This document shows, one piece after another, positions 1-64,000 of a DNA stretch of 64,000 bases. The first letter of the stretch is position 1; each line of letters begins with the position of its first letter. A program made the position numbers and the translations under genes. Location: the NCBI RefSeq assembly GCF_040958095.1, contig NC_091165.1, positions 29,092,878 through 29,156,877 of the forward strand. Reading direction: 5' to 3'. A model generated the notes under the pieces. That model worked only from the letters and a program-made list of their open reading frames with translations, was not told where the DNA came from and did not search any database. This DNA comes from Procambarus clarkii (taxonomy: Eukaryota > Arthropoda > Malacostraca > Decapoda > Cambaridae).

Positions 1-520
1 TAACGACTCACGACAATTCGTCAAGACTAACCCAATATCTCAACCTGTAACAAGCACGGGACACACACACGACCTGACAAACGCAATATTATCCATGCCA
101 TCCAACTGGGAAAAAAAAGTTGCTAGCTTCTACTTAAATATAGATAAATGTGGAGTCAGGATTATGGATAAATCCTGGGGTCATATATCCCTAACCACGT
201 TGGTCCTGTGTGTTCCTTTTTATGAACCGCTTCTCTTTTGATCTGTCAGTCATTGTTGAGCTGGGATACTCGTGGTGGAAGGCAGCTTCGTGGAAGGCAG
301 CTTCGTGAAAGACAGCAAGGTGGTGGTCCTGGCCTAGACCTGCTCACCTAGACAAGCTAGCAGAAACGGCTCAGCTTCTTGAAACTGGAGTTGACGTTCG
401 AGAAGAGAAGTGAAAACATCTTGAAGGATACTTATTAACGCAGGATACTTAACAGGATACGGATACTTAACGCAGAGTGAGAGAAGGTCACACTAACGTG
501 GCTGGAAAAGCAACCCAACA
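1..520. other. Unassigned single-copy-looking DNA
   Basis: No recognisable gene. A 15-bp unit (gtggaaggcagcttc and close variants) is repeated about twice near 275-305. Otherwise no clear repeat, splice pattern or coding signal. Confidence 0.5.
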
Positions 521-1016
521 CTTACATAAGTAAGAGTTGACGGGGTGGGGGGGGCGATTTTTCCGGCCCTCTTTCGAGCCTTTTATAAGTCGAAACTGCT
601 TCGATTTAACGGGTCCAGAATGGATCGAAACGTCGCCACAACCCAAACTCTACTTCATGTATGCGTCGAGTTATGTATTTTTTTTTTTACACATTATGTA
701 CTCTCCTCTAAACGTATTCAGCAAAGTCTACGTTAAACAAAGTCAGCATGATTGAGGAGAAGATGCAGAGGTTTCGTCATATTCAGCTCCTCAGGGTTTG
801 TTATTATGGTCTTATTATCATCATCATCAGCATCGTCACTTTCCTCTTCATCTATTCCTTATTCTTTATCTGTTTCCTCTACTTTCTATCTACTTTCTAT
901 GTGTCAACTGACACTATTCATCATCTTCTCATCTATCTCTTCCTTCTTCAATTCATTACGTTCTCTATACTTTCTCTTGATACTTCTCTTCCCTTCTTCA
1001 TCTACTCTTTCTTTTA

Positions 1017-1018
<2 letters not shown>

Positions 1019-1057
<39 letters not shown>
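1019..1057. repeat. (CT)n microsatellite in pyrimidine-rich DNA
   Basis: Uninterrupted CT dinucleotides inside a longer T/C-rich tract (about 780-1150). The long Ser/Leu/Phe-rich open frames here are products of composition, not genes. Confidence 0.9.
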
Positions 1058-1060
<3 letters not shown>

Positions 1061-1235
1061 TCACTTGTTCTCTCTCTTTATCCTCACTTTCCCTCCATTC
1101 TCTCTTTCTCTTTCTCTTGTTCTTATTGTTATTCCTGCTCTTCCTATGATCGTCTTCTTTCTAAAGTTTAATAATTCATGGGAATGAGAAGCTCCCATTA
1201 TTTATGTCGCGACGTTCACTTCACAGATTAACAAT

Positions 1236-1419
1236 ATGTGGGTGAGGGGGTGAGGGGTGAGGGGTGAGGGAGAGAGTGGTAAGGGGAGAGGGATGAGAAG
1301 GAGAGTGATGAGGAGAGAGGGAGAGTGATGAGGGGAGAGCCATAAGGGGAGAACCGAAATAGGAGTGGCAAATAGCAAGGGAAGACTGAAGGGAGAGTGG
1401 TGAGGGAGGAAGATGAAAC

Positions 1420-1451
<32 letters not shown>
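1236..1451. repeat. Purine-rich GGGTGA / GA tract
   Basis: Degenerate gggtgag and gagagtgatgagg units run into a short (GA)n at 1427-1451. It is strongly strand-asymmetric (almost no pyrimidines apart from T). No coding signal. Confidence 0.75.
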
Positions 1452-1452
<1 letters not shown>

Positions 1453-1467
1453 CTGTATATGTGTGTA

Positions 1468-1545
1468 TTTACTATTTGTATTTATATGCCTGCAGAATCG
1501 AGCTGTTAGCTCTTGGACCCCGCCTTTCTATCCGTCGGTTGTTTT
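1468..1545 (+). repeat. TG-linked dispersed repeat (family D), diverged copy
   Basis: Follows a short tgtgtg tract and reads gcctgcagaatcgagctg...ggaccccgcctttc. It resembles the family D segments at 15212, 29325, 29462, 29593 and 32190, most of which sit directly after (TG)n. Family nature is inferred from recurrence within this window. Confidence 0.5.
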
Positions 1546-1608
1546 AATATTCTGAAATATTAATTCCCAATCGATCTTCTATCTACTACGAGTATTTCTC
1601 TCTCTCTC

Positions 1609-1640
1609 TCACACACAAACACACACACACACACACACAT
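1609..1640. repeat. (AC)n microsatellite
   Basis: AC dinucleotides abut the 3' end of the neighbouring minus-strand SINE, at the position where the related SINE at 14335 has the short sequence ggtgtgtaac. The microsatellite probably grew from the SINE tail. Confidence 0.8.
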
Positions 1641-1800
1641 CCCTAGAAAGCAGCCCGTAGCAGCTGTCTCCCAGGTATCTAGTTACTGATAGGTGAACAG
1701 GTAAACCAGAGTAAAAAAAAACTGCCTCTGTCGGGGATCGAACCCGGGTCCTTAGAACCACGACCCTAGAGCGCTTTCCACTCAGCCGCGAGGCCCCCCT
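1641..1800 (-). mobile_element. tRNA-derived SINE (family A)
   Basis: On the minus strand the head has a box-A-like segment (cggctgagtggaaagcgct) and a box B (gggttcgatcccc) with tRNA-like spacing. A body follows that contains the cacctatcagtaactagatacctgg-type module shared with the SINEs at 14335, 32505, 27440 and 41832. This is a pol III type promoter layout. Family A is a working name; the call rests on the two boxes and on repetition within the window. Confidence 0.75.
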
Positions 1801-2158
1801 TGTGTGTGTGACCTAGACAAGAGGTGGAAAATAACTAGGAAAAAACATGAATAATTTTCTTTAAATGCATAAATAATATTTTTAAAATGTTAAAATGCGT
1901 TATGATTTAGGTACATCTGGCTCTCTTAGATACACCTGGCTTTCACAGGCATACATGAAAGCCAGGTGTATCTTGGAGGCATCCTAGAAAGCCACACAGC
2001 ATCCTAGGCTCACATAGATACACCTGGCTTATAAACACACATTTGGCTCTCATAAATACACCTAGATCACATACATACACCTGACTCACATAAATACACC
2101 TCCCTCACACTTGCTCTCTCCACTTATGTATCCAATATATATTTACACATTTTTGTAC

Positions 2159-2351
2159 CTCTTTCGAACATTTACACATTCTGTGTCACCTCTTTCGAAC
2201 ATTTACACATTTTGTGTCACCTCTTTCGAAAATTTACATAATTTGTTTTACGTCATTCGAACATTTACACATTTTGTGTCACCTCTTTTGAACATTTACA
2301 CGTTTTATTTTACCTCTTTCGAACATTTACATAATTTTTCCCCCTTTCGAA
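2159..2351. repeat. 31-bp minisatellite, about 6 copies
   Basis: Unit reads ctctttcgaacatttacaca followed by ttttgtgtcac. Copies differ by single substitutions. Confidence 0.85.
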
Positions 2352-3280
2352 CATAAGACTGAAAGCTCTACTTATTTTCCCTTGCTCCTCTTCCTTCCAC
2401 AAATGTATCTGCTTTTCTTCCCCCTTATCACTTTATTGTTTTTCTTTATTTTGCTTTGGTTTGTTTTGTATATCTCTTCTCGGCCCGTCTGAGTCCGCTC
2501 AATGGAATTCTCTAACTTTGTAAATTGATTTCGAATCGCCTTTTTTTTTTTTTTGAGAGCGAGAGGGTGCGTTGTGTTTTGGTGGTGTTCTTACCTATTG
2601 TAGCTTAATGTGGACATGAGGGATAAGCTCTTGGGCCCGCCTCTTCATTATTATTTTTGTTATGGACTATCTGGTGAGATACTTCTCACCAGTTGATATG
2701 AATTTTTCATATTTACTTTTAAATCTGTGGATTAAGCTGGCTTTGGCCTCCTCTTCTTTCAGTTAATGTTCCGTGTTTACACTTGTGGATTTAAGGATTA
2801 CTTGGTTTACTTATCTGTAGATAATTCACTTAAGGATCATCTGTTTAATTCCCTGTAGCTTACAGGGAATTTTTGAATTCCCTTTTGCTTACAGTTTTCA
2901 TATGCGTAATTTTGTCCTGCTTCTTCTGTTGTGAAACGAGTCTGAATTTGTGCACTTCGTGTATCAGTATCTTGTAGGTCGTAATCATGTCTTCAATGAT
3001 TCTTATTCTGTCCAGTGTTTACGGGATAACCTATCTCTATAACATGTCCTCGTAATTCAGCTCTCGCTTTATCAGTGTCAATCCTGTAGCCAATCTCAAG
3101 ATCTTGTTCTATTTTATTTTGGTGTTCCATGCCGGCGCTGCGGACTCCAGGCATGGTCTAACATAGGTTGCCAATAAGCTATCCTATGCTGTTCCAAAAG
3201 TGAGCAGGATAATAACAGAGTTGAAAACGTCATAGAGTTGAAAACAGAGCTAAACAGTAGAGCTGAACAGTTTACACATT
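2352..3280. other. Unassigned AT-rich DNA
   Basis: T-rich, with a poly-T run near 2541-2554. A diverged family D fragment (gataagctcttgggcccgcc) lies near 2617-2645. No gene recognised. Confidence 0.5.
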
Positions 3281-3432
3281 GAGATTTACAGCTATACAAT
3301 ATAAATTTACAACTATACAATATAAATTTACAGGTATTCAATATTCATTTACACCTATACAATATAAATTTACAGCTATACAATATTAATTTACAGCTAT
3401 ACAATAGTAATTTACAGCTATACAATATTATT
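3281..3432. repeat. 21-bp minisatellite, about 7 copies
   Basis: Unit atttacagctatacaatata plus one base, with variants (aactatac, ggtattc, cctatac). Confidence 0.85.
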
Positions 3433-3744
3433 TAAGAGTTAATGAACAAGGGAATTAAGGTAACTCCTTAAAAAAGATAACATACTGGGATTACAATAGG
3501 ATTGAGGGGTAGCTTTCTTACAAAGAAAACAACACGATAACTTAGGGGTAACTTCTCGACAAAGTGGACAACTTAGTTAAAAGTGTTACTTAGTTACTTA
3601 GTTGTCCACTTGTGCGTGCAAGTTCAATCATATATATACATTAACTGCCTGTGATTTCACTGTTTTTCAATAGATTAGCTTTTTGCTTTATCGCCAACAT
3701 CACACTCCCTCTCGAAGGTGAATACAGCAGTGCCTGAAGTGTTC

Positions 3745-4199
3745 AAATGTTGTATAACCAAACGTTGTATAACCAAACGTTGTATAACCAAGCGTTGTAT
3801 AACCAAACGTTGTATAACCAAACGTTGTATAACCAAACGTTGTATAACCAAACGTTGTATAACCAAGCGTTGTACAACCAAACGTTGTATAACCAAACGT
3901 TGTATAACCAAACGTTGTATAACCAAACGTTGTATAACCAAGCGTTGTATAACCAAACGTTGTATAACCAAACGTTGTATAACCAAACGTTGTATAACCA
4001 AACGTTGTATAACCAAACGTTGTATAACCAAACGTTGTATAACCAAGCGTTGTATAACCAAGCGTTGTATAACCAAACGTTGTATAACCAAGCGTTGTAT
4101 AACCAAACGTTGTATAACCAAGCGTTGTATAACCAAGCGTTGTATAACCAAACGTTGTATAACCAAGCGTTGTATAACCAAGCGTTGTATAACCAAGCG
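3745..4199. repeat. 15-bp minisatellite, about 30 copies
   Basis: Unit tgtataaccaaacgt or tgtataaccaagcgt, in perfect 15-bp register. Because 15 is a multiple of three, several frames on both strands stay open and give long repetitive false proteins (CITKR, LYNQT, VIQRL, WLYNV units). The only common variation is A/G in the aaacgt/aagcgt hexamer; one copy has tgtacaacc. Confidence 0.95.
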
Positions 4200-4434
4200 T
4201 GAATTAATACTGAAAATGAGTTTCTGATTTTATTTCCAATATGCGGAAGAGAGGCTAATATTTTTCCAGATACAGCAATACTAATTCCGTTTTTAATATT
4301 ACAACTAGTAAATAAGAACAAAAACTATTAGTAATAACGACAGTAGTTCGATAATAATTAAAGTATCTTTGTCCTGACAGAAATAAAATAGGAATGGGGT
4401 TACCTGAATGAGCAAAATTGGGTGGTAATTGGGG

Positions 4435-4629
<195 letters not shown>

Positions 4630-4750
4630 AAATATGACCGAAAAAGTAAGATTAATAATTCTAACACGAATTTTCTCAATCTTTCGTACATTACGCTTCA
4701 CTGTTGGAGGTAAATAAAAAATCACTTCTCCAAAATTCATTTTTATTTCT

Positions 4751-4803
4751 AGTCTGACGCGACACGGGCGCGTTTCGTAAAACTTATTACATTTTCAAAG
4801 ACT
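4751..4803 (-). ncRNA. Inverted copy of the PLE hammerhead-like motif
   Basis: Exact reverse complement of the motif at 6476-6528, carried in the inverted left arm of the same element. Confidence 0.5.
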
Positions 4804-5339
4804 TCACAAATACACAACTGATTAGAACTTGCGTTTCCCTGATTTTATATCTACATTTGAGTGAGGTGGGAAGGGTGATGTGGCATTACATTTGAGTGAG
4901 GTGGGAAGGGTGATGTGGCATTAACACAAGACAGAACACTAGGGGATATTAATAGGGTATTAAAAGTATCAACACAAGACAGAACAGAAACAATGGGTAT
5001 TGAATAGAAGTGTTTGTAGAAAGCCTATTGGTCCATATTTCTTGATGCTTCTATATTGGAGCGGAGTCTTGAGGTGGGTAGAATATAGTTGTGCAATAAT
5101 TGGGTGTTGATTGCTGGTGTTGACTTCTTGATGTGTAGTGCCTCGCAAACGTCAAGCCGCCTGCTATCGCTGTATCTATCGATGATTTCTGTGTTGTTTA
5201 CTAGGATTTCTCTGGCGATGGTTTGGTTATGGGAAGAGATTATATGTTCCTTAATGGAGCCCTGTTGTTTATGCATCGTTAAACGCCTAGAAAGAGATGT
5301 TGTTGTCTTGCCTATATACTGGGTTTTTTGGAGCTTACA

Positions 5340-6254
5340 GTGCTGCGTTTCACTTACGAGACGGAAAAGGATGGGAAGCTGCCTTTTCTAGATGTAACAG
5401 TCATGGAAAAGGACGGAGGTTTCCACACTGCAGTCTACACAAAGGAAACAAACATAGGAGTGTGCCTAAATGCCAACAGCGACTGCCCTGACAGGTACAA
5501 GAGGAGTGTTGTTAACGCATACGTCGACCGTGCTCTTAGCCACAGCTCAGAATGGAAACAAGTCGACGAAGAACTCTGTAGGGTAAGGCAGGTCCTAGTC
5601 AATAACGGCTTCTCCAATGGTTTCATCGAAGACATCATAAGAAGGAAAGTGAAAAGCCATGCAACCTCCGAAGAGACAACTAACACAACACCTATACCCC
5701 CTATTAGACTATTTTACAGGAACTTCTTTTCCACAGCTCATAAAACAGAGGAAAGGGTCCTGAAAGATATTGTTAATAGAAACGTTATCCCTACAGACAA
5801 AAATCAGAGGATACAACTGACGATTTACTATAAAACCAGAAAAACGGCCAGCCTACTCATGAGAAACTCTCCAGACACAAAACAGAACGCTTTAAAAGAG
5901 ACTAACGTCGTCTATGCCTTCAAATGCCCACTTGGGGACTGTAAGCTCCAAAAAACCCAGTATATAGGCAAGACAACAACATCTCTTTCTAGGCGTTTAA
6001 CGATGCATAAACAACAGGGCTCCATTAAGGAACATATAATCTCTTCCCATAACCAAACCATCGCCAGAGAAATCCTAGTAAACAACACAGAAATCATCGA
6101 TAGATACAGCGATAGCAGGCGGCTTGACGTTTGCGAGGCACTACACATCAAGAAGTCAACACCAGCAATCAACACCCAATTATTGCACAACTATATTCTA
6201 CCCACCTCAAGACTCCGCTCCAATATAGAAGCATCAAGAAATATGGACCAATAG
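5340..6254 (+). pseudogene. PLE polyprotein fragment: RT C-terminus plus GIY-YIG endonuclease
   Basis: About 304 codons without a stop. The ATG at 5328 lies in the inverted arm, so it is not the native start; the element-derived frame begins at about 5340. Counting from that ATG, residues about 6-110 match the end of a Penelope RT (FTYETEKDGKLPFLDVTV, then VYTKET, then RYKRSVVNAYVDRA). Residues about 195-290 form the GIY-YIG domain: VVYAFKC in the GIY position, a C-x4-C pair (CPLGDC), QYIGKTTTSLSRRL with the YIG and the catalytic-type Arg, and CEALHIKK with the conserved Glu, followed by INTQ. In PLEs this endonuclease nicks target DNA for target-primed reverse transcription. The RT fingers and palm, with the catalytic Asp residues, are absent, so this copy cannot be autonomous. 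The lack of stops suggests a young insertion. Confidence 0.88.
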
Positions 6255-6475
6255 GCTTTCTACAAACACTTCTATTCAATACCCATTGTTTCTGTTCTGT
6301 CTTGTGTTGATACTTTTAATACCCTATTAATATCCCCTAGTGTTCTGTCTTGTGTTAATGCCACATCACCCTTCCCACCTCACTCAAATGTAATGCCACA
6401 TCACCCTTCCCACCTCACTCAAATGTAGATATAAAATCAGGGAAACGCAAGTTCTAATCAGTTATGTATTTGTGA

Positions 6476-6528
6476 AGTCTTTGAAAATGTAATAAGTTTT
6501 ACGAAACGCGCCCGTGTCGCGTCAGACT
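6476..6528 (+). ncRNA. Hammerhead-ribozyme-like motif in PLE 3' region
   Basis: Seen in order: agtct (6476-6480), a ttgaaaat box (6481-6488), stem II gtaa/ttac (6489-6492 with 6499-6502), gaaa (6503-6506), stem III acgcg/cgcgt (6506-6510 with 6518-6522), the gtc cleavage-type triplet (6521-6523), and agact (6524-6528), which pairs with agtct as stem I. Type I hammerheads are known in PLE terminal regions. Relative to the canonical CUGANGA box, C3 is U and G8 is A, and one extra U precedes stem II, so this copy may be inactive. Confidence 0.5.
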
Positions 6529-6689
6529 AGAAATAAAAATGAATTTTGGAGAAGTGATTTTTGATTTACCTCCAACAGTGAAGCGTAATGTACGAAAGAT
6601 TGAGAAAATTCGTGTTAGAATTATTAATCTTACTTTTTCGGTCATATTTAATAATATATGTCTACAGGAAAGACTGCTACCAAAATATA

Positions 6690-6691
<2 letters not shown>

Positions 6692-6757
<66 letters not shown>
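6692..6757. repeat. (TA)n microsatellite
   Basis: Follows the 3' end of the PLE, separated by about 30 bp. Confidence 0.95.
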
Positions 6758-6758
<1 letters not shown>

Positions 6759-7206
6759 GGAGTGTATATGTATACTTTATAGTCCTGATCATGGTCAGGA
6801 CTAAGGTATACCAACTGATTGAGGTATAGTGGAGACCTTAATAACCCCTTCTGAAAGGCCTCGAGTCAAACACCCAATCCAACCTAACCTATCGTCAAGC
6901 CTCAAGGAGACCACTTTTAATGGGTGCTCATAATCTCCGCCAGAGTCGGTAGCATCCATTGCCGAGGCTCAGAGAGAAACCATCCCACCTTGAAGGAGGA
7001 CCTTGGCTGCCTTCCAGCTGACCCCCTCAAACAAGTTACAAATTTTGATCGTTAACAGCGAAACATTTCCCATTAGGGCCTTGTCATTTTGACAAAGTAT
7101 GTGTCTCAGATGGAGTTCAAACAATTATTGGACATGGGTGCATATTAATCCATTTTTTGTTTTTCCAGCTTAAAAAGCCTTGGGCTTCAAAATATAATTA
7201 GAAGGA
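6758..7206. other. Unassigned DNA between PLE and G-rich tract
   Basis: Contains a short hairpin (gtcctgatcatggtcaggac, near 6782-6801). No gene recognised. Confidence 0.45.
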
Positions 7207-7290
7207 AAGGGGTTGGGGGGGTAGGGGGGGGGGAGGGGGGGTTGGGGGGTTGGGGGGAGGGGGGGTTGGGGGGTTGGGGGGAGGGGGGGA
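7207..7290 (+). repeat. G-rich (GGGGGGTT)n-like tract, potential G-quadruplex
   Basis: More than eight runs of five or more G, separated by T, TT or A, on the plus strand. This greatly exceeds the minimum for intramolecular G-quadruplex folding. Confidence 0.85.
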
Positions 7291-7337
7291 TGTTAATGTA
7301 TTCATCTGTCAGATTTGTGAACTAGAACATTGTTTTC

Positions 7338-7560
7338 TAAACCAAGGTTACTCTGAAGCCAAGAATTCTTCTAAGGTATTATTGATTCAAGGTTTCTTTG
7401 AACCAAGATTTTTTAATTAAAATTATTTTGAATCAATATTCCTTAGAACCCAAGATACCTTTAAATGAAGATTTCTCTGCACCAAGGTTTCCTTTGAACA
7501 TATGATTTCTTTGAACAAAGGTTTCATCGAACCAATTTTGATTTGTTAATGATTCAACGT
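7338..7560. repeat. Degenerate about 24-bp minisatellite
   Basis: Diverged units of the form aaccaaggtttctttg repeat through the segment (ccaaggttactctgaag, caaggtttctttgaacc, ccaaggtttcctttgaac). It looks like an old, decayed tandem array. Confidence 0.6.
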
Positions 7561-7595
7561 TTCAGAGAGGAACGAGTACAACTTCTCTAGAAATT

Positions 7596-7735
7596 TTCAC
7601 GCAGGTCAGCGTTCAATCCCCGATCGTCCAAGTGGTTGGGGCACCATTCCTTCCCTCCCCGTCCCATCCCAAATCCTTATCCTGACCCCTTCCAAGTGCT
7701 ATATAGTTGTAATGGCTTGGCGCTTTTTCTTGAAA
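7596..7735 (+). mobile_element. SINE-like dispersed repeat (family B)
   Basis: Contains a box-B-like gcgttcaatccccg, then ccaagtggttgg, then cccatcccaaatccttat, cctgacccc and ggcttggcgctt. The same order of modules recurs at 13363, 32870 and 61125 (plus) and at 23800 and 45795 (minus), so it is a dispersed family. A tRNA origin is inferred from the box B only. Confidence 0.7.
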
Positions 7736-7890
7736 ATTCATTCATTCATTCTCCAGCTCCTGGGCGCTGACCTTAAATAAGGTGAGTCACAAAGTTGTAC
7801 TTCCCAAGAATCTTGAGACACTGTAGCTTCTCTTTTTTTAATTATTGTCGAGTTAATATCGGTCTGGTATTTGAGTGTTTCAAGCTGTCT

Positions 7891-8150
7891 GGTCCGCCAC
7901 CGTGGACCAGACTCCACGTGGGGTCCGCCACGATGGACCAGACTCCACGTGGGGTCCGCCACCATGAACCAGACCCCACATGGGGTCCGCCACCATGGAC
8001 CAGACCCCGCGTGGGGTCCGCCACCATGAACCAGCCTCCACGTGGGGTCCGCCACCATGAACCAGCCTCCACGTGGGGTCCGCCACCATGAACCAGCCTC
8101 CAAGTGGGGTCCACCACCATGGACCAGACCCCACGTGGGGTCCGCCAGCA
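7891..8150. repeat. 31-bp minisatellite, about 8 copies
   Basis: Unit ggtccgccaccatgaaccag followed by cctccacgtgg. Starts recur at 7891, 7922, 7953, 7984 and so on. The GC-rich open frames over it are repeat products. Confidence 0.92.
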
Positions 8151-8432
8151 AGGGGAAGACGTGGGGTCACCAGCAGGAGGGCCAGACTCAAGGCCGTGCT
8201 CACAGCACAGTTTGTCTTCATCTGACTCTCCCCATTATCTTGTGGTGAAGATGGATTGCAGAGTGAGGCAAGACGGACCGTGTCTCCCTCACCCCTCGGC
8301 CTCGCCTCCCCGTATATTGTCCTCCTCACAATTCACTGTCATACACAACATAAAATAGTGTAGCTGAACACTATTGTTAACAGTAGCAGCTAAATATTAT
8401 TTTCAAGAGCTCCAGGTTCACAGGAAATGAGG

Positions 8433-8433
<1 letters not shown>
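8151..8433. other. Unassigned DNA
   Basis: No gene or repeat recognised. Confidence 0.4.

Positions 8434-8516
<83 letters not shown>
8434..8516. repeat. (TA)n microsatellite
   Basis: Left border of the inverted SINE-C array. Confidence 0.95.
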
Positions 8517-8517
<1 letters not shown>

Positions 8518-8519
<2 letters not shown>

Positions 8520-9620
8520 AACAAGCCTGAATGGTCCCCAGGACTATATGCGAATGAAAACTCACACCCCAGAAGTGACTCGAACCCATACTCCCAGAAG
8601 CAACGCAACTGGTAACTACAGGGCGCCTTAATCCGCTTGACCATCACGGCCGTCAAAAGGAAGTGATAGCCGAGGCTATTTGAGCCACTTCCCCGACGGC
8701 AACTCGGATGGTAATCTTGGGCATAGCATTTCACCAAATCACCTCATTCTTTGGGGCACACGTGAGGAACACAAATGCGAACAAGCCTGAATGGTCCCCA
8801 GGACTATATGCGAATGAAAACTCACACCCCAGAAGTGACTCGAACCCATACTCCCAGAAGCAACGCAACTGGTAACTACAGGGCGCCTTAATCCGCTTGA
8901 CCATCACGGCCGTCAAAAGGAAGTGATAGCCGAGGCTATTTGAGCCACTTCCCCGACGGCAACTCGGATGGTAATCTTGGGCATAGCATTTCACCAAATC
9001 ACCTCATTCTTTGGGGCACACGTGAGGAACACAAATGCGAACAAGCCTGAATGGTCCCCAGGACTATATGCGAATGAAAACTCACACCCCAGAAGTGACT
9101 CGAACCCATACTCCCAGAAGCAACGCAACTGGTAACTACAGGGCGCCTTAATCCGCTTGACCATCACGGCCGTCAAAAGGAAGTGATAGCCGAGGCTATT
9201 TGAGCCACTTCCCCGACGGCAACTCGGATGGTAATCTTGGGCATAGCATTTCACCAAATCACCTCATTCTTTGGGGCACACGTGAGGAACACAAATGCGA
9301 ACAAGCCTGAATGGTCCCCAGGACTATATGCGAATGAAAACTCACACCCCAGAAGTGACTCGAACCCATACTCCCAGAAGCAACGCAACTGGTAACTACA
9401 GGGCGCCTTAATCCGCTTGACCATCACGGCCGTCAAAAGGAAGTGATAGCCGAGGCTATTTGAGCCACTTCCCCGACGGCAACTCGGATGGTAATCTTGG
9501 GCATAGCATTTCACCAAATCACCTCATTCTTTGGGGCACACGTGAGGAACACAAATGCGAACAAGCCTGAATGGTCCCCAGGACTATATGCGAATGAAAA
9601 CTCACACCCCAGAAGTGACT
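8518..9620 (-). mobile_element. Tandem array of 260-bp tRNA-derived unit (family C), minus orientation
   Basis: Four full 260-bp copies (starts 8518, 8778, 9038, 9298) and a partial copy, apparently identical to each other. On the minus strand each unit holds a tRNA-like segment: ggccgtgatggtcaagcgga as the box A region, then gtatgggttcgagtcacttc as box B. The long variable-arm spacing resembles a Leu/Ser-type tRNA. The 88-codon frame that repeats across the units chains head to tail only because of the tandem structure and is not a gene. Confidence 0.85.
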
Positions 9621-10795
9621 CGGCTATCAAATAGCCTCGGCTATCACTTCCTTTTGACGGCCGTGATGGTCAAGCGGATTAAGGCGCCCTGTAGTTACCA
9701 GTTGCGTTGCTTCTGGGAGTATGGGTTCGAGTCACTTCTGGGGTGTGAGTTTTCATTCGCATATAGTCCTGGGGACCATTCAGGCTTGTTCGCATTTGTG
9801 TTCCTCACGTGTGCCCCAAAGAATGAGGTGATTTGGTGAAATGCTATGCCCAAGATTACCATCCGAGTTGCCGTCGGGGAAGTGGCTCAAATAGCCTCGG
9901 CTATCACTTCCTTTTGACGGCCGTGATGGTCAAGCGGATTAAGGCGCCCTGTAGTTACCAGTTGCGTTGCTTCTGGGAGTATGGGTTCGAGTCACTTCTG
10001 GGGTGTGAGTTTTCATTCGCATATAGTCCTGGGGACCATTCAGGCTTGTTCGCATTTGTGTTCCTCACGTGTGCCCCAAAGAATGAGGTGATTTGGTGAA
10101 ATGCTATGCCCAAGATTACCATCCGAGTTGCCGTCGGGGAAGTGGCTCAAATAGCCTCGGCTATCACTTCCTTTTGACGGCCGTGATGGTCAAGCGGATT
10201 AAGGCGCCCTGTAGTTACCAGTTGCGTTGCTTCTGGGAGTATGGGTTCGAGTCACTTCTGGGGTGTGAGTTTTCATTCGCATATAGTCCTGGGGACCATT
10301 CAGGCTTGTTCGCATTTGTGTTCCTCACGTGTGCCCCAAAGAATGAGGTGATTTGGTGAAATGCTATGCCCAAGATTACCATCCGAGTTGCCGTCGGGGA
10401 AGTGGCTCAAATAGCCTCGGCTATCACTTCCTTTTGACGGCCGTGATGGTCAAGCGGATTAAGGCGCCCTGTAGTTACCAGTTGCGTTGCTTCTGGGAGT
10501 ATGGGTTCGAGTCACTTCTGGGGTGTGAGTTTTCATTCGCATATAGTCCTGGGGACCATTCAGGCTTGTTCGCATTTGTGTTCCTCACGTGTGCCCCAAA
10601 GAATGAGGTGATTTGGTGAAATGCTATGCCCAAGATTACCATCCGAGTTGCCGTCGGGGAAGTGGCTCAAATAGCCTCGGCTATCACTTCCTTTTGACGG
10701 CCGTGATGGTCAAGCGGATTAAGGCGCCCTGTAGTTACCAGTTGCGTTGCTTCTGGGAGTATGGGTTCGAGTCACTTCTGGGGTGTGAGTTTTCA

Positions 10796-10796
<1 letters not shown>
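9621..10796 (+). mobile_element. Tandem array of 260-bp tRNA-derived unit (family C), plus orientation
   Basis: The same unit in the opposite orientation. The segment starting aaatagcctcgg recurs at 9629, 9889, 10149, 10409 and 10669; the last copy breaks off inside ttttcattc, where (AT)n takes over. With the preceding array it forms a head-to-head inverted repeat of about 2.28 kb. The switch lies at gaagtgactc, which is nearly the same as gaagtggctc in the opposite strand's unit, and a short extra cggctat follows, consistent with template switching. Confidence 0.85.

Positions 10797-10798
<2 letters not shown>

Positions 10799-10867
<69 letters not shown>
10799..10867. repeat. (AT)n microsatellite
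   Basis: Begins exactly where the unit would read cattcgcatatag, so it probably expanded from the internal catatag. Confidence 0.95.
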
Positions 10868-10868
<1 letters not shown>

Positions 10869-11690
10869 GCCTGTCTGCATGTCTGAGAGAAAGTTACGAT
10901 GGTGCAGAACTGCAACATGCTAAACAGGTGTGAACCATTATGTGGGGCTGGCTTCAAGAGACTTTGCAGGGTGAATGGTCTGGGTTACGGGCAGTACATA
11001 AGGTGGTTGGATCGAGGTACATGTTTCACTTTGCATTGAATGGCAAATTCCACTAATTTTTAATCTTAATAATAAATTTCTATCTTCTCTACGAGTCATC
11101 TAGCATTTTTACCCTGGCACTAAGGGTCTTAGAAGCAATGTCTTGGCTGATTCTCTGTGAGTGGCAGTGCTTCTCTGCATACCTTCACTGAAGTCAATGT
11201 ACAGCAGATGCTAACCTACTGTGATGTACACACTAATTGCCTAGCAATCTAAGGGACTAACCCTACAAGCAGAATCACAGAACATTAGAAAACTAGTCTG
11301 TCATTTTTTTTGGCTGCCACCCATCTGTGGTAAGGCTCCTCTTGATGTCATAGAGTTCACTGCATTTAGTGCCCTCCAAACATACTCTAGAGAGAGTACG
11401 GTATGCTGACTGTATCGATTAGCTATGGCAGTATCACACCTATATAAGATGAGGACTTGTGAAGCAAGTCAGAGAGCCACTGCACTGCATAGGATTAGAT
11501 TTTATCATGTTGCTGATATGGGAAGGAGTGGGTCGCTAATAGAAAATCCCCTGCATGGGGAGCTATGACCACTGAACCACATGAACCCTGTAGAACTTAC
11601 AAAATTTTGAGGAAACGATTGTACAAGTCTTTTGAGACTGTTCATGAAAACTTATTCCCACATTTTAACTTCACGTAATTATTGCGTTGT
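10868..11690. other. Unassigned low-repeat DNA
   Basis: No homology recognised and no long open frame. It is one of the less repetitive stretches and holds a TATA/Inr-like pair at 11441-11475. Confidence 0.4.
11441..11475 (+). promoter_or_regulatory. Possible core promoter (TATA + Inr)
   Basis: tatataag at 11441-11448 is followed by tcaga at 11469-11473. If the A at 11471 is +1, the TATA box starts at -30, the usual metazoan spacing, and TCAG matches the arthropod initiator core. No coding exon is evident downstream (the first ATG, near 11507, gives only ten codons). A chance match is quite possible in AT-rich DNA. Confidence 0.2.
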
Positions 11691-11705
11691 GTCACGAGAG
11701 GAACG

Positions 11706-11825
11706 GAAGTAGCAGTAATAGTGGTAGTAGTTGTAGTAAGAGTAGTAATAGTAGTAGTGGAAAAAATTGTCGTTGTTGACTTACTCTTAGAAGTAGCAGC
11801 AGTGGAAGTAGTAGTTTGTGCTATG
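11706..11825. repeat. Imperfect (AGT)n trinucleotide tract
   Basis: Mixture of agt, aat and agc triplets (gtagtagttgtagtaagagt and similar). Confidence 0.75.
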
Positions 11826-11857
11826 GTACTGCCACAGCAGGAAACCTAGTTACGGGG

Positions 11858-11862
<5 letters not shown>

Positions 11863-11921
<59 letters not shown>
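11863..11921. repeat. (CT)n microsatellite
   Basis: Uninterrupted CT dinucleotides. Confidence 0.95.
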
Positions 11922-11925
<4 letters not shown>

Positions 11926-12320
11926 TAAACATCACAAGATATACAGACTGAAAATTTAATTTTGAATTAGAAATGCTTCAACTCCTACGCGGAAATAATT
12001 CATTTTATCCGGAATTTGCAGCACATTTGTGAATTATAAATGTAATCTATTCATGCTGCGTTTGAAGGGGAAACACACACCTGGCAGGTGTGTGGGCAGC
12101 CATCAACACTCATCTAGCAGGTGTGGACGGCCGTAAACACTCACCTAGCAGGTGTGGATATGTGAACTTACAGGTATTGCTGGATCCCTTTTGTCAGATT
12201 GTGTCTCGGTGTTATCAAGAGTTCTCAATGTTAATAGGAGACGGGTTTACCTATGTAAAGCAAGATTTGGCAGGTATTTCAGCAATAGGGGGTTCAGCTA
12301 AGGTAAGTGATAAGTTCGGC

Positions 12321-12495
12321 TATGTAGTGTGACACAGTTCAGCTATGTAGTGTGACACAGTTCAGCTATGTAGTGTGACACAGTTCAGCTATGGAGTGTG
12401 ACAAGTTCAGCTATGTAGTGTGACACAGTTCAGCTCTGGAGTGTGACACAGTTCAGCTATGGAGTGTGACACAGTTCAGCTATGGAGTGTGACAT
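12321..12495. repeat. 23-bp minisatellite, about 7 copies
   Basis: Unit cagctatgtagtgtgacaca followed by gtt, with tatgta/tatgga/tctgga variants. A cacctagcaggtgtgg duplication lies just upstream (12105-12155). Confidence 0.85.
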
Positions 12496-13362
12496 AACTC
12501 ATACCAGGGGCTGCTAGCCACTATAGACTCCACACACTAGCCTGGCTAGTGTGCTAGGCTGCTCTCTATGGCGTGCCTAAGCGTGACGGTGTTCACCTTA
12601 AGGTCTGCTGCTGCCTACCACACACACGCCTCACTGTGGACTCAACACGCACACACTGGTGAATAAATAGACTCATACTCCAAGATATTTACATAAAGTT
12701 ATCATTCATGCACCCTTCCACATCACCCAGTCAAGGGGGGGTCAAAATTACGTGTATATTTATCCAAATACATAAATAAATCAGACGCTCTTTCGCACTA
12801 AACAATTTTGAATTGACGACTAATCTCCTAAGAAATTGCAGACTATTATACAGTTTCAGATGCCAGTTAACCCCCATTTTCTATTTTAACCATGAAAGTG
12901 TTTTCGAGAACGTGGGCCAAAGTGGATCTCAATTCTTATTTTCGCGCAACACGCCTGCACCAAAGTACCAATTATGTACCACGTGTGCCACCTTGCGCCA
13001 GTTACGAACACTATCGCTCACAGAAGCCGTCGGCTGCGAGGAACCAGCTCGCAGATTATATATATATTTATATATATAATTACGTTCATAAATGTATTTG
13101 GAAAGTTTTGCATCATTGACATGTGATGGTGAGTTCAGTTCCACGCGTCACGAGAGCATTTTCGGCCAGGTTCGAGGCCTGGGTAAGGAAGGTGAGTGCC
13201 GTCTGGGTACCGATTCGTTAACTGTTGATTCCTGTTCACTCAGCAGGGATTGGGGATTGGGGTGAAAACCGATTAGGGGGGGATCGTGTTTCCCAGGGGG
13301 AAACTAGTAGGGAAAAGACTCGCGATGCGGGAAAGGAAAGCTCTAAAGTCTGCTAGCAAGTC
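12496..13362. other. Unassigned DNA
   Basis: No gene recognised. Short (TA) stretch near 13059-13078. Confidence 0.4.
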
Positions 13363-13519
13363 ACAAATCTCGCTTCATGCGGATCGGCGTTCAATCCCCC
13401 GACCGCCCAAGTGGTTAGGAACCATTCCATCCCCCCGTCCCATCCCAAATCCTTATCCTGACCCCTTTCCAGGTGATATATAGTCGCAATGACTCGGTGC
13501 TTTCTCCTGATAATTCCCA
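13363..13519 (+). mobile_element. SINE-like repeat, family B copy
   Basis: ggcgttcaatcccccgaccg, ccaagtggtt, cccatcccaaatccttat and ctcggtgctttctcctgata in the same order as the copy at 7596. Confidence 0.72.
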
Positions 13520-13578
13520 TCCTTTCCAGGTGAATGGAGCTAATTGCCGAGGAACCCAGAAGAGTGAGTTTTGCCCTT

Positions 13579-13836
13579 GGGCCAGATTCACGAAGCAGTT
13601 ACGCAAGTACTTACGAACGTGTACATCTTTCCTCAATCTTTGACGGCTTTGGTTACATTTATTAAACAGTTTACAAGCATGAAAACTTCCAAATCAACTG
13701 TTGTTATTGTTATAAACTGCCTCCTGGTGCTTCGGAGCTCATCAACCGTTTAATAATTGTAAACAAAGCCGCCAAAGATTGAGAAAAGATGGACAGGTTC
13801 GTAAGTGCTTGCGTAACTGGTTCGTGAATCTGGCCC
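13579..13836. mobile_element. MITE with GGGCCAGATTCACGAA terminal inverted repeats
   Basis: Starts gggccagattcacgaa and ends ttcgtgaatctggccc. Subterminal arms also pair (acgcaag, acttacgaac, ctcaatcttt). Flanked by ctt on both sides (13576-13578 and 13837-13839), a possible 3-bp target duplication. No coding capacity. The copy at 43787-44039 has the same ends and also a 3-bp duplication. A 3-bp duplication with GGG...CCC ends points towards a PIF/Harbinger-like or CACTA-like transposase in trans; this is inference. Confidence 0.8.
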
Positions 13837-14120
13837 CTTGTCAACAACGGATACGCTCATGAATCGATGTAAAAGGTAAACAAAGAAACGGTAAACAGGA
13901 GGTTTTCCGTTTTTACCGCAGAGAAACTTATGTGAAGTTCATTCGATGCAAACCAGAACGCGTTGACGCAAAACAGAACGCATTTAAAAGGAGACGAATG
14001 TTATCTGAACTTTCCCGAACGGTAATCGGGAAACATTCAGGCTCAATGATCTATATAAACAAGACGACAACATCTCTTCCGAGGGGCTTAACAACGTACT
14101 AACAAGAATTAGGCTTCTCT

Positions 14121-14293
14121 GACCAGACCACATACTAGAAGGTGAAGGGACGACGACGTTTCGGTGCGTCCTTGATCATTCTCAAGTCGATTGAGAATGG
14201 TCCAGGACGGACCGAAACGTCGTCGTCCCTTCACCTTCTAGTGTTTGGTCTGGTCAACTTACTTTAGCTACGTTATTGTGACTCATCGCCTGC
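14121..14293 (-). mobile_element. Foldback element with 13-bp target duplication
   Basis: 173-bp insertion flanked by attaggcttctct at 14108-14120 and 14294-14306. It is largely palindromic: one arm starts gaccagaccacatactagaa, the other ends tagtgtttggtctggtc, with the tail gcaggcgatgagtcacaata on one side only (minus-strand reading). The plus-reading arm carries a hammerhead-like module at 14191-14227: ttgagaat, stem II ggtcc/ggacc, gaaa, stem III acg/cgt, gtc. Removing the insertion and one duplication restores continuity of the PLE fragment around it. Confidence 0.85.
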
Positions 14294-14334
14294 ATTAGGC
14301 TTCTCTCGTCATTTATACACATAACCAGACTATC

Positions 14335-14575
14335 TTGAGGTTGTCTTTGGATGATTTCTGGGCTTAGCGTCCCTGCGGCCCAGTTTTTTGTTACACACCC
14401 CTAGGAAGCAGCCCGTAACAGCTATCTAACTCCCAGGTACCTATTTACTGCCAGGTGAATAGGGGGCATCAAGGTGGAAAAAACTGTGTCCATTTGTTTC
14501 CGCCTCCATCGGGGATCGAACCCCGTACCTCAAGACTATGAATCCCGAGCGTTGTCCACTCAGCTGTCAGGCCCC
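14335..14575 (-). mobile_element. tRNA-derived SINE (family A) with LINE-type 3' tail
   Basis: Minus-strand reading: head with cagctgagtggacaacgct (box A region) and ggggttcgatccccg (box B), body with cacctggcagtaaatagg, and 3' tail ending gacgctaagcccag...cctcaag. Inserted in the decayed PLE between the codons for HNQT-like and TREML-like segments; atc occurs on both sides (14332-14334, 14576-14578). The tail matches the end of the LINE at 55003-55060. Confidence 0.8.
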
Positions 14576-14699
14576 ATCACCAGAGAGATGCTGAGCAACA
14601 ACACCGACATAATCGACAGGAATAGCAACGATCGAGGCAAAGCATAGCCGAAGCACTTGACATTAAACATTCTCATTCAATTCTATACGCAGTCTATAC

Positions 14700-15165
14700 G
14701 CAATTATATATCTATACTTAAGTACCTTGCACACTCTTAATCTCTCTCTCTCTTTATCACTTTATATCTTCTTGATCTTCTCTCTCTTTCTATTTCGTAA
14801 ACATTATTTCTCTACTGGCTTTGTAATCATCACAATTTGTCCCTTTTCCTCACTACAGAATAATATAAAAATTGGGGCTAATATTCTCTCACGGGATAAA
14901 CAGGTCACGGTTATGATAATTCATGTATAATCTCCTGTTGTTGCTCTCGAAAGGCATTATAAACACCATTATCTTCAACTCTCAATTATTCGAGAAATTT
15001 ATTCTGAACCATCACTGATATGTAATCAAATATTGAATAGTTTGAAGTAAATGCTGCATGAAAAAGTTAATAGAAATAACTGTGTTTATCACAACTCGCA
15101 AGAGTGTTTAACGATGTTTTGTGAACATTTTAACATTTCAATTGGACTGGTCACATACAGTTATT

Positions 15166-15167
<2 letters not shown>
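14700..15167. other. AT-rich DNA inside the decayed PLE
   Basis: Short CT tract at about 14740-14755; otherwise nothing recognised. Confidence 0.4.

Positions 15168-15212
<45 letters not shown>
15168..15212. repeat. (TG)n microsatellite
   Basis: Runs directly into the family D repeat. Confidence 0.93.
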
Positions 15213-15214
<2 letters not shown>

Positions 15215-15290
15215 CACCTAGCTATATTCACCTAATTGTGCTTGCGGGGGTTGAGCTTTGCTCTTTCAGCCCGCCACTCAACTGTCCATC
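15212..15290 (+). repeat. TG-linked dispersed repeat (family D)
   Basis: ttcacctaattgtgcttgcg, gggttgagctttgctctttc, cccgccactcaactgtc: the same order as at 29462 and 29593. Confidence 0.7.
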
Positions 15291-15590
15291 AATTGTTACT
15301 AACTACTATTCCCCCCCCCTCACACACACACACCCAGGAAGCAACCTATTATTGGCATTAGCAGCCAATTTGTGCACAACTATATTCTACCCACTTCAAG
15401 ACTCCGAACCAATATGAAAGCAGCAAGAGGAAGTATGGGCCAATAGGCCTTCTGCAGTTATTTCCATTCTTATGTTCTCATTACCCAGTGTTTCGTGTTC
15501 TGTCTTATGTTTCACCTCACCCAAAACTTTTGTGACACATCACCTCCCCTAAAAACGAGTATAAGTAAAAATGTATTTTGTGTGTAAATT

Positions 15591-15642
15591 AAGTCTTTGA
15601 AAATGTAATAAGGAATTACGAAACGCGTTTAGGCGTCAGACT
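15591..15642 (+). ncRNA. Hammerhead-like motif in decayed PLE 3' region
   Basis: aagtct, ttgaaaat box, stem II gtaat/attac (15605-15609 with 15615-15619), gaaa (15620-15623), stem III acgc/gcgt (15623-15626 with 15633-15636), gtc (15635-15637), agact. Stem and loop lengths differ from the 6476 copy but pairing is kept, which argues for a conserved RNA fold. Confidence 0.5.
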
Positions 15643-15765
15643 AGGAATAAAAAGAATGAATGTTGGAGAGTTACTTTATCAATTACCCTCGACAGTGAAG
15701 AAGAACGTAAGAAATGTTGAGATGATTCGTGTTAGAATTATTAATCTAACCCTTTCAGTCATACT

Positions 15766-15773
<8 letters not shown>

Positions 15774-15860
<87 letters not shown>
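15774..15860. repeat. (TA)n microsatellite
   Basis: Abuts the PLE 3' end, as at 6692. Confidence 0.95.
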
Positions 15861-15861
<1 letters not shown>

Positions 15862-16137
15862 GCTATAAAAACTAATGTTTTATTAAACACTTAACCACTG
15901 AAGGTGATTAAGATGCTTTTACAAGCTCAGGTTATATAGTTACATCACATGCACTGTATAACTGATGCATTACATAGTCAATCTTGGGTACAAGTCCAAT
16001 ACATCATCTCAAGTATTTCAATATTCATACTGGACGACCCTCTGTCAATACTATACAGATGGTCGTCCTCGAGCTAACCCTACGAAGGTCGTCCTCAAGG
16101 CTAACCCTACGAAGGTCGTCCTCGAAGCTATAATTAG

Positions 16138-16260
16138 TGTCCACCCCGTAGTGGTCAGCACGGTCGCTTCACACCCGAAAGGTCCCGGGGTTCGATTCCC
16201 GCGTCAGGACAGAGACATTAGAACAAGTTTCCTGTTGCTGATAATAGGCAAGAGAGGGAG
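16138..16260 (+). mobile_element. tRNA-like SINE head
   Basis: gtagtggtcagcacggtcgc (box A region) and cccggggttcgattcccgcg (box B) at tRNA-like spacing, then a short body (ctgataataggcaagagagg). Preceded by a repeated gctaaccctacgaaggtcgtcctc unit (16070-16130). Confidence 0.65.
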
Positions 16261-16620
16261 AAACTATACACCTTCCCCTCTCTTTTTTTTTTCTCTTTAT
16301 TCCACTCCCTCTATGCAGTTCTTTTTTTTCTTTCAAATTTATTAGCATTATCTTTGTTCCGGATGTTCCATCTGTGTTTTGCTTCAGTTTTCCGTTGTCT
16401 TGTTCATCCTCTTTCTCCTGATTCCCCTTTATACTCGTTTTTTTTTTATCCTTTATTTGTCATCGCTTCTCTCTTCCTTTCTCTTGCCCTTCCTCCTCTC
16501 CCTTCTATCCATCATGCCATCTTGTCCATATTCGTTTCTTCCGCAAGTTCTTGCGTTTTAATTCTTCCAATCGTAAGTTGATTTCACAGTTCCATTCCGA
16601 TTTTGTCTATTCTTAAGTCT
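16261..16620. repeat. Pyrimidine-rich low-complexity tract
   Basis: T/C-rich with several poly-T runs. Leu/Ser/Phe-rich frames here are compositional. Confidence 0.7.
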
Positions 16621-16761
16621 CCGTTTATCGCTGTCTCTTCACTCTGCCCTTTTCGTCCACTTGGATTAGTTGGTACAACGACGGCTTCGCTATTTGCAGG
16701 GTTGGCGTTCAATGCTCGATGTGGTAGGAGGGGTTAGACTAGTTTCTTTGCTCTGTCTTTA

Positions 16762-17199
16762 TTTTCCATCTCCTTGTTCTCATATTCTAACTCCTTGTCT
16801 TCATATCCCAGCTCCTTGTCCTCATATCCAAGCTCTTTGTCCTCATATCCCAGCATCTTGTCCTCATATCCCAGCTCTTTGTCCTCATATCCCAGATCCT
16901 TGTCCTCATATTCCAGCTACTTCATATCCCAGTTCCTTGTACTCCTATCCCAGCTCCTTGTCCTCATATCCCAGCTAATTGTCCTCATATCCCAGCTCCT
17001 TGTCCTCATATCCCAGATCCTTGTCCTCATATCCAAGCTCTTTGTCCTCATATCCCAGCTTCTTGTCTTCATATCCCAGCTCCTTTTCTTCATATCCCAG
17101 CTCCTTGTCCTCATATCCCTGCTCCTTGTCCTCATATCCCAGCTCCTTGTCCTCTTATCCCAGCTCTTTCTCCTCATATCCCAGCTCCTTGTCCTCAGA
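16762..17199. repeat. 21-bp minisatellite, about 20 copies
   Basis: Unit cagctccttgtcctcatatc plus c, with point variants. The period is a multiple of three, so frames such as SSYPSSL on plus and RTRSWDM on minus stay open. Confidence 0.93.
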
Positions 17200-17586
17200 T
17201 CTCTTCCAAATATCACACAACCACACCGGCTTAGCTCTTTCTCTTAATATTGTATTTTCAGAGCCTAATACTGTCTCTCGATAATTATCACCTCCTCTAC
17301 GTTCTCACATTCCACGGAGCGTCGAGGCTACAGGCAATATCAAGATGAATGGGTTTTCGATAATATCTCTCAGGAGGGCAGTACACACCGTCTTAGACTT
17401 AGGATTGCACTGGCAGCATCTGCATCTGCAAGTTCTCCACTCAGGCCTGTGTGTGTGTGTGTATGTATGCAAGATCTCTGAGTAGGGTTCATAATATGTA
17501 TTTTAGGATATATTGGGAAACGAGAATGAAGTTCAGTGTTAGTTTTTTTGAAGGGGGCAGAATGAAGAGTGATGCTGGAAAAATGT

Positions 17587-17655
17587 GTCAGATATCCGGC
17601 TTGGGAGATATCAGTTTTCCGGCCTGGGAGATCTCAGTTATCCGGCTTGGGATGG
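17587..17655. repeat. About 28-bp short tandem repeat, 2-3 copies
   Basis: tccggcttgggagatatcag recurs as tccggcctgggagatctcag and tccggcttggga. Confidence 0.7.
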
Positions 17656-17725
17656 GTTTTAAGGTGAAATGTCAACGATTTTGAGATGTTTGTGTTTAAC
17701 ATGATCTGTACTGGTTTCCAAGGAG

Positions 17726-17729
<4 letters not shown>

Positions 17730-17793
<64 letters not shown>
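17730..17793. repeat. (TG)n microsatellite
   Basis: Uninterrupted TG dinucleotides. Confidence 0.95.
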
Positions 17794-17798
<5 letters not shown>

Positions 17799-17854
17799 TG
17801 TTATTATTTTCAAGATTTAATATTTACATTTAATCATTGTTATTCACACTGCTG

Positions 17855-17856
<2 letters not shown>

Positions 17857-17930
<74 letters not shown>
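17857..17930. repeat. (TA)n microsatellite
   Basis: Uninterrupted TA dinucleotides. Confidence 0.95.
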
Positions 17931-17934
<4 letters not shown>

Positions 17935-18183
17935 TCACCAGCAAACTTTCTCCCCCTGCCCCAAGCAGATCATCACTGCAGATAATTGTTCATGATGCAA
18001 ATAATGTTTGTGTATTGTTTCCTACAAATAATTTTTAGTGTGAAATGTAATTAAGCACTGTATTTGTTTTACTCATTCAGGCGTGAATTGTGGCCGATAA
18101 AAAATTGCTGTTTAATGATCACATGCTTAATTGAATTGATTCATGAGCTTATTTGTGCTTGCATTTGCATTTAAATGTCTCTG

Positions 18184-18188
18184 TTTGA

Positions 18189-18232
<44 letters not shown>

Positions 18233-18248
18233 TATATATATACTCAAA
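18184..18248. repeat. (TA)n hairpin with tttgagt/actcaaa ends
   Basis: TA tract capped by complementary heptamers, so the whole segment is self-complementary. Confidence 0.8.
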
Positions 18249-18286
18249 TAGAGTATATAGCATGTATTAATTCTATAAAACACACT

Positions 18287-18420
18287 GCAAGCAACACATG
18301 TGTCAAGGAACACATGTGTCAAGCAACACATGTGTCAAGCAACACATGTGTCAAGCAACACATGTGTCAAGCAACACATGTGTCAAGCAACACATGTGTC
18401 AAGCAACACGTGTCAAGGAA
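18287..18420. repeat. 16-bp minisatellite, about 8 copies
   Basis: Unit caagcaacacatgtgt. Each unit contains the 10-bp palindrome acacatgtgt. Confidence 0.92.
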
Positions 18421-18651
18421 CACATATCCCAGACACAAGACTAATAAAAAAAAACCTCCAAACCACATTGCATTCATTAATATAAATATTAGTTAGAAAA
18501 TCTTAATAGATAATGCTAAATTATAACACGAGAATGTGATGTCTCTGAGATAAAAAGTTGAGGACATGTAATGGGATCGCTCCTGCGTCTCTGGACTCCC
18601 CATGCAGGCACATGCATGGTAAAGTCGGTAGTGCGTGTGCGTCTAATAGTG

Positions 18652-18740
18652 ACCAGAGAATGGGCCTTGCTAATGGCCAGAGAATGGGTCTTGATAATGG
18701 TCAAGAATGGGCCTTGATAATGGTCCAAAATGGGTCCAGG
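18652..18740. repeat. About 24-bp degenerate tandem repeat
   Basis: gagaatgggccttgctaatg, gagaatgggtcttgataatg and agaatgggccttgataatgg in tandem. Confidence 0.7.
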
Positions 18741-18935
18741 AGAGCTCTGAATATCAAACAGAAATGTAGTCGCTATTCCTGCTGTTAAATAATGTAGGTT
18801 TAGTGTATATATAATGAGGTCCTCCCACATTTCTATGGAGATTGCTGTCAAATTTTAGAAATACCAATAAAAATTATATAAAATATGAGAAGACATCACT
18901 TTTTCATCTAAAATAATGGCCAGATACGCATCAAG

Positions 18936-18938
<3 letters not shown>

Positions 18939-19022
<84 letters not shown>
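18939..19022. repeat. (TA)n microsatellite
   Basis: Uninterrupted TA dinucleotides. Confidence 0.95.
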
Positions 19023-19026
<4 letters not shown>

Positions 19027-19581
19027 TGGGTGGCGGTGGTGGTTCTTGCTGGTATTCAGATGAGGAGCTTTGTAATTTAAAGTTTTTTTTTTCTGTGGAA
19101 TACATATCTGAGGAAAGTTATGCATAGCAATGCATATAATGAACGCGAGGGATACGTCCACCCTGCCATACGCATTATATACATCCATATGATTTTATAA
19201 ATTTTTCTACCGCGAGCTATTCCTGATCATATGTATGTTGGGGACATGTTATAGATATAGATATATAGATACAAATGTCTATATAAACTAGCAAAAGCTG
19301 GTCAAGTAGAAAATGCCTTGAAAGCTAGTGGCCCTCTATGATCACATGTGAGCATCGAGCATCTAAGAATTATCAATGCCGTCTGTGATCATATCCCATC
19401 TCCTCAGAATGACGTATCTGGTGTGAGAATCGTACGTCGGTACAAATACTGAACGATACGTAAAGTTTCCTAATGCTTTAGCCTCGACTGTGTATCAGTG
19501 GGAATGCAAGGGGACAGTATTTGTAAATGTCATAAGTCTTCGAAATGAAAAAAAACTAAAACGGGTAACAGAAGGTAGTTA

Positions 19582-19583
<2 letters not shown>

Positions 19584-19679
<96 letters not shown>

Positions 19680-19716
19680 CTGAAAACTCACACCCCAGAA
19701 GTGACTCGAACCCATA

Positions 19717-19754
<38 letters not shown>

Positions 19755-19786
19755 CACATTGGCACCAGAGGTGGTACCCTCACAAA

Positions 19787-19821
<35 letters not shown>
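19584..19821. repeat. Three (TA)n tracts around a family C SINE fragment
   Basis: TA at 19584-19678, 19720-19751 and 19795-19821. Between the first two, 19679-19719 reads tgaaaactcacaccccagaa then gtgactcgaacccatactc, a piece of the 260-bp unit of 8518-9620. Confidence 0.85.
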
Positions 19822-20426
<605 letters not shown>

Positions 20427-20552
20427 GTATATACCAGGGGGGTGGTAGGAGAAAAGAATGATCTAAACATTCCCTCTAATGCGTTATGCGTGGTTTCCTC
20501 CGAGGCTATGGGTCCCCCTTCTTCCAGCTAGAGGTGGTACTCCCTTCCTAGT

Positions 20553-20554
<2 letters not shown>

Positions 20555-20649
<95 letters not shown>
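20555..20649. repeat. (TA)n microsatellite
   Basis: Abuts the left end of the 600-bp palindrome. Confidence 0.95.
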
Positions 20650-20651
<2 letters not shown>

Positions 20652-21251
20652 CAATGTCAGAGCACGGAGGAAAAATGAAACAGGAAATTTCCTTAAGTAC
20701 TTTCGTATATTAAATACATCTTCTGAAGGTCATTTTACAGATCGAGTGATGAGTATAAATAGGCAGGAGAGAGTGGTGAAGTAAGGTGAGGTACAATACT
20801 TGGACAACGCAGAAGGCCCATTGGCCCATCAGATGCACCCAATTGGCCCATCCGATGTAGCCCAATGGCCCATCTGATACAGCAGACATACAAGCATAAT
20901 ATATAGGTAATTATAACATAAAGAGGTAAATATATACAATAAATTAGTCTCACTAATTTATTGTATATATTTACCTCTTTATGTTATAATTACCTATGTA
21001 TTATGCTTGTATGTCTGCTGTATCAGATGGGCCATTGGGCTACATCGGATGGGCCAATTGGGTGCATCTGATGGGCCAATGGGCCTTCTGCGTTGTCCAA
21101 GTATTGTACCTCACCTTACTTCACCACTCTCTCCTGCCTATTTATACTCATCACTCGATCTGTAAAATGACCTTCAGAAGATGTATTTAATATACGAAAG
21201 TACTTAAGGAAATTTCCTGTTTCATTTTTCCTCCGTGGTCTGACATTGTCA
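20649..21251. repeat. Near-perfect 600-bp palindrome
   Basis: Arms 20649-20948 and 20952-21251 around ctc, with only a few mismatches (for example near 20660 and 20901). Each arm contains ggcccattggccc-type sequence also seen downstream of PLE ORFs here, and cttcagaagatgtatttaat then atacgaaag, which is loosely hammerhead-like. (TA)n lies immediately left and about 40 bp right. Confidence 0.9.
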
Positions 21252-21283
21252 CATTCTTAATCACGTGTTTATTTTCGTGATAT

Positions 21284-21289
<6 letters not shown>

Positions 21290-21331
<42 letters not shown>
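21290..21331. repeat. (TA)n microsatellite
   Basis: Uninterrupted TA dinucleotides to the right of the palindrome. Confidence 0.93.
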
Positions 21332-21334
<3 letters not shown>

Positions 21335-21445
21335 GAGAAAAGGTGAGGGTTGAGGGGCAGCTCCATAGCATTTTCGTGACGTGATAATTACACAATAACA
21401 GTGAAAAAAAAATGCCCATAAGTGGTTAGATGATTTGGCCTCATG

Positions 21446-21510
21446 GCCACACCTGCCAATCCTCAGTCATGGCCACACCTGTCAATGCTCACTCTTGGCC
21501 ACACCTGTAG
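21446..21510. repeat. Short tandem repeat, 3 copies
   Basis: tggccacacctgccaatcct, tggccacacctgtcaatgct, tggccacacctgtag. Confidence 0.75.
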
Positions 21511-22428
21511 TATGGCCACGAGTATTATTTCCCTAACCTGTGCTATTCCCAGTAGGAACATAACTTCGGATGGATATATATATCGTGAAAAGCAAAGGAC
21601 AGGAGTGACTAATGGAGCTGGAAACAGAAGCAACACAACAATTATCTTGCAATTTGGGACGCCCTTCTTTACCGCACCAGGAAGAAGAACAGATGCCAAA
21701 GTATCGGAGAAAGTTTAGAAAGGTTTACAAGTTAGTGTGAACCGCAGAGGAAAACTGCTCATTTGGAATGTAAACTACCATTATTGGTACCCTATAAGAG
21801 TACCTCTATCATGCGTATCAGTCTATAATGCACCTCTTGTAGCAATCTATAATACATCTCTCACAATTTTAATTTTATTTACGTCTATTCTTATAACTTT
21901 TGAACTATGTACACAAAATGGTTACTGGAGGTTCCAATGGAAGTTTGCTGACGAGTTTAGCAACATCTTTGATAAGTGTAAAGACAAGTTCTTCACTATT
22001 TGACTCACTCACTCCTTCTATGTCTCGTGTCGCCTCATTGACACGTTCCGTAGTTTGCTTCTTTTGGTGTCTAATAGTTATACTCTGCATGTCTCTTGGT
22101 TCGTCACTATACCCGGCCATCGATACGGTGATAATCCTAAACAAACACACACACACACACAACCATTATCACCATAAGAAGCTTAACTACACAGGTAACT
22201 ACACTACACACTACCTTAATTATCTTCAGGACACACACACACATCTTCATTACTATAAAGATTTACACGATTATCCTCATCATTGTCACTATCTTTATTA
22301 AATACTGTCTCTTCTTCATCACCCGGTCACCGCTGGTTGCCACTATCTACCACTATCATCATCACTACCCTTCCTTCTGTCTCCTTCGCTAGTTTCTTTT
22401 CACCACATTCCTTACCCTTCATCACCAT
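21511..22428. other. Unassigned AT/AC-rich DNA
   Basis: Short (AC)n near 22142-22160 and 22229-22242. No gene recognised. Confidence 0.4.
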
Positions 22429-22610
22429 ATGCAGGCGATGAGTCACAATAACGTGGCTAAAGTATGTTGACCAGACCACACACTAGAAGGTGAAGGGACG
22501 ACGACGTTTCGGTCCGTCCTGGACCATTCTCAAGACAATCGACTTGAGAATGGTCCAGGACGGACCGAAACGTCGTCGTCCCTTCACCTTCTAGTGTGTG
22601 GTCTGGTCAA
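22429..22610 (+). mobile_element. Foldback element with 13-bp target duplication (best copy)
   Basis: 182-bp insertion flanked by ccttcatcaccat at 22416-22428 and 22611-22623. Order: gcaggcgatgagtcacaata head, arm 1 from gaccagaccacacactagaa, a short centre (aagacaatcgactt), and arm 2 ending ctagtgtgtggtctggtc. Each arm carries the hammerhead-like module, plus strand 22544-22580 and minus strand 22497-22533: ttgagaat, stem II ggtcc-aggac-ggacc, gaaa, stem III acg-tcgt-cgt, then c after gu. No coding capacity. The long duplications favour retroposition over a cut-and-paste MITE. Confidence 0.85.
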
Positions 22611-22623
22611 CCTTCATCACCAT

Positions 22624-23498
22624 GTCTAGCTTTTATCATTTTTTCCTACTCTTCCCTTCCCTTTCCTACCTTTCACTACTTACCCTCTCCCTTCACCATC
22701 TTACCTACCTTTCATCATCTTCCCTCCCCTTCACCAACTTCCCTTCCCTTTACCACCTTCTGTACTTTTCTCCACATTCCCTTCATCACTCTGCCCATCT
22801 TCACTACACACTGTCTCTATCAATAAATTGCATTAGACAAACTTACAGTTAAAAATCTCCTATAAAATACTATGCTGGATGAATCTTTGTACATAAGCAT
22901 GGAATTTGTTACTAAAATGAGATTAAAAAAATTAAATTCATGCAAAATACATATACAAAGGGGGGGGGGGGTTACGTATCCTGTACCAAATCTACGACCA
23001 TCCTCTACCATAACCTACGACCATAACTTCTACCATAACTTCTACCATAACCTTCGACCATCCTCTACCAAATACCAGTCATCATGCAAAATCTGGATTA
23101 GTTACCCCCCCTCAAAGTAGACTGTTTTCCAACCACGAACCGATAGACAGACAGACAGACATTTCCTGTTACAGACATAAATATCTCTTTCATGGGTATT
23201 TCCTAAATCTCTTGGAGAGATTAATCAACACATACTGTTACATCTCGAGTGTTCAACACAGTATCAAAATTACCGAGTGCAAAATTTGGTCACCATATAT
23301 ATTTTCCCATCCCAAAAAAACCCCGAAATATTCATACATTTCGGAGAAGGAATTTTGAGAAAATATTGGAGGGAATATATTTGATGAATCTTGTTAGCGA
23401 GTGGGTGAGGCGAGAGCGATAGACCCAGCCGAGTGGGAGAATGAAATCCAATCCTCGAGACACAAGTGCGTATCACCCCAGGAAATGTTTGGAAGATT

Positions 23499-23499
<1 letters not shown>
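22624..23499. other. Pyrimidine-rich then AT-rich DNA
   Basis: 22630-22830 is C/T-rich with ttcaccatcttacc-type degenerate repeats. 22980-23070 has repeated accatcctctaccataac and ttctaccataact units. A G run lies at 22960-22970. No gene. Confidence 0.5.

Positions 23500-23553
<54 letters not shown>
23500..23553. repeat. (GA)n microsatellite
   Basis: Uninterrupted GA dinucleotides. Confidence 0.95.
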
Positions 23554-23555
<2 letters not shown>

Positions 23556-23670
23556 CAGTATACCAGGCATGTATTGTTTGTTATCAGTCTCACCTCCGAG
23601 GCATGGTAAAGGGGAAAGATTCATGCCAGCTCATGAATGCACAGAGACGCTCATGTAAGCTTGCAAGAAC

Positions 23671-23677
23671 GTGTGTG

Positions 23678-23741
<64 letters not shown>
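23671..23741. repeat. (TG)n microsatellite
   Basis: Nearly uninterrupted TG dinucleotides, one gcg interruption. Confidence 0.95.
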
Positions 23742-23743
<2 letters not shown>

Positions 23744-23799
23744 GAAGAGCAACAAACTCGGTTCTTTATCTAATTATACGTTAAAAAAAAATGTTGCAG

Positions 23800-23975
23800 A
23801 TACAGCAAAAATGTAAGAGCAAGGGTAATTATCCAGAGAAAGCACTAAGCCTGTCCAACTAAATAGCAATTGGAAGGCATCAGGATAAGAAGCTGAGACA
23901 GGACAGAGGAAAGGAATGGTGACCCAACCACTTGGACCATGGGGGAGTTGAACGCCGACCCGCAAGAACCGAAAC
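23800..23975 (-). mobile_element. SINE-like repeat, family B copy
   Basis: Minus-strand reading gives gcgggtcggcgttcaactcc, ccaagtggttgggtcaccat, ccttatcctgatgcc and ggcttagtgctttctctgga, the family B order. Confidence 0.65.
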
Positions 23976-24189
23976 TGGACATTTGTTGTAAATACGGCGC
24001 AACATTTAACTGATTACTCGATTATATGTTACAGGGAGCAGTGACACACTGAGTTGATCACTTGTCTCTCGTATTCCAACTTATCCCTAAATATTTACAT
24101 CCTAACAAATCCTATTTTTATTGTATTGGGTATTGGGTTGAACCCCTATTCAGTTCTGGAAACTTACTAAGCTGTCTTACTAAGGCCTA

Positions 24190-24537
24190 CCTAAGTAGAC
24201 TCACACCACAATGCCCCAATGAGCTGCCCACCTCAGCAGACACATACCACAATGCACCAATGAGCTGCCCACCGAAGCAGACACATACCACAATGCACCA
24301 ATGAGCTGCCCACCGAAGCAGACACATACCACAATGCTCCAAAGAGCTGCCCACCGAAGCAGACACGGCAATGCCCCAAGAAGCTGCCCACCTTAGCAGA
24401 CACATACCACAATGCCCCAAGAAGCTGCCCACCCAAGCAAACACATACCACAATGCCCCAATGAGCTGCCCACCTAAGCAGACACATACCACAATACCCC
24501 AATGAGCTGCCCACCTCAGCAGACACATACCACAATG
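24190..24537 (+). repeat. 41-bp minisatellite, plus orientation
   Basis: Unit gccccaatgagctgcccacc followed by tcagcagacacataccacaat, about 8 copies with small deletions. Confidence 0.9.
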
Positions 24538-24683
24538 CAACCCGTTCTCGCAAATTCGTAAAGTCAATATTGACTTATTAAATATGTGCATAGGTGACAT
24601 ACTTAACATAATAGATACCCTTAAAAAGATTCATAGAAAACACCGACCTTACCTAACCTTGTTAGTATCTTAAGATAAGCATC
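24538..24683 (+). repeat. Dispersed segment, first copy, next to the 280-bp palindrome
   Basis: gcaacccgttctcgcaaatt to gttagtatcttaagata; nearly identical to the arm 24819-24953. Confidence 0.85.
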
Positions 24684-24813
24684 TTATTGTATTGTGGTAT
24701 GTGTTTGCTTGGGTGGGCAGCTTCTTGGGGCATTGTGGTATGTGTTTGCTTGGGTGGGCAGCTTCTTGGGGCATTGTGGTATGTGTCTGCTAAGGTGGGC
24801 AGCTTCTTGGGGC
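24684..24813 (-). repeat. 41-bp minisatellite, inverted
   Basis: attgtggtatgtgtttgctt, gggtgggcagcttcttgggg: reverse complement of the 24190 array unit, about 3 copies. Confidence 0.88.
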
Positions 24814-25093
24814 ATTGTGCAACCCGTTCTCGCAAATTTAATAAGTCAATATTGACTTATTAAATATGTGCATAGGTGACATACTTAACATAATAGATAC
24901 CCTTAAAAAGATTCATAGAAAACACCGACCTTACCTAACCTTGTTAGTATCTTAAGATACTAACAAGGTTAGGTAAGGTCGGTGTTTTCTATGAATCTTT
25001 TTAAGGGTATCTATTATGTTAAGTATGTCACCTATGCACATATTTAATAAGTCAATATTGACTTATTAAATTTGCGAGAACGGGTTGCACAAT
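24814..25093. repeat. Perfect 280-bp palindrome
   Basis: Centre at 24953/24954 (cttaag); arms of 140 bp pair without an evident mismatch, from attgtgcaacccgttctcgc to gcgagaacgggttgcacaat. A smaller palindrome (ttaataagtcaatattgact then tattaa) lies inside each arm. Confidence 0.93.
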
Positions 25094-25160
25094 ACCCCAA
25101 TGAGCTGCCCACCTCAGCAGACACCACAATGCCCCAAAGAGCTGCCCACTTTAGCAGCCG
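25094..25160 (+). repeat. 41-bp minisatellite, plus orientation, end piece
   Basis: accccaatgagctgcccacc and gccccaaagagctgcccact, so the array resumes its first orientation after the palindrome. Confidence 0.85.
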
Positions 25161-26234
25161 CAGCAGCAGGAGCACGAGCGATCAGAGAAGGTGGGAGGGG
25201 TTCGACGACGTGTCGTTCCACAAGGAGTTATGATGTTACCAATGCTATAGAGCGTTTAAAAAACGCTTTTAGTGAGATTGCTGAAGATGAATCTTGGTTA
25301 TTGGGGCCGGAATAGTCCTGGGGCGTTGTTATTTATTGCTTTCCACAGGCGGACACCTTTGCACTTATCGGAATAGGGTTTATTGAGCGAGTTGCATGTG
25401 ATTGCCTGTGTTAACTCTAATTGGTAATGCATTCTAACTCATATAGGGTTATCTTTCCCTACCAACGTCTTCATATGTATGGCTCATTGATGGCTATAAT
25501 TGCATATTTTATTTCCAATTTAAGTGAAAATGCATTAGAGCTTAATATTTGCTATGCAGGAATCTCAGTGCTTATGAAGTTTAAGAATCGGTGATAATTT
25601 CCAGTGTCTCGAAAATCAATTTTATTTTGTAATAATAATTCTGACGTTGTCAGAATTTTTGGACTTTAAAGCAAATATGACCTGCATTTAATTTTCATTT
25701 TATTTTGCCCCCAAGGGGTAAGTTTACTGAGCAACGTCACTCATTCTATGAGTGAATATACTACTTATCAACATGTACAACCACTCTCAAAAGGAAGAAA
25801 TTACTCTAATTTCATTAGACATTTAAAAACTAAAGTCTTGGTTCGTAAAGCTATGAAGAGGATCAGCATAATTTGGTTTCGTATGCTTTCCAGCTTGTGG
25901 CTTGAGCCATATCTGCACATACATGGAACAGCATAAACTTTTTTACGGTCCATATACATATGCTGTGCCCATAACTTTAGTACTAAAATGGCTTCTAAAT
26001 GACCACTCTAGGCGTGACGGCACTTGCAAACGTCTTCAAGATGCTCCGGTAATTAGAGAGCTCCTGAGAGCTGAGAGTAAGAACATGTTGTCCATGGTAG
26101 TCGAATATTAACTTTGCCAACAACTAGCAGTTTTTCCTTCATTTATTTTTTTTATTGTGATCGTAGTATACTTTTATCTAATTCCTTTAATGAACGAAGC
26201 TTAATTTAACCCATTTTATTCCAAGACGTTTAGT
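25161..26234. other. Unassigned AT-rich DNA
   Basis: No repeat or gene recognised. Starts with a GC-richer piece (25155-25215, gccgcagcagcaggagcacg). Open frames are short and carry no recognised motif. Confidence 0.4.
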
Positions 26235-26787
26235 ATTACAGACCTCTTTAACTCGCATCCTACGAGATATCAACCAGGTATCAACCAGGACTGTTTCACC
26301 CTCATAAAGATGGGTATCATTCGCAAGGACTACTTGAGGTAGTCCTTCAAGAAGGAACATAATAACTATGACTGTTATTAAATTAACTTGGGTGGTGCTT
26401 AGCAGTCCCACTTGAAGGACTCTAATTTACGAATTCAAAGTATTTGAGAAGGGTCCTTCAAAGTAAACCTTGGCTTCCCTTCTTGCTACTCTTCAATCCA
26501 ATTACGGAGACTTCCTTAACAACATCCCCCCCTCCCCCCAACGCCCCCCCATGCTGGTTGGCTCATCCTGGATCGCAATCCCTTAATGTGTCTTGTCAAA
26601 AGCTTCTTTGATGTTAATGGAAACAAGAGTAATTGGCTGTGTGTCACCATGCATAATTTACCATATGACTTAGGTCGTGCTTAGTTCCTTAAGAAAATCG
26701 TCAATCAGCTTTGTGTTAAGAGGCAATTGAAGATGATCATCTTCACCATCTTGCTCTCGTAGGATGCGAGTTAAAGAAGTCTGTAAT
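26235..26787. repeat. 553-bp segment bounded by 32-bp inverted repeats
   Basis: 26235-26266 and 26756-26787 are reverse complements with one mismatch (core ctcgcatcctacgag / ctcgtaggatgcgag). A small palindrome ggactacttgaggtagtcc lies inside at about 26327. No coding frame survives. It may be a non-autonomous element or an inverted duplication; no target duplication seen. Confidence 0.6.
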
Positions 26788-26967
26788 TACCTGGTCCTTG
26801 AGGTCTGGGCAAATAATAGTTGTTCATCTTGATAACGAAAAAGTATAAACAAAGAATAGTGTACGTTGGTTTAAGTCTATCCCTTATTTCTGTCTCTTTA
26901 ACAGCCTATTCATCCTATGACTTCACCCCTACCATTATTTTACCTGTACTTTCCAAGTTAATGCTTC

Positions 26968-27050
26968 AGGCACTCCCAGGCACTCCCAGGCACTCCCAGG
27001 GACTCCCAGGTACTCTCAGACACTCCCAGGCACTCCCAGGCACTCCCAGC
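26968..27050. repeat. 10-bp tandem repeat
   Basis: aggcactccc units, about 8 copies with substitutions. Confidence 0.88.
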
Positions 27051-27108
27051 ATTCATCAAGCTCTACTACCCCATACTATTCACTTGCCTCACACTCTCCC
27101 TACACCCA

Positions 27109-27111
<3 letters not shown>

Positions 27112-27161
<50 letters not shown>

Positions 27162-27167
27162 TCTCTC
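27112..27167. repeat. (CT)n microsatellite
   Basis: Nearly uninterrupted CT dinucleotides. Confidence 0.95.
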
Positions 27168-27439
27168 CGAAGCCCCGAATTAGTCCAATTTATATTTTCC
27201 TTTCTATATCACATTAGTGTGATTCCCTTGAGTATTCACAAGCGGCACAGTGAATACACAAAGGGGGTGACGGGTAAATACAAACCCGATCAATACCGAT
27301 CATGGCTTTGACAACTGGGCATACGCATTACCTGAAAATATTGATGAGACACTGCCAAGGTATCGAGACACTCAGCCTGAAATTCAGGGGCATCAGGCTT
27401 ATCGGGGCATCAAGAAACTACTTAAGACACATAACCTGG

Positions 27440-27608
27440 AAACAAAGGTCGCGGTGGTACAGTTTGGAATGCCGGTTTCGAATCCCGGGCGGGACAGAAA
27501 TGGGTGGGTACGTTTCCTATCACCAAATGCCTCTGTTCACCCTAACGGTAAATAGGTAACCCGGGAGTTAGGCAACTGTTGTGGAGGGTTGCCTCCTGTG
27601 GGAGGGGT

Positions 27609-27685
<77 letters not shown>

Positions 27686-27720
27686 AGCATCCTGTCCCCG
27701 ACGTCATGAATTATCAGGAT
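27440..27720 (+). mobile_element. tRNA-derived SINE (family A type) with internal (TA)n
   Basis: ggtcgcggtggtacagtttg (box A region), gccggtttcgaatcccgggc (box B), then gacagaaatgggtgggtacg, cctctgttcaccctaacggt and aaataggtaacccgggagtt. (TA)n at 27609-27684 splits the 3' part, which resumes as cctgtccccgacgtcatgaa. The copy at 41832 has only gattatatataagg at that site. Confidence 0.75.
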
Positions 27721-28875
27721 ACCAAAGAATTACTTTAAAAACGGCATCAAACAGATTAAGATAACTTCACCAGCATGACTGTAGTGGAATAAAGATGAGT
27801 TCTTCACTTTGATCTTAAGAGTAAACAGCATACTGAACATTGGGAAGCACTTGATTCTCGTCTCACAATAAATTCACAAAGAATACATTACACATCAAAG
27901 TCTTGAGGTCCAAGATGCAATGTAGAGCAATGCAAAAATTATGTTAATTCCTCTCAGTGTGTATAGGTTAAATGCAATATGCAATATGCTGTATTTAAAC
28001 TATTTAAACTTGAGTATTTTCATGGAGCAAGAAGCTCAGTGAAATACTCAAGTTTCTGAGTAATAAGCTTTGTATTCTCGCTACTTCAAAGAAACAAGTC
28101 CTCTTGATTGTCTGCAACTTGTGTTTGAAGTAGCTATATAAATTGATTCTAATTCCAAGCTAAGTATATACCACATTCCCTTCCATGAAATCCACATCAA
28201 AATATCTCAAAAAGACCGAACAAAAATAATTTCCCACTATCTTTATAACTGCGTTCCAAATAGCAGCCTCAAATCTTGGGTTAATATCAGAGTTATACCT
28301 TGTTAGAGACAACAAGTGAATTTGTAACCTAGACAATTTGATGTCCTGTAATCCAAACAGAAGAATTCACATAACTTTTTTGCCCCTTAACCTTTAAGTG
28401 AAGTTCGTATATGTTCTTGAGCCAATAGAACTATCATATCTACAGTTATAGTTGGGTATGGAGATACCTTTCACCACTTCACTTCTTAACCCGTTCTGTT
28501 TGTTCACAATCCTGTCACTGAGAAAATACAAACTAATGTCTCTTTTCCTCAGCTGGGTACTTAGTTTCCATCTAGGTTTCCATCTGGGTATTTAGTTTCC
28601 ATCTGTGCCCCTCATAGATGCCCATTGATGATTTGGGTGTTAATAAATCAGGTCCTATTGTAAGTCTTTTACAACCTGCTTTGCTAATAATAAGACTCTT
28701 GCCTCTGAACCAATTTTTGTTTTACAATTTACAGAATTCTAATCAAGAAGGTTGGAGAAAGCCTCATAATACTCTAATTTACACAGAGTCGAAAACCTTA
28801 CTGAATAGTCTTTTTTTTTTCCCTCCAGACTGTATTTCCCATTACAATACACGTCCAACCCACACCTCTATAAGG
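27721..28875. other. Unassigned AT-rich DNA
   Basis: A hairpin with aaacttgagtattt/aaatactcaagttt arms lies at about 28006-28052. A short duplication (tagtttccatctgggt) lies at 28560-28605. No gene recognised. Confidence 0.45.
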
Positions 28876-29020
28876 TCGAGACGGACGTTTCGCTCCGCCC
28901 TGGACCACCCGACTCTATAATGCTTCCGAAGGGCGCCGAAACATCGTCACTGTCTGAAAAATTTTCAGACGTGTGGCTTGGGTGCCTAATTTTCATCCCT
29001 TGTTATTGTGCCTTACTGTT
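28876..29020 (+). mobile_element. Remnant of second foldback family (type B)
   Basis: gacggacgtttcgctccgcc on one side and cgccgaaacatcgtcact on the other, then tttcagacgtgtggcttggg and ctaattttcatcccttgtta, the same right-hand tail as at 44540-44610. Arms are diverged. Confidence 0.5.
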
Positions 29021-29324
29021 TTCACCCCCGCACGCCTGTTTGTACATTAAAAAGCTTCATCAGACTCCTCTGTCCTAGACAAAGCCACAAAGCCTTTGAA
29101 TGAAGTGAATGAGAGAAGGGAGGGAATGTGTGTCTCATAATTCTCCATGAAAAAATGCGCGTGTTTGAGGAGAGAAGCAGCGAGTCAGGGCTCCCAGGAC
29201 TCGGTCATAGGTAGGCATGGATCAGGGGGACTTCCTGCGTGAGGGAGCAGACCTGAGACTGCTAACAAAGATTGTTTTTGAAGCTCAGGTTTAAGGCCTG
29301 AACTACTTGGGTAAAGCCAAGTGT

Positions 29325-29375
29325 GTGTGTACTCGTCTATTGGTGCCTGCAGGATCGAGCATCGGCTGTTGGATC
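29325..29375 (+). repeat. TG-linked repeat (family D), variant
   Basis: actcgtctattggtgcctgc, aggatcgagcatcggctgtt, ggatcc. Confidence 0.55.
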
Positions 29376-29395
29376 CAGCTACACACACACACACC

Positions 29396-29398
<3 letters not shown>

Positions 29399-29462
<64 letters not shown>
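29399..29462. repeat. (TG)n microsatellite
   Basis: Ends at the start of the next family D copy. Confidence 0.95.
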
Positions 29463-29465
<3 letters not shown>

Positions 29466-29545
29466 CACCTAGCTATGCTTGCGGGGGTTGAGCTTTGTCT
29501 CTTTGGTCCCGCCTCTCAACTGTCAATCAACTGGTGTACAGATTC
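29462..29545 (+). repeat. TG-linked dispersed repeat (family D)
   Basis: actcacctagctatgcttgc, gggggttgagctttgtctct, ttggtcccgcctctcaactg, tcaatcaactggtgtacaga. Confidence 0.75.
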
Positions 29546-29552
29546 CCGAGCG

Positions 29553-29556
<4 letters not shown>

Positions 29557-29592
<36 letters not shown>
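29557..29592. repeat. (TG)n microsatellite
   Basis: Between two family D copies. Confidence 0.93.
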
Positions 29593-29595
<3 letters not shown>

Positions 29596-29665
29596 ACTCA
29601 CCTAGTTGTACTTGCGGGGGTTGAGCTCTGGCTCTTTGGTCCCTCATCTCAACCTTCAATCGACA
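29593..29665 (+). repeat. TG-linked dispersed repeat (family D)
   Basis: atactcacctagttgtactt, gcgggggttgagctctggct, ctttggtccctcatctcaac. Two copies in tandem, each preceded by (TG)n, suggest duplication of the (TG)n-D unit. Confidence 0.75.
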
Positions 29666-30219
29666 CTTATATAAGTAGAATTCGTGTTTATATTGTAGAC
29701 TTCGTCAGTACTTTTGTCTCACATGAAGCAAGAGCTTTTTGCTCTTGTCTCACGTGTGATTTTTTTTTATAACTGTTCGCGTATAGTTAATGAAGTGTTT
29801 TTTGTCCCCCATGAACTATACGGACGCTAAACACACCCCAAAAAAAAAAACATGAATAGACAATAGTCACAACCACCAGAAGCTACAACGAATATAAACA
29901 CAATTTCAACATTGCTACCCCTTCGTTCCAAATTAAAACCTACACAATAATATTAACTGCAACACTAAACTACTTCGCATTTCTACCCCCTCACTGTACC
30001 TTCCCTTCATTGAACCTATCCTCTCCCCTCTCTTTCTCTACATACAATATAGTCCTCTTTTATATTTCTCTTAGAGCTGAGAAAAATGCCTGCAGGGGGG
30101 GGGGGTATATAGCTCTGAGAATATAGCCAATTCTCAGAGCTTCTCGTCATCAACGAGATTTAAAGACGAGAAAACAGCATATTTTGTTGTTAGAATTTCA
30201 GGAAAACTTTAGATGTGAT
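29666..30219. other. Unassigned DNA
   Basis: Short inverted piece gctctgagaatatagccaat / ttctcagagc near 30110-30140. No gene. Confidence 0.4.
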
Positions 30220-30367
30220 GCAGGCGATGAGTCACAATAACGTGGCTAAAGTATGTTGACCAGACCATACACTAGAAGGTGAAGGGACGACGACATTTCG
30301 GTCCGTCCTGGACCATTCTCAAGTCGAAACGTCGTCGTCCCTTCACCTTCTAGTGTGTGGTCTGGTC
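30220..30367 (+). mobile_element. Foldback element, internally deleted copy
   Basis: Head gcaggcgatgagtcacaata, arm 1 intact, arm 2 lacking the ttgagaatggtccaggacgg part: the sequence jumps from ctcaagtc to gaaacgtcgtcgtccc. Flanks tttagatgtgat (30208-30219) and ttcagacgtggt (30368-30379) match at 9 of 12 positions with only transitions, consistent with an aged target duplication. Confidence 0.78.
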
Positions 30368-30503
30368 TTCAGACGTGGTATTCAAGTGAGCAATTTGGAG
30401 ACATGTGATGTGTTCCAGTGGACGAGGGACTGCCTGTGTAGCTGAAACAAGAGTCATGGTAAGCAAAGGTTATCCAGAGTCACCAGATGTTGGCAGTGGC
30501 GGA

Positions 30504-30602
30504 CTACAGAGGTCATTACTACAGGGGGTCATTACTACAGGGGGTCATTACTACAGGGGGTCATTACTACAGGGAGTCATTACTACAGAAGTCATTACTA
30601 CG
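30504..30602. repeat. 17-bp minisatellite, about 6 copies
   Basis: Unit acagggggtcattacta. Confidence 0.88.
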
Positions 30603-30619
30603 ACCTGCCTCTTCCTCAC

Positions 30620-31100
30620 TGGTGTGAAAGATCTCCCATGAGACACAGACACCGTCCAATCAATGTGTATAGACGTAAGGCTTATGAGGAGTATAAATAC
30701 AGTGAAAAATCGTAAAAATCTACAAAAAAGGAACTAAGGATTTGGAAAAAATACTCTAACAAATGGCTACTAAAGTTTGACTCCAGTAAGTGCAAAGTAA
30801 TTAAGCCATCAAATGTAAGGAAAAATCCCTCCGTGTATTCAGAGATAAAATACTAAATACGATGTCAGTACCTACATAATACTTTAAAAACACACTAGTA
30901 ACGCAATTATGACCCAGTAATCAATTAAAAGGAAGTTGAAAAAACAGACGAGATAAAAAAAACATTAATTACTAACTTAAACATTTAACACATAATATAA
31001 ATATATATATATAAAAATCTATACAGATAATCTAATAGATCCTTCCAGAGATAGTCGTAGGATATAGGCTAAATACAACTCAAAATCTAGATATGAAGAA
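30620..31100. other. Unassigned A-rich DNA
   Basis: No gene recognised. Confidence 0.4.
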
Positions 31101-31304
31101 CCCTGGAAACACAAACCGTAACTGTCTCTATTTTCCTCTTGTTACAACTTGTAATAAAGTTGTTACATCTTGGCTTAACGTGTTTATGACGTATTAGAAC
31201 GTTGTTACAACTTGCTATATTGGTTGTTATAACTGGTTAGGAGGTGTTAAAACTTGTTCGAACGTTGTACCAACGTCGTAGTTTCGGTGTGTGGGTTTGG
31301 CGGG
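31101..31304 (+). repeat. Dispersed 204-bp element (family E)
   Basis: ccctggaaacacaaaccgta to gtgggtttggcggg. A highly similar reverse-complement copy lies at 46583-46785. Rich in internal gttgttacaacttg-type inverted motifs. No coding capacity; mode of spread unknown. Confidence 0.75.
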
Positions 31305-31309
31305 AATGG

Positions 31310-32084
31310 ACTTAAAATAGCATAAATTAAATATATTTGTCCTTCCAAAATTGTTTTGCAGTGAAATTATACCAATTGCTGGAATGTTTAACTTTTCCCC
31401 AATCCCGGGGTGTGATATTCATGATTTAAAAAGAAAAAATATATATATCGAGCGTTTGAAGCTGACGAATCTCTGAGCCCGAAGGCATAAATTGCAGGCA
31501 AAAAAGAGGGAATAAAAATATGCTTTCATATTTTACCCGTTAAAAAAATAATGAAGGAGTTTTTTTCCTTTCAAAATAAATAAAATTAATTTTATTTGAA
31601 GTTTTTTTTTTTAATATTGCTGAAGGATTTATTTGTTTTCAAAAATATGCTTAAGAACAATGGTTTTATTGTGTGGTCTGTTCGCTGTACTTGCCTAACT
31701 GTGCTTGCTGGTCAAGATCCAAGATTGCTTTAAGCTTCAAAATTCCTTTCCATTACGTATTAAAATCATAATCCAAAATACGATAAAGTTCCCCTCCTAA
31801 AACGTGTCCGCATTGCTGACCACTGTATACTGAAGTGGTCGTTAGAATTAGAACCGGAGAATCACAGGTTTCAACCGTAAAGAAATGGTACCTAGGCCCA
31901 TTTAGCAGTCTGGAATCCACTATACCCGACACATTGGAATGTTTCAATCACACCCGAACGACAGAGGAATGTGTCTTACCCAAAGCCTCTTGTGCCCAAT
32001 CTCAGCCAATGTAACTGGGTAAATACTGGCGTGGAAACAGGGTTTGAAGCGTAGGTTATACAGGAATGAGTTCGGGTTGATGTA
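31310..32084. other. Unassigned AT-rich DNA
   Basis: No gene recognised. A diverged tgcttgctggtcaagatcca fragment near 31705 might be family D. Confidence 0.4.
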
Positions 32085-32150
32085 AATAGAAGCTGCCTCG
32101 TATGGGTCAATAGGCCGTCTGAAGTTACGTTAATTCTTATGTTGTTATGT
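32085..32150 (+). mobile_element. PLE 3'-region fragment
   Basis: cctcgtatgggtcaataggc, cgtctgaagttacgttaatt, cttatgtt resembles 15432-15475 (gtatgggccaataggccttc), the sequence just after the decayed PLE ORF. Confidence 0.45.
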
Positions 32151-32189
32151 GTCGTGGAAGGTCTTTGCCTGCCCACTGCCGCACAACAG

Positions 32190-32262
32190 GGGAATTTGGC
32201 GGGACTGAATAGCCAAAGCTCAACCCACCCCGCAAGCACAACTAGGTGAATACAACCACTGA
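32190..32262 (-). repeat. TG-linked dispersed repeat (family D), minus
   Basis: Reverse complement reads acctagttgtgcttgcgggg, ttgagctttggctattcagt, cccgcc. Confidence 0.65.
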
Positions 32263-32504
32263 ATGATTGATAAGGATTAAGCCGCCCAAGAGGTGGCATG
32301 GGCATGAATAACCCATAAAATACAACCACGTTAAATGCAAACGATCAACTCACCGCTTACACTCAACCCCAACTCTCTCTCCACCGGCTTACCACATGTA
32401 TAGATGACTAGGGTTCACCTGCACCTAGCCATCCACCCACAGGATATAACCCATTTCAAGTACCTAACTCCCGAGCAGGGAGACATCTCCCGTCCACGAT
32501 GCTA

Positions 32505-32803
32505 ACTATAGCCCGTGCTTCTTGCCCAGCTCCTGTGCTAGGTAAGTTACGGGCTCACCATAGCCCGTGCTTCTTGCCCCGCTCCTGTGCCAGGTAAGTT
32601 ACGGGCTCACCATAGCCCGTGCTACTTGGAACTTGTTCCGAGTAGCTGAATCTATAACAACAACAACCTAACTCCCATTCACCTATTTACTGCCAGGTGA
32701 ACAGAGGCACCAAGTACCCAACAGTCTCTGTTCCGCCAAGTAATCGAACCCGGGATCCTTTGATAATGCGTCGAGGACGTAGACCCCTTACGCTACAGGA
32801 CCC
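32505..32803 (-). mobile_element. tRNA-derived SINE with duplicated tail
   Basis: Minus-strand reading: head ggggtcctgtagcgtaaggg ... gatcccgggttcgattactt (box B), body cacctggcagtaaataggtg, then ttgttgttgttatagattca and a tail containing agcacgggctatggtgagcc. The tail part (cgggctcaccatagcccgtg on plus) is present about 2.5 times in tandem, 32505-32630. The head and body fit family A but the tail differs from that at 14335. Confidence 0.68.
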
Positions 32804-32869
32804 CACAGGACTTACTGAACGCATCATCCACACGATCGTTCACCCCTATTGACTGGCTACACAAGGGCT

Positions 32870-33030
32870 CTCTTTGAGTGTGTCCGCGTTCAATCCCCGG
32901 CCGTTCAAGCGATTGGACACCATTCCATTCCTCCGTCCCATCCCAAATCCTTATCCTGACCCCCTTCCCAGTGCTATATATAGTCGTAATTGCTTGGCGC
33001 TTTCCCCTGATAATTCCCTTCCCTTCGGTC
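32870..33030 (+). mobile_element. SINE-like repeat, family B copy
   Basis: cgcgttcaatccccggccgt, ccatcccaaatccttatcct, tgcttggcgctttcccctga. Confidence 0.72.
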
Positions 33031-33338
33031 AGAGGTACGGTGGCATATAATTGCGTCAATTAATTAAATTGTTGCATTACGGGCTATTCATGCCCGTGCC
33101 ACTTCTTGGGTGACCTAATCTCCGTCAATCAATCAAACTGTTGCTGGCTGTGGTCTCCCTTAACAGAGGATCGTTGAAACTCTTGGTCCCGGCGGTGGCG
33201 GTGCGGCGCTATGAGGAATGTTCATCTGAGGAACTTTTCTGAACATGTGCAGAATTTTTTTCTCTCCATGAAAATAAAATAATCGAAATTCTTCAAAGTT
33301 GCGAGACAGAGATGGTGAGGAAATGTTGGTGAATGGTG

Positions 33339-33342
<4 letters not shown>

Positions 33343-33406
<64 letters not shown>

Positions 33407-33421
33407 GTGTGTGTGTGTGTG
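33343..33421. repeat. (TG)n microsatellite
   Basis: One gcg interruption. Confidence 0.95.
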
Positions 33422-33634
33422 CCCCGTACATAACGTAGCACCAGAGTTTAATATTATACAAATTAAAACAGAAAAAAACGATAATTAGCTCAAGGCTACA
33501 ATAGGTGTTTGTACGGCCCTCGGGTGTTTTTTTCCCCCTGCTGCAACTACAGTTTAATATTTCACACAAATTAAAACAGAAAAAACATTATTAAATCGAA
33601 ATATGATCTTTGTTTAGGCACTTGTATCCCTGAA

Positions 33635-34245
33635 ACCCCTTGGATATAAACGTAAACAGATATCATAAACATGATATCCCTTGGATATAAACGTAAACAG
33701 ATATCATAAACATGATATACCCCATGGATATAAACGTAAACAGATATCATAAACATGATATACCCCATGGATATAAACGTAAACAGATATCATAAACATG
33801 ATATACCCCATGGATATAAACGTAAACAGATATCATAAACATGATATACTCCATGGATATAAACGTAAACAGATATCATAAACATGATATACCCCATGGA
33901 TATAAACGTAAACAGATATCATAAACATGATATACCCCATGGATATAAACGTAAACAGATATCATAAACATGATATACCCCTTGGATATAAACGTAAACA
34001 GATATCATAAATATGATATACCCCATGGATATAAACGTAAACAGATATCATAAACATGATATACCCCATGGATATAAACGTAAACAGATATCATAAACAT
34101 GATATACCCCATGGATATAAACGTAAACAGATATCATAAACATGATATACCCCATGGATATAAACGTAAACAGATATCATAAACATGATATACCCCATGG
34201 ATATAAACGTAAACAGATATCATAAACATGATATCCCTTGGATAT
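33635..34245. repeat. 43-bp minisatellite, about 14 copies
   Basis: Unit tggatataaacgtaaacaga, tatcataaacatgatatacc, cca. Copies differ mainly at the end (cttgg, catgg, ccctt). Each unit contains the imperfect hairpin atatcataaacatgatat. Confidence 0.93.
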
Positions 34246-34529
34246 AAACAAGCTGCAACTATCACTCTTCTCTACAATTCCTCACGTTAAATGCTGACTT
34301 AATATCAAGCAATACGAGTAATCAAGTTTGGTGAAACACATCCACTGCTTTCCAGGAATATTGAGCATTGATCCGATGATCAATATGAGCAACGGATCAA
34401 TATGATTCTCTAATATTCTTCTAACATGACTCTGGATTTTTTTTTTATAAATAAACTCACTTTAGTTCGGGAAACTTATTTGTAAAATAATCACTGTCAC
34501 AACCCCCTGTTAAAAAAGACTTATTTTTT
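34246..34529. other. Unassigned DNA
   Basis: Nothing recognised apart from a tgatccgatgatcaatatga / gcaacggatcaatatgattc duplication near 34370-34405. Confidence 0.4.
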
Positions 34530-34812
34530 GCTCTATTACTTATTTTTGCTTTATTACTTATTCTTGCTTTATTACTTATTTTTGCTTTATTACTTATTTT
34601 TGCTTTATTACTTATTTTTGCTTTATTACTTATTCTTGCTTTATTACTTATTTTTGCTTTATTACTTATTTTTGCTTTATTACTTATTTTTGCTTTATTA
34701 CTTATTTTTACTTTATTACTTATTTTTACTTTATTACTTATTTTTGCTTTATTACTTATTTTTGTTTTATTACTTATTTTTGCTTTATTACTTATTTTTG
34801 CTTTATTACGTA
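34530..34812. repeat. 18-bp minisatellite, about 15 copies
   Basis: Unit ctttattacttatttttg. Period divisible by three keeps an LYYLFL frame open, which is not a gene. Confidence 0.93.
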
Positions 34813-35429
34813 CAGACTTTAAGCTGAAAGTAGTTGAGGCAAGATTATCTTCATGTGGGGAGGTTACTTACGAGAATTATCCTGACGTGGGATTACTTAA
34901 ATGCACGAATCTTAGACCAGATGTGTCACACACACTGACTTAAAAAAATAGATGCACGAATGCACGAACCTTGAGGAGTGTGTGTGTACGTGCTTTACCG
35001 TTAAGTATGTGACGAATCGTGTCACTGATGAGAGAGGCAGGAGACGAACCAGCTGAGTGTGTGTGTGTGTGTGGGGGGGGGGGTGAATGCCCCCCCACTC
35101 TTCCATTTCACCTGACACAAGTCTGCCAAGCCAGATAAATATTTGCAACAGGGGGTGAAATGTTTGCAACATTTAAAGAGGTGTGGTAATCCGAGCTGTT
35201 CTTTGCTGCATTATGCATACACAATACAAACTTTTTACGAAATTACGTAAACAAATCTCCACAATTTTTATCGTAAAGCTGAACGAACCTTTGCACTTGT
35301 GAGCATCAGGTTTGACCAGAGATTATCTCACGGGACTACACCATAACAATGTGAAATGCTCGGAAAATAATGAAAAAAAACTAAACACTATGTTCTGAGC
35401 ACGTCAGCAAGATTAGGGGGACTAACACA
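34813..35429. other. Unassigned DNA
   Basis: (TG)n then G10 at about 35055-35082. No gene. Confidence 0.4.
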
Positions 35430-37530
35430 GCACTCAAGCAATACTAGGAGACAAGCCACTACTCAAGCAGCACTAGAAGACAAGCCACTATTCAAGCAAT
35501 ACTAGGAGACAAGCCACCACTCAAGCAGCACTAGGAGTCAAGCCACTACTCAAGCAATACTAGGAGACAAGTCACTACTCAAGCAATGCTAGGAGACAAG
35601 CCACTACTCAAGCAGCACTAGGAGACAAGCCACTAATCAAGCAGCGCTAGGAGACAAGCCACCACTCAAGCAATACTAGGAGACAAGCCACCACTCAAGC
35701 AGCACTAGGAGACAAGCCACCACTCAAGCAGCATCAGAAGACAAGCCACCACTCAAGCAGCACTAGGAGACAAGCCACTACTCAAGCAGCACTAGGAGAC
35801 AAGCCACTACTCAAGCAGCACTAGGAGACAAGCCACTACTCAAGCAGCACTAGGAGACAAGCCACCACTCAAGCAGCACTAGGAGACAAGCCACCACTCA
35901 AGCAGCACTAGGAGACAAGCCACCACTCAAGCAGCACTAGGAGACAAACCACTACTCAAACAGCACTAGGAGACAAGTCACTACTCAAGCAATACTAGGA
36001 GACAAGCCACCACTCAAGCAGCACTAGGAGACAAGCCACTACTCAAGCAATACTAGGAGACAAGCCACCACTCAAGCAGCACTAGGAGACAAGCCACTAC
36101 TCAAGCAATACTAGGAGACAAGCCACTACTCAAGCAATACTAGGAGACAAGCCACTACTCAAGCAGCACTAGGAGACAAGCCACTACTCAAGCAATACTA
36201 GGAGACAAGTCACTACTCAAGCAATACTAGGAGACAAGCCACCACTCAAGCAATACTAGGAGACAAGCCACTACTCAAGCAATACTAGGAGACAAGTCAC
36301 TACTCAAGCAATACTAGGAGACAAGCCACCACTCAAGCAGCACTAGAAGACAAGCCACTACTCAAGCAATACTAGGAGACAAGTCACTACTCAAGCAATA
36401 CTAGGAGACAAGCCACCACTCAAGCAATACTAGGAGACAAGCCACTACTCAAGCAATACTAGGAGACAAGTCACTACTCAAGCAATACTAGGAGACAAGC
36501 CACCACTCAAGCAATACTAGGAGACAAGCCACTACTCAAGCAATACTAGGAGACAAGTCACTACTCAAGCAATACTAGCAGACAAGCCACCACTCAAGCA
36601 GCACTAGAAGACAAGCCACTACTCAAGCAATACTAGGAGACAAGTCACTACTCAAGCAATACTAGGAGACAAGCCACCACTCAAGCAGCACTAGAAGACA
36701 AGCCACCACTCAAGCAGCATTAGGAGACAAGCCACTACTCAAGCAATACTAGGAGACAAGTCACTACTCAAGCAATACTAGGAGACAAGTCACTACTCAA
36801 GCAATACTAGGAGACAAGCCACCACTCAAGCAGCACTAGGAGACAAGCCACTACTCAAGCAATACTAGGAGACAAGTCACTACTCAAGCAGCACTAGGAG
36901 ACAAGTCACTACTCAAGCAATACTAGGAGACAATTCACCACTCAAGCAGCACTAGGAGACAAGCCACCACTCAAGCAATACTAGGAGACAAGTCACTACT
37001 CAAGCAGCACTAGGAGACAAGTCACTACTCAAGCAATACTAGGAGACAAGTCACCACTCAAGCAGCACTAGGAGACGAGCCACCACTCAAGCAGCACTAG
37101 GAGACAAGCCACCACTCAAGCAATACTAGGAGACAAGTCACTACTCAAGCAGCACTAGGAGACAAGTCACTACTCAAGCAATACTAGGAGACAAGTCACC
37201 ACTCAAGCAGCACTAGGAGACAAGCCACCACTCAAGCAGCACTAGAAGACAAGCCACTACTCAAACAGCACTAGGAGACAAGTCACTACTCAAGCAATAC
37301 TAGGAGACAAGCCACCACTCAAGCAATACTAGGAGACAAGCCACCACTCAAGCAATACTAGGAGACAAGCCACCACTCAAGCAGCACTAGAAGACAAGCC
37401 ACTACTCAAGCAATACTAGGAGACAAGTCACTACTCAAGCAATACTAGGAGACAAGCCACTACTCAAGCAATACTAGGAGACAAGCCACCACTCAAGCAG
37501 CACTAGAAGACAAGCCACCACTCAAGCAGG
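35430..37530. repeat. 29-bp satellite-like array, about 72 copies
   Basis: Unit actcaagcaatactaggaga followed by caagccact. Three sites are biallelic: caatac/cagcac, gcc/gtc and tact/cact. Combinations recur in blocks, so higher-order copying of several units at once is likely. It is the longest array of the window. Confidence 0.95.
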
Positions 37531-39115
37531 ATCCACCGGATCCAAGAAATGTTTAGCTCATTACGAGAAGAAACAGGAAGAAATTAAGAGAAAATAAAAC
37601 AATTATAAAAAAAGTTATTTAATTAAAAACAAATTAAGATAATCTGATAAAGACGAACCGAGCGAAACGTTGTGAGAAAATGCACAGTTTTTTCAGTGAA
37701 CAACGTATATTTTTTTCCCCCACACTGCTGTTAGCATCTAATAAATCATTTTAACTGGAAAATGTTGATTTGTTAAATATATTTAATTATTTCCTAATTG
37801 TCATAAATAATCCAGTTAGCTGACAGTATTATTACAAAATTTTAATCATTCAAATGTATTACAAAACACAGAGATTCGGTTACAAAAACTGGTAAAACCC
37901 TTACAGCGAAATTGATGCTACAAGTGTCTACAGATACTTATAGCTGTGAGTGGGAGAGATAATTATATCCATAAATATCTATAGATACTTACGTCTGTGA
38001 GTAGAGGAGATACTTCCAGCTTTGAGTGCAGAAGTATACACTCACTTACAGAGCAGATGAAAACTGAATTAGCTCAAACCAAACCTTCAAAGGTCAAAGT
38101 TCAAACCAAGTTCAAAGTAAACACAGTCTTGTTTAAGAAAAGTCGACGTTAAAACAAAGTAAAAACTAAAAAATAAAAAAAAAAATGATTCTTTTTATGT
38201 TTTTATAAACTGTACCGATATTCAAAACTTATTTGAAATTTATTTAAAATGAAAATAAATAAAATATATATAGATAAGGGAGAAGAGAATGTATAAATTA
38301 TTATATACAAATGTTATCGGGGAACGTACAAACTAGGGGGAAAAAAACTTCAAACAACTCAAACAGGAAAAACTAATTTAAACAAACCCACAAGAATATC
38401 TGATATTAAATAACATTACAATATGTTAAAACACCTGAGGGGGAGGGGGTGGGTGTTTGCAATATATTAAAACACCTGCATTTTCCAAATGGAAAACAAT
38501 ATATATTACAAGGAATCTTCCAGGGTTCTCACAGCTGCCTTATAATATGGACCTAAAATAGGAGTAATAAAAGGGGATTTTGTAAGTAAATTAGGGGTAA
38601 TATTATTTAAATGTTAAATGAGTGGGAAAATAATTCTGTGATGCCTCTAAGACTGACATTGGTAGGAAAGGAGTGACAGATAAAGGTGAACGTCAGCTGA
38701 CGGAGGGAAGGGGAAGACTGTCAATTGACGGAAGGAAGGGGAGGGGGACAGTAGAAACTGCCATCTGAGGAAAACAGAAGGGGGGGGGGGTAAGAATGCA
38801 AGCTGACATAGAGTGTGGGAAAAGAGAAAAACTATATACACTGAGAGTGAGACGGAATCAGACACTGTCAGTTAACATTAGAGATGATAGTGCGGGTGGG
38901 GGGGGGGGAGTATACAATAACAAACAAGTGGATGTGTGAGACTCTTGACTGACAGACAGTCACTACGGCAGTCTCACGTGACTGTTCTATATGGGAGATG
39001 AGAAGGCAATGTTTATCATGCTACCAGTCACCCCTTTTGACCGTGTATCTAACAGAGTGAAGTGGTCAGAAAGGACACTATTGACTTGTCTCCCTTCTGC
39101 CTGAGATTCTGAACC
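37531..39115. other. Unassigned AT-rich DNA
   Basis: No gene recognised. Contains ctgataa (37644-37650) and cgaaac (37663-37668), loosely hammerhead-like, and G runs near 38440, 38780 and 38900. Confidence 0.4.
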
Positions 39116-39203
39116 CTTCACTCACTCCCTCACTCACTCACTCACTCACGTACTCACTCACTCACTCACTCACTCACTCACTCACTCACTCACTCACTCA
39201 CTC
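39116..39203. repeat. (ACTC)n tetranucleotide repeat
   Basis: About 20 copies, a few interruptions. Confidence 0.92.
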
Positions 39204-39429
39204 TAAGCGGACCAACAAAAAAAAAATAATCCAATCCCATTAAGCCAATAATTATTTTAAATCAATATAATCTCGTATCCTAACTACTCTAAATTTTATA
39301 GGAACTAGGATTCATATTACTTTAAATCTCTACAATTTCGGATACATTAATCATTTTCACCTTCAAAAATGTTGTAGTGAATTATCAATCTCATTCCATT
39401 CTCGAAATATAAGAAAATACGTATTAAAA

Positions 39430-39790
39430 AGAGTTCATTTTAAACTGGTTGCCTCAGTCATGGTAAGGTCATTTGACGCCGGAGCCATCGACAGAAATAA
39501 ACACGAAATGCGCAATTATGCGCATTTCGTACATACAGCCAATTACAACCCCTTGTCTTCCTCCAACAGCCAATTACAGCACCTGCTGCCTTTCTCCCAC
39601 AGACAACACATTCACAGCACCTGCCATTCTGCCACAGACAGCCTCTGCCTACCCCTTCATCCATTATGCCAAGATTAATTACTACAGACTGGTGCAGTCG
39701 GAACTGTGTCAGAGCCTTACCACCACCACTACTACTGCTGCTGTTGCTACCGCAGGAATCCACAATAATGCCGGAGAGTGAGGGAAATTG
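39430..39790. other. Short hairpin and degenerate repeats
   Basis: acgaaatgcgca/tgcgcatttcgt form a perfect 12-bp hairpin with loop atta at 39503-39530. Downstream agccaattaca occurs twice and agcacctgc three times. The Ser/Cys-rich minus-strand frame here is not a convincing gene. Confidence 0.45.
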
Positions 39791-39956
39791 GCTTCCACAC
39801 GGAGACTATTGCCTCAGATGATTCTCTTAACTTGGAAGACCATTTTGGTATCGTCTTGATTTCTAAACCCATCTGGATTTATTCAACTGGCAATTATAGC
39901 TTAAAATCATCTTAAAAATTACATTTCGTTTCGCATGGTAAAATGATAAGTTTTGT

Positions 39957-40290
<334 letters not shown>

Positions 40291-41831
40291 CCGCATCAAC
40301 ATCATGATGAACATCATGATGAACATACACTTGATGAACATCATCAAGTGTACGTGTGTGCACACAAATGTTATTTCCTGTCATTGATCCCCTGTGATGT
40401 TCGTGATCTCATTGTCAAGTAACAGGCGAGTCGTAATTGGAAGAACATTTTGAACGCCTTGATATCATCCAATTATCGAATACCCGGCGGGGCCCGGGTC
40501 AAACCGGAACTTGGGTGGAAGTGTTGATTTTACGCTGTTTGGATAGTTAACTTTAATACTTGAAATTCATCTCCATATCTAATTTCATACATAATTCTAT
40601 ATCTAAAATATCCAAAATATCCAAATAATAACTTTATATCTAATATATAATTCCATATCTAGCAACTAAATCTGCAATTTCATTAGTAATATACCCCCCG
40701 TGTCCACATAGTATACCACGCTCCATAAAATCAGTTGATATATTTTGACTAGCGTAATTCAGTTCACATTTGCCTACTAAATCATTGAGGAAATGAAACA
40801 ATTTTTTTTTAATTTAATTCCTAACATCGTCAATTACTTTTTCCCTCTCTCGACAATTTTCGATTTTTGGGTTTGTGGTCGTTCATAATTAGTATTACAT
40901 TTGAATTCCGCTTCGCACAATTTTATAAATCCTGGCAGCGTTGAATTTATTTAACGTTGGTACTTGAATGCAATATATGTATGTGTCTCTTATTGGAGAG
41001 AATATTGTATTCTACATTTCCAATATGGGTTCCTTTCATTAAACAAAATACCTTATTCTTTGTACTCACTATGAGTGCCTCACATTGGAAATAATACCGC
41101 AAACTTCATTTGTAATCAAACGTGTATAATTCCACAAGTTAAAAAAACACGATAAAGGCTGAAAAATTTGATCATTTGACCAAGTCTTGTTTCAAGCTTT
41201 GGAATAAATGCTTGTGGCAAGCATTGAAACACTTACTTGTGGCAAGCTTTGAAATACTTGCTTGTTGCAAGTTTTGAAACACTTGTTTTCCTATTTCGGT
41301 ATTCAAGACGTCTGAGACAATCTTAATGTTAATAAAGTTTTATATTTTTTTTTAGTTTATTAATCTTTTTTTTTTAGGTTTTCTTAATTGTTATAATTCT
41401 CAATAATTTTTCAAATAATATCATTAAAGTTTTCTCATTGTGTCTCCTTGAGATTTTTGTATAAATATTCAAGTAGCTTAATTTTCGAACTTATAATTTA
41501 ATGCTTCTAAAATATTTTGAATTTTTTTAAGAAGGATCATCTCTATATCCATTTCAATCCTATCGAGTTTCATATTGGTTTTCCAAATCCACTAAAATTA
41601 TGAGCAATTTATACCTAAGAAAAAAACAAAACAGACCATCAGGGAAGAAACACTGAAAATGTGTTTTCATACAAAAGATAAAATGAAAACTTGTCACAGA
41701 GTAATGTGATGAAATGCTCCTCAAGTCAGGGTTGTGTGGCATGTGTTTGATGCTAACAGTAAGTGTGTTCCTGGTTTGGTGAGGCTATGTTATGCTATGC
41801 TACACTACACTATGCTATGCTGAACGCTGAT
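40291..41831. other. Unassigned AT-rich DNA
   Basis: Short repeats: acatcatgatga near 40309-40350, an about 27-bp cttgcttgtggcaagctttg unit near 41200-41285, and ctatg pentamers near 41785-41820. No gene. Confidence 0.45.
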
Positions 41832-41990
41832 AATTACAATCAGGGATCGCTGGTCTGATTTCCCGGCGAGACAGAAATGGTTTGGCACGTCTCTTTTCAC
41901 CTAATGCCACTGTTCACCTACCAGTAAATAGGTAGCCTGGATTATATATAAGGCTTTCTGTCCCCGACAAAACGAATTATTACTATTCTC
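41832..41990 (+). mobile_element. tRNA-derived SINE (family A type), diverged head
   Basis: ggtctgatttcccggcgaga (degraded box B), cagaaatggtttggcacgtc, ctgttcacctaccagtaaat, aggtagcctggattatatat, ctgtccccgac, gaattat. Same order as 27440 but without TA expansion. Confidence 0.65.
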
Positions 41991-42729
41991 ACACGTTCTT
42001 GTGATCTAATTGTACAGACAACTATCTTAAAATAACGTTCTAAATGAACGTTTCTTCTTCGCAAATATTTTTTACCCGTGTCGTAATTCTTAAGTTTTGT
42101 CGCTCGTTCCTTCCGTCTCTACATTAAACTTGTCTCCACATACTGTCACTCTCCTGTCTTCCCGGTTTCTTATTATTCTCCCTCTTGCTCTCTTCACATC
42201 CGCCTCTCTCCCTCGTCCATCCTCTTCTTCCTGCTTCTCTGCCACATCAATCTTCCCCCCCACCCTTTTTGACATTTTCCTCCGAATATCTTCATACTCT
42301 TTCTGTTATTTTTTTATTTTCCAGCTTTTCTCGTGTATAAATATTCGTTCTACTCTTCCCAATTTGTTTGTTATTACGCTTACACTGTTGTTCTTTTGTT
42401 ATAGCCCCAGAATCTGTCTACATAGCAAGGTGAGGGCGTAGCAATGTTGGCATCTTCAAGACGTGATCAGTTTGCAGTAGTTTTCCCTCAAGTGGTTTTC
42501 TTTTTCATCATAATTTTGTGATATATAGACTAAGCCAATATTTGTCTGACCGGTCTAATGGTAAAATCAATATTGTTTTTGCTCAATATATACATCACCA
42601 TCTAAAATTTCAAGATAAAGGTTATTTAATGTCAAAAAAAATGTGTTTAATTTAGAATGTTGTACGTATGTTTAATCCGGCCATAATCATTCGTTAAGTT
42701 GTTACGAATAATGTTTATAATTTGTGATT

Positions 42730-42733
<4 letters not shown>
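41991..42733. other. Unassigned DNA
   Basis: C/T-rich around 42100-42290; no recognised gene despite an open frame there on both strands. Confidence 0.4.

Positions 42734-42801
<68 letters not shown>
42734..42801. repeat. (TA)n microsatellite
   Basis: Uninterrupted TA dinucleotides. Confidence 0.95.
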
Positions 42802-42803
<2 letters not shown>

Positions 42804-43786
42804 ATAACTTTGCACAATTCCTGTGATCGGTGAGGTCTCGCCTCGAGAACAGTTCTAAGGCTACTTAGAAACTTCAAGGAATTGCATTTTCGAAGAAAAA
42901 AAATGTTGAAAATGTAAATTTTTTCATATACGGTTCCTTACCATTCGAAATGAACACAAATCCTTACTAAAAATCGGTATTTAAAGATCAAGTCCAAAAA
43001 GCGTAAAATTCTCATCAACACTTCTCTTTGACATCTCGATCACTAATCTCATCAACAAGTTAGCTGTTATCATCAATTAGCTGACCGTTCAGCTACTAAA
43101 CTAATGAAAAACCTGTCACCCTTCTGTCGCTATTTACCGTCTATTTCCTATGACTCGTTTTGCTCTCCCATCCATTACCTTCAATAAAACCTTTCATCTG
43201 TCCAATTATCTTCCTCTGTTTTTGTATTTTCTCCCTTTCCCACCTATTTTGTTTCTGTATATTTTGCTATGGCATTAAAATGTAAAAATACTGCCAGAAA
43301 AGCCACCTACCAATTCACTTAAATTGGAAATACAATAATAATAAGAATATAATAACAATAAACACAGAGGGAAATACAAAAAAGGGGTTTGTTTACGAGA
43401 AATCAGGAAATTAAAACCGTGTCAGGACAGGTAGAAAGCAGAACTTAATTATAAATCTCGAGTGTCCTGGAGATCGGATATAACATTGTCCAAAGGTTGA
43501 CTCTGAGGAGACGGAGGCTCGATGAAAGGGAGTGTCGAGTGTCGATCACGGTGACAGAATAAAAAAAAGTCCTGTCGGAGACAATTAGGGTGACGGGCAA
43601 CCGGGCGACAGGGCACATGCATTTATCGAGATCGCAGACGGGTGGACCCGGCGGTGAAGAGCCATTAGGACATTAGATTATAAGAGACTGGTTGATGACA
43701 ATAGACAGGTGGTTTAGAGCCGGCGAATGGCCAAGAGGACAGTTGATTACAGAGACGTGTCAATGTGACGGTAGCTTCACGATCCG
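42802..43786. other. Unassigned AT-rich DNA
   Basis: No gene or repeat recognised. Confidence 0.4.
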
Positions 43787-44039
43787 GGGCCAGAATCACG
43801 AAAGCACTTACGCAAGCACTTACGAACGTGTACATCTTTCCTCAATCTTCGACGGCTTTGGTTACATTTATTTAACAGTTTACAAGCATGAAAACTTCCC
43901 ATTGAACTGTTGTTATAAACAGCCTCCTGGTGCTTCGGAGCTCATTAACTGTTTAATAATTGGAAAAAAACTGCCAAACATTGAGAAAAGATGCACAGGT
44001 TCGTAAGTGTTTGCGTAAGTGCTTTCGTGAATCTGGCCC
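43787..44039. mobile_element. MITE, second copy
   Basis: gggccagaatcacgaaagca to ttcgtgaatctggccc; internal sequence close to 13579-13836. Flanked by ccg at 43784-43786 and 44040-44042, again a 3-bp duplication. Confidence 0.82.
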
Positions 44040-44485
44040 CCGGACATTTCACGACCCGGTAAGGACAGACCTACAGAGAGATGTAATTAGTCGCACGTGA
44101 AATATAGGTAGAAAATAAAACCATCGCATGATAAAAGACGCACTCCAGCGATACAGGAAAGAACTGAGACGGTGAGGGAAGAAGCAAGGCAGAGAGCACT
44201 TGATTGAGTCGAAGTACACACATACATAACTCCTCGACCGAGTAATCTGCGGAACACCTCACGACTGGCTGGAGGGATAACTAATGTGTCCATATGCTAA
44301 GATCTTGGTGAGAGTATAGGAGGAGAAATCGGGAAATAATACCTTAAACACCAGATGACTCTGAAGGACCTGTGTAGAATACGTGAATGCTGTCAAGGGG
44401 AGATTGAAAGCAATGTTCGGACTGTAAAATAAGGGGTGCGTGAAGGTATATTTAGACTGGAATTGGGGAACCGGTAAAAAATAAG
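44040..44485. other. Unassigned DNA
   Basis: No gene recognised. Confidence 0.4.
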
Positions 44486-44730
44486 AGAAGGGCCAGACGT
44501 TTCGCTCCATCCAAGACCGTCATCAAGTCGTGGACGGAACCGAAACGTCGTCATTCGCTTTATTTTCAAATGTGCGTAGGGGTTGGATGACTAATTTTCA
44601 GCTCCGTTATTGTGGCTTTCTGTCTTCATAGGAATACATTAAAAATGCCAATGGCCTATATGAGGCCACTCCTATTTATATCGAACACAAACTCATTCCT
44701 ATATTCCAGACCTACGCTTGACGTAATCCA
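44486..44730 (+). mobile_element. Foldback element type B with PLE-like right flank
   Basis: Arms gacgtttcgctccatccaag and cggaaccgaaacgtcgtcat around tcatcaagtcg. On the minus strand the left arm reads ttgatga (44520-44526), then cggtcttggatggagc, then gaaac (44499-44503), the closest match here to a hammerhead CUGAUGA box. Right flank tgactaattttcagctccgt is shared with 28876-29020; then gccaatggcctatatgaggc resembles PLE 3' regions. Confidence 0.55.
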
Positions 44731-45662
44731 GCGAACCCACTTCAGCCTGATCAAGCTTAATGGTTTTATAAGCTTAATGGCTTTGTACATGACTGTTGTG
44801 ATTAGGCAATAATAAGGGTGGGTGAATAGTACCAATGAACAGAGGGTGACAGGAGGGACTACATACGGTATTCAGGGAACCTCCTGTTTATTCCGTGACT
44901 CAAAATGGCCCCATTGACGTGTAATACCGCTGTCACGGTATTACACCGTGATACATCATTATTGTAAGATGACACCTGTCATCAATATCCTCAACACCTG
45001 TCATCTGTATCCTCAACATCTGTCATCAGCATCCTCGACACATGCAACCACCATCCCTGACATATCAATAGAATCTCTCTCTCTCTCTCTCTCCTCTCTC
45101 TCACCCGTCTCTCTCTTTTCTTTCTATCTCTCTCTCTCTTTTCAGCCCACCTCCCTCTCTCTCTAAGCATTGATATATCACCACTTTTGACAGGCTTTCA
45201 ACCCAAACTCTTAACTTTGTCATTCCTCATATCCTGAGACAGCCCCATGAATGAGAGTTATGTCGGGCCAGCAGCGTGCATATTGGCAGGGTCTCACCTC
45301 GCCCCGTCTGCAGCTCCTCGCCAGAGATGACAGCTTCCACTTCTCCGTAATCCTCTAAGCTTCAAGGATTTCCCTAGAGGTTTAATAAGAACGTGAGAAT
45401 AAAAACTAATGCTGAGGCCCAAACATGGTAGCTTCTGGTTATATATTCGTCAAAAACTCAAGTCATATATATGACTATACATATATATGACATATATATG
45501 ATACATATATGTCTAAGCTTCACTTGAAACAAATCCAGCTATCCTAGATGTCTATTAGCCGTTAATTTGTGATATTTTCTTTTGCAATCTAATTTTCTTT
45601 TTTTCAATCAGATGGTAAGGTAATTATGAGGAAAAGAATCGTTGTTACAACCAAGTACGCAT
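44731..45662. other. Unassigned DNA with CT-rich tract
   Basis: Repeated acacctgtcatc units at 44971-45020, (CT)n at about 45077-45150, short atatatgac repeats at 45465-45510. No gene. Confidence 0.5.
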
Positions 45663-45793
45663 TTTACTGTTGAGTTAAACAGAGGCTACAGTTAAGGATT
45701 TGCGCCCAGTAAATCCTCCCCGGCCAGGATACGAACCCATGACAAAGCGCTCGCGGAACGCCAGGCGAGTGTCTTACCACTACACCACGGAGA
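45663..45793 (-). mobile_element. tRNA-derived SINE
   Basis: Minus-strand reading: agtctccgtggtgtagtggt (box A region) and catgggttcgtatcctggcc (box B), then ggggaggatttactgggcgc. A fragment with ggattgcctgggcgtc (minus) recurs near 57721. Confidence 0.7.
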
Positions 45794-45794
45794 C

Positions 45795-45905
45795 TGTAAA
45801 GACTTGGAAGGAATACGAGGACAAGGAGCTGGAATTGGACGGACGGAAGGAACGATGCCCAATCACCTGAACCATCGAGGCTCGAACGGCGACCTTCAAG
45901 AAGCG
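45795..45905 (-). mobile_element. SINE-like repeat, family B, diverged
   Basis: Minus-strand reading: cgccgttcgagcctcgatgg, ttcaggtgattgggcatcgt, ccgtccaattccagctcc. Weakly similar to other family B copies. Confidence 0.45.
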
Positions 45906-46353
45906 AGACCTCCGCTCTACCGACGAGTCCAAGTGGTTGGGCTAACACGGGACAGGAGTTTGGTGTTAAGATAGACGATCCTGATGACGCCTCCGTCAAT
46001 CTTAACGAACTGTAGATCCAAAAGCTCTATCTTCTCACATTTAAACTGTCAACAAAACTTTTGGGCAGTGATTGTGTCGAGGGGTTGACGAGCACTGCTA
46101 GAGGACTGACTGGACAGTATCTTTCACTGATGGTGGATGCTGGTGGATTAATTAGCATTTGGCTGGTGGGTTAATTAGCATTTGGCTGATGTATATATGC
46201 CAAACAGACTTTACTCCCTCCCACCACCCCTCCATAGGTTAAACTCGTCCAGGCTCTCCTCCAAAGGCGTATTCACCAAGCTATTCCTCACTGTTATCCA
46301 AAACGGTATTTTCTGGAGAATCCAATACTACTGTTCTATGTTATACTTTTTTT
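45906..46353. other. Unassigned DNA
   Basis: A 26-bp duplication (gctggtgg(g)ttaattagca) near 46135-46190. No gene. Confidence 0.4.
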
Positions 46354-46562
46354 GGCAGATGATGAGTGACAATAACATGGCTGAAAATATGATGACCAGA
46401 CCACACACCAGAAGATGTAGAGACGACTACGATGTTTCGCTCCGTCTTGGATCACTATCAAGTCGATTGAGTTGATAATATTATCACAATCGACTTGACA
46501 ATGGTCCAGGACGGACCGAAACGTCGTCGTCTCTTCATCTTCTGATGTGTGGTTTACCCATC
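46354..46562 (+). mobile_element. Foldback element, diverged copy with target duplication
   Basis: Head gcagatgatgagtgacaata, arms with gatgtttcgctccgtcttgg and ttgacaatggtccaggacgg then accgaaacgtcgtcgtc. Flanks ttatacttttttt (46341-46353) and ttattcttttttc (46563-46575) match at 11 of 13 positions. The hammerhead-like box here reads ttgacaat. Confidence 0.75.
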
Positions 46563-46582
46563 TTATTCTTTTTTCTTAAGTA

Positions 46583-46785
46583 CCCGCCAAACACACTCCG
46601 AAACTACGACGTTGGTACAACGTTCGAACAAGTTTTTAACACCTCCTAACCAGTTATAACAACCAACATAGCAAGTTGTAACAACGTTCTAATACGTCAT
46701 AAACACGTTAAGCCAAGATGTAACAACTTTATTACAAGTTGTAACAAGCGGAAAATAGAGACAGTTACGGTTTGTGTTTCCAGGG
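46583..46785 (-). repeat. Dispersed element, family E, second copy
   Basis: Reverse complement of 31101-31304 with few differences; lies only about 20 bp from the foldback element. Confidence 0.75.
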
Positions 46786-47742
<957 letters not shown>

Positions 47743-47905
47743 TTTGACTCATGTTATGCTCTTAGTGACTCGTGTTACTCGGCCATTGACTCATGTTACA
47801 CGGCCATTGACTCATGTTACACTGTTATTGACTTATGTTACACTGTTATTGACTCATGTTGCACGGCCATTGACTCATGTTACACGGCCATTGACTTACG
47901 TTTCA
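47743..47905. repeat. 21-bp minisatellite, about 8 copies
   Basis: Unit tgactcatgttacacggcca plus t, with cactgtta variants. Confidence 0.88.
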
Positions 47906-47959
47906 CTGTTATTAACTGATATTGATAAGTGATAAAGTGGCACTCATTTTCTCGTGCCA

Positions 47960-48165
47960 CTTTAAGTGACTCACGCCACACACTTACTGACCCACGCCAC
48001 ACACTTACTGACCCACGCCACACACTTACTGACCAACGCCACACACTTACTGACCCACGCCACACACTGACCCACGCCACACACTTACTGACCCACGCCA
48101 CACACTTACTGACCCACGCCACACACTTACTGACCCACGCCACACACTTACTGACCCATGCCACT
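47960..48165. repeat. 21-bp minisatellite, about 10 copies
   Basis: Unit tgacccacgccacacactta plus c; one shortened copy near 48060. Probably related to the preceding array. Confidence 0.9.
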
Positions 48166-48589
48166 CTCTCTTCCATACACCTATACACCGGGTACGAGAA
48201 ATACACAATAACCCTACACTCACAACATACACAGACACACAAACAGCCACATAACTCATACAACTGGCAAACAACATGACAATTCGAAGCGTTTTCTTGG
48301 GCAAATAATATTGTCGAGACTTTAAATTTCAACACTGATAATGTTCCTAAAAAAAAATAAAAAAAATCACCGAGTAGTTTAATAAATTTGTCATAATTAA
48401 TATGAAAATAAAACGCCAATGCACCAAAAATATTCGAATTTTGACATTTTTTTTAGATATAAAAAACGGGGGAAATTTTCATATTTTGCCAATTCTAATA
48501 ATTTTTTTTAAATATATCCGTGTCTCATTGATGAGGAAGGGCGCTCCCGAAGGACTGAAACGCCTGAAGTACGAATGGGGGTCCTGGAA
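48166..48589. other. Unassigned AT-rich DNA
   Basis: Contains ttgatga (48528-48534) and gaaac (48557-48561) around gggcgctccc, loosely hammerhead-like. No gene. Confidence 0.4.
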
Positions 48590-49035
48590 CAGGGTATAGG
48601 TGGGATGGGGTTCCTGTAGGAGGCTGTAGGTGGGATGGGGTTCCTGTAGGAGGCTGTAGGTGGGATGGGGTTCCTGTAGGAGGCTGTAGGTGGGATGGGA
48701 GCTCCTGTAGGAGGCTGTAGGTGGGATGGGGTTCCTGTAGGAGGCTGTAGGTGGGATGGGAGCTCCTGTAGGAGGCTGTAGGTGGGATGGAAGCTCCTGT
48801 AGGAGGCTGTAGGTGGGATGGGGTTCCTGTAGGAGGCTGTAGGTGGGATGGGAGCTCCTGTAGGAGGCTGTAGGTGGGATGGAAGCTCCTGTAGGAGGCT
48901 GTAGGTGGGATGGGAGCTCCTGTAGGAGGCTGTAGGTGGGATGGAAGCTCCTGTAGGAGGCTGTAGGTGGGATGGGGTTCCTGTAGGAGGCTGTAGGTGG
49001 GATGGAAGCTCCTGTAGGAGGCTGTAGGTGGGATG
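48590..49035. repeat. 30-bp minisatellite, about 15 copies
   Basis: Unit ggttcctgtaggaggctgta followed by ggtgggatgg. Variants ggttcc, gagctcc and aagctcc alternate. Period divisible by three gives long false frames (PPTASYRNPI on minus). Confidence 0.93.
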
Positions 49036-49267
49036 CAACTCCTGAAGTACCAGCGGAATGTGTTTAAAATAGAAACCCTTGCATTTGGCTACACCAAAAG
49101 AAAATTCGAAATGTAAATTACAAAATAATATTCCCACAGGAACAACGTGCAAAGGGATCATATATTAAATGACGTATAGATCCACACTTGTATTAATTAC
49201 ATGCAAGAATTAGAAACGTTCTGTTGAGAGACCTTTAATAATACCACGATGGCTTGAACAGTCTATA
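49036..49267. other. Unassigned spacer
   Basis: Short AT-rich spacer between two 30-bp arrays. Confidence 0.4.
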
Positions 49268-49703
49268 AATGTCGACAGGAATGAACACTGAACACTACCT
49301 CACGACGGGAATGAACACTGAACACTACCTCACAACTGGAATGAACACTGAACACTACCTCACGACTGGAATGAACACTGAACACTACCTCACGACAGGA
49401 ATGAACACTGAACACTACCTCACGACGGGAATGAACACTGAACACTACCTCACGACAGGAATGAACACTGAACACTACCTCACGACTGGAATGAACACTG
49501 AACACTACCTCACGACTGGAATGAACACTGAACACTACCTCACGACTGGAATGAATACTGAACACTACCTCACGACAGGAATGAACACTGAACACTACCT
49601 CACGACAGGAATGAACACTGAACACTACCTCACGACAGGAATGAACACTGAACACTACCTCACGACTGGAATGAACACTGAACACTACCTCACGACTGGA
49701 ATG
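49268..49703. repeat. 30-bp minisatellite, about 14.5 copies
   Basis: Unit ggaatgaacactgaacacta followed by cctcacgact, with the last bases act/aca/acg variable. Open frames (TTGMNTEHYL, VFSVHSSREV) are repeat products. Confidence 0.95.
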
Positions 49704-49899
49704 AACAGACTGCCTCACGAAAAGATACAGAAAAACACTTTCTTAACACAATATATGTATTGTTTTTATCATAAGTTTAATTTTCAAAACAAATAATAAT
49801 GTCTTGTGTAGAGCACAAAACACCTTATGACGCACGGTATATAAAAAGCTAAACACATTGTGGTGTAAGTAACACAATTAGACAAAATCCTTCAAGATC

Positions 49900-50158
49900 T
49901 TAAAACCCTCCAAGATCTTTAGACCCTGCGACATTTTCAAGCATCAATGAATATTGCTCAAAAAATCTTTCTTTCAAAAGCCCACAAACCCGTCTCACAG
50001 ACTGCAGCCCGTCCTCCAAACAAAGATCCAAAAGTGATTCCATGCACCCGCCAAACCCCCTGTTTATGAATGAAAAGCGGTTTACACACGACTCACAACT
50101 GCTGACGTTCGAACATATCCGGAACAAGTGCTTCACTGACGAATTTTGTTCGAATCAC
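49900..50158 (-). pseudogene. Unidentified open segment, possibly a decayed coding fragment
   Basis: About 85 codons without a stop on the minus strand, with a balanced residue mix unlike the repeat frames around it (segments CSNVSSCESCVNRF, GCMESLLDLCLEDG, LLKERFFEQYSLMLENVAG). There is no ATG at its start (upstream stop TGA), so if coding it is an exon piece or retroelement remnant. I do not recognise a family. Confidence 0.2.
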
Positions 50159-50666
50159 AACGCTATAAATGCTTCACCCACGTACTACAAATACAAATAA
50201 TCGTCAACAGAACCTAAACACCTAACCTAACCTATCCTATGCCTATATATACACAATATGCCAATATATTATAATATTAATTTATACTTGAGAAAATTCC
50301 CGTTTTGAATGAACAGCATGTTAAAATTTATGAATGCGTCTGTGGGGTCGACCGCTGGATGTAATGGACTTGAGTCGAGGACGGGTTGCAGACTGTGTTC
50401 AAAACGCTCCGCCTCCACACAACTTTAAAATCTTCCTCGTCTTTAAACCCTTCTATATATCATACTCCCATACCCCTCCCCCACCACCACCACCCACATG
50501 TTTGCTCTGTATCAGGGCATAATACGCCCGGACACTGAAGCTTGGTAAAAGCCGAGAGCTTTTTCCCCCCCTCGGAGAATATCAAATGACATCAGCTGAA
50601 GAACAAACACTTTGCTTGGATTATCGCGGTGTGCGTTTTCCTATCAGGCGATACGAGAGGAAACCG
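50159..50666. other. Unassigned DNA
   Basis: Includes cctaacctaacctatccta near 50221. No gene recognised. Confidence 0.4.
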
Positions 50667-50750
50667 GGCGAGTGGGAGGTCCGGGCAAGTGGGAGGTCCG
50701 GGCAAGTGGGAGGTCCGGGCGAGAGGAAAGTCCGGGCGAGCAGGAAAGTC
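50667..50750. repeat. 17-bp minisatellite, about 4-5 copies
   Basis: Unit agtgggaggtccgggca, last copies diverged. Confidence 0.85.
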
Positions 50751-51190
50751 TTGTTTCCGGCAAATATTATGTAGCTCGGATTTTTCGTCATATACGGCTC
50801 AAAAGAACCAGAATCAAGTACACTAAGCATTCATCAGGCCTTTATACAACCACCTACGAAACCTATCTATCTTTTCTAAATCATGGAATATCCATGTGCA
50901 TTTATTCAGCAGTTTATGGGGCTCCTAAGCACTATACGACGTTGTTTGTCACAGAGTTAACCTTGAACTGTGATGTTTCGACGCTCGTTAAATGGGCTAC
51001 AAATGTAAACAAACTCGCCATACTTATTGAAAGATTTAGAGGTTTCGTAAGAGGATGCGTCATTGTTTGACGAAGTCATGGCCAGAAGGGCACTACTTCC
51101 TGGCTAACGAAGCCCTCGTTATCAGATTAGCGAGCAATCAGTAGTTAATGGCAAGCTAAATATAATCAACTGGTAATTGGCTCAGTCAAT
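50751..51190. other. Unassigned DNA with an open plus-strand frame
   Basis: The frame through about 50760-51070 lacks stops for about 100 codons but has no proper start and no recognised domain. Confidence 0.35.
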
Positions 51191-51219
51191 TATTGCTGAT
51201 TAGTGACACCAGGAGCTGT

Positions 51220-52045
51220 TGAACCCCCACACCAGGTAATAACCCCAAGCTGCTGGACCCCACATCAGGTAACGACGCCAAGCTGCTGGACCCCACACCA
51301 GGTAATGACCCCAAGCTGCTGGACCCCACACCAGGTAATAACCCCAAGCTGCTGGACCCCACATCAGGTAACGACGCCAAGCTGCTGGACCCCACACCAG
51401 GTAATGACCCCAAGCTGCTGAACCCCACACCAGGTAATGACCCCAAGCTGCTGGACCCCACACCAGGTAATAACCCCAAGCTGCTGGACCCCATGGTAGG
51501 TAATAACCCCAAGCTGCTGGACCCCACACCAGGTAATAACCCCAAGCTGCTGGACCCCACATCAGGTAACGACCCCAAGCTGCTGAACCCCTCATCAGGT
51601 AATGACCCCAAGCTGCTGGACCCCACATCAGGTAACGACCCCAAGCTGCTGAACCCCTCATCAGGTAATGACCCCAAGCTGCTGGACCCCATGCCAGGTA
51701 ATAACCCCAAGCTGCTGGACCCCTCATCAGGTAATGACCCCAAGCTGCTGGACCCCCACATCAGGTAACGACCACAAGCTGCTGGACCCCACACCAGGTA
51801 ATGACCCCAAGCTGCTGGACCCCACACCAGGTAATGACCCCAAGCTGCTGGACCCCACATCAGGTAATGACCCCAAGCTGCTGGACCCCACACCAGGTAA
51901 TAACCCCAAGCTCCTGGACCCCACACCAGGTAATAACCCCAAGCTGCTGGACCCCACACCAGGTAATAACCCCAAGCTCCTGGACCCCACATCAGGTAAT
52001 GACCCCAAGCTGCTGGACCCCACACCAGATAACGACCCCTTGTTG
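51220..52045. repeat. 33-bp minisatellite, about 25 copies
   Basis: Unit ccccaagctgctggacccca followed by caccaggtaatga. acacca/acatca and atga/ataa/acga variants recur. Period divisible by three gives long false frames on both strands. Confidence 0.95.
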
Positions 52046-52780
52046 TAGCACCCCCTACAACAGGTATGGACTGCTACAGCTTGATACAACTACAGTCGCA
52101 TACAGGGCATGAACTCACAGTGTTCGGATACAATGCCTGGTAAGCGCCGAGGTAAAATATTCGAGAGGCCATTAGCAAGGCTCCCAAGCACACACACACA
52201 AAATAATGTCTGTATAACATGTTAAACAGAATGCATGGTTTCACATATGTGAAGTTCGATTGTATACAAACCAGCGTATTACGTACGTATTGTGTGTTAA
52301 TATAGATATAATGCTGCATACTTGGGGAAATACATGCAATAATATAGCGAATGTGTAAGGATACATACGTATAATGTTGTATAGGATGCGTTAGGATGCA
52401 TAGCAATAATACTAAGTAGCAGTTACAGCCTGGCCTTAAAACATATTATACACAATATGTATAACTATCCACATATGTATATGTATTCAAATTTGAGAGT
52501 AACACGAAAATAATCCACGCTCTTTCGTGATTTAACGCATTTTCAATGAGTAGAATATGTATTTCCTGTGATACTGTAATCCCACTATTTACGTCCGAAA
52601 TTGTTTTCTAGACACAGACTTAAATCGAAGCATTGCAAATCTAAACCTATTAACCCATAAGATCCAATGGTATAACGTGGAATTGCGCTCCGGTGGAAAA
52701 TCAAAATGTCTCTAGAGAGAAAATTCCCAAAGGAAAAAAAATAAAAAGCCTACAAAATACAATACAATACAATATAGTTG
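52046..52780. other. Unassigned AT-rich DNA
   Basis: No gene recognised. If 52788 is a real donor, this is intron 1 on the minus strand. Confidence 0.4.
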
Positions 52781-52946
52781 TACTTACCTGAGACAGTAGA
52801 GTGGCGAGTATTGAGGAACAAATGTCTTACAATCTTCACATGTTGGGAGGGAATTGTTTGGCTGCGTGTAATAAGCTCTCTACCACACTGGCCATTTTCG
52901 TGTTGCCGTAGACTACAACGACACTTTAGCAGCACTCACTAACCAC

Positions 52947-52947
52947 C

Positions 52948-52979
<32 letters not shown>

Positions 52980-52987
52980 TGCTGCTT
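52947..52987. repeat. (GCT)n trinucleotide repeat
   Basis: About 13 triplets with one gtt; reads (CAG/AGC)n on the minus strand inside the candidate first exon. Confidence 0.92.
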
Positions 52988-53124
52988 ACTGTAAGGGTTT
53001 AACACCTCTCAAAAATCACTCACATACTCTACTGTTTTAAGTACTTAAAATACTCTCTCAGTGCCTAAGGCTTAGTTATCAAGCAGCTCACCGGCATGTT
53101 TTTATATACACAATCTTAAAAACC

Positions 53125-53250
53125 AAACACTTAAATACACTACACTTAAATCAGCGAACACTTAAATACGAGCACTTAAATCCGAACACTTAAATGCGAG
53201 CACTTAAATCCGAACACTTAAATGCGAGCACCTAAATCCGAACACTTAAA
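53125..53250. repeat. 14-bp tandem repeat
   Basis: acttaaatccgaac and acttaaatgcgagc units alternate. Confidence 0.82.
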
Positions 53251-53650
53251 TTCAACCAATTTCTCAAAATTAACCAAAAAACAAAAAGCAAATGATTAGT
53301 TTTCATATGTCTCGAATCACTTACTGGACAGGGGGGGGGGGGGAGATTCGAGGTTCCAAATAATTCTTCCCACAATCACCGGTGGACGAGGGCGGAGGCC
53401 GCCCGAACCACAAACTGCTCTTAAACACACGAAACGCTTCAAATTTCACGGCACAACTGATGGCTTTTTTCCCCCAGGTTCTCTAAGGACGCCAGTACAA
53501 CTCGGTGAACGCGTTACACTCATGTTCGACCGCTGTAAACGGTAAGAATACATGAGACTGACCCGGCCGCGTACGTCCTTCACGGGAGGTAAACACAGGC
53601 AGCTGGTCGCTTAAGGTACGCCGCGCCCCGTGGCTGCCGTCTCATTCGAA

Positions 53651-54384
53651 GCGGATAATTTAACTTTATTTCCATAATTGCTAATTTTGGGTTAAAGTTT
53701 TAGATATTAAATAAATGTAAATCGAAATTTTATCGTTAAAGTTCACTTTTTAAATGACCGAAAGTCCATTAATCGAGTATATTAGTTATTTATTTGATTT
53801 GATTTTAATATTTGGCAACACATCGTAATGTCAAATTACGAAATGAGGTATCCAGTTATTCTACACAATTTCTTCTTGTTTCGGGTATTTGAATAAACTA
53901 AAATAACCACGCTAATATACAACAGTCATTTTTTTCGTCTCGAAAATGAAGAATTTGTGGAAATGGTGGACAACTGTTTTTCCTAAACAATTCATCACGA
54001 AACAACGCGTGAAAACAATGTTAAGTTTTTTTACCCAACAGAGACACTAACAAATTACGATGAAGAGTAATGACTGGCACTCTAAATTACTACTTTGTCT
54101 CTGTATTAACTTGAGAAAAACGTGATATTTTACAGTCTTGAACTAATCCATATTGGTAGTGATGTAGGCAATGTTCAGTTGTTACCAGGGAGGAAGCTGT
54201 TAAGCACATAGAAAACTAAAAACCTATCAAGTCCCTAAGATCAAACTCAATCTTATCTAGATCTTAAACAAAAATGTAAAAACGAGCTAAGTGAGCCTTC
54301 GACTTCTATATATAATAAATCATTACTGTCGAGCAAAGTACCAGAATTGTGCAGTTGCAAATGTTGCAGTACTCGCTAAGAAAA
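53651..54384. other. Unassigned AT-rich DNA
   Basis: No gene or repeat recognised. Confidence 0.4.
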
Positions 54385-54980
54385 AGTAACAAATCCCTTG
54401 CGTCGAATTATCATCCAAATAGCCTTTCGTCTACTGTGGTAAAGCTGCTTGAATCGATAAAAGTAAAAGCAATTCGGCTATAACGTCAAAGGCATGGATT
54501 AGTAAAGCATGCAAAAGGGGTTTTACTAATGGCCGGTCCTGTTTAAAAAAATCTACTGTATTTTTATATATATAGTAATTGATAGCAACAGCTGGCGACA
54601 TTGTGTACCTTGTCTATAGCAAAGCTTTTGATACTGTCTCATAGACAACTGAATAGAAAGGTAGAGAGAGGCTCGCGGTATTAGGGAAAGCAAACCTAAG
54701 TAGGATAAAGGCATGATTAATTCAAAGGAAATTACACTGATTATTTACATTTACACTGATTAATTAGTGTAAATGAAGTTAAATCAGTGTGGGAACCGAT
54801 GTAAAAGGAGTGTATCAAGGCTGTCAAGGGACCTCTGATGTCTACCATATATATATAAACGATTCAGATAAAAGACTGAACAGCAACATTTGTAAATCTC
54901 CGGACGATACAATATCAAGGCGAGAAATGAATACAGAAGATATAAAATCACCTCAAGACGAACTAGATAATTTTTTATAA
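54385..54980 (+). pseudogene. Decayed non-LTR retrotransposon reverse transcriptase
   Basis: In order, across frameshifts and stops: NYHPNSLSSTVVKLLES (LINE motif NYRPISL...KLLE), GLVKHAKGVLLMAG (degraded HGF...GR), DIVYLVYSKAFDTVS (motif A, xDxSKAFD) near 54600-54645, then on one open piece (54789-54980) GVYQGCQG (motif B, GVPQGS), YHIYINDSDKRLNS, and CKSPDDTIS (motif C, from FADD). Known order for CR1/Jockey-like reverse transcriptases. Catalytic residues are partly lost (A in YADD is P), so it is dead. Confidence 0.7.
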
Positions 54981-55002
54981 ATAGACGAGGTATTGCCAGA
55001 TA

Positions 55003-55290
55003 GATACCTACCTTGAGGCTACCTTGAGGTGCTTCCGGGGCTTAGTGTCCCCGCGGCCCGGTCGTCGACCAGGCCTCCTGGTTGCTGGACTGATCAACCA
55101 GGCTGTTAGACGCGGCTGCTCGCAGCCTGACGTATGAGTCACAGCCTGGTTGATCAGGTATCCTTTGGAGGTGCTTATCCAGTTCTCTCTTGAACACTGT
55201 GAGGGGTTTGCCAGTTATGCCCCTTATGTGTAGTGGAAGCGTGTTGAACAGTCTCGGGCCTCTGATGTTCAGTTGATGCAGATGCAGTCA
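55003..55290 (-). pseudogene. LINE 3' end: ORF2 C-terminus and tail
   Basis: Minus strand is open for about 80 codons to a stop at 55042-55044: HLHQLNIRGPRLFNTLP, HIRGITGKPLTVFKRELDKH, IPDQPGCDSYVRLRAA. This resembles the end of LINE ORF2 proteins (WNSLP...FKxxLDxxL). After the stop comes gccccggaagcacctcaagg and a cctcaaggta repeat. It is 5'-truncated as usual for LINEs. A possible agatagat duplication lies at both sides. The 3' tail is shared with the SINE at 14335. Orientation is opposite to the RT remnant next to it, so they are separate insertions. Confidence 0.65.
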
Positions 55291-55912
55291 AACTAAATCT
55301 ATCTGTTAGATAGATGCAGTTTCCTAAATCTTAAGTTTACATTCTAACCCAACTAAGCAAAAACAAACTTTATACATTGTTCCTTGACGCGGCAAATTCT
55401 TCTGTGATAATTCTCCTGCAAATTTGACAAAAGACAGAATGATGCGAATACTTGCAAACACTCCCAAGTTTAAATGAGAAGCGGAGGAGAGACGGGCAGG
55501 AGATAACAGAGCAGTGAGACATCGCTCGCCCAAAGTTTACACATGTTTCGAACTTTTCCCGTCGACCATACGGGGCAAAGTTCAAGAGCAGACGAGTGAA
55601 AGAAAATATTAAACAACATTTTTTTGGCAGAAGAAAGCAAGCAATGAATATAATAAAAAGATGACATGAAGATAGACAGTTAGATATGTAGATAGATAAA
55701 GAGAGAGAGAAATGAGAGTCTTTCTGATAGACAGATCTATGTAATTTTTCACAGGTACCAAGATAAAATATATAGAGAAATCGTCCAGTATTTGCTCAGG
55801 AACTTGGAGGATAAATTTAGAGTCAATTTCACGGTAGAGGCGCCATGGGGAGGGTCAGGTGGGGGTGAGAGTGATGGGGAGACGAGCAAGTAACATGAGT
55901 AACCTGTTGCCT
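55291..55912. other. Unassigned DNA
   Basis: Short gatagat and gaga motifs near 55675-55710. No gene. Confidence 0.4.
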
Positions 55913-57680
55913 GTAGCTGGAACATCACCTGGAGGTCTTGCTTGTAGCTGGAACATCACCTGGAGGTCCTGCCTGTAGCTGGAACATCACCTGGAGGTCC
56001 TGCCTGTAGCTGGAACATCACCTGGAGGTCCTGCCTGTAGCTGGAACATCACCTGGAGGTTCTGCCTGTAGCTGGAACATCACCTGGAGGTCTTGCTTGT
56101 AGCTGGAACATCACCTGGAGGTCCTGCCTGTAGCTGGAACATCACCTGGAGGTCTTGCTTGTAGCTGGAACATCACCTGGAGGTCCTGCCTGTAGCTGGA
56201 ACATCACCTGGAGGTCTTGCTTGTAGCTGGAACATCACCTGGAGGTCCTGCCTGTTGCTGGAACATCACCTGGAGGTCTTGCTTGTAGCGGAACATCACC
56301 TGGAGGTACTGCTTGTAGCTGGAACATCACCTGTAGGTCCTGCCTGTTGCTGGAACATCACCTGGAGGTCCTGCTTGTAGCTGGAACATCACCTGGAGGT
56401 CCTGCCTGTTGCTGGAACATCACCTGGAGGTCCTGCTTGTAGCCGGAACATCACCTGGAGGTCCTGCCTGTAGCTGGAACATCACCTGGAGGTCCTGCCT
56501 GTAGCTGGAACATCACCTGGAGGTCCTGCTTGTAGCTGGAACATCACCTGGAGGTCCTGCTTGTAGCTGGAACATCACCTGGAGGTCCTGCCTGTAGCTG
56601 CAACATCACCTGGAAGTCCTACCTGTAGCTGGAACATCACCTGGAGGTCCTGCCTGTAGCTGGAACATCACCTGGAGGTCCTGCTTGTAGCTGGAACATC
56701 ACCTGGAGGTCCTGCTTGTAGCTGGAACATCACCTGGAGGTACTGCTTGTAGCTGGAACATCACCTGGAGGTCCTGCCTGTTGCTGGAACATCACCTGGA
56801 GGTCCTGCCTGTAGCTGGAACATCACCTGGAGGTCCTGCTTGTAGCCGGAACATCACCTGGAGGTCCTGCCTGTAGCTGGAACATCACCTGGAGGTCCTG
56901 CCTGTTGCTGGAACATCACCTGGAGGTCCTGCTTGTAGCTGGAACATCACCTGGAGGTCTTGCTTGTAGCTGGAACATCACCTGGAGGTCCTGCCTGTTG
57001 CTGGAACATCACCTGGAGGTCCTGCCTGTAGCTGGAACATCACCTGGAGGTCCTGCCTGTTGCTGGAACATCACCTGGAGGTCCTGCCTGTAGCTGGAAC
57101 ATCACCTGGAGGTCTTGCTTGTAGCTGGAACATCACCTGGAGGTACTGCCTGTAGCTGGAACATCACCTGGAGGTCCTACCTGTAGCTGGAACATCACCT
57201 GGAGGTCCTACCTGTAGCTGGAACATCACCTGGAGGTCCTACCTGTAGCTGGAACATCACCTGGAGGTCTTGCTTGTAGCTGGAACATCACCTGGAGGTA
57301 CTACCTGTAGCTGGAACATCACCTGGAGGTCCTGCCTGTTGCTGGAACATCACCTGGAGGTCCTGCCTGTAGCCGGAACATCACCTGCAGGTCCTGCCTG
57401 TTGCTGGAACATCACCTGGAGGTCCTGCCTGTAGCTGGAACATCACCTGGAGGTCCTGCCTGTAGCTGGACATCACCTGGAGGTCCTGCCTGTAGCTGGA
57501 ACATCACCTGGAGGTACTGCTTGTAGCTGGAACATCACCTGGAGGTACTGCTTGTAGCTGGAACATCACCTGGAGGTACTGCTTGTAGCTGGAACATCAC
57601 CTGGAGGTACTGCTTGTAGCTGGAACGTCACCTGGAGGTCCTGCTTGTTGCTGGAACATCACCTGGAGGTCCTACCTGGA
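55913..57680. repeat. 31-bp minisatellite, about 57 copies
   Basis: Unit tgtagctggaacatcacctg followed by gaggtcctgcc. Variants tgttgctgg, cttgctt, cctgctt and tactgctt recur in blocks. One unit lacks a base near 57466. Confidence 0.95.
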
Positions 57681-58224
57681 GGCTGTTGTTAAGGCGAACC
57701 AATCAAACAATTAAAAGTTGACGCCCAGGCAATCCTCCCAGGACTCGAACCCTCAATTCCCAGGTACATATTTAATCCGTAAAGATGTTCACCACCGTAC
57801 CGTTTTCACGTCAAATTACAGCCTACCATAACGACGTTACAACCGGTGAAAACGTGTCAATATTTCCACAGCAGCTGTAAATTCACCCACGCAGCGCTGG
57901 TTGGGCGAGGCTAAGATGGGAAGGGACTTTCCCAGACCTTCTCAGGCCGGTAAGCGGAAGGGGTTGGGGAGGGCCTCTGTGGGTATACCTCCTAGGTTGC
58001 AGCTGCTTAACCGGTATACTCAGTACAGTACGCCAAGGTTCGCCAAGCATTTACGAAACCTGTGCAGCTTTCGTTCGCCATAGCGGCTTTGTTGACATTT
58101 ATTAAACAGTTTACGAGCTCCAAAACTTCCCAACCCAAGGGGAAATGTAAACATTCTGGATCCTAGGATGTAAAATTTCTGGATCCTGGCGGCCCCCTTA
58201 GTGTGTAAAGCTGCAGCAGGGGGA

Positions 58225-58225
<1 letters not shown>
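57681..58225. other. SINE and MITE fragments
   Basis: 57718-57765 resembles the SINE at 45663 (gacgcccaggcaatcctccc, ggactcgaaccctcaa). 58038-58135 resembles one arm of the MITE (aagcatttacgaaacctgtg, gcggctttgttgacatttat, taaacagtttacgagctcca). Otherwise nothing. Confidence 0.5.

Positions 58226-58308
<83 letters not shown>
58226..58308. repeat. (CT)n microsatellite
   Basis: One ta interruption. Confidence 0.95.
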
Positions 58309-58310
<2 letters not shown>

Positions 58311-58520
58311 CTGCCAGAACCTTCACTACCACCTGCACCTGCAGTGGCGAGGGCCAGCACCCACTGCCGCAGGCTCGCTCTCGTCCGGCAAAAATGTTGC
58401 GAATAGTTATGAAAAATTCTATCAAGTTAAATTAAATATATTTACATAAGGTAAATAGTTTAAGTCAACGAGGAAAACTACATAATTCCGTGTGTGCCTG
58501 AGAGCAGAGAGAGACCCCTA

Positions 58521-58724
58521 GGAGATCCATGGAGGACTAGGAGATCCATGGACCACTGGGAGTTCCATGGACCACTGGGAGATCCATGGACCACTAGGAG
58601 ATCCATGGAGCACTAGGAGATCCATGGACCACTGGGAAATCCATGAACCCATCGGAGATCTATGGACCCCCCTAGGAGATCCATGGACCACTAGGAGATC
58701 CATGGACCACTGGGAGATCCACGA
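58521..58724. repeat. 19-bp minisatellite, about 10 copies
   Basis: Unit ccatggaccactgggagat, with ccactagg and ccatggagcac variants. Confidence 0.9.
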
Positions 58725-58917
58725 GAGAGTTCCGTGGAGTCCATATATTTTGACAGTTCTTTCCCCTATGAAAATTGTGTTTAATAACTCGGTCTTTTAC
58801 CAAATCATGTCATTTAGACTTTCTTTAATTCCAAACATGTGTATTTACGAGAATTACTGCTTTATTTGTTTTACAATATCTACAGCAGGGGAGAGGGAGA
58901 TAAGGGAGATAAGGGAG

Positions 58918-58918
<1 letters not shown>

Positions 58919-59007
<89 letters not shown>
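58919..59007. repeat. (GA)n microsatellite
   Basis: Followed by a diverged purine tract to about 59065. Confidence 0.95.
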
Positions 59008-59011
<4 letters not shown>

Positions 59012-59173
59012 AGGAGAAAGAGAGGAGGAGGGAGAGAGGAAGGAGGGAAAGAGGAAGACCTAAGACCTAATTCCCACATCAACAACTGATCAAACTTCCA
59101 TTAAGAAACACAGGTTTCCTAACTGAAAAGTCCCACGAATGAACGAAACATTCAGACGTCCACCACGTGATCA

Positions 59174-60010
<837 letters not shown>

Positions 60011-60362
60011 ACAGGTTACACCTGTGTAAGGTGTAACAACACAGGTTACACCTGTGTAAGGTGTAACAACACAGGTTACACCTGTGTAAGGTGTAACAAC
60101 ACAGGTTACACCTGTGTAAGGTGTAACAACACAGGTTAAACCTCTGTAAGGTGTAACAACACAGGTTACACCTGTGTAAGGTGTAACAACACAGGTTACA
60201 CCTGTGTAAGGTGTAACAACACAGGTTACACCTGTGTAAGGTGTAACAACACAGGTTACACCTGTGTAAGGTGTAACAACACAGGTTAAACCTCTGTAAG
60301 GTGTAACAACACAGGTTACACCTGTGTAAGGTGTAACAACACAGGTTAAACCTCTGTAAAGT
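60011..60362. repeat. 30-bp hairpin minisatellite, about 12 copies
   Basis: Unit acacaggttacacctgtgta followed by aggtgtaaca. Each unit contains acacaggt-tac-acctgtgt, an 8-bp stem with a 3-base loop. Three copies read aggttaaacctctgt, which weakens the hairpin. Confidence 0.95.
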
Positions 60363-60672
60363 TGTTTCGTTCAAGAAATTATGCCTTTAAATACCTTTGA
60401 GTCTCTTAGTTTTAATTCAGGTTACTCCTGTGTAGCGTGACAATTACAGGAGGGTAATGTTGAGTATTCACTGTATAGTGAATTGGGAAACCAGAATGAG
60501 GAAGAATTCACACGAAACGAGCGTCAATCACTTCAAATTTTCAGTTTTATCCGATCGTGAAAACTGTCTGGAAGCGGACCATCATAACAGAATTGATAAG
60601 ATCCTCAGATTAAATAGACCATAAGTAACGAAAGAGGAATAACAGGATGCGAATGAGAAATATAAGAGGGAG

Positions 60673-60675
<3 letters not shown>
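60363..60675. other. Unassigned DNA
   Basis: No gene recognised. Confidence 0.4.

Positions 60676-60751
<76 letters not shown>
60676..60751. repeat. (GA)n microsatellite
   Basis: Uninterrupted GA dinucleotides. Confidence 0.95.
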
Positions 60752-60757
<6 letters not shown>

Positions 60758-60972
60758 AACCGCAGGAAAGAATATAATAGAGAAATCCGGTGGGCTGTCA
60801 GACACCCTGTTGGACCTGGTGTTGGTCCCGATGACATTAGTATTGACTAGACCTGACAGCACGTGATGGAAAAGGGAGATGAGAAAAGATTCTCACTGAG
60901 GGATGATGTTAGAATAAAGGAGCTGAAATTTCCAGACGAAAACATTAAACCAGCATGACACAGACACATAGG

Positions 60973-61001
60973 CACATAGACACATATTATGTGTCTATGT
61001 G
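60973..61001. repeat. Short hairpin
   Basis: cacatagacacata/tatgtgtctatgtg, 14-bp perfect arms with a one-base centre. Confidence 0.8.
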
Positions 61002-61124
61002 TTTGTGTACAGGAGGGCGGGAGGCAGTTCATTAGACAACCCACAGCTACAAAGGCAGGGGTCAACTTCAAACATTGTTTAAGTTCATTTACTTGAACAA
61101 AGACTGGGGTCCAAGAGCAAACAT

Positions 61125-61275
61125 CTCAGCCCTACAGGTCGACATTCAACCCCCGACCATCCAAGTGGTTGGGCACCATTCCTTCCCATCCCAAATCCTT
61201 ATCCTGACCCCCTTCCAAGAACCATACAGTCGTAATAGCTTGGCGCTTTCTCCCTAAAAGCTCCCTTCCCTTCAG
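61125..61275 (+). mobile_element. SINE-like repeat, family B copy
   Basis: gacattcaacccccgaccat, ccaagtggttgggcaccatt, cccatcccaaatccttatcc, tagcttggcgctttctccct. Confidence 0.72.
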
Positions 61276-63167
61276 TCCTACAACCACAAATAGTAAACAC
61301 AAAATACACACACACAAATAATGGATACATAAACACATATGACATGTGTCACACACACACTCACGACACGCTGCAAGACACATTCTTCCACCTGACACAC
61401 TCTTGCAACATCGCCAGTATGATCAGTGATCAATTGCAACTGACCGCCTGCAATACTGGGCAATTGCAGGTAAGAACATTAGAAAGTACGTCATCGCAGC
61501 GAGGGACAAAATTCCCGCTCTCACTCCAGAATAAATAACTCGCCTTAAGCTTGGGCGTCCACACAATAACAGACATAAATTCTTTCTCTCAACGCTGTAT
61601 TCACCCCTTACTGTTCCCTCGGAAATTCATTTATCCTCAGAGCCACCATCTCATTGTACTCCCTAAGCTCCCTCATTGTATACCCCAAAAGGCTCCATCA
61701 TTGTACTCCCAAAGGCTCCCTTTACGCATGTTGACCTATTACTAAAACAATGTGCCTTTTCTCCGTGTGCTGAGTAGAAACAGTATTCTCATGGGACCCC
61801 TTCTCTTTAAAACGAAATGATCCCACTCTTTATAATTTTTCTCTATTCTATTATTTTTGAGACTTTAAATGCCAAACGTGACATATAATCCAAGAGAATG
61901 CTGTTAGCTTATCATACACTTGTTAGTAATAAAATAATTAATTGGTGCGGTTAAGATAAATGCCTTGTATTTAGACTTTTATTAGCAATTAAGGTGAATT
62001 GTCAGTGACCTAACAAGACAAAAAAAAACACAATAAAGGTCCGAGTAGCAACAATATTGCTAAGAATTGGTCACAATAATGGGACTCGACCTTGTATAAC
62101 CTGACCCATCCAGGGAGGTATAAAATTAGTAATAGCGTTTCGGCCCATCGCTGGTCTTATGAAACGATAGCATATGGTCTGTGATACGGATATCATTAAA
62201 TATATATATATCATGTCATGATATATCACAATACCACAATATCACGTAATATATCACGATATCACGTGAAGATGACAGTCATTACAATCCATAACAAGAC
62301 GTAACGACGCCATTTTCGTTTCATATGTGTAAGGTGGTTTATGAGAAAACTAAATATCTCTCAGAAACTGATTCTCTCACCTCACCACATGTGAAGTAAG
62401 AACGGGAACCCTTCCAAAACCCCCCAACCCTCCCGCCCCCTCCACCCCCCCCCCCTATGCTTTCTCACAAACCCAAAGATAAAATCTTTTGAGTTTGCTG
62501 GCCATCAAAAACAAACAAACAAACACACACACACTGGCCCGAGTGTCTGTGCGAAAATGCGGGAACGATACCCGAGGAAACAAATAAATTGGAAGTGGTA
62601 AAGGACTGTAGAGAAATAATGATAGGACCAAATAAAAATAAAATCCTCAGAGCTTCTAGCAAAACAAAAAAAAACAAGATTCTGTAAACACATTCGATCG
62701 GGAATATTAAATGATTTAAAGTTATGCCATAGCAAAAGTGCACATTCAATAGTAATAGAATTAATAGAGGGAGATTATTTTTGTCAATCTCTATCGGTGA
62801 GGATATATGACAGCCACAAGGACGACCAACATCCACACCACAACCACCCACAAGGAAGATCTACATCCACACCTCATCCACCCACAATAAGGACCCCATC
62901 ACCCACACCACAACCACGCCACTCCCGTCATCCTCCGTTCAACCAAAGCGCTTATCGAATTATTCAGCGATTAATTAATGCAGAATGTTGTAGTTAGAAT
63001 TCCGTGAGGGCGTTAATACAGCTGCAGGAACCCATACAAACACTGGAACCTGTCAGATGTTGGTCTCCAGATGGACCATATTATCTTAAGACTTTCTCTA
63101 ATCCAAGGAGGCCCCTCCTTAGAACCTTCTGAATTGTAAGACTTAATGAAATTGGGAGTGCATGGAA
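61276..63167. other. Unassigned DNA
   Basis: Three tandem about 24-bp units (tcattgtactccctaagctc) at 61649-61722, a C-rich run at 62420-62452, short atatcacg repeats at 62220-62270, CCA-rich repeats at 62820-62930. cgtttcggcccatcgctggt near 62138 is loosely like the foldback arms. No gene. Confidence 0.45.
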
Positions 63168-63215
63168 TGGATAGATAAATATAAAGGTAGATAGAAGAAT
63201 AGATAGAATTAGAAC

Positions 63216-63294
<79 letters not shown>
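63168..63294. repeat. (GATA)n then (GA)n compound microsatellite
   Basis: agatagatagat from about 63217, then GA to 63294. Confidence 0.92.
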
Positions 63295-63299
<5 letters not shown>

Positions 63300-63529
63300 T
63301 ATAAAAAAAACTGATTGGAAAGGTCTTCTTCAATCACAAATTTTAGGAGGATGCAATATGACAATATCCAGAAGAGTGAGTAAAGTAATTACAGAACTCC
63401 AGGTACGTAGTACCTACAAGGTATTACGTTAAATACGTAACGTAAGGTTAAAATACCTCCCCCCCCCCTTTATTTAACCTTATCATAAGCCACGGGGGAT
63501 CGTACATCAGTGTTTAATGGTGAATTTAG

Positions 63530-63660
63530 GCGTAATATTGTACAGGTGATGCCATCTATCCGCAGAAAATTACACCATCGACAGGTTAGGTTAGCGGCAG
63601 CACTAAAGATACAGCTGATGCCATCTGTTGGCAGAACATTGTACTATCATCGGGCCAACA
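63530..63660. repeat. About 66-bp tandem duplication, diverged
   Basis: acaggtgatgccatctatcc then gcagaaaattacaccatc, and acagctgatgccatctgttg then gcagaacattgtactatc. Confidence 0.6.
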
Positions 63661-64000
63661 GCACCTCTTAGGGCGGGTTGCTGCGCTGCAGGAAGCATTC
63701 CCGCGCTTCCCTCTCATTGGTAGACACTCTTTGTTGACATTCACGACAGCAGCCAATCATAGGAAGGGGATCAGTCAGAAGCTCCGCTCACTTAATATCA
63801 TCTCTGGTGTTCAGTACACCAATCCTGCTTGTGACATTTTGTTGCAACACTAATGTACCAAAAAAGTTAACTTTTCACAGCTATTTAAATTTGTTAATTA
63901 AGTGATAATAATTATTATAGGATATAACAATTGTAAGACAACAATTAACTGGATACCTAACCAGTGACGTCACCAGTGTGTGGGGTGGGGAGAGAGAGAG
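63661..64000. other. Unassigned DNA, GC-richer at its start
   Basis: 63670-63720 is GC-rich with gcgggttgctgcgctgcagg, and CCAAT-type motifs occur in both directions (cattggtag near 63715, agccaatcat near 63751). Possibly regulatory; no coding signal. Confidence 0.3.

Follow-up and report, generated by a model that had tools for sequence, protein, structure and literature searches.

The four short palindromes in the 64,000-nucleotide stretch of Procambarus clarkii DNA analysed here (the window) are very short Penelope-like retrotransposon insertions. Judged from its sequence, the unit that forms their arms is the 3' end of a coding Penelope-like element (PLE), PLE-A, and comprises the pLTR and the start of the next ORF; the "head" on one outer end of each window copy is the PLE "tail". 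We suggest, with a probability of roughly 0.7, that each palindrome represents one PLE-A integration in which reverse transcription was primed from both target strands and the two cDNAs were joined.

An earlier note on this DNA had described four copies with inverted arms, a one-sided head and flanking repeats, and all of these are present in the window:

14121 to 14293, plus strand: copy 1; left arm tailless, right arm tailed, centre TCTCAAGTCGATTGAGAA
14108 to 14120 and 14294 to 14306, unstranded: target site duplication (TSD) of copy 1, ATTAGGCTTCTCT, 13/13 match
22429 to 22610, minus strand: copy 2, by sequence a two-armed PLE-A insertion, with an exact centre also found genome-wide
22429 to about 22466: tail of copy 2, followed by the tailed arm to about 22534 and the tailless arm at about 22535 to 22610
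22416 to 22428 and 22611 to 22623, unstranded: TSD of copy 2, CCTTCATCACCAT, 13/13 match
22497 to 22533, minus strand: hammerhead-like module on the tailed arm of copy 2, with UUGAGAAU, stem II, GAAA, a short stem III and GUC
22544 to 22580, plus strand: hammerhead-like module on the tailless arm of copy 2
30220 to 30367, minus strand: copy 3; the left end is the tail, the tailless arm is 5'-truncated at CGAAACG, TSD 9/12
46354 to 46562, minus strand: copy 4, older; the left end is the tail, TSD 11/13
44440 to 44620, plus strand: decayed two-armed relative, its right-hand tail recognisable by eye

The head, of the GCAGGCGATGAGTCACAATA type and ~36 nt long, is on one outer end of each copy and absent from the other. 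A 13/13 match of the flanks, allowing a slide of ±6, arises at 4.2% of random window places, and because the window is full of microsatellites, its repeats alone are not decisive. The order UUGANAAU, GGUCC/GGACC, GAAA, ACG/CGU and GUC is carried by copies 1, 2 and 4 on each of their arms (with one module arm decayed in copy 1 and one in copy 4) and by copy 3 on its tailed arm. In the other arm of copy 3, which by eye starts at CGAAACG, the box and most of stem II are missing; thus, the module, which had been ascribed to every arm, is on 7/8 arms. Similarly, the variation noted at the seventh core base is confined to copy 4, which has U on one arm and C on the other, with G in all other arms. 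The centre of copy 4 extends further upstream, and the GAAGATG..GAGAC letters common to its two arms are absent from copies 1-3. On the tailed arm of copy 2, the sequence has an ATG at the start of stem II.

Many genome copies extend upstream of the unit into common sequence (L107-L109, L112, L114, L116, L118, L121, L144). L166 and L109, which are overlapping stretches of one contig (C1:7728500-7729980), contain a reading frame followed by the pLTR, the module and the tail. This frame was read in its C-terminal part (L166:3-980; 325 aa, open at the fetched edge, with the 5' end beyond the fetched stretch), where RYVDD and a GIY-YIG stretch, GVYSISC..YFGETGRTL, are seen by eye. The Pfam GIY-YIG model gives E 5e-4 and 20.6 bits, just under the 22.6 cut-off, and tblastn of PLE-B, a second PLE family, against the L166 frame gives E 1e-7. 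Because this longer copy runs into the PLE frame, we regard the unit as the pLTR/ORF-start junction of a coding element. As in EN+ PLEs, there is an RT/GIY-YIG ORF in the parent, inverted pLTR arms with one tail, a TSD and a hammerhead motif at the pLTR/ORF junction, with a putative start codon at the start of stem II (UUGANA-AUG-GUCC in PLE-A, UUGAAA-AUG in PLE-B). The earlier note was right about a retroelement, its link to PLEs and a hammerhead-like module, the last being one that Penelope-like elements are known to carry. The separate non-coding retrozyme family proposed there is not supported, as longer copies continue upstream, at least one of them (L109/L166) into the PLE frame.

PLE-B and a third PLE are themselves in the window:

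4615 to 6707, plus strand: PLE-B, a large head-to-head insertion with 727-nt arms that are 99% complementary
5343 to 6251, plus strand: C-terminal reading frame of PLE-B, 303 aa, GIY-YIG below the Pfam cut-off
6481 to 6523, plus strand: hammerhead-like module of PLE-B by sequence, U3-A8
15362 to 15824, plus strand: third, older PLE 3' end (the 15.6-kb copy), about 75% identical to PLE-B, beside an AT microsatellite
15597 to 15637: module of the 15.6-kb copy by sequence, U3-A8

The right arm of the window PLE-B has a tail of about 35 nt and the left arm is without one; the flanks of its module, AGUCU/AGACU, could form a 5-bp stem I (by eye). PLE-B is a very young and very abundant PLE: there were 108,065 first-look candidates in the genome, and 130/130 scored matches are 99-100% identical; an 839-aa open frame is present in many of them, and many form head-to-head pairs. 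Ten pairs were chosen by eye from 35 rows, the window copy and L041 being one pair; 7/10 have one tail, 3/10 have two (L057, L060, L102), and none is tailless. Thus, the one-tail arrangement is looser in PLE-B than in PLE-A (below), although L102, L057 and L060 may each be two insertions. The window also contains a pair of inverted arrays at 8515-10805, in which a 260-bp unit is repeated 4.3 and 4.5 times, with 1078-nt arms that are 100% complementary; this is either a head-to-head tandem array or an assembly artefact. The 260-bp unit carries a GGGTTCGAGTC box like that of a tRNA-derived SINE; ARAGORN found no tRNA in the window.

The host genome searched (4.03 Gb) has 39,649 exact matches to the 24-mer GGACGGACCGAAACGTCGTCGTCC (19,924 + 19,725; reversed control, 0), and from these core matches two-armed PLE-A insertions probably number in the thousands; a search for the unit in viral contigs, other genome contigs and phages found nothing. 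Three sets of loci were analysed. The similarity set comprises the 40 best of 1262 candidates matching copy 2; it favors copy 2 and the tail of that copy, and it is tallied apart unless stated otherwise. The pattern sample comprises 30 places plus 5 more from the same list, with the letters ACAATCGACTTGANAATGG required. The 24-mer sample comprises 55 loci from the start of the GGACGGACCGAAACGTCGTCGTCC match list, a pattern blind to tail and centre. Because it omits places already in the pattern sample and several in evident repeat clusters, the two samples are reported jointly and separately. Removal of 23 likely duplicates by their flanks reduced the 130 rows over the three sets to 107 loci. 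Positions such as 289, ~255 and 174-189 are coordinates on the reference unit.

The 193 outer ends from all sets fall into two clusters, with 90 at 251-266, 99 at 275-289 (75 of them at 289) and 4 elsewhere, and therefore define tail borders about 35 nt apart. In the pattern and 24-mer samples together, neither of which was selected for tails, 43 of the 47 unique two-armed loci have exactly one tail and none has two; the other four (L090, L113, L124, L150) are irregular, L124 being tailless on both arms. If the two ends were independent, one tail at 43/43 loci (irregular loci excluded) would have a probability of about 1e-13. The single-armed copies in the same samples comprise 13 tailed and 8 tailless ones. 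In the similarity set, which lies outside the 47, 38 loci are one-tailed and L009, with an extra tail piece, is read as two-tailed. We found no report of a one-tail rule in the literature searched, some key PLE papers being beyond its reach. While PLE anatomy and an optional single tail are already published, this near-strict rule is the useful part.

TSD-like repeats with a score of at least 8 flank 72 of the 85 two-armed loci, similarity set included, as against 0.4% for swapped flanks, and 46 of these 72 are 12-14 bp long. Thus, the genome copies decide what the window alone could not: the flanking duplications of the earlier note are TSDs of a staggered cut. The 61 clear-TSD sites, which include those of the similarity set, often have A at -3/-2 to the left (0.52, 0.49) and T at +1/+2 to the right (0.61, 0.54). 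Because C is rare at the last base of the TSD (0.03) and G at the first two (0.10, 0.03), this mirror image is only approximate inside the TSD.

The inner cDNA ends are also clustered. In pairs of the 24-mer sample, the inner ends of 46/60 arms lie at 174-189, ~10 nt upstream of the box. When pairs and singles are combined, a single one of 76 cDNA 5' ends lies at 216-228, the predicted cut region; with the pattern sample added, 89 of 115 ends are at 170-190, 7, from copies that exceed the reference in length, are at ≤10 and 1 is at 216-228. With the 5' ends away from the cut, nearly all templates were therefore used uncut by the module, which matches the lizard PLE, for which unprocessed RNA is the main substrate in vitro (PMC11167929). 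The clustered 5' end looks like a transcript start, the alternative being a strong stop. The possibility of an additional, cap-derived G at the 5' end was weighed but not counted.

The module core UUGANAAU has U3-A8 where hammerheads have C3-G8, a feature that the earlier note missed. U3-A8 is a natural covariation of C3-G8 that is active in vitro, according to the available part of one report (PMC3088659). With the PLE-A stem II pattern, U3-A8 has 45,917 matches, C3 with A8 or G8 has 528 (2 of about 100 listed C3 matches are C3-G8) and U3-G8 has 192; the case for U3-A8 as a selected covariation inside PLE-A is weak. The same core is common to PLE-A, PLE-B and the 15.6-kb copy, with different stem letters in the latter two. 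Across 15 modules, 12 of which are C3-G8 modules hand-picked from 44 listed places of a search designed for C3-G8, the strands of stem II pair with their own partners at 60/75 positions compared to a mean of 44.2 and a maximum of 58 after shuffling. Stem I of PLE-A has 3 bp only (by eye). The Rfam hammerhead models gave no match at the gathering score in the whole window, and none at E≤10 in copy 2 or in the module regions of PLE-B, the 15.6-kb copy and one PLE-A copy. Matches of copy 2 to microRNA families, all below gathering scores, were dismissed as a hairpin effect only. Rare PLE-like modules with a C3-G8 core and other stem II letters (C14, C17, C20, C33, C39, C40, C45, C51, C59, C84) are possibly from several older PLE families. 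The RNA of the palindrome is predicted to fold as one ~70-bp hairpin (-148.4 kcal/mol, z -20.7), which speaks against the proposed switch between hairpin and ribozyme. Because of this single long hairpin, it seems likelier that the palindrome, once inserted, is a product than that it functions as an RNA.

These data bear on two readings in which the short element would be a family in its own right. In the one, a retrozyme-like non-coding family would have its unit set by hammerhead self-cleavage and pass through a circular RNA intermediate. The module order and stems do resemble those of minimal PLE-type hammerheads, the natural U3-A8 hammerheads in the accessible part of PMC3088659 lend this idea some plausibility, and the RNA size is within the retrozyme range. 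However, the unit continues into the PLE frame, the 5' ends avoid the predicted cut, Rfam hammerhead matches are lacking in the regions searched, and no second same-strand core unit was found within the ~200-bp flanks of 55 loci (L105-L159); same-strand exceptions are the extra unit of L079 and a pair of units at C1:18.806 Mb, spaced by 550 bp. We therefore consider this reading highly improbable, and the positions of the 5' ends give no support to unit ends made by a ribozyme. In the other, a palindromic non-autonomous family (foldback/SINE-like) would be copied as a palindrome by PLE proteins. In its favor, the exact centre of copy 2 occurs 166 times in the genome and in several subfamilies, and the best 40 of 1262 candidates, though similarity-picked, match nearly the whole of copy 2. 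By contrast, inner junctions (defined by BLAST-placed inner ends plus gap) form 25 classes in the 30 pairs of the 24-mer sample, one class having 6 members, and 17 classes in the 17 pairs of the pattern sample; 166 copies would be on the order of 1% of the two-armed copies implied by the 39,649 core matches; and single-armed and long copies are common, at 16/46 unique loci of the 24-mer sample. No arm-side-specific variants shared by many copies were seen in the variable columns tested. On this evidence, copying of the palindrome as such, which the palindromic form in the earlier note would imply, is improbable. The near full-length matches of the 40 scored candidates to copy 2 had appeared to contradict an independent origin, but these candidates were chosen for likeness to copy 2, with its exact centre letters in 28/39 retained loci of the similarity set, and the pattern and 24-mer samples show varied centres.

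More serious is the possibility of self-priming, in which a small palindrome at the end of a cDNA or antisense RNA lets the molecule fold back and copy itself, so that both arms derive from it alone. It is the mechanism preferred in the available part of the rotifer PLE study (PMC3846280); the 5' end of the unit, ACAATCGACTTG, is by eye nearly self-complementary around TCGA; and some centres resemble simple hairpin loops. It would also account for the concordance between the arms of a copy. The subfamily dinucleotide is the same on both arms at 34/41 loci (CC versus not-CC, Fisher 5e-5) and at 32/39 in the similarity set (Fisher 3e-4), and copies with the exact centre of copy 2 have CC on both arms in 18 cases, AC on both in 5, CT on both in 1 and unlike letters in 6. 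Differences between the arms within copies total 85 compared to a permuted mean of 131.9 (minimum 110), and 59 compared to 70.3 (minimum 61) in the similarity set. However, self-priming does not explain the one-tail rule because copy-back arms should end alike, with two tails or none. Moreover, inserts of at least 4 nt separate the arms at 20/47 loci (BLAST-placed ends); in all, the arms overlap in 14, abut in 4 and are joined with inserted letters in 12 of the 30 pairs of the 24-mer sample, and overlap in 5 and have inserts in 12 of the 17 pairs of the pattern sample. We therefore consider self-priming unlikely. Taken together, the varied centres and concordant arms indicate that most palindromes probably arose independently, with one RNA, or RNAs of one subfamily, as the template.

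In the two-sided priming model that we prefer, the PLE protein, carrying PLE RNA, would cut A/T-rich target sites on both strands, leaving about 12-14 bp between the two cuts, and reverse transcription would start inside the ORF beginning from both target ends, with one end priming at the far tail border (289) and the second at the near one (~255). Each cDNA would usually extend to a single region, ~10 nt upstream of the box, that probably marks the 5' end of a PLE transcript; this transcript would start between TC and ACAATCGAC. The two cDNA ends would then be joined by microhomology or with small inserts, and the outcome would be head-to-head arms with one tail, a mostly new centre and a TSD round the whole. 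Thus, priming from two sides at the tail borders would account at once for the TSD, the varied centres, the single tail and the head-to-head orientation of the arms. Support comes from PLE-B, which is likewise head-to-head and mostly one-tailed, and from the lizard PLE, which cleaves and extends both strands and starts reverse transcription at two tail-bounding sites (PMC11167929). Inverted pLTRs, an optional tail on one of them and TSDs of 8-10 bp are also described in the available part of the rotifer study (PMC3846280). On the other side, PLE-B is not strict, the irregular loci (L090, L113, L124, L150) and the two-tailed L009 of the similarity set fit poorly, one junction class recurs in 6/30 pairs and the centre of copy 2 recurs across the genome. 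The concordant arms could instead reflect one folded cDNA or later arm-to-arm conversion. At L079, a PLE-A insertion has three units, two of them in the same direction, which suggests a template jump.

More tentatively, and with slightly less than even odds in our view, a single RNA may be held in the PLE particle by a dimer whose two docking sites are fixed; each strand would then always be primed at its own position on that RNA, ~35 nt apart. If so, integration would be inherently two-sided and asymmetric, the tail would measure how far apart the two active sites are, and complete palindromes would arise from short transcripts in one step. We know of no other retroelement that works by such a two-site dimer.

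How PLEs integrate, and how a tail comes to be on one side of inverted repeats, is debated. As far as the available text of the rotifer study goes, self-priming was argued for in 2013 (PMC3846280), while the in vitro study of the lizard element in 2024 reported two start sites and both-strand extension (PMC11167929). The genome analysed here appears to hold thousands of tiny, near-complete records of such events within about 200 bp each, every one of which documents the target, both start sites, the probable transcript end and the joint. The mode of integration thus becomes a counting problem, and the first count favors two-sided priming.

Compared to known systems, PLE-A is overall similar to Penelope/Poseidon-type PLEs, represented by rotifer Pen (PMC3846280, in its available part) and lizard PAc (PMC11167929), with which it shares a GIY-YIG ORF, TSDs, A/T-rich targets, a pLTR reaching the ORF start, an optional 30-40-nt tail on one inverted pLTR and a hammerhead motif that has the putative start codon at its stem II. 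In the lizard PLE, the ATG is at the start of stem II and the optional 30-40-bp tail is bounded by the two RT starts (PMC11167929). However, most sampled PLE-A insertions have only ~80-115 nt per arm and follow a near-strict one-tail rule, differing in this from Pen, as far as its available description goes, and from PAc, and their TSDs are mostly 12-14 bp long, whereas those in the accessible part of the rotifer study are 8-10 bp (PMC3846280). Animal retrozymes, as the available part of their description has it, are likewise small, contain a hammerhead-like module, co-occur with PLEs and have TSDs of >4 bp, and their units are repeated head to tail, contain canonical type I ribozymes and give circular RNAs (PMC7229834). 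By contrast, the PLE-A units are in inverted orientation, belong to a coding PLE and are not delimited by a ribozyme cut. The C3-G8 to U3-A8 swap is the same as in natural hammerheads, of which the available part of PMC3088659 gives several examples. Here, it is found in one module pattern with tens of thousands of matches in one genome, and also in PLE-B and the 15.6-kb copy. In the twin priming of LINEs, two cDNAs from two target strands are joined inside the element, and the products are inverted or deleted single copies. In PLE-A, by contrast, the two cDNAs would overlap over their full length, each beginning at one of two fixed sites separated by about 35 nt.
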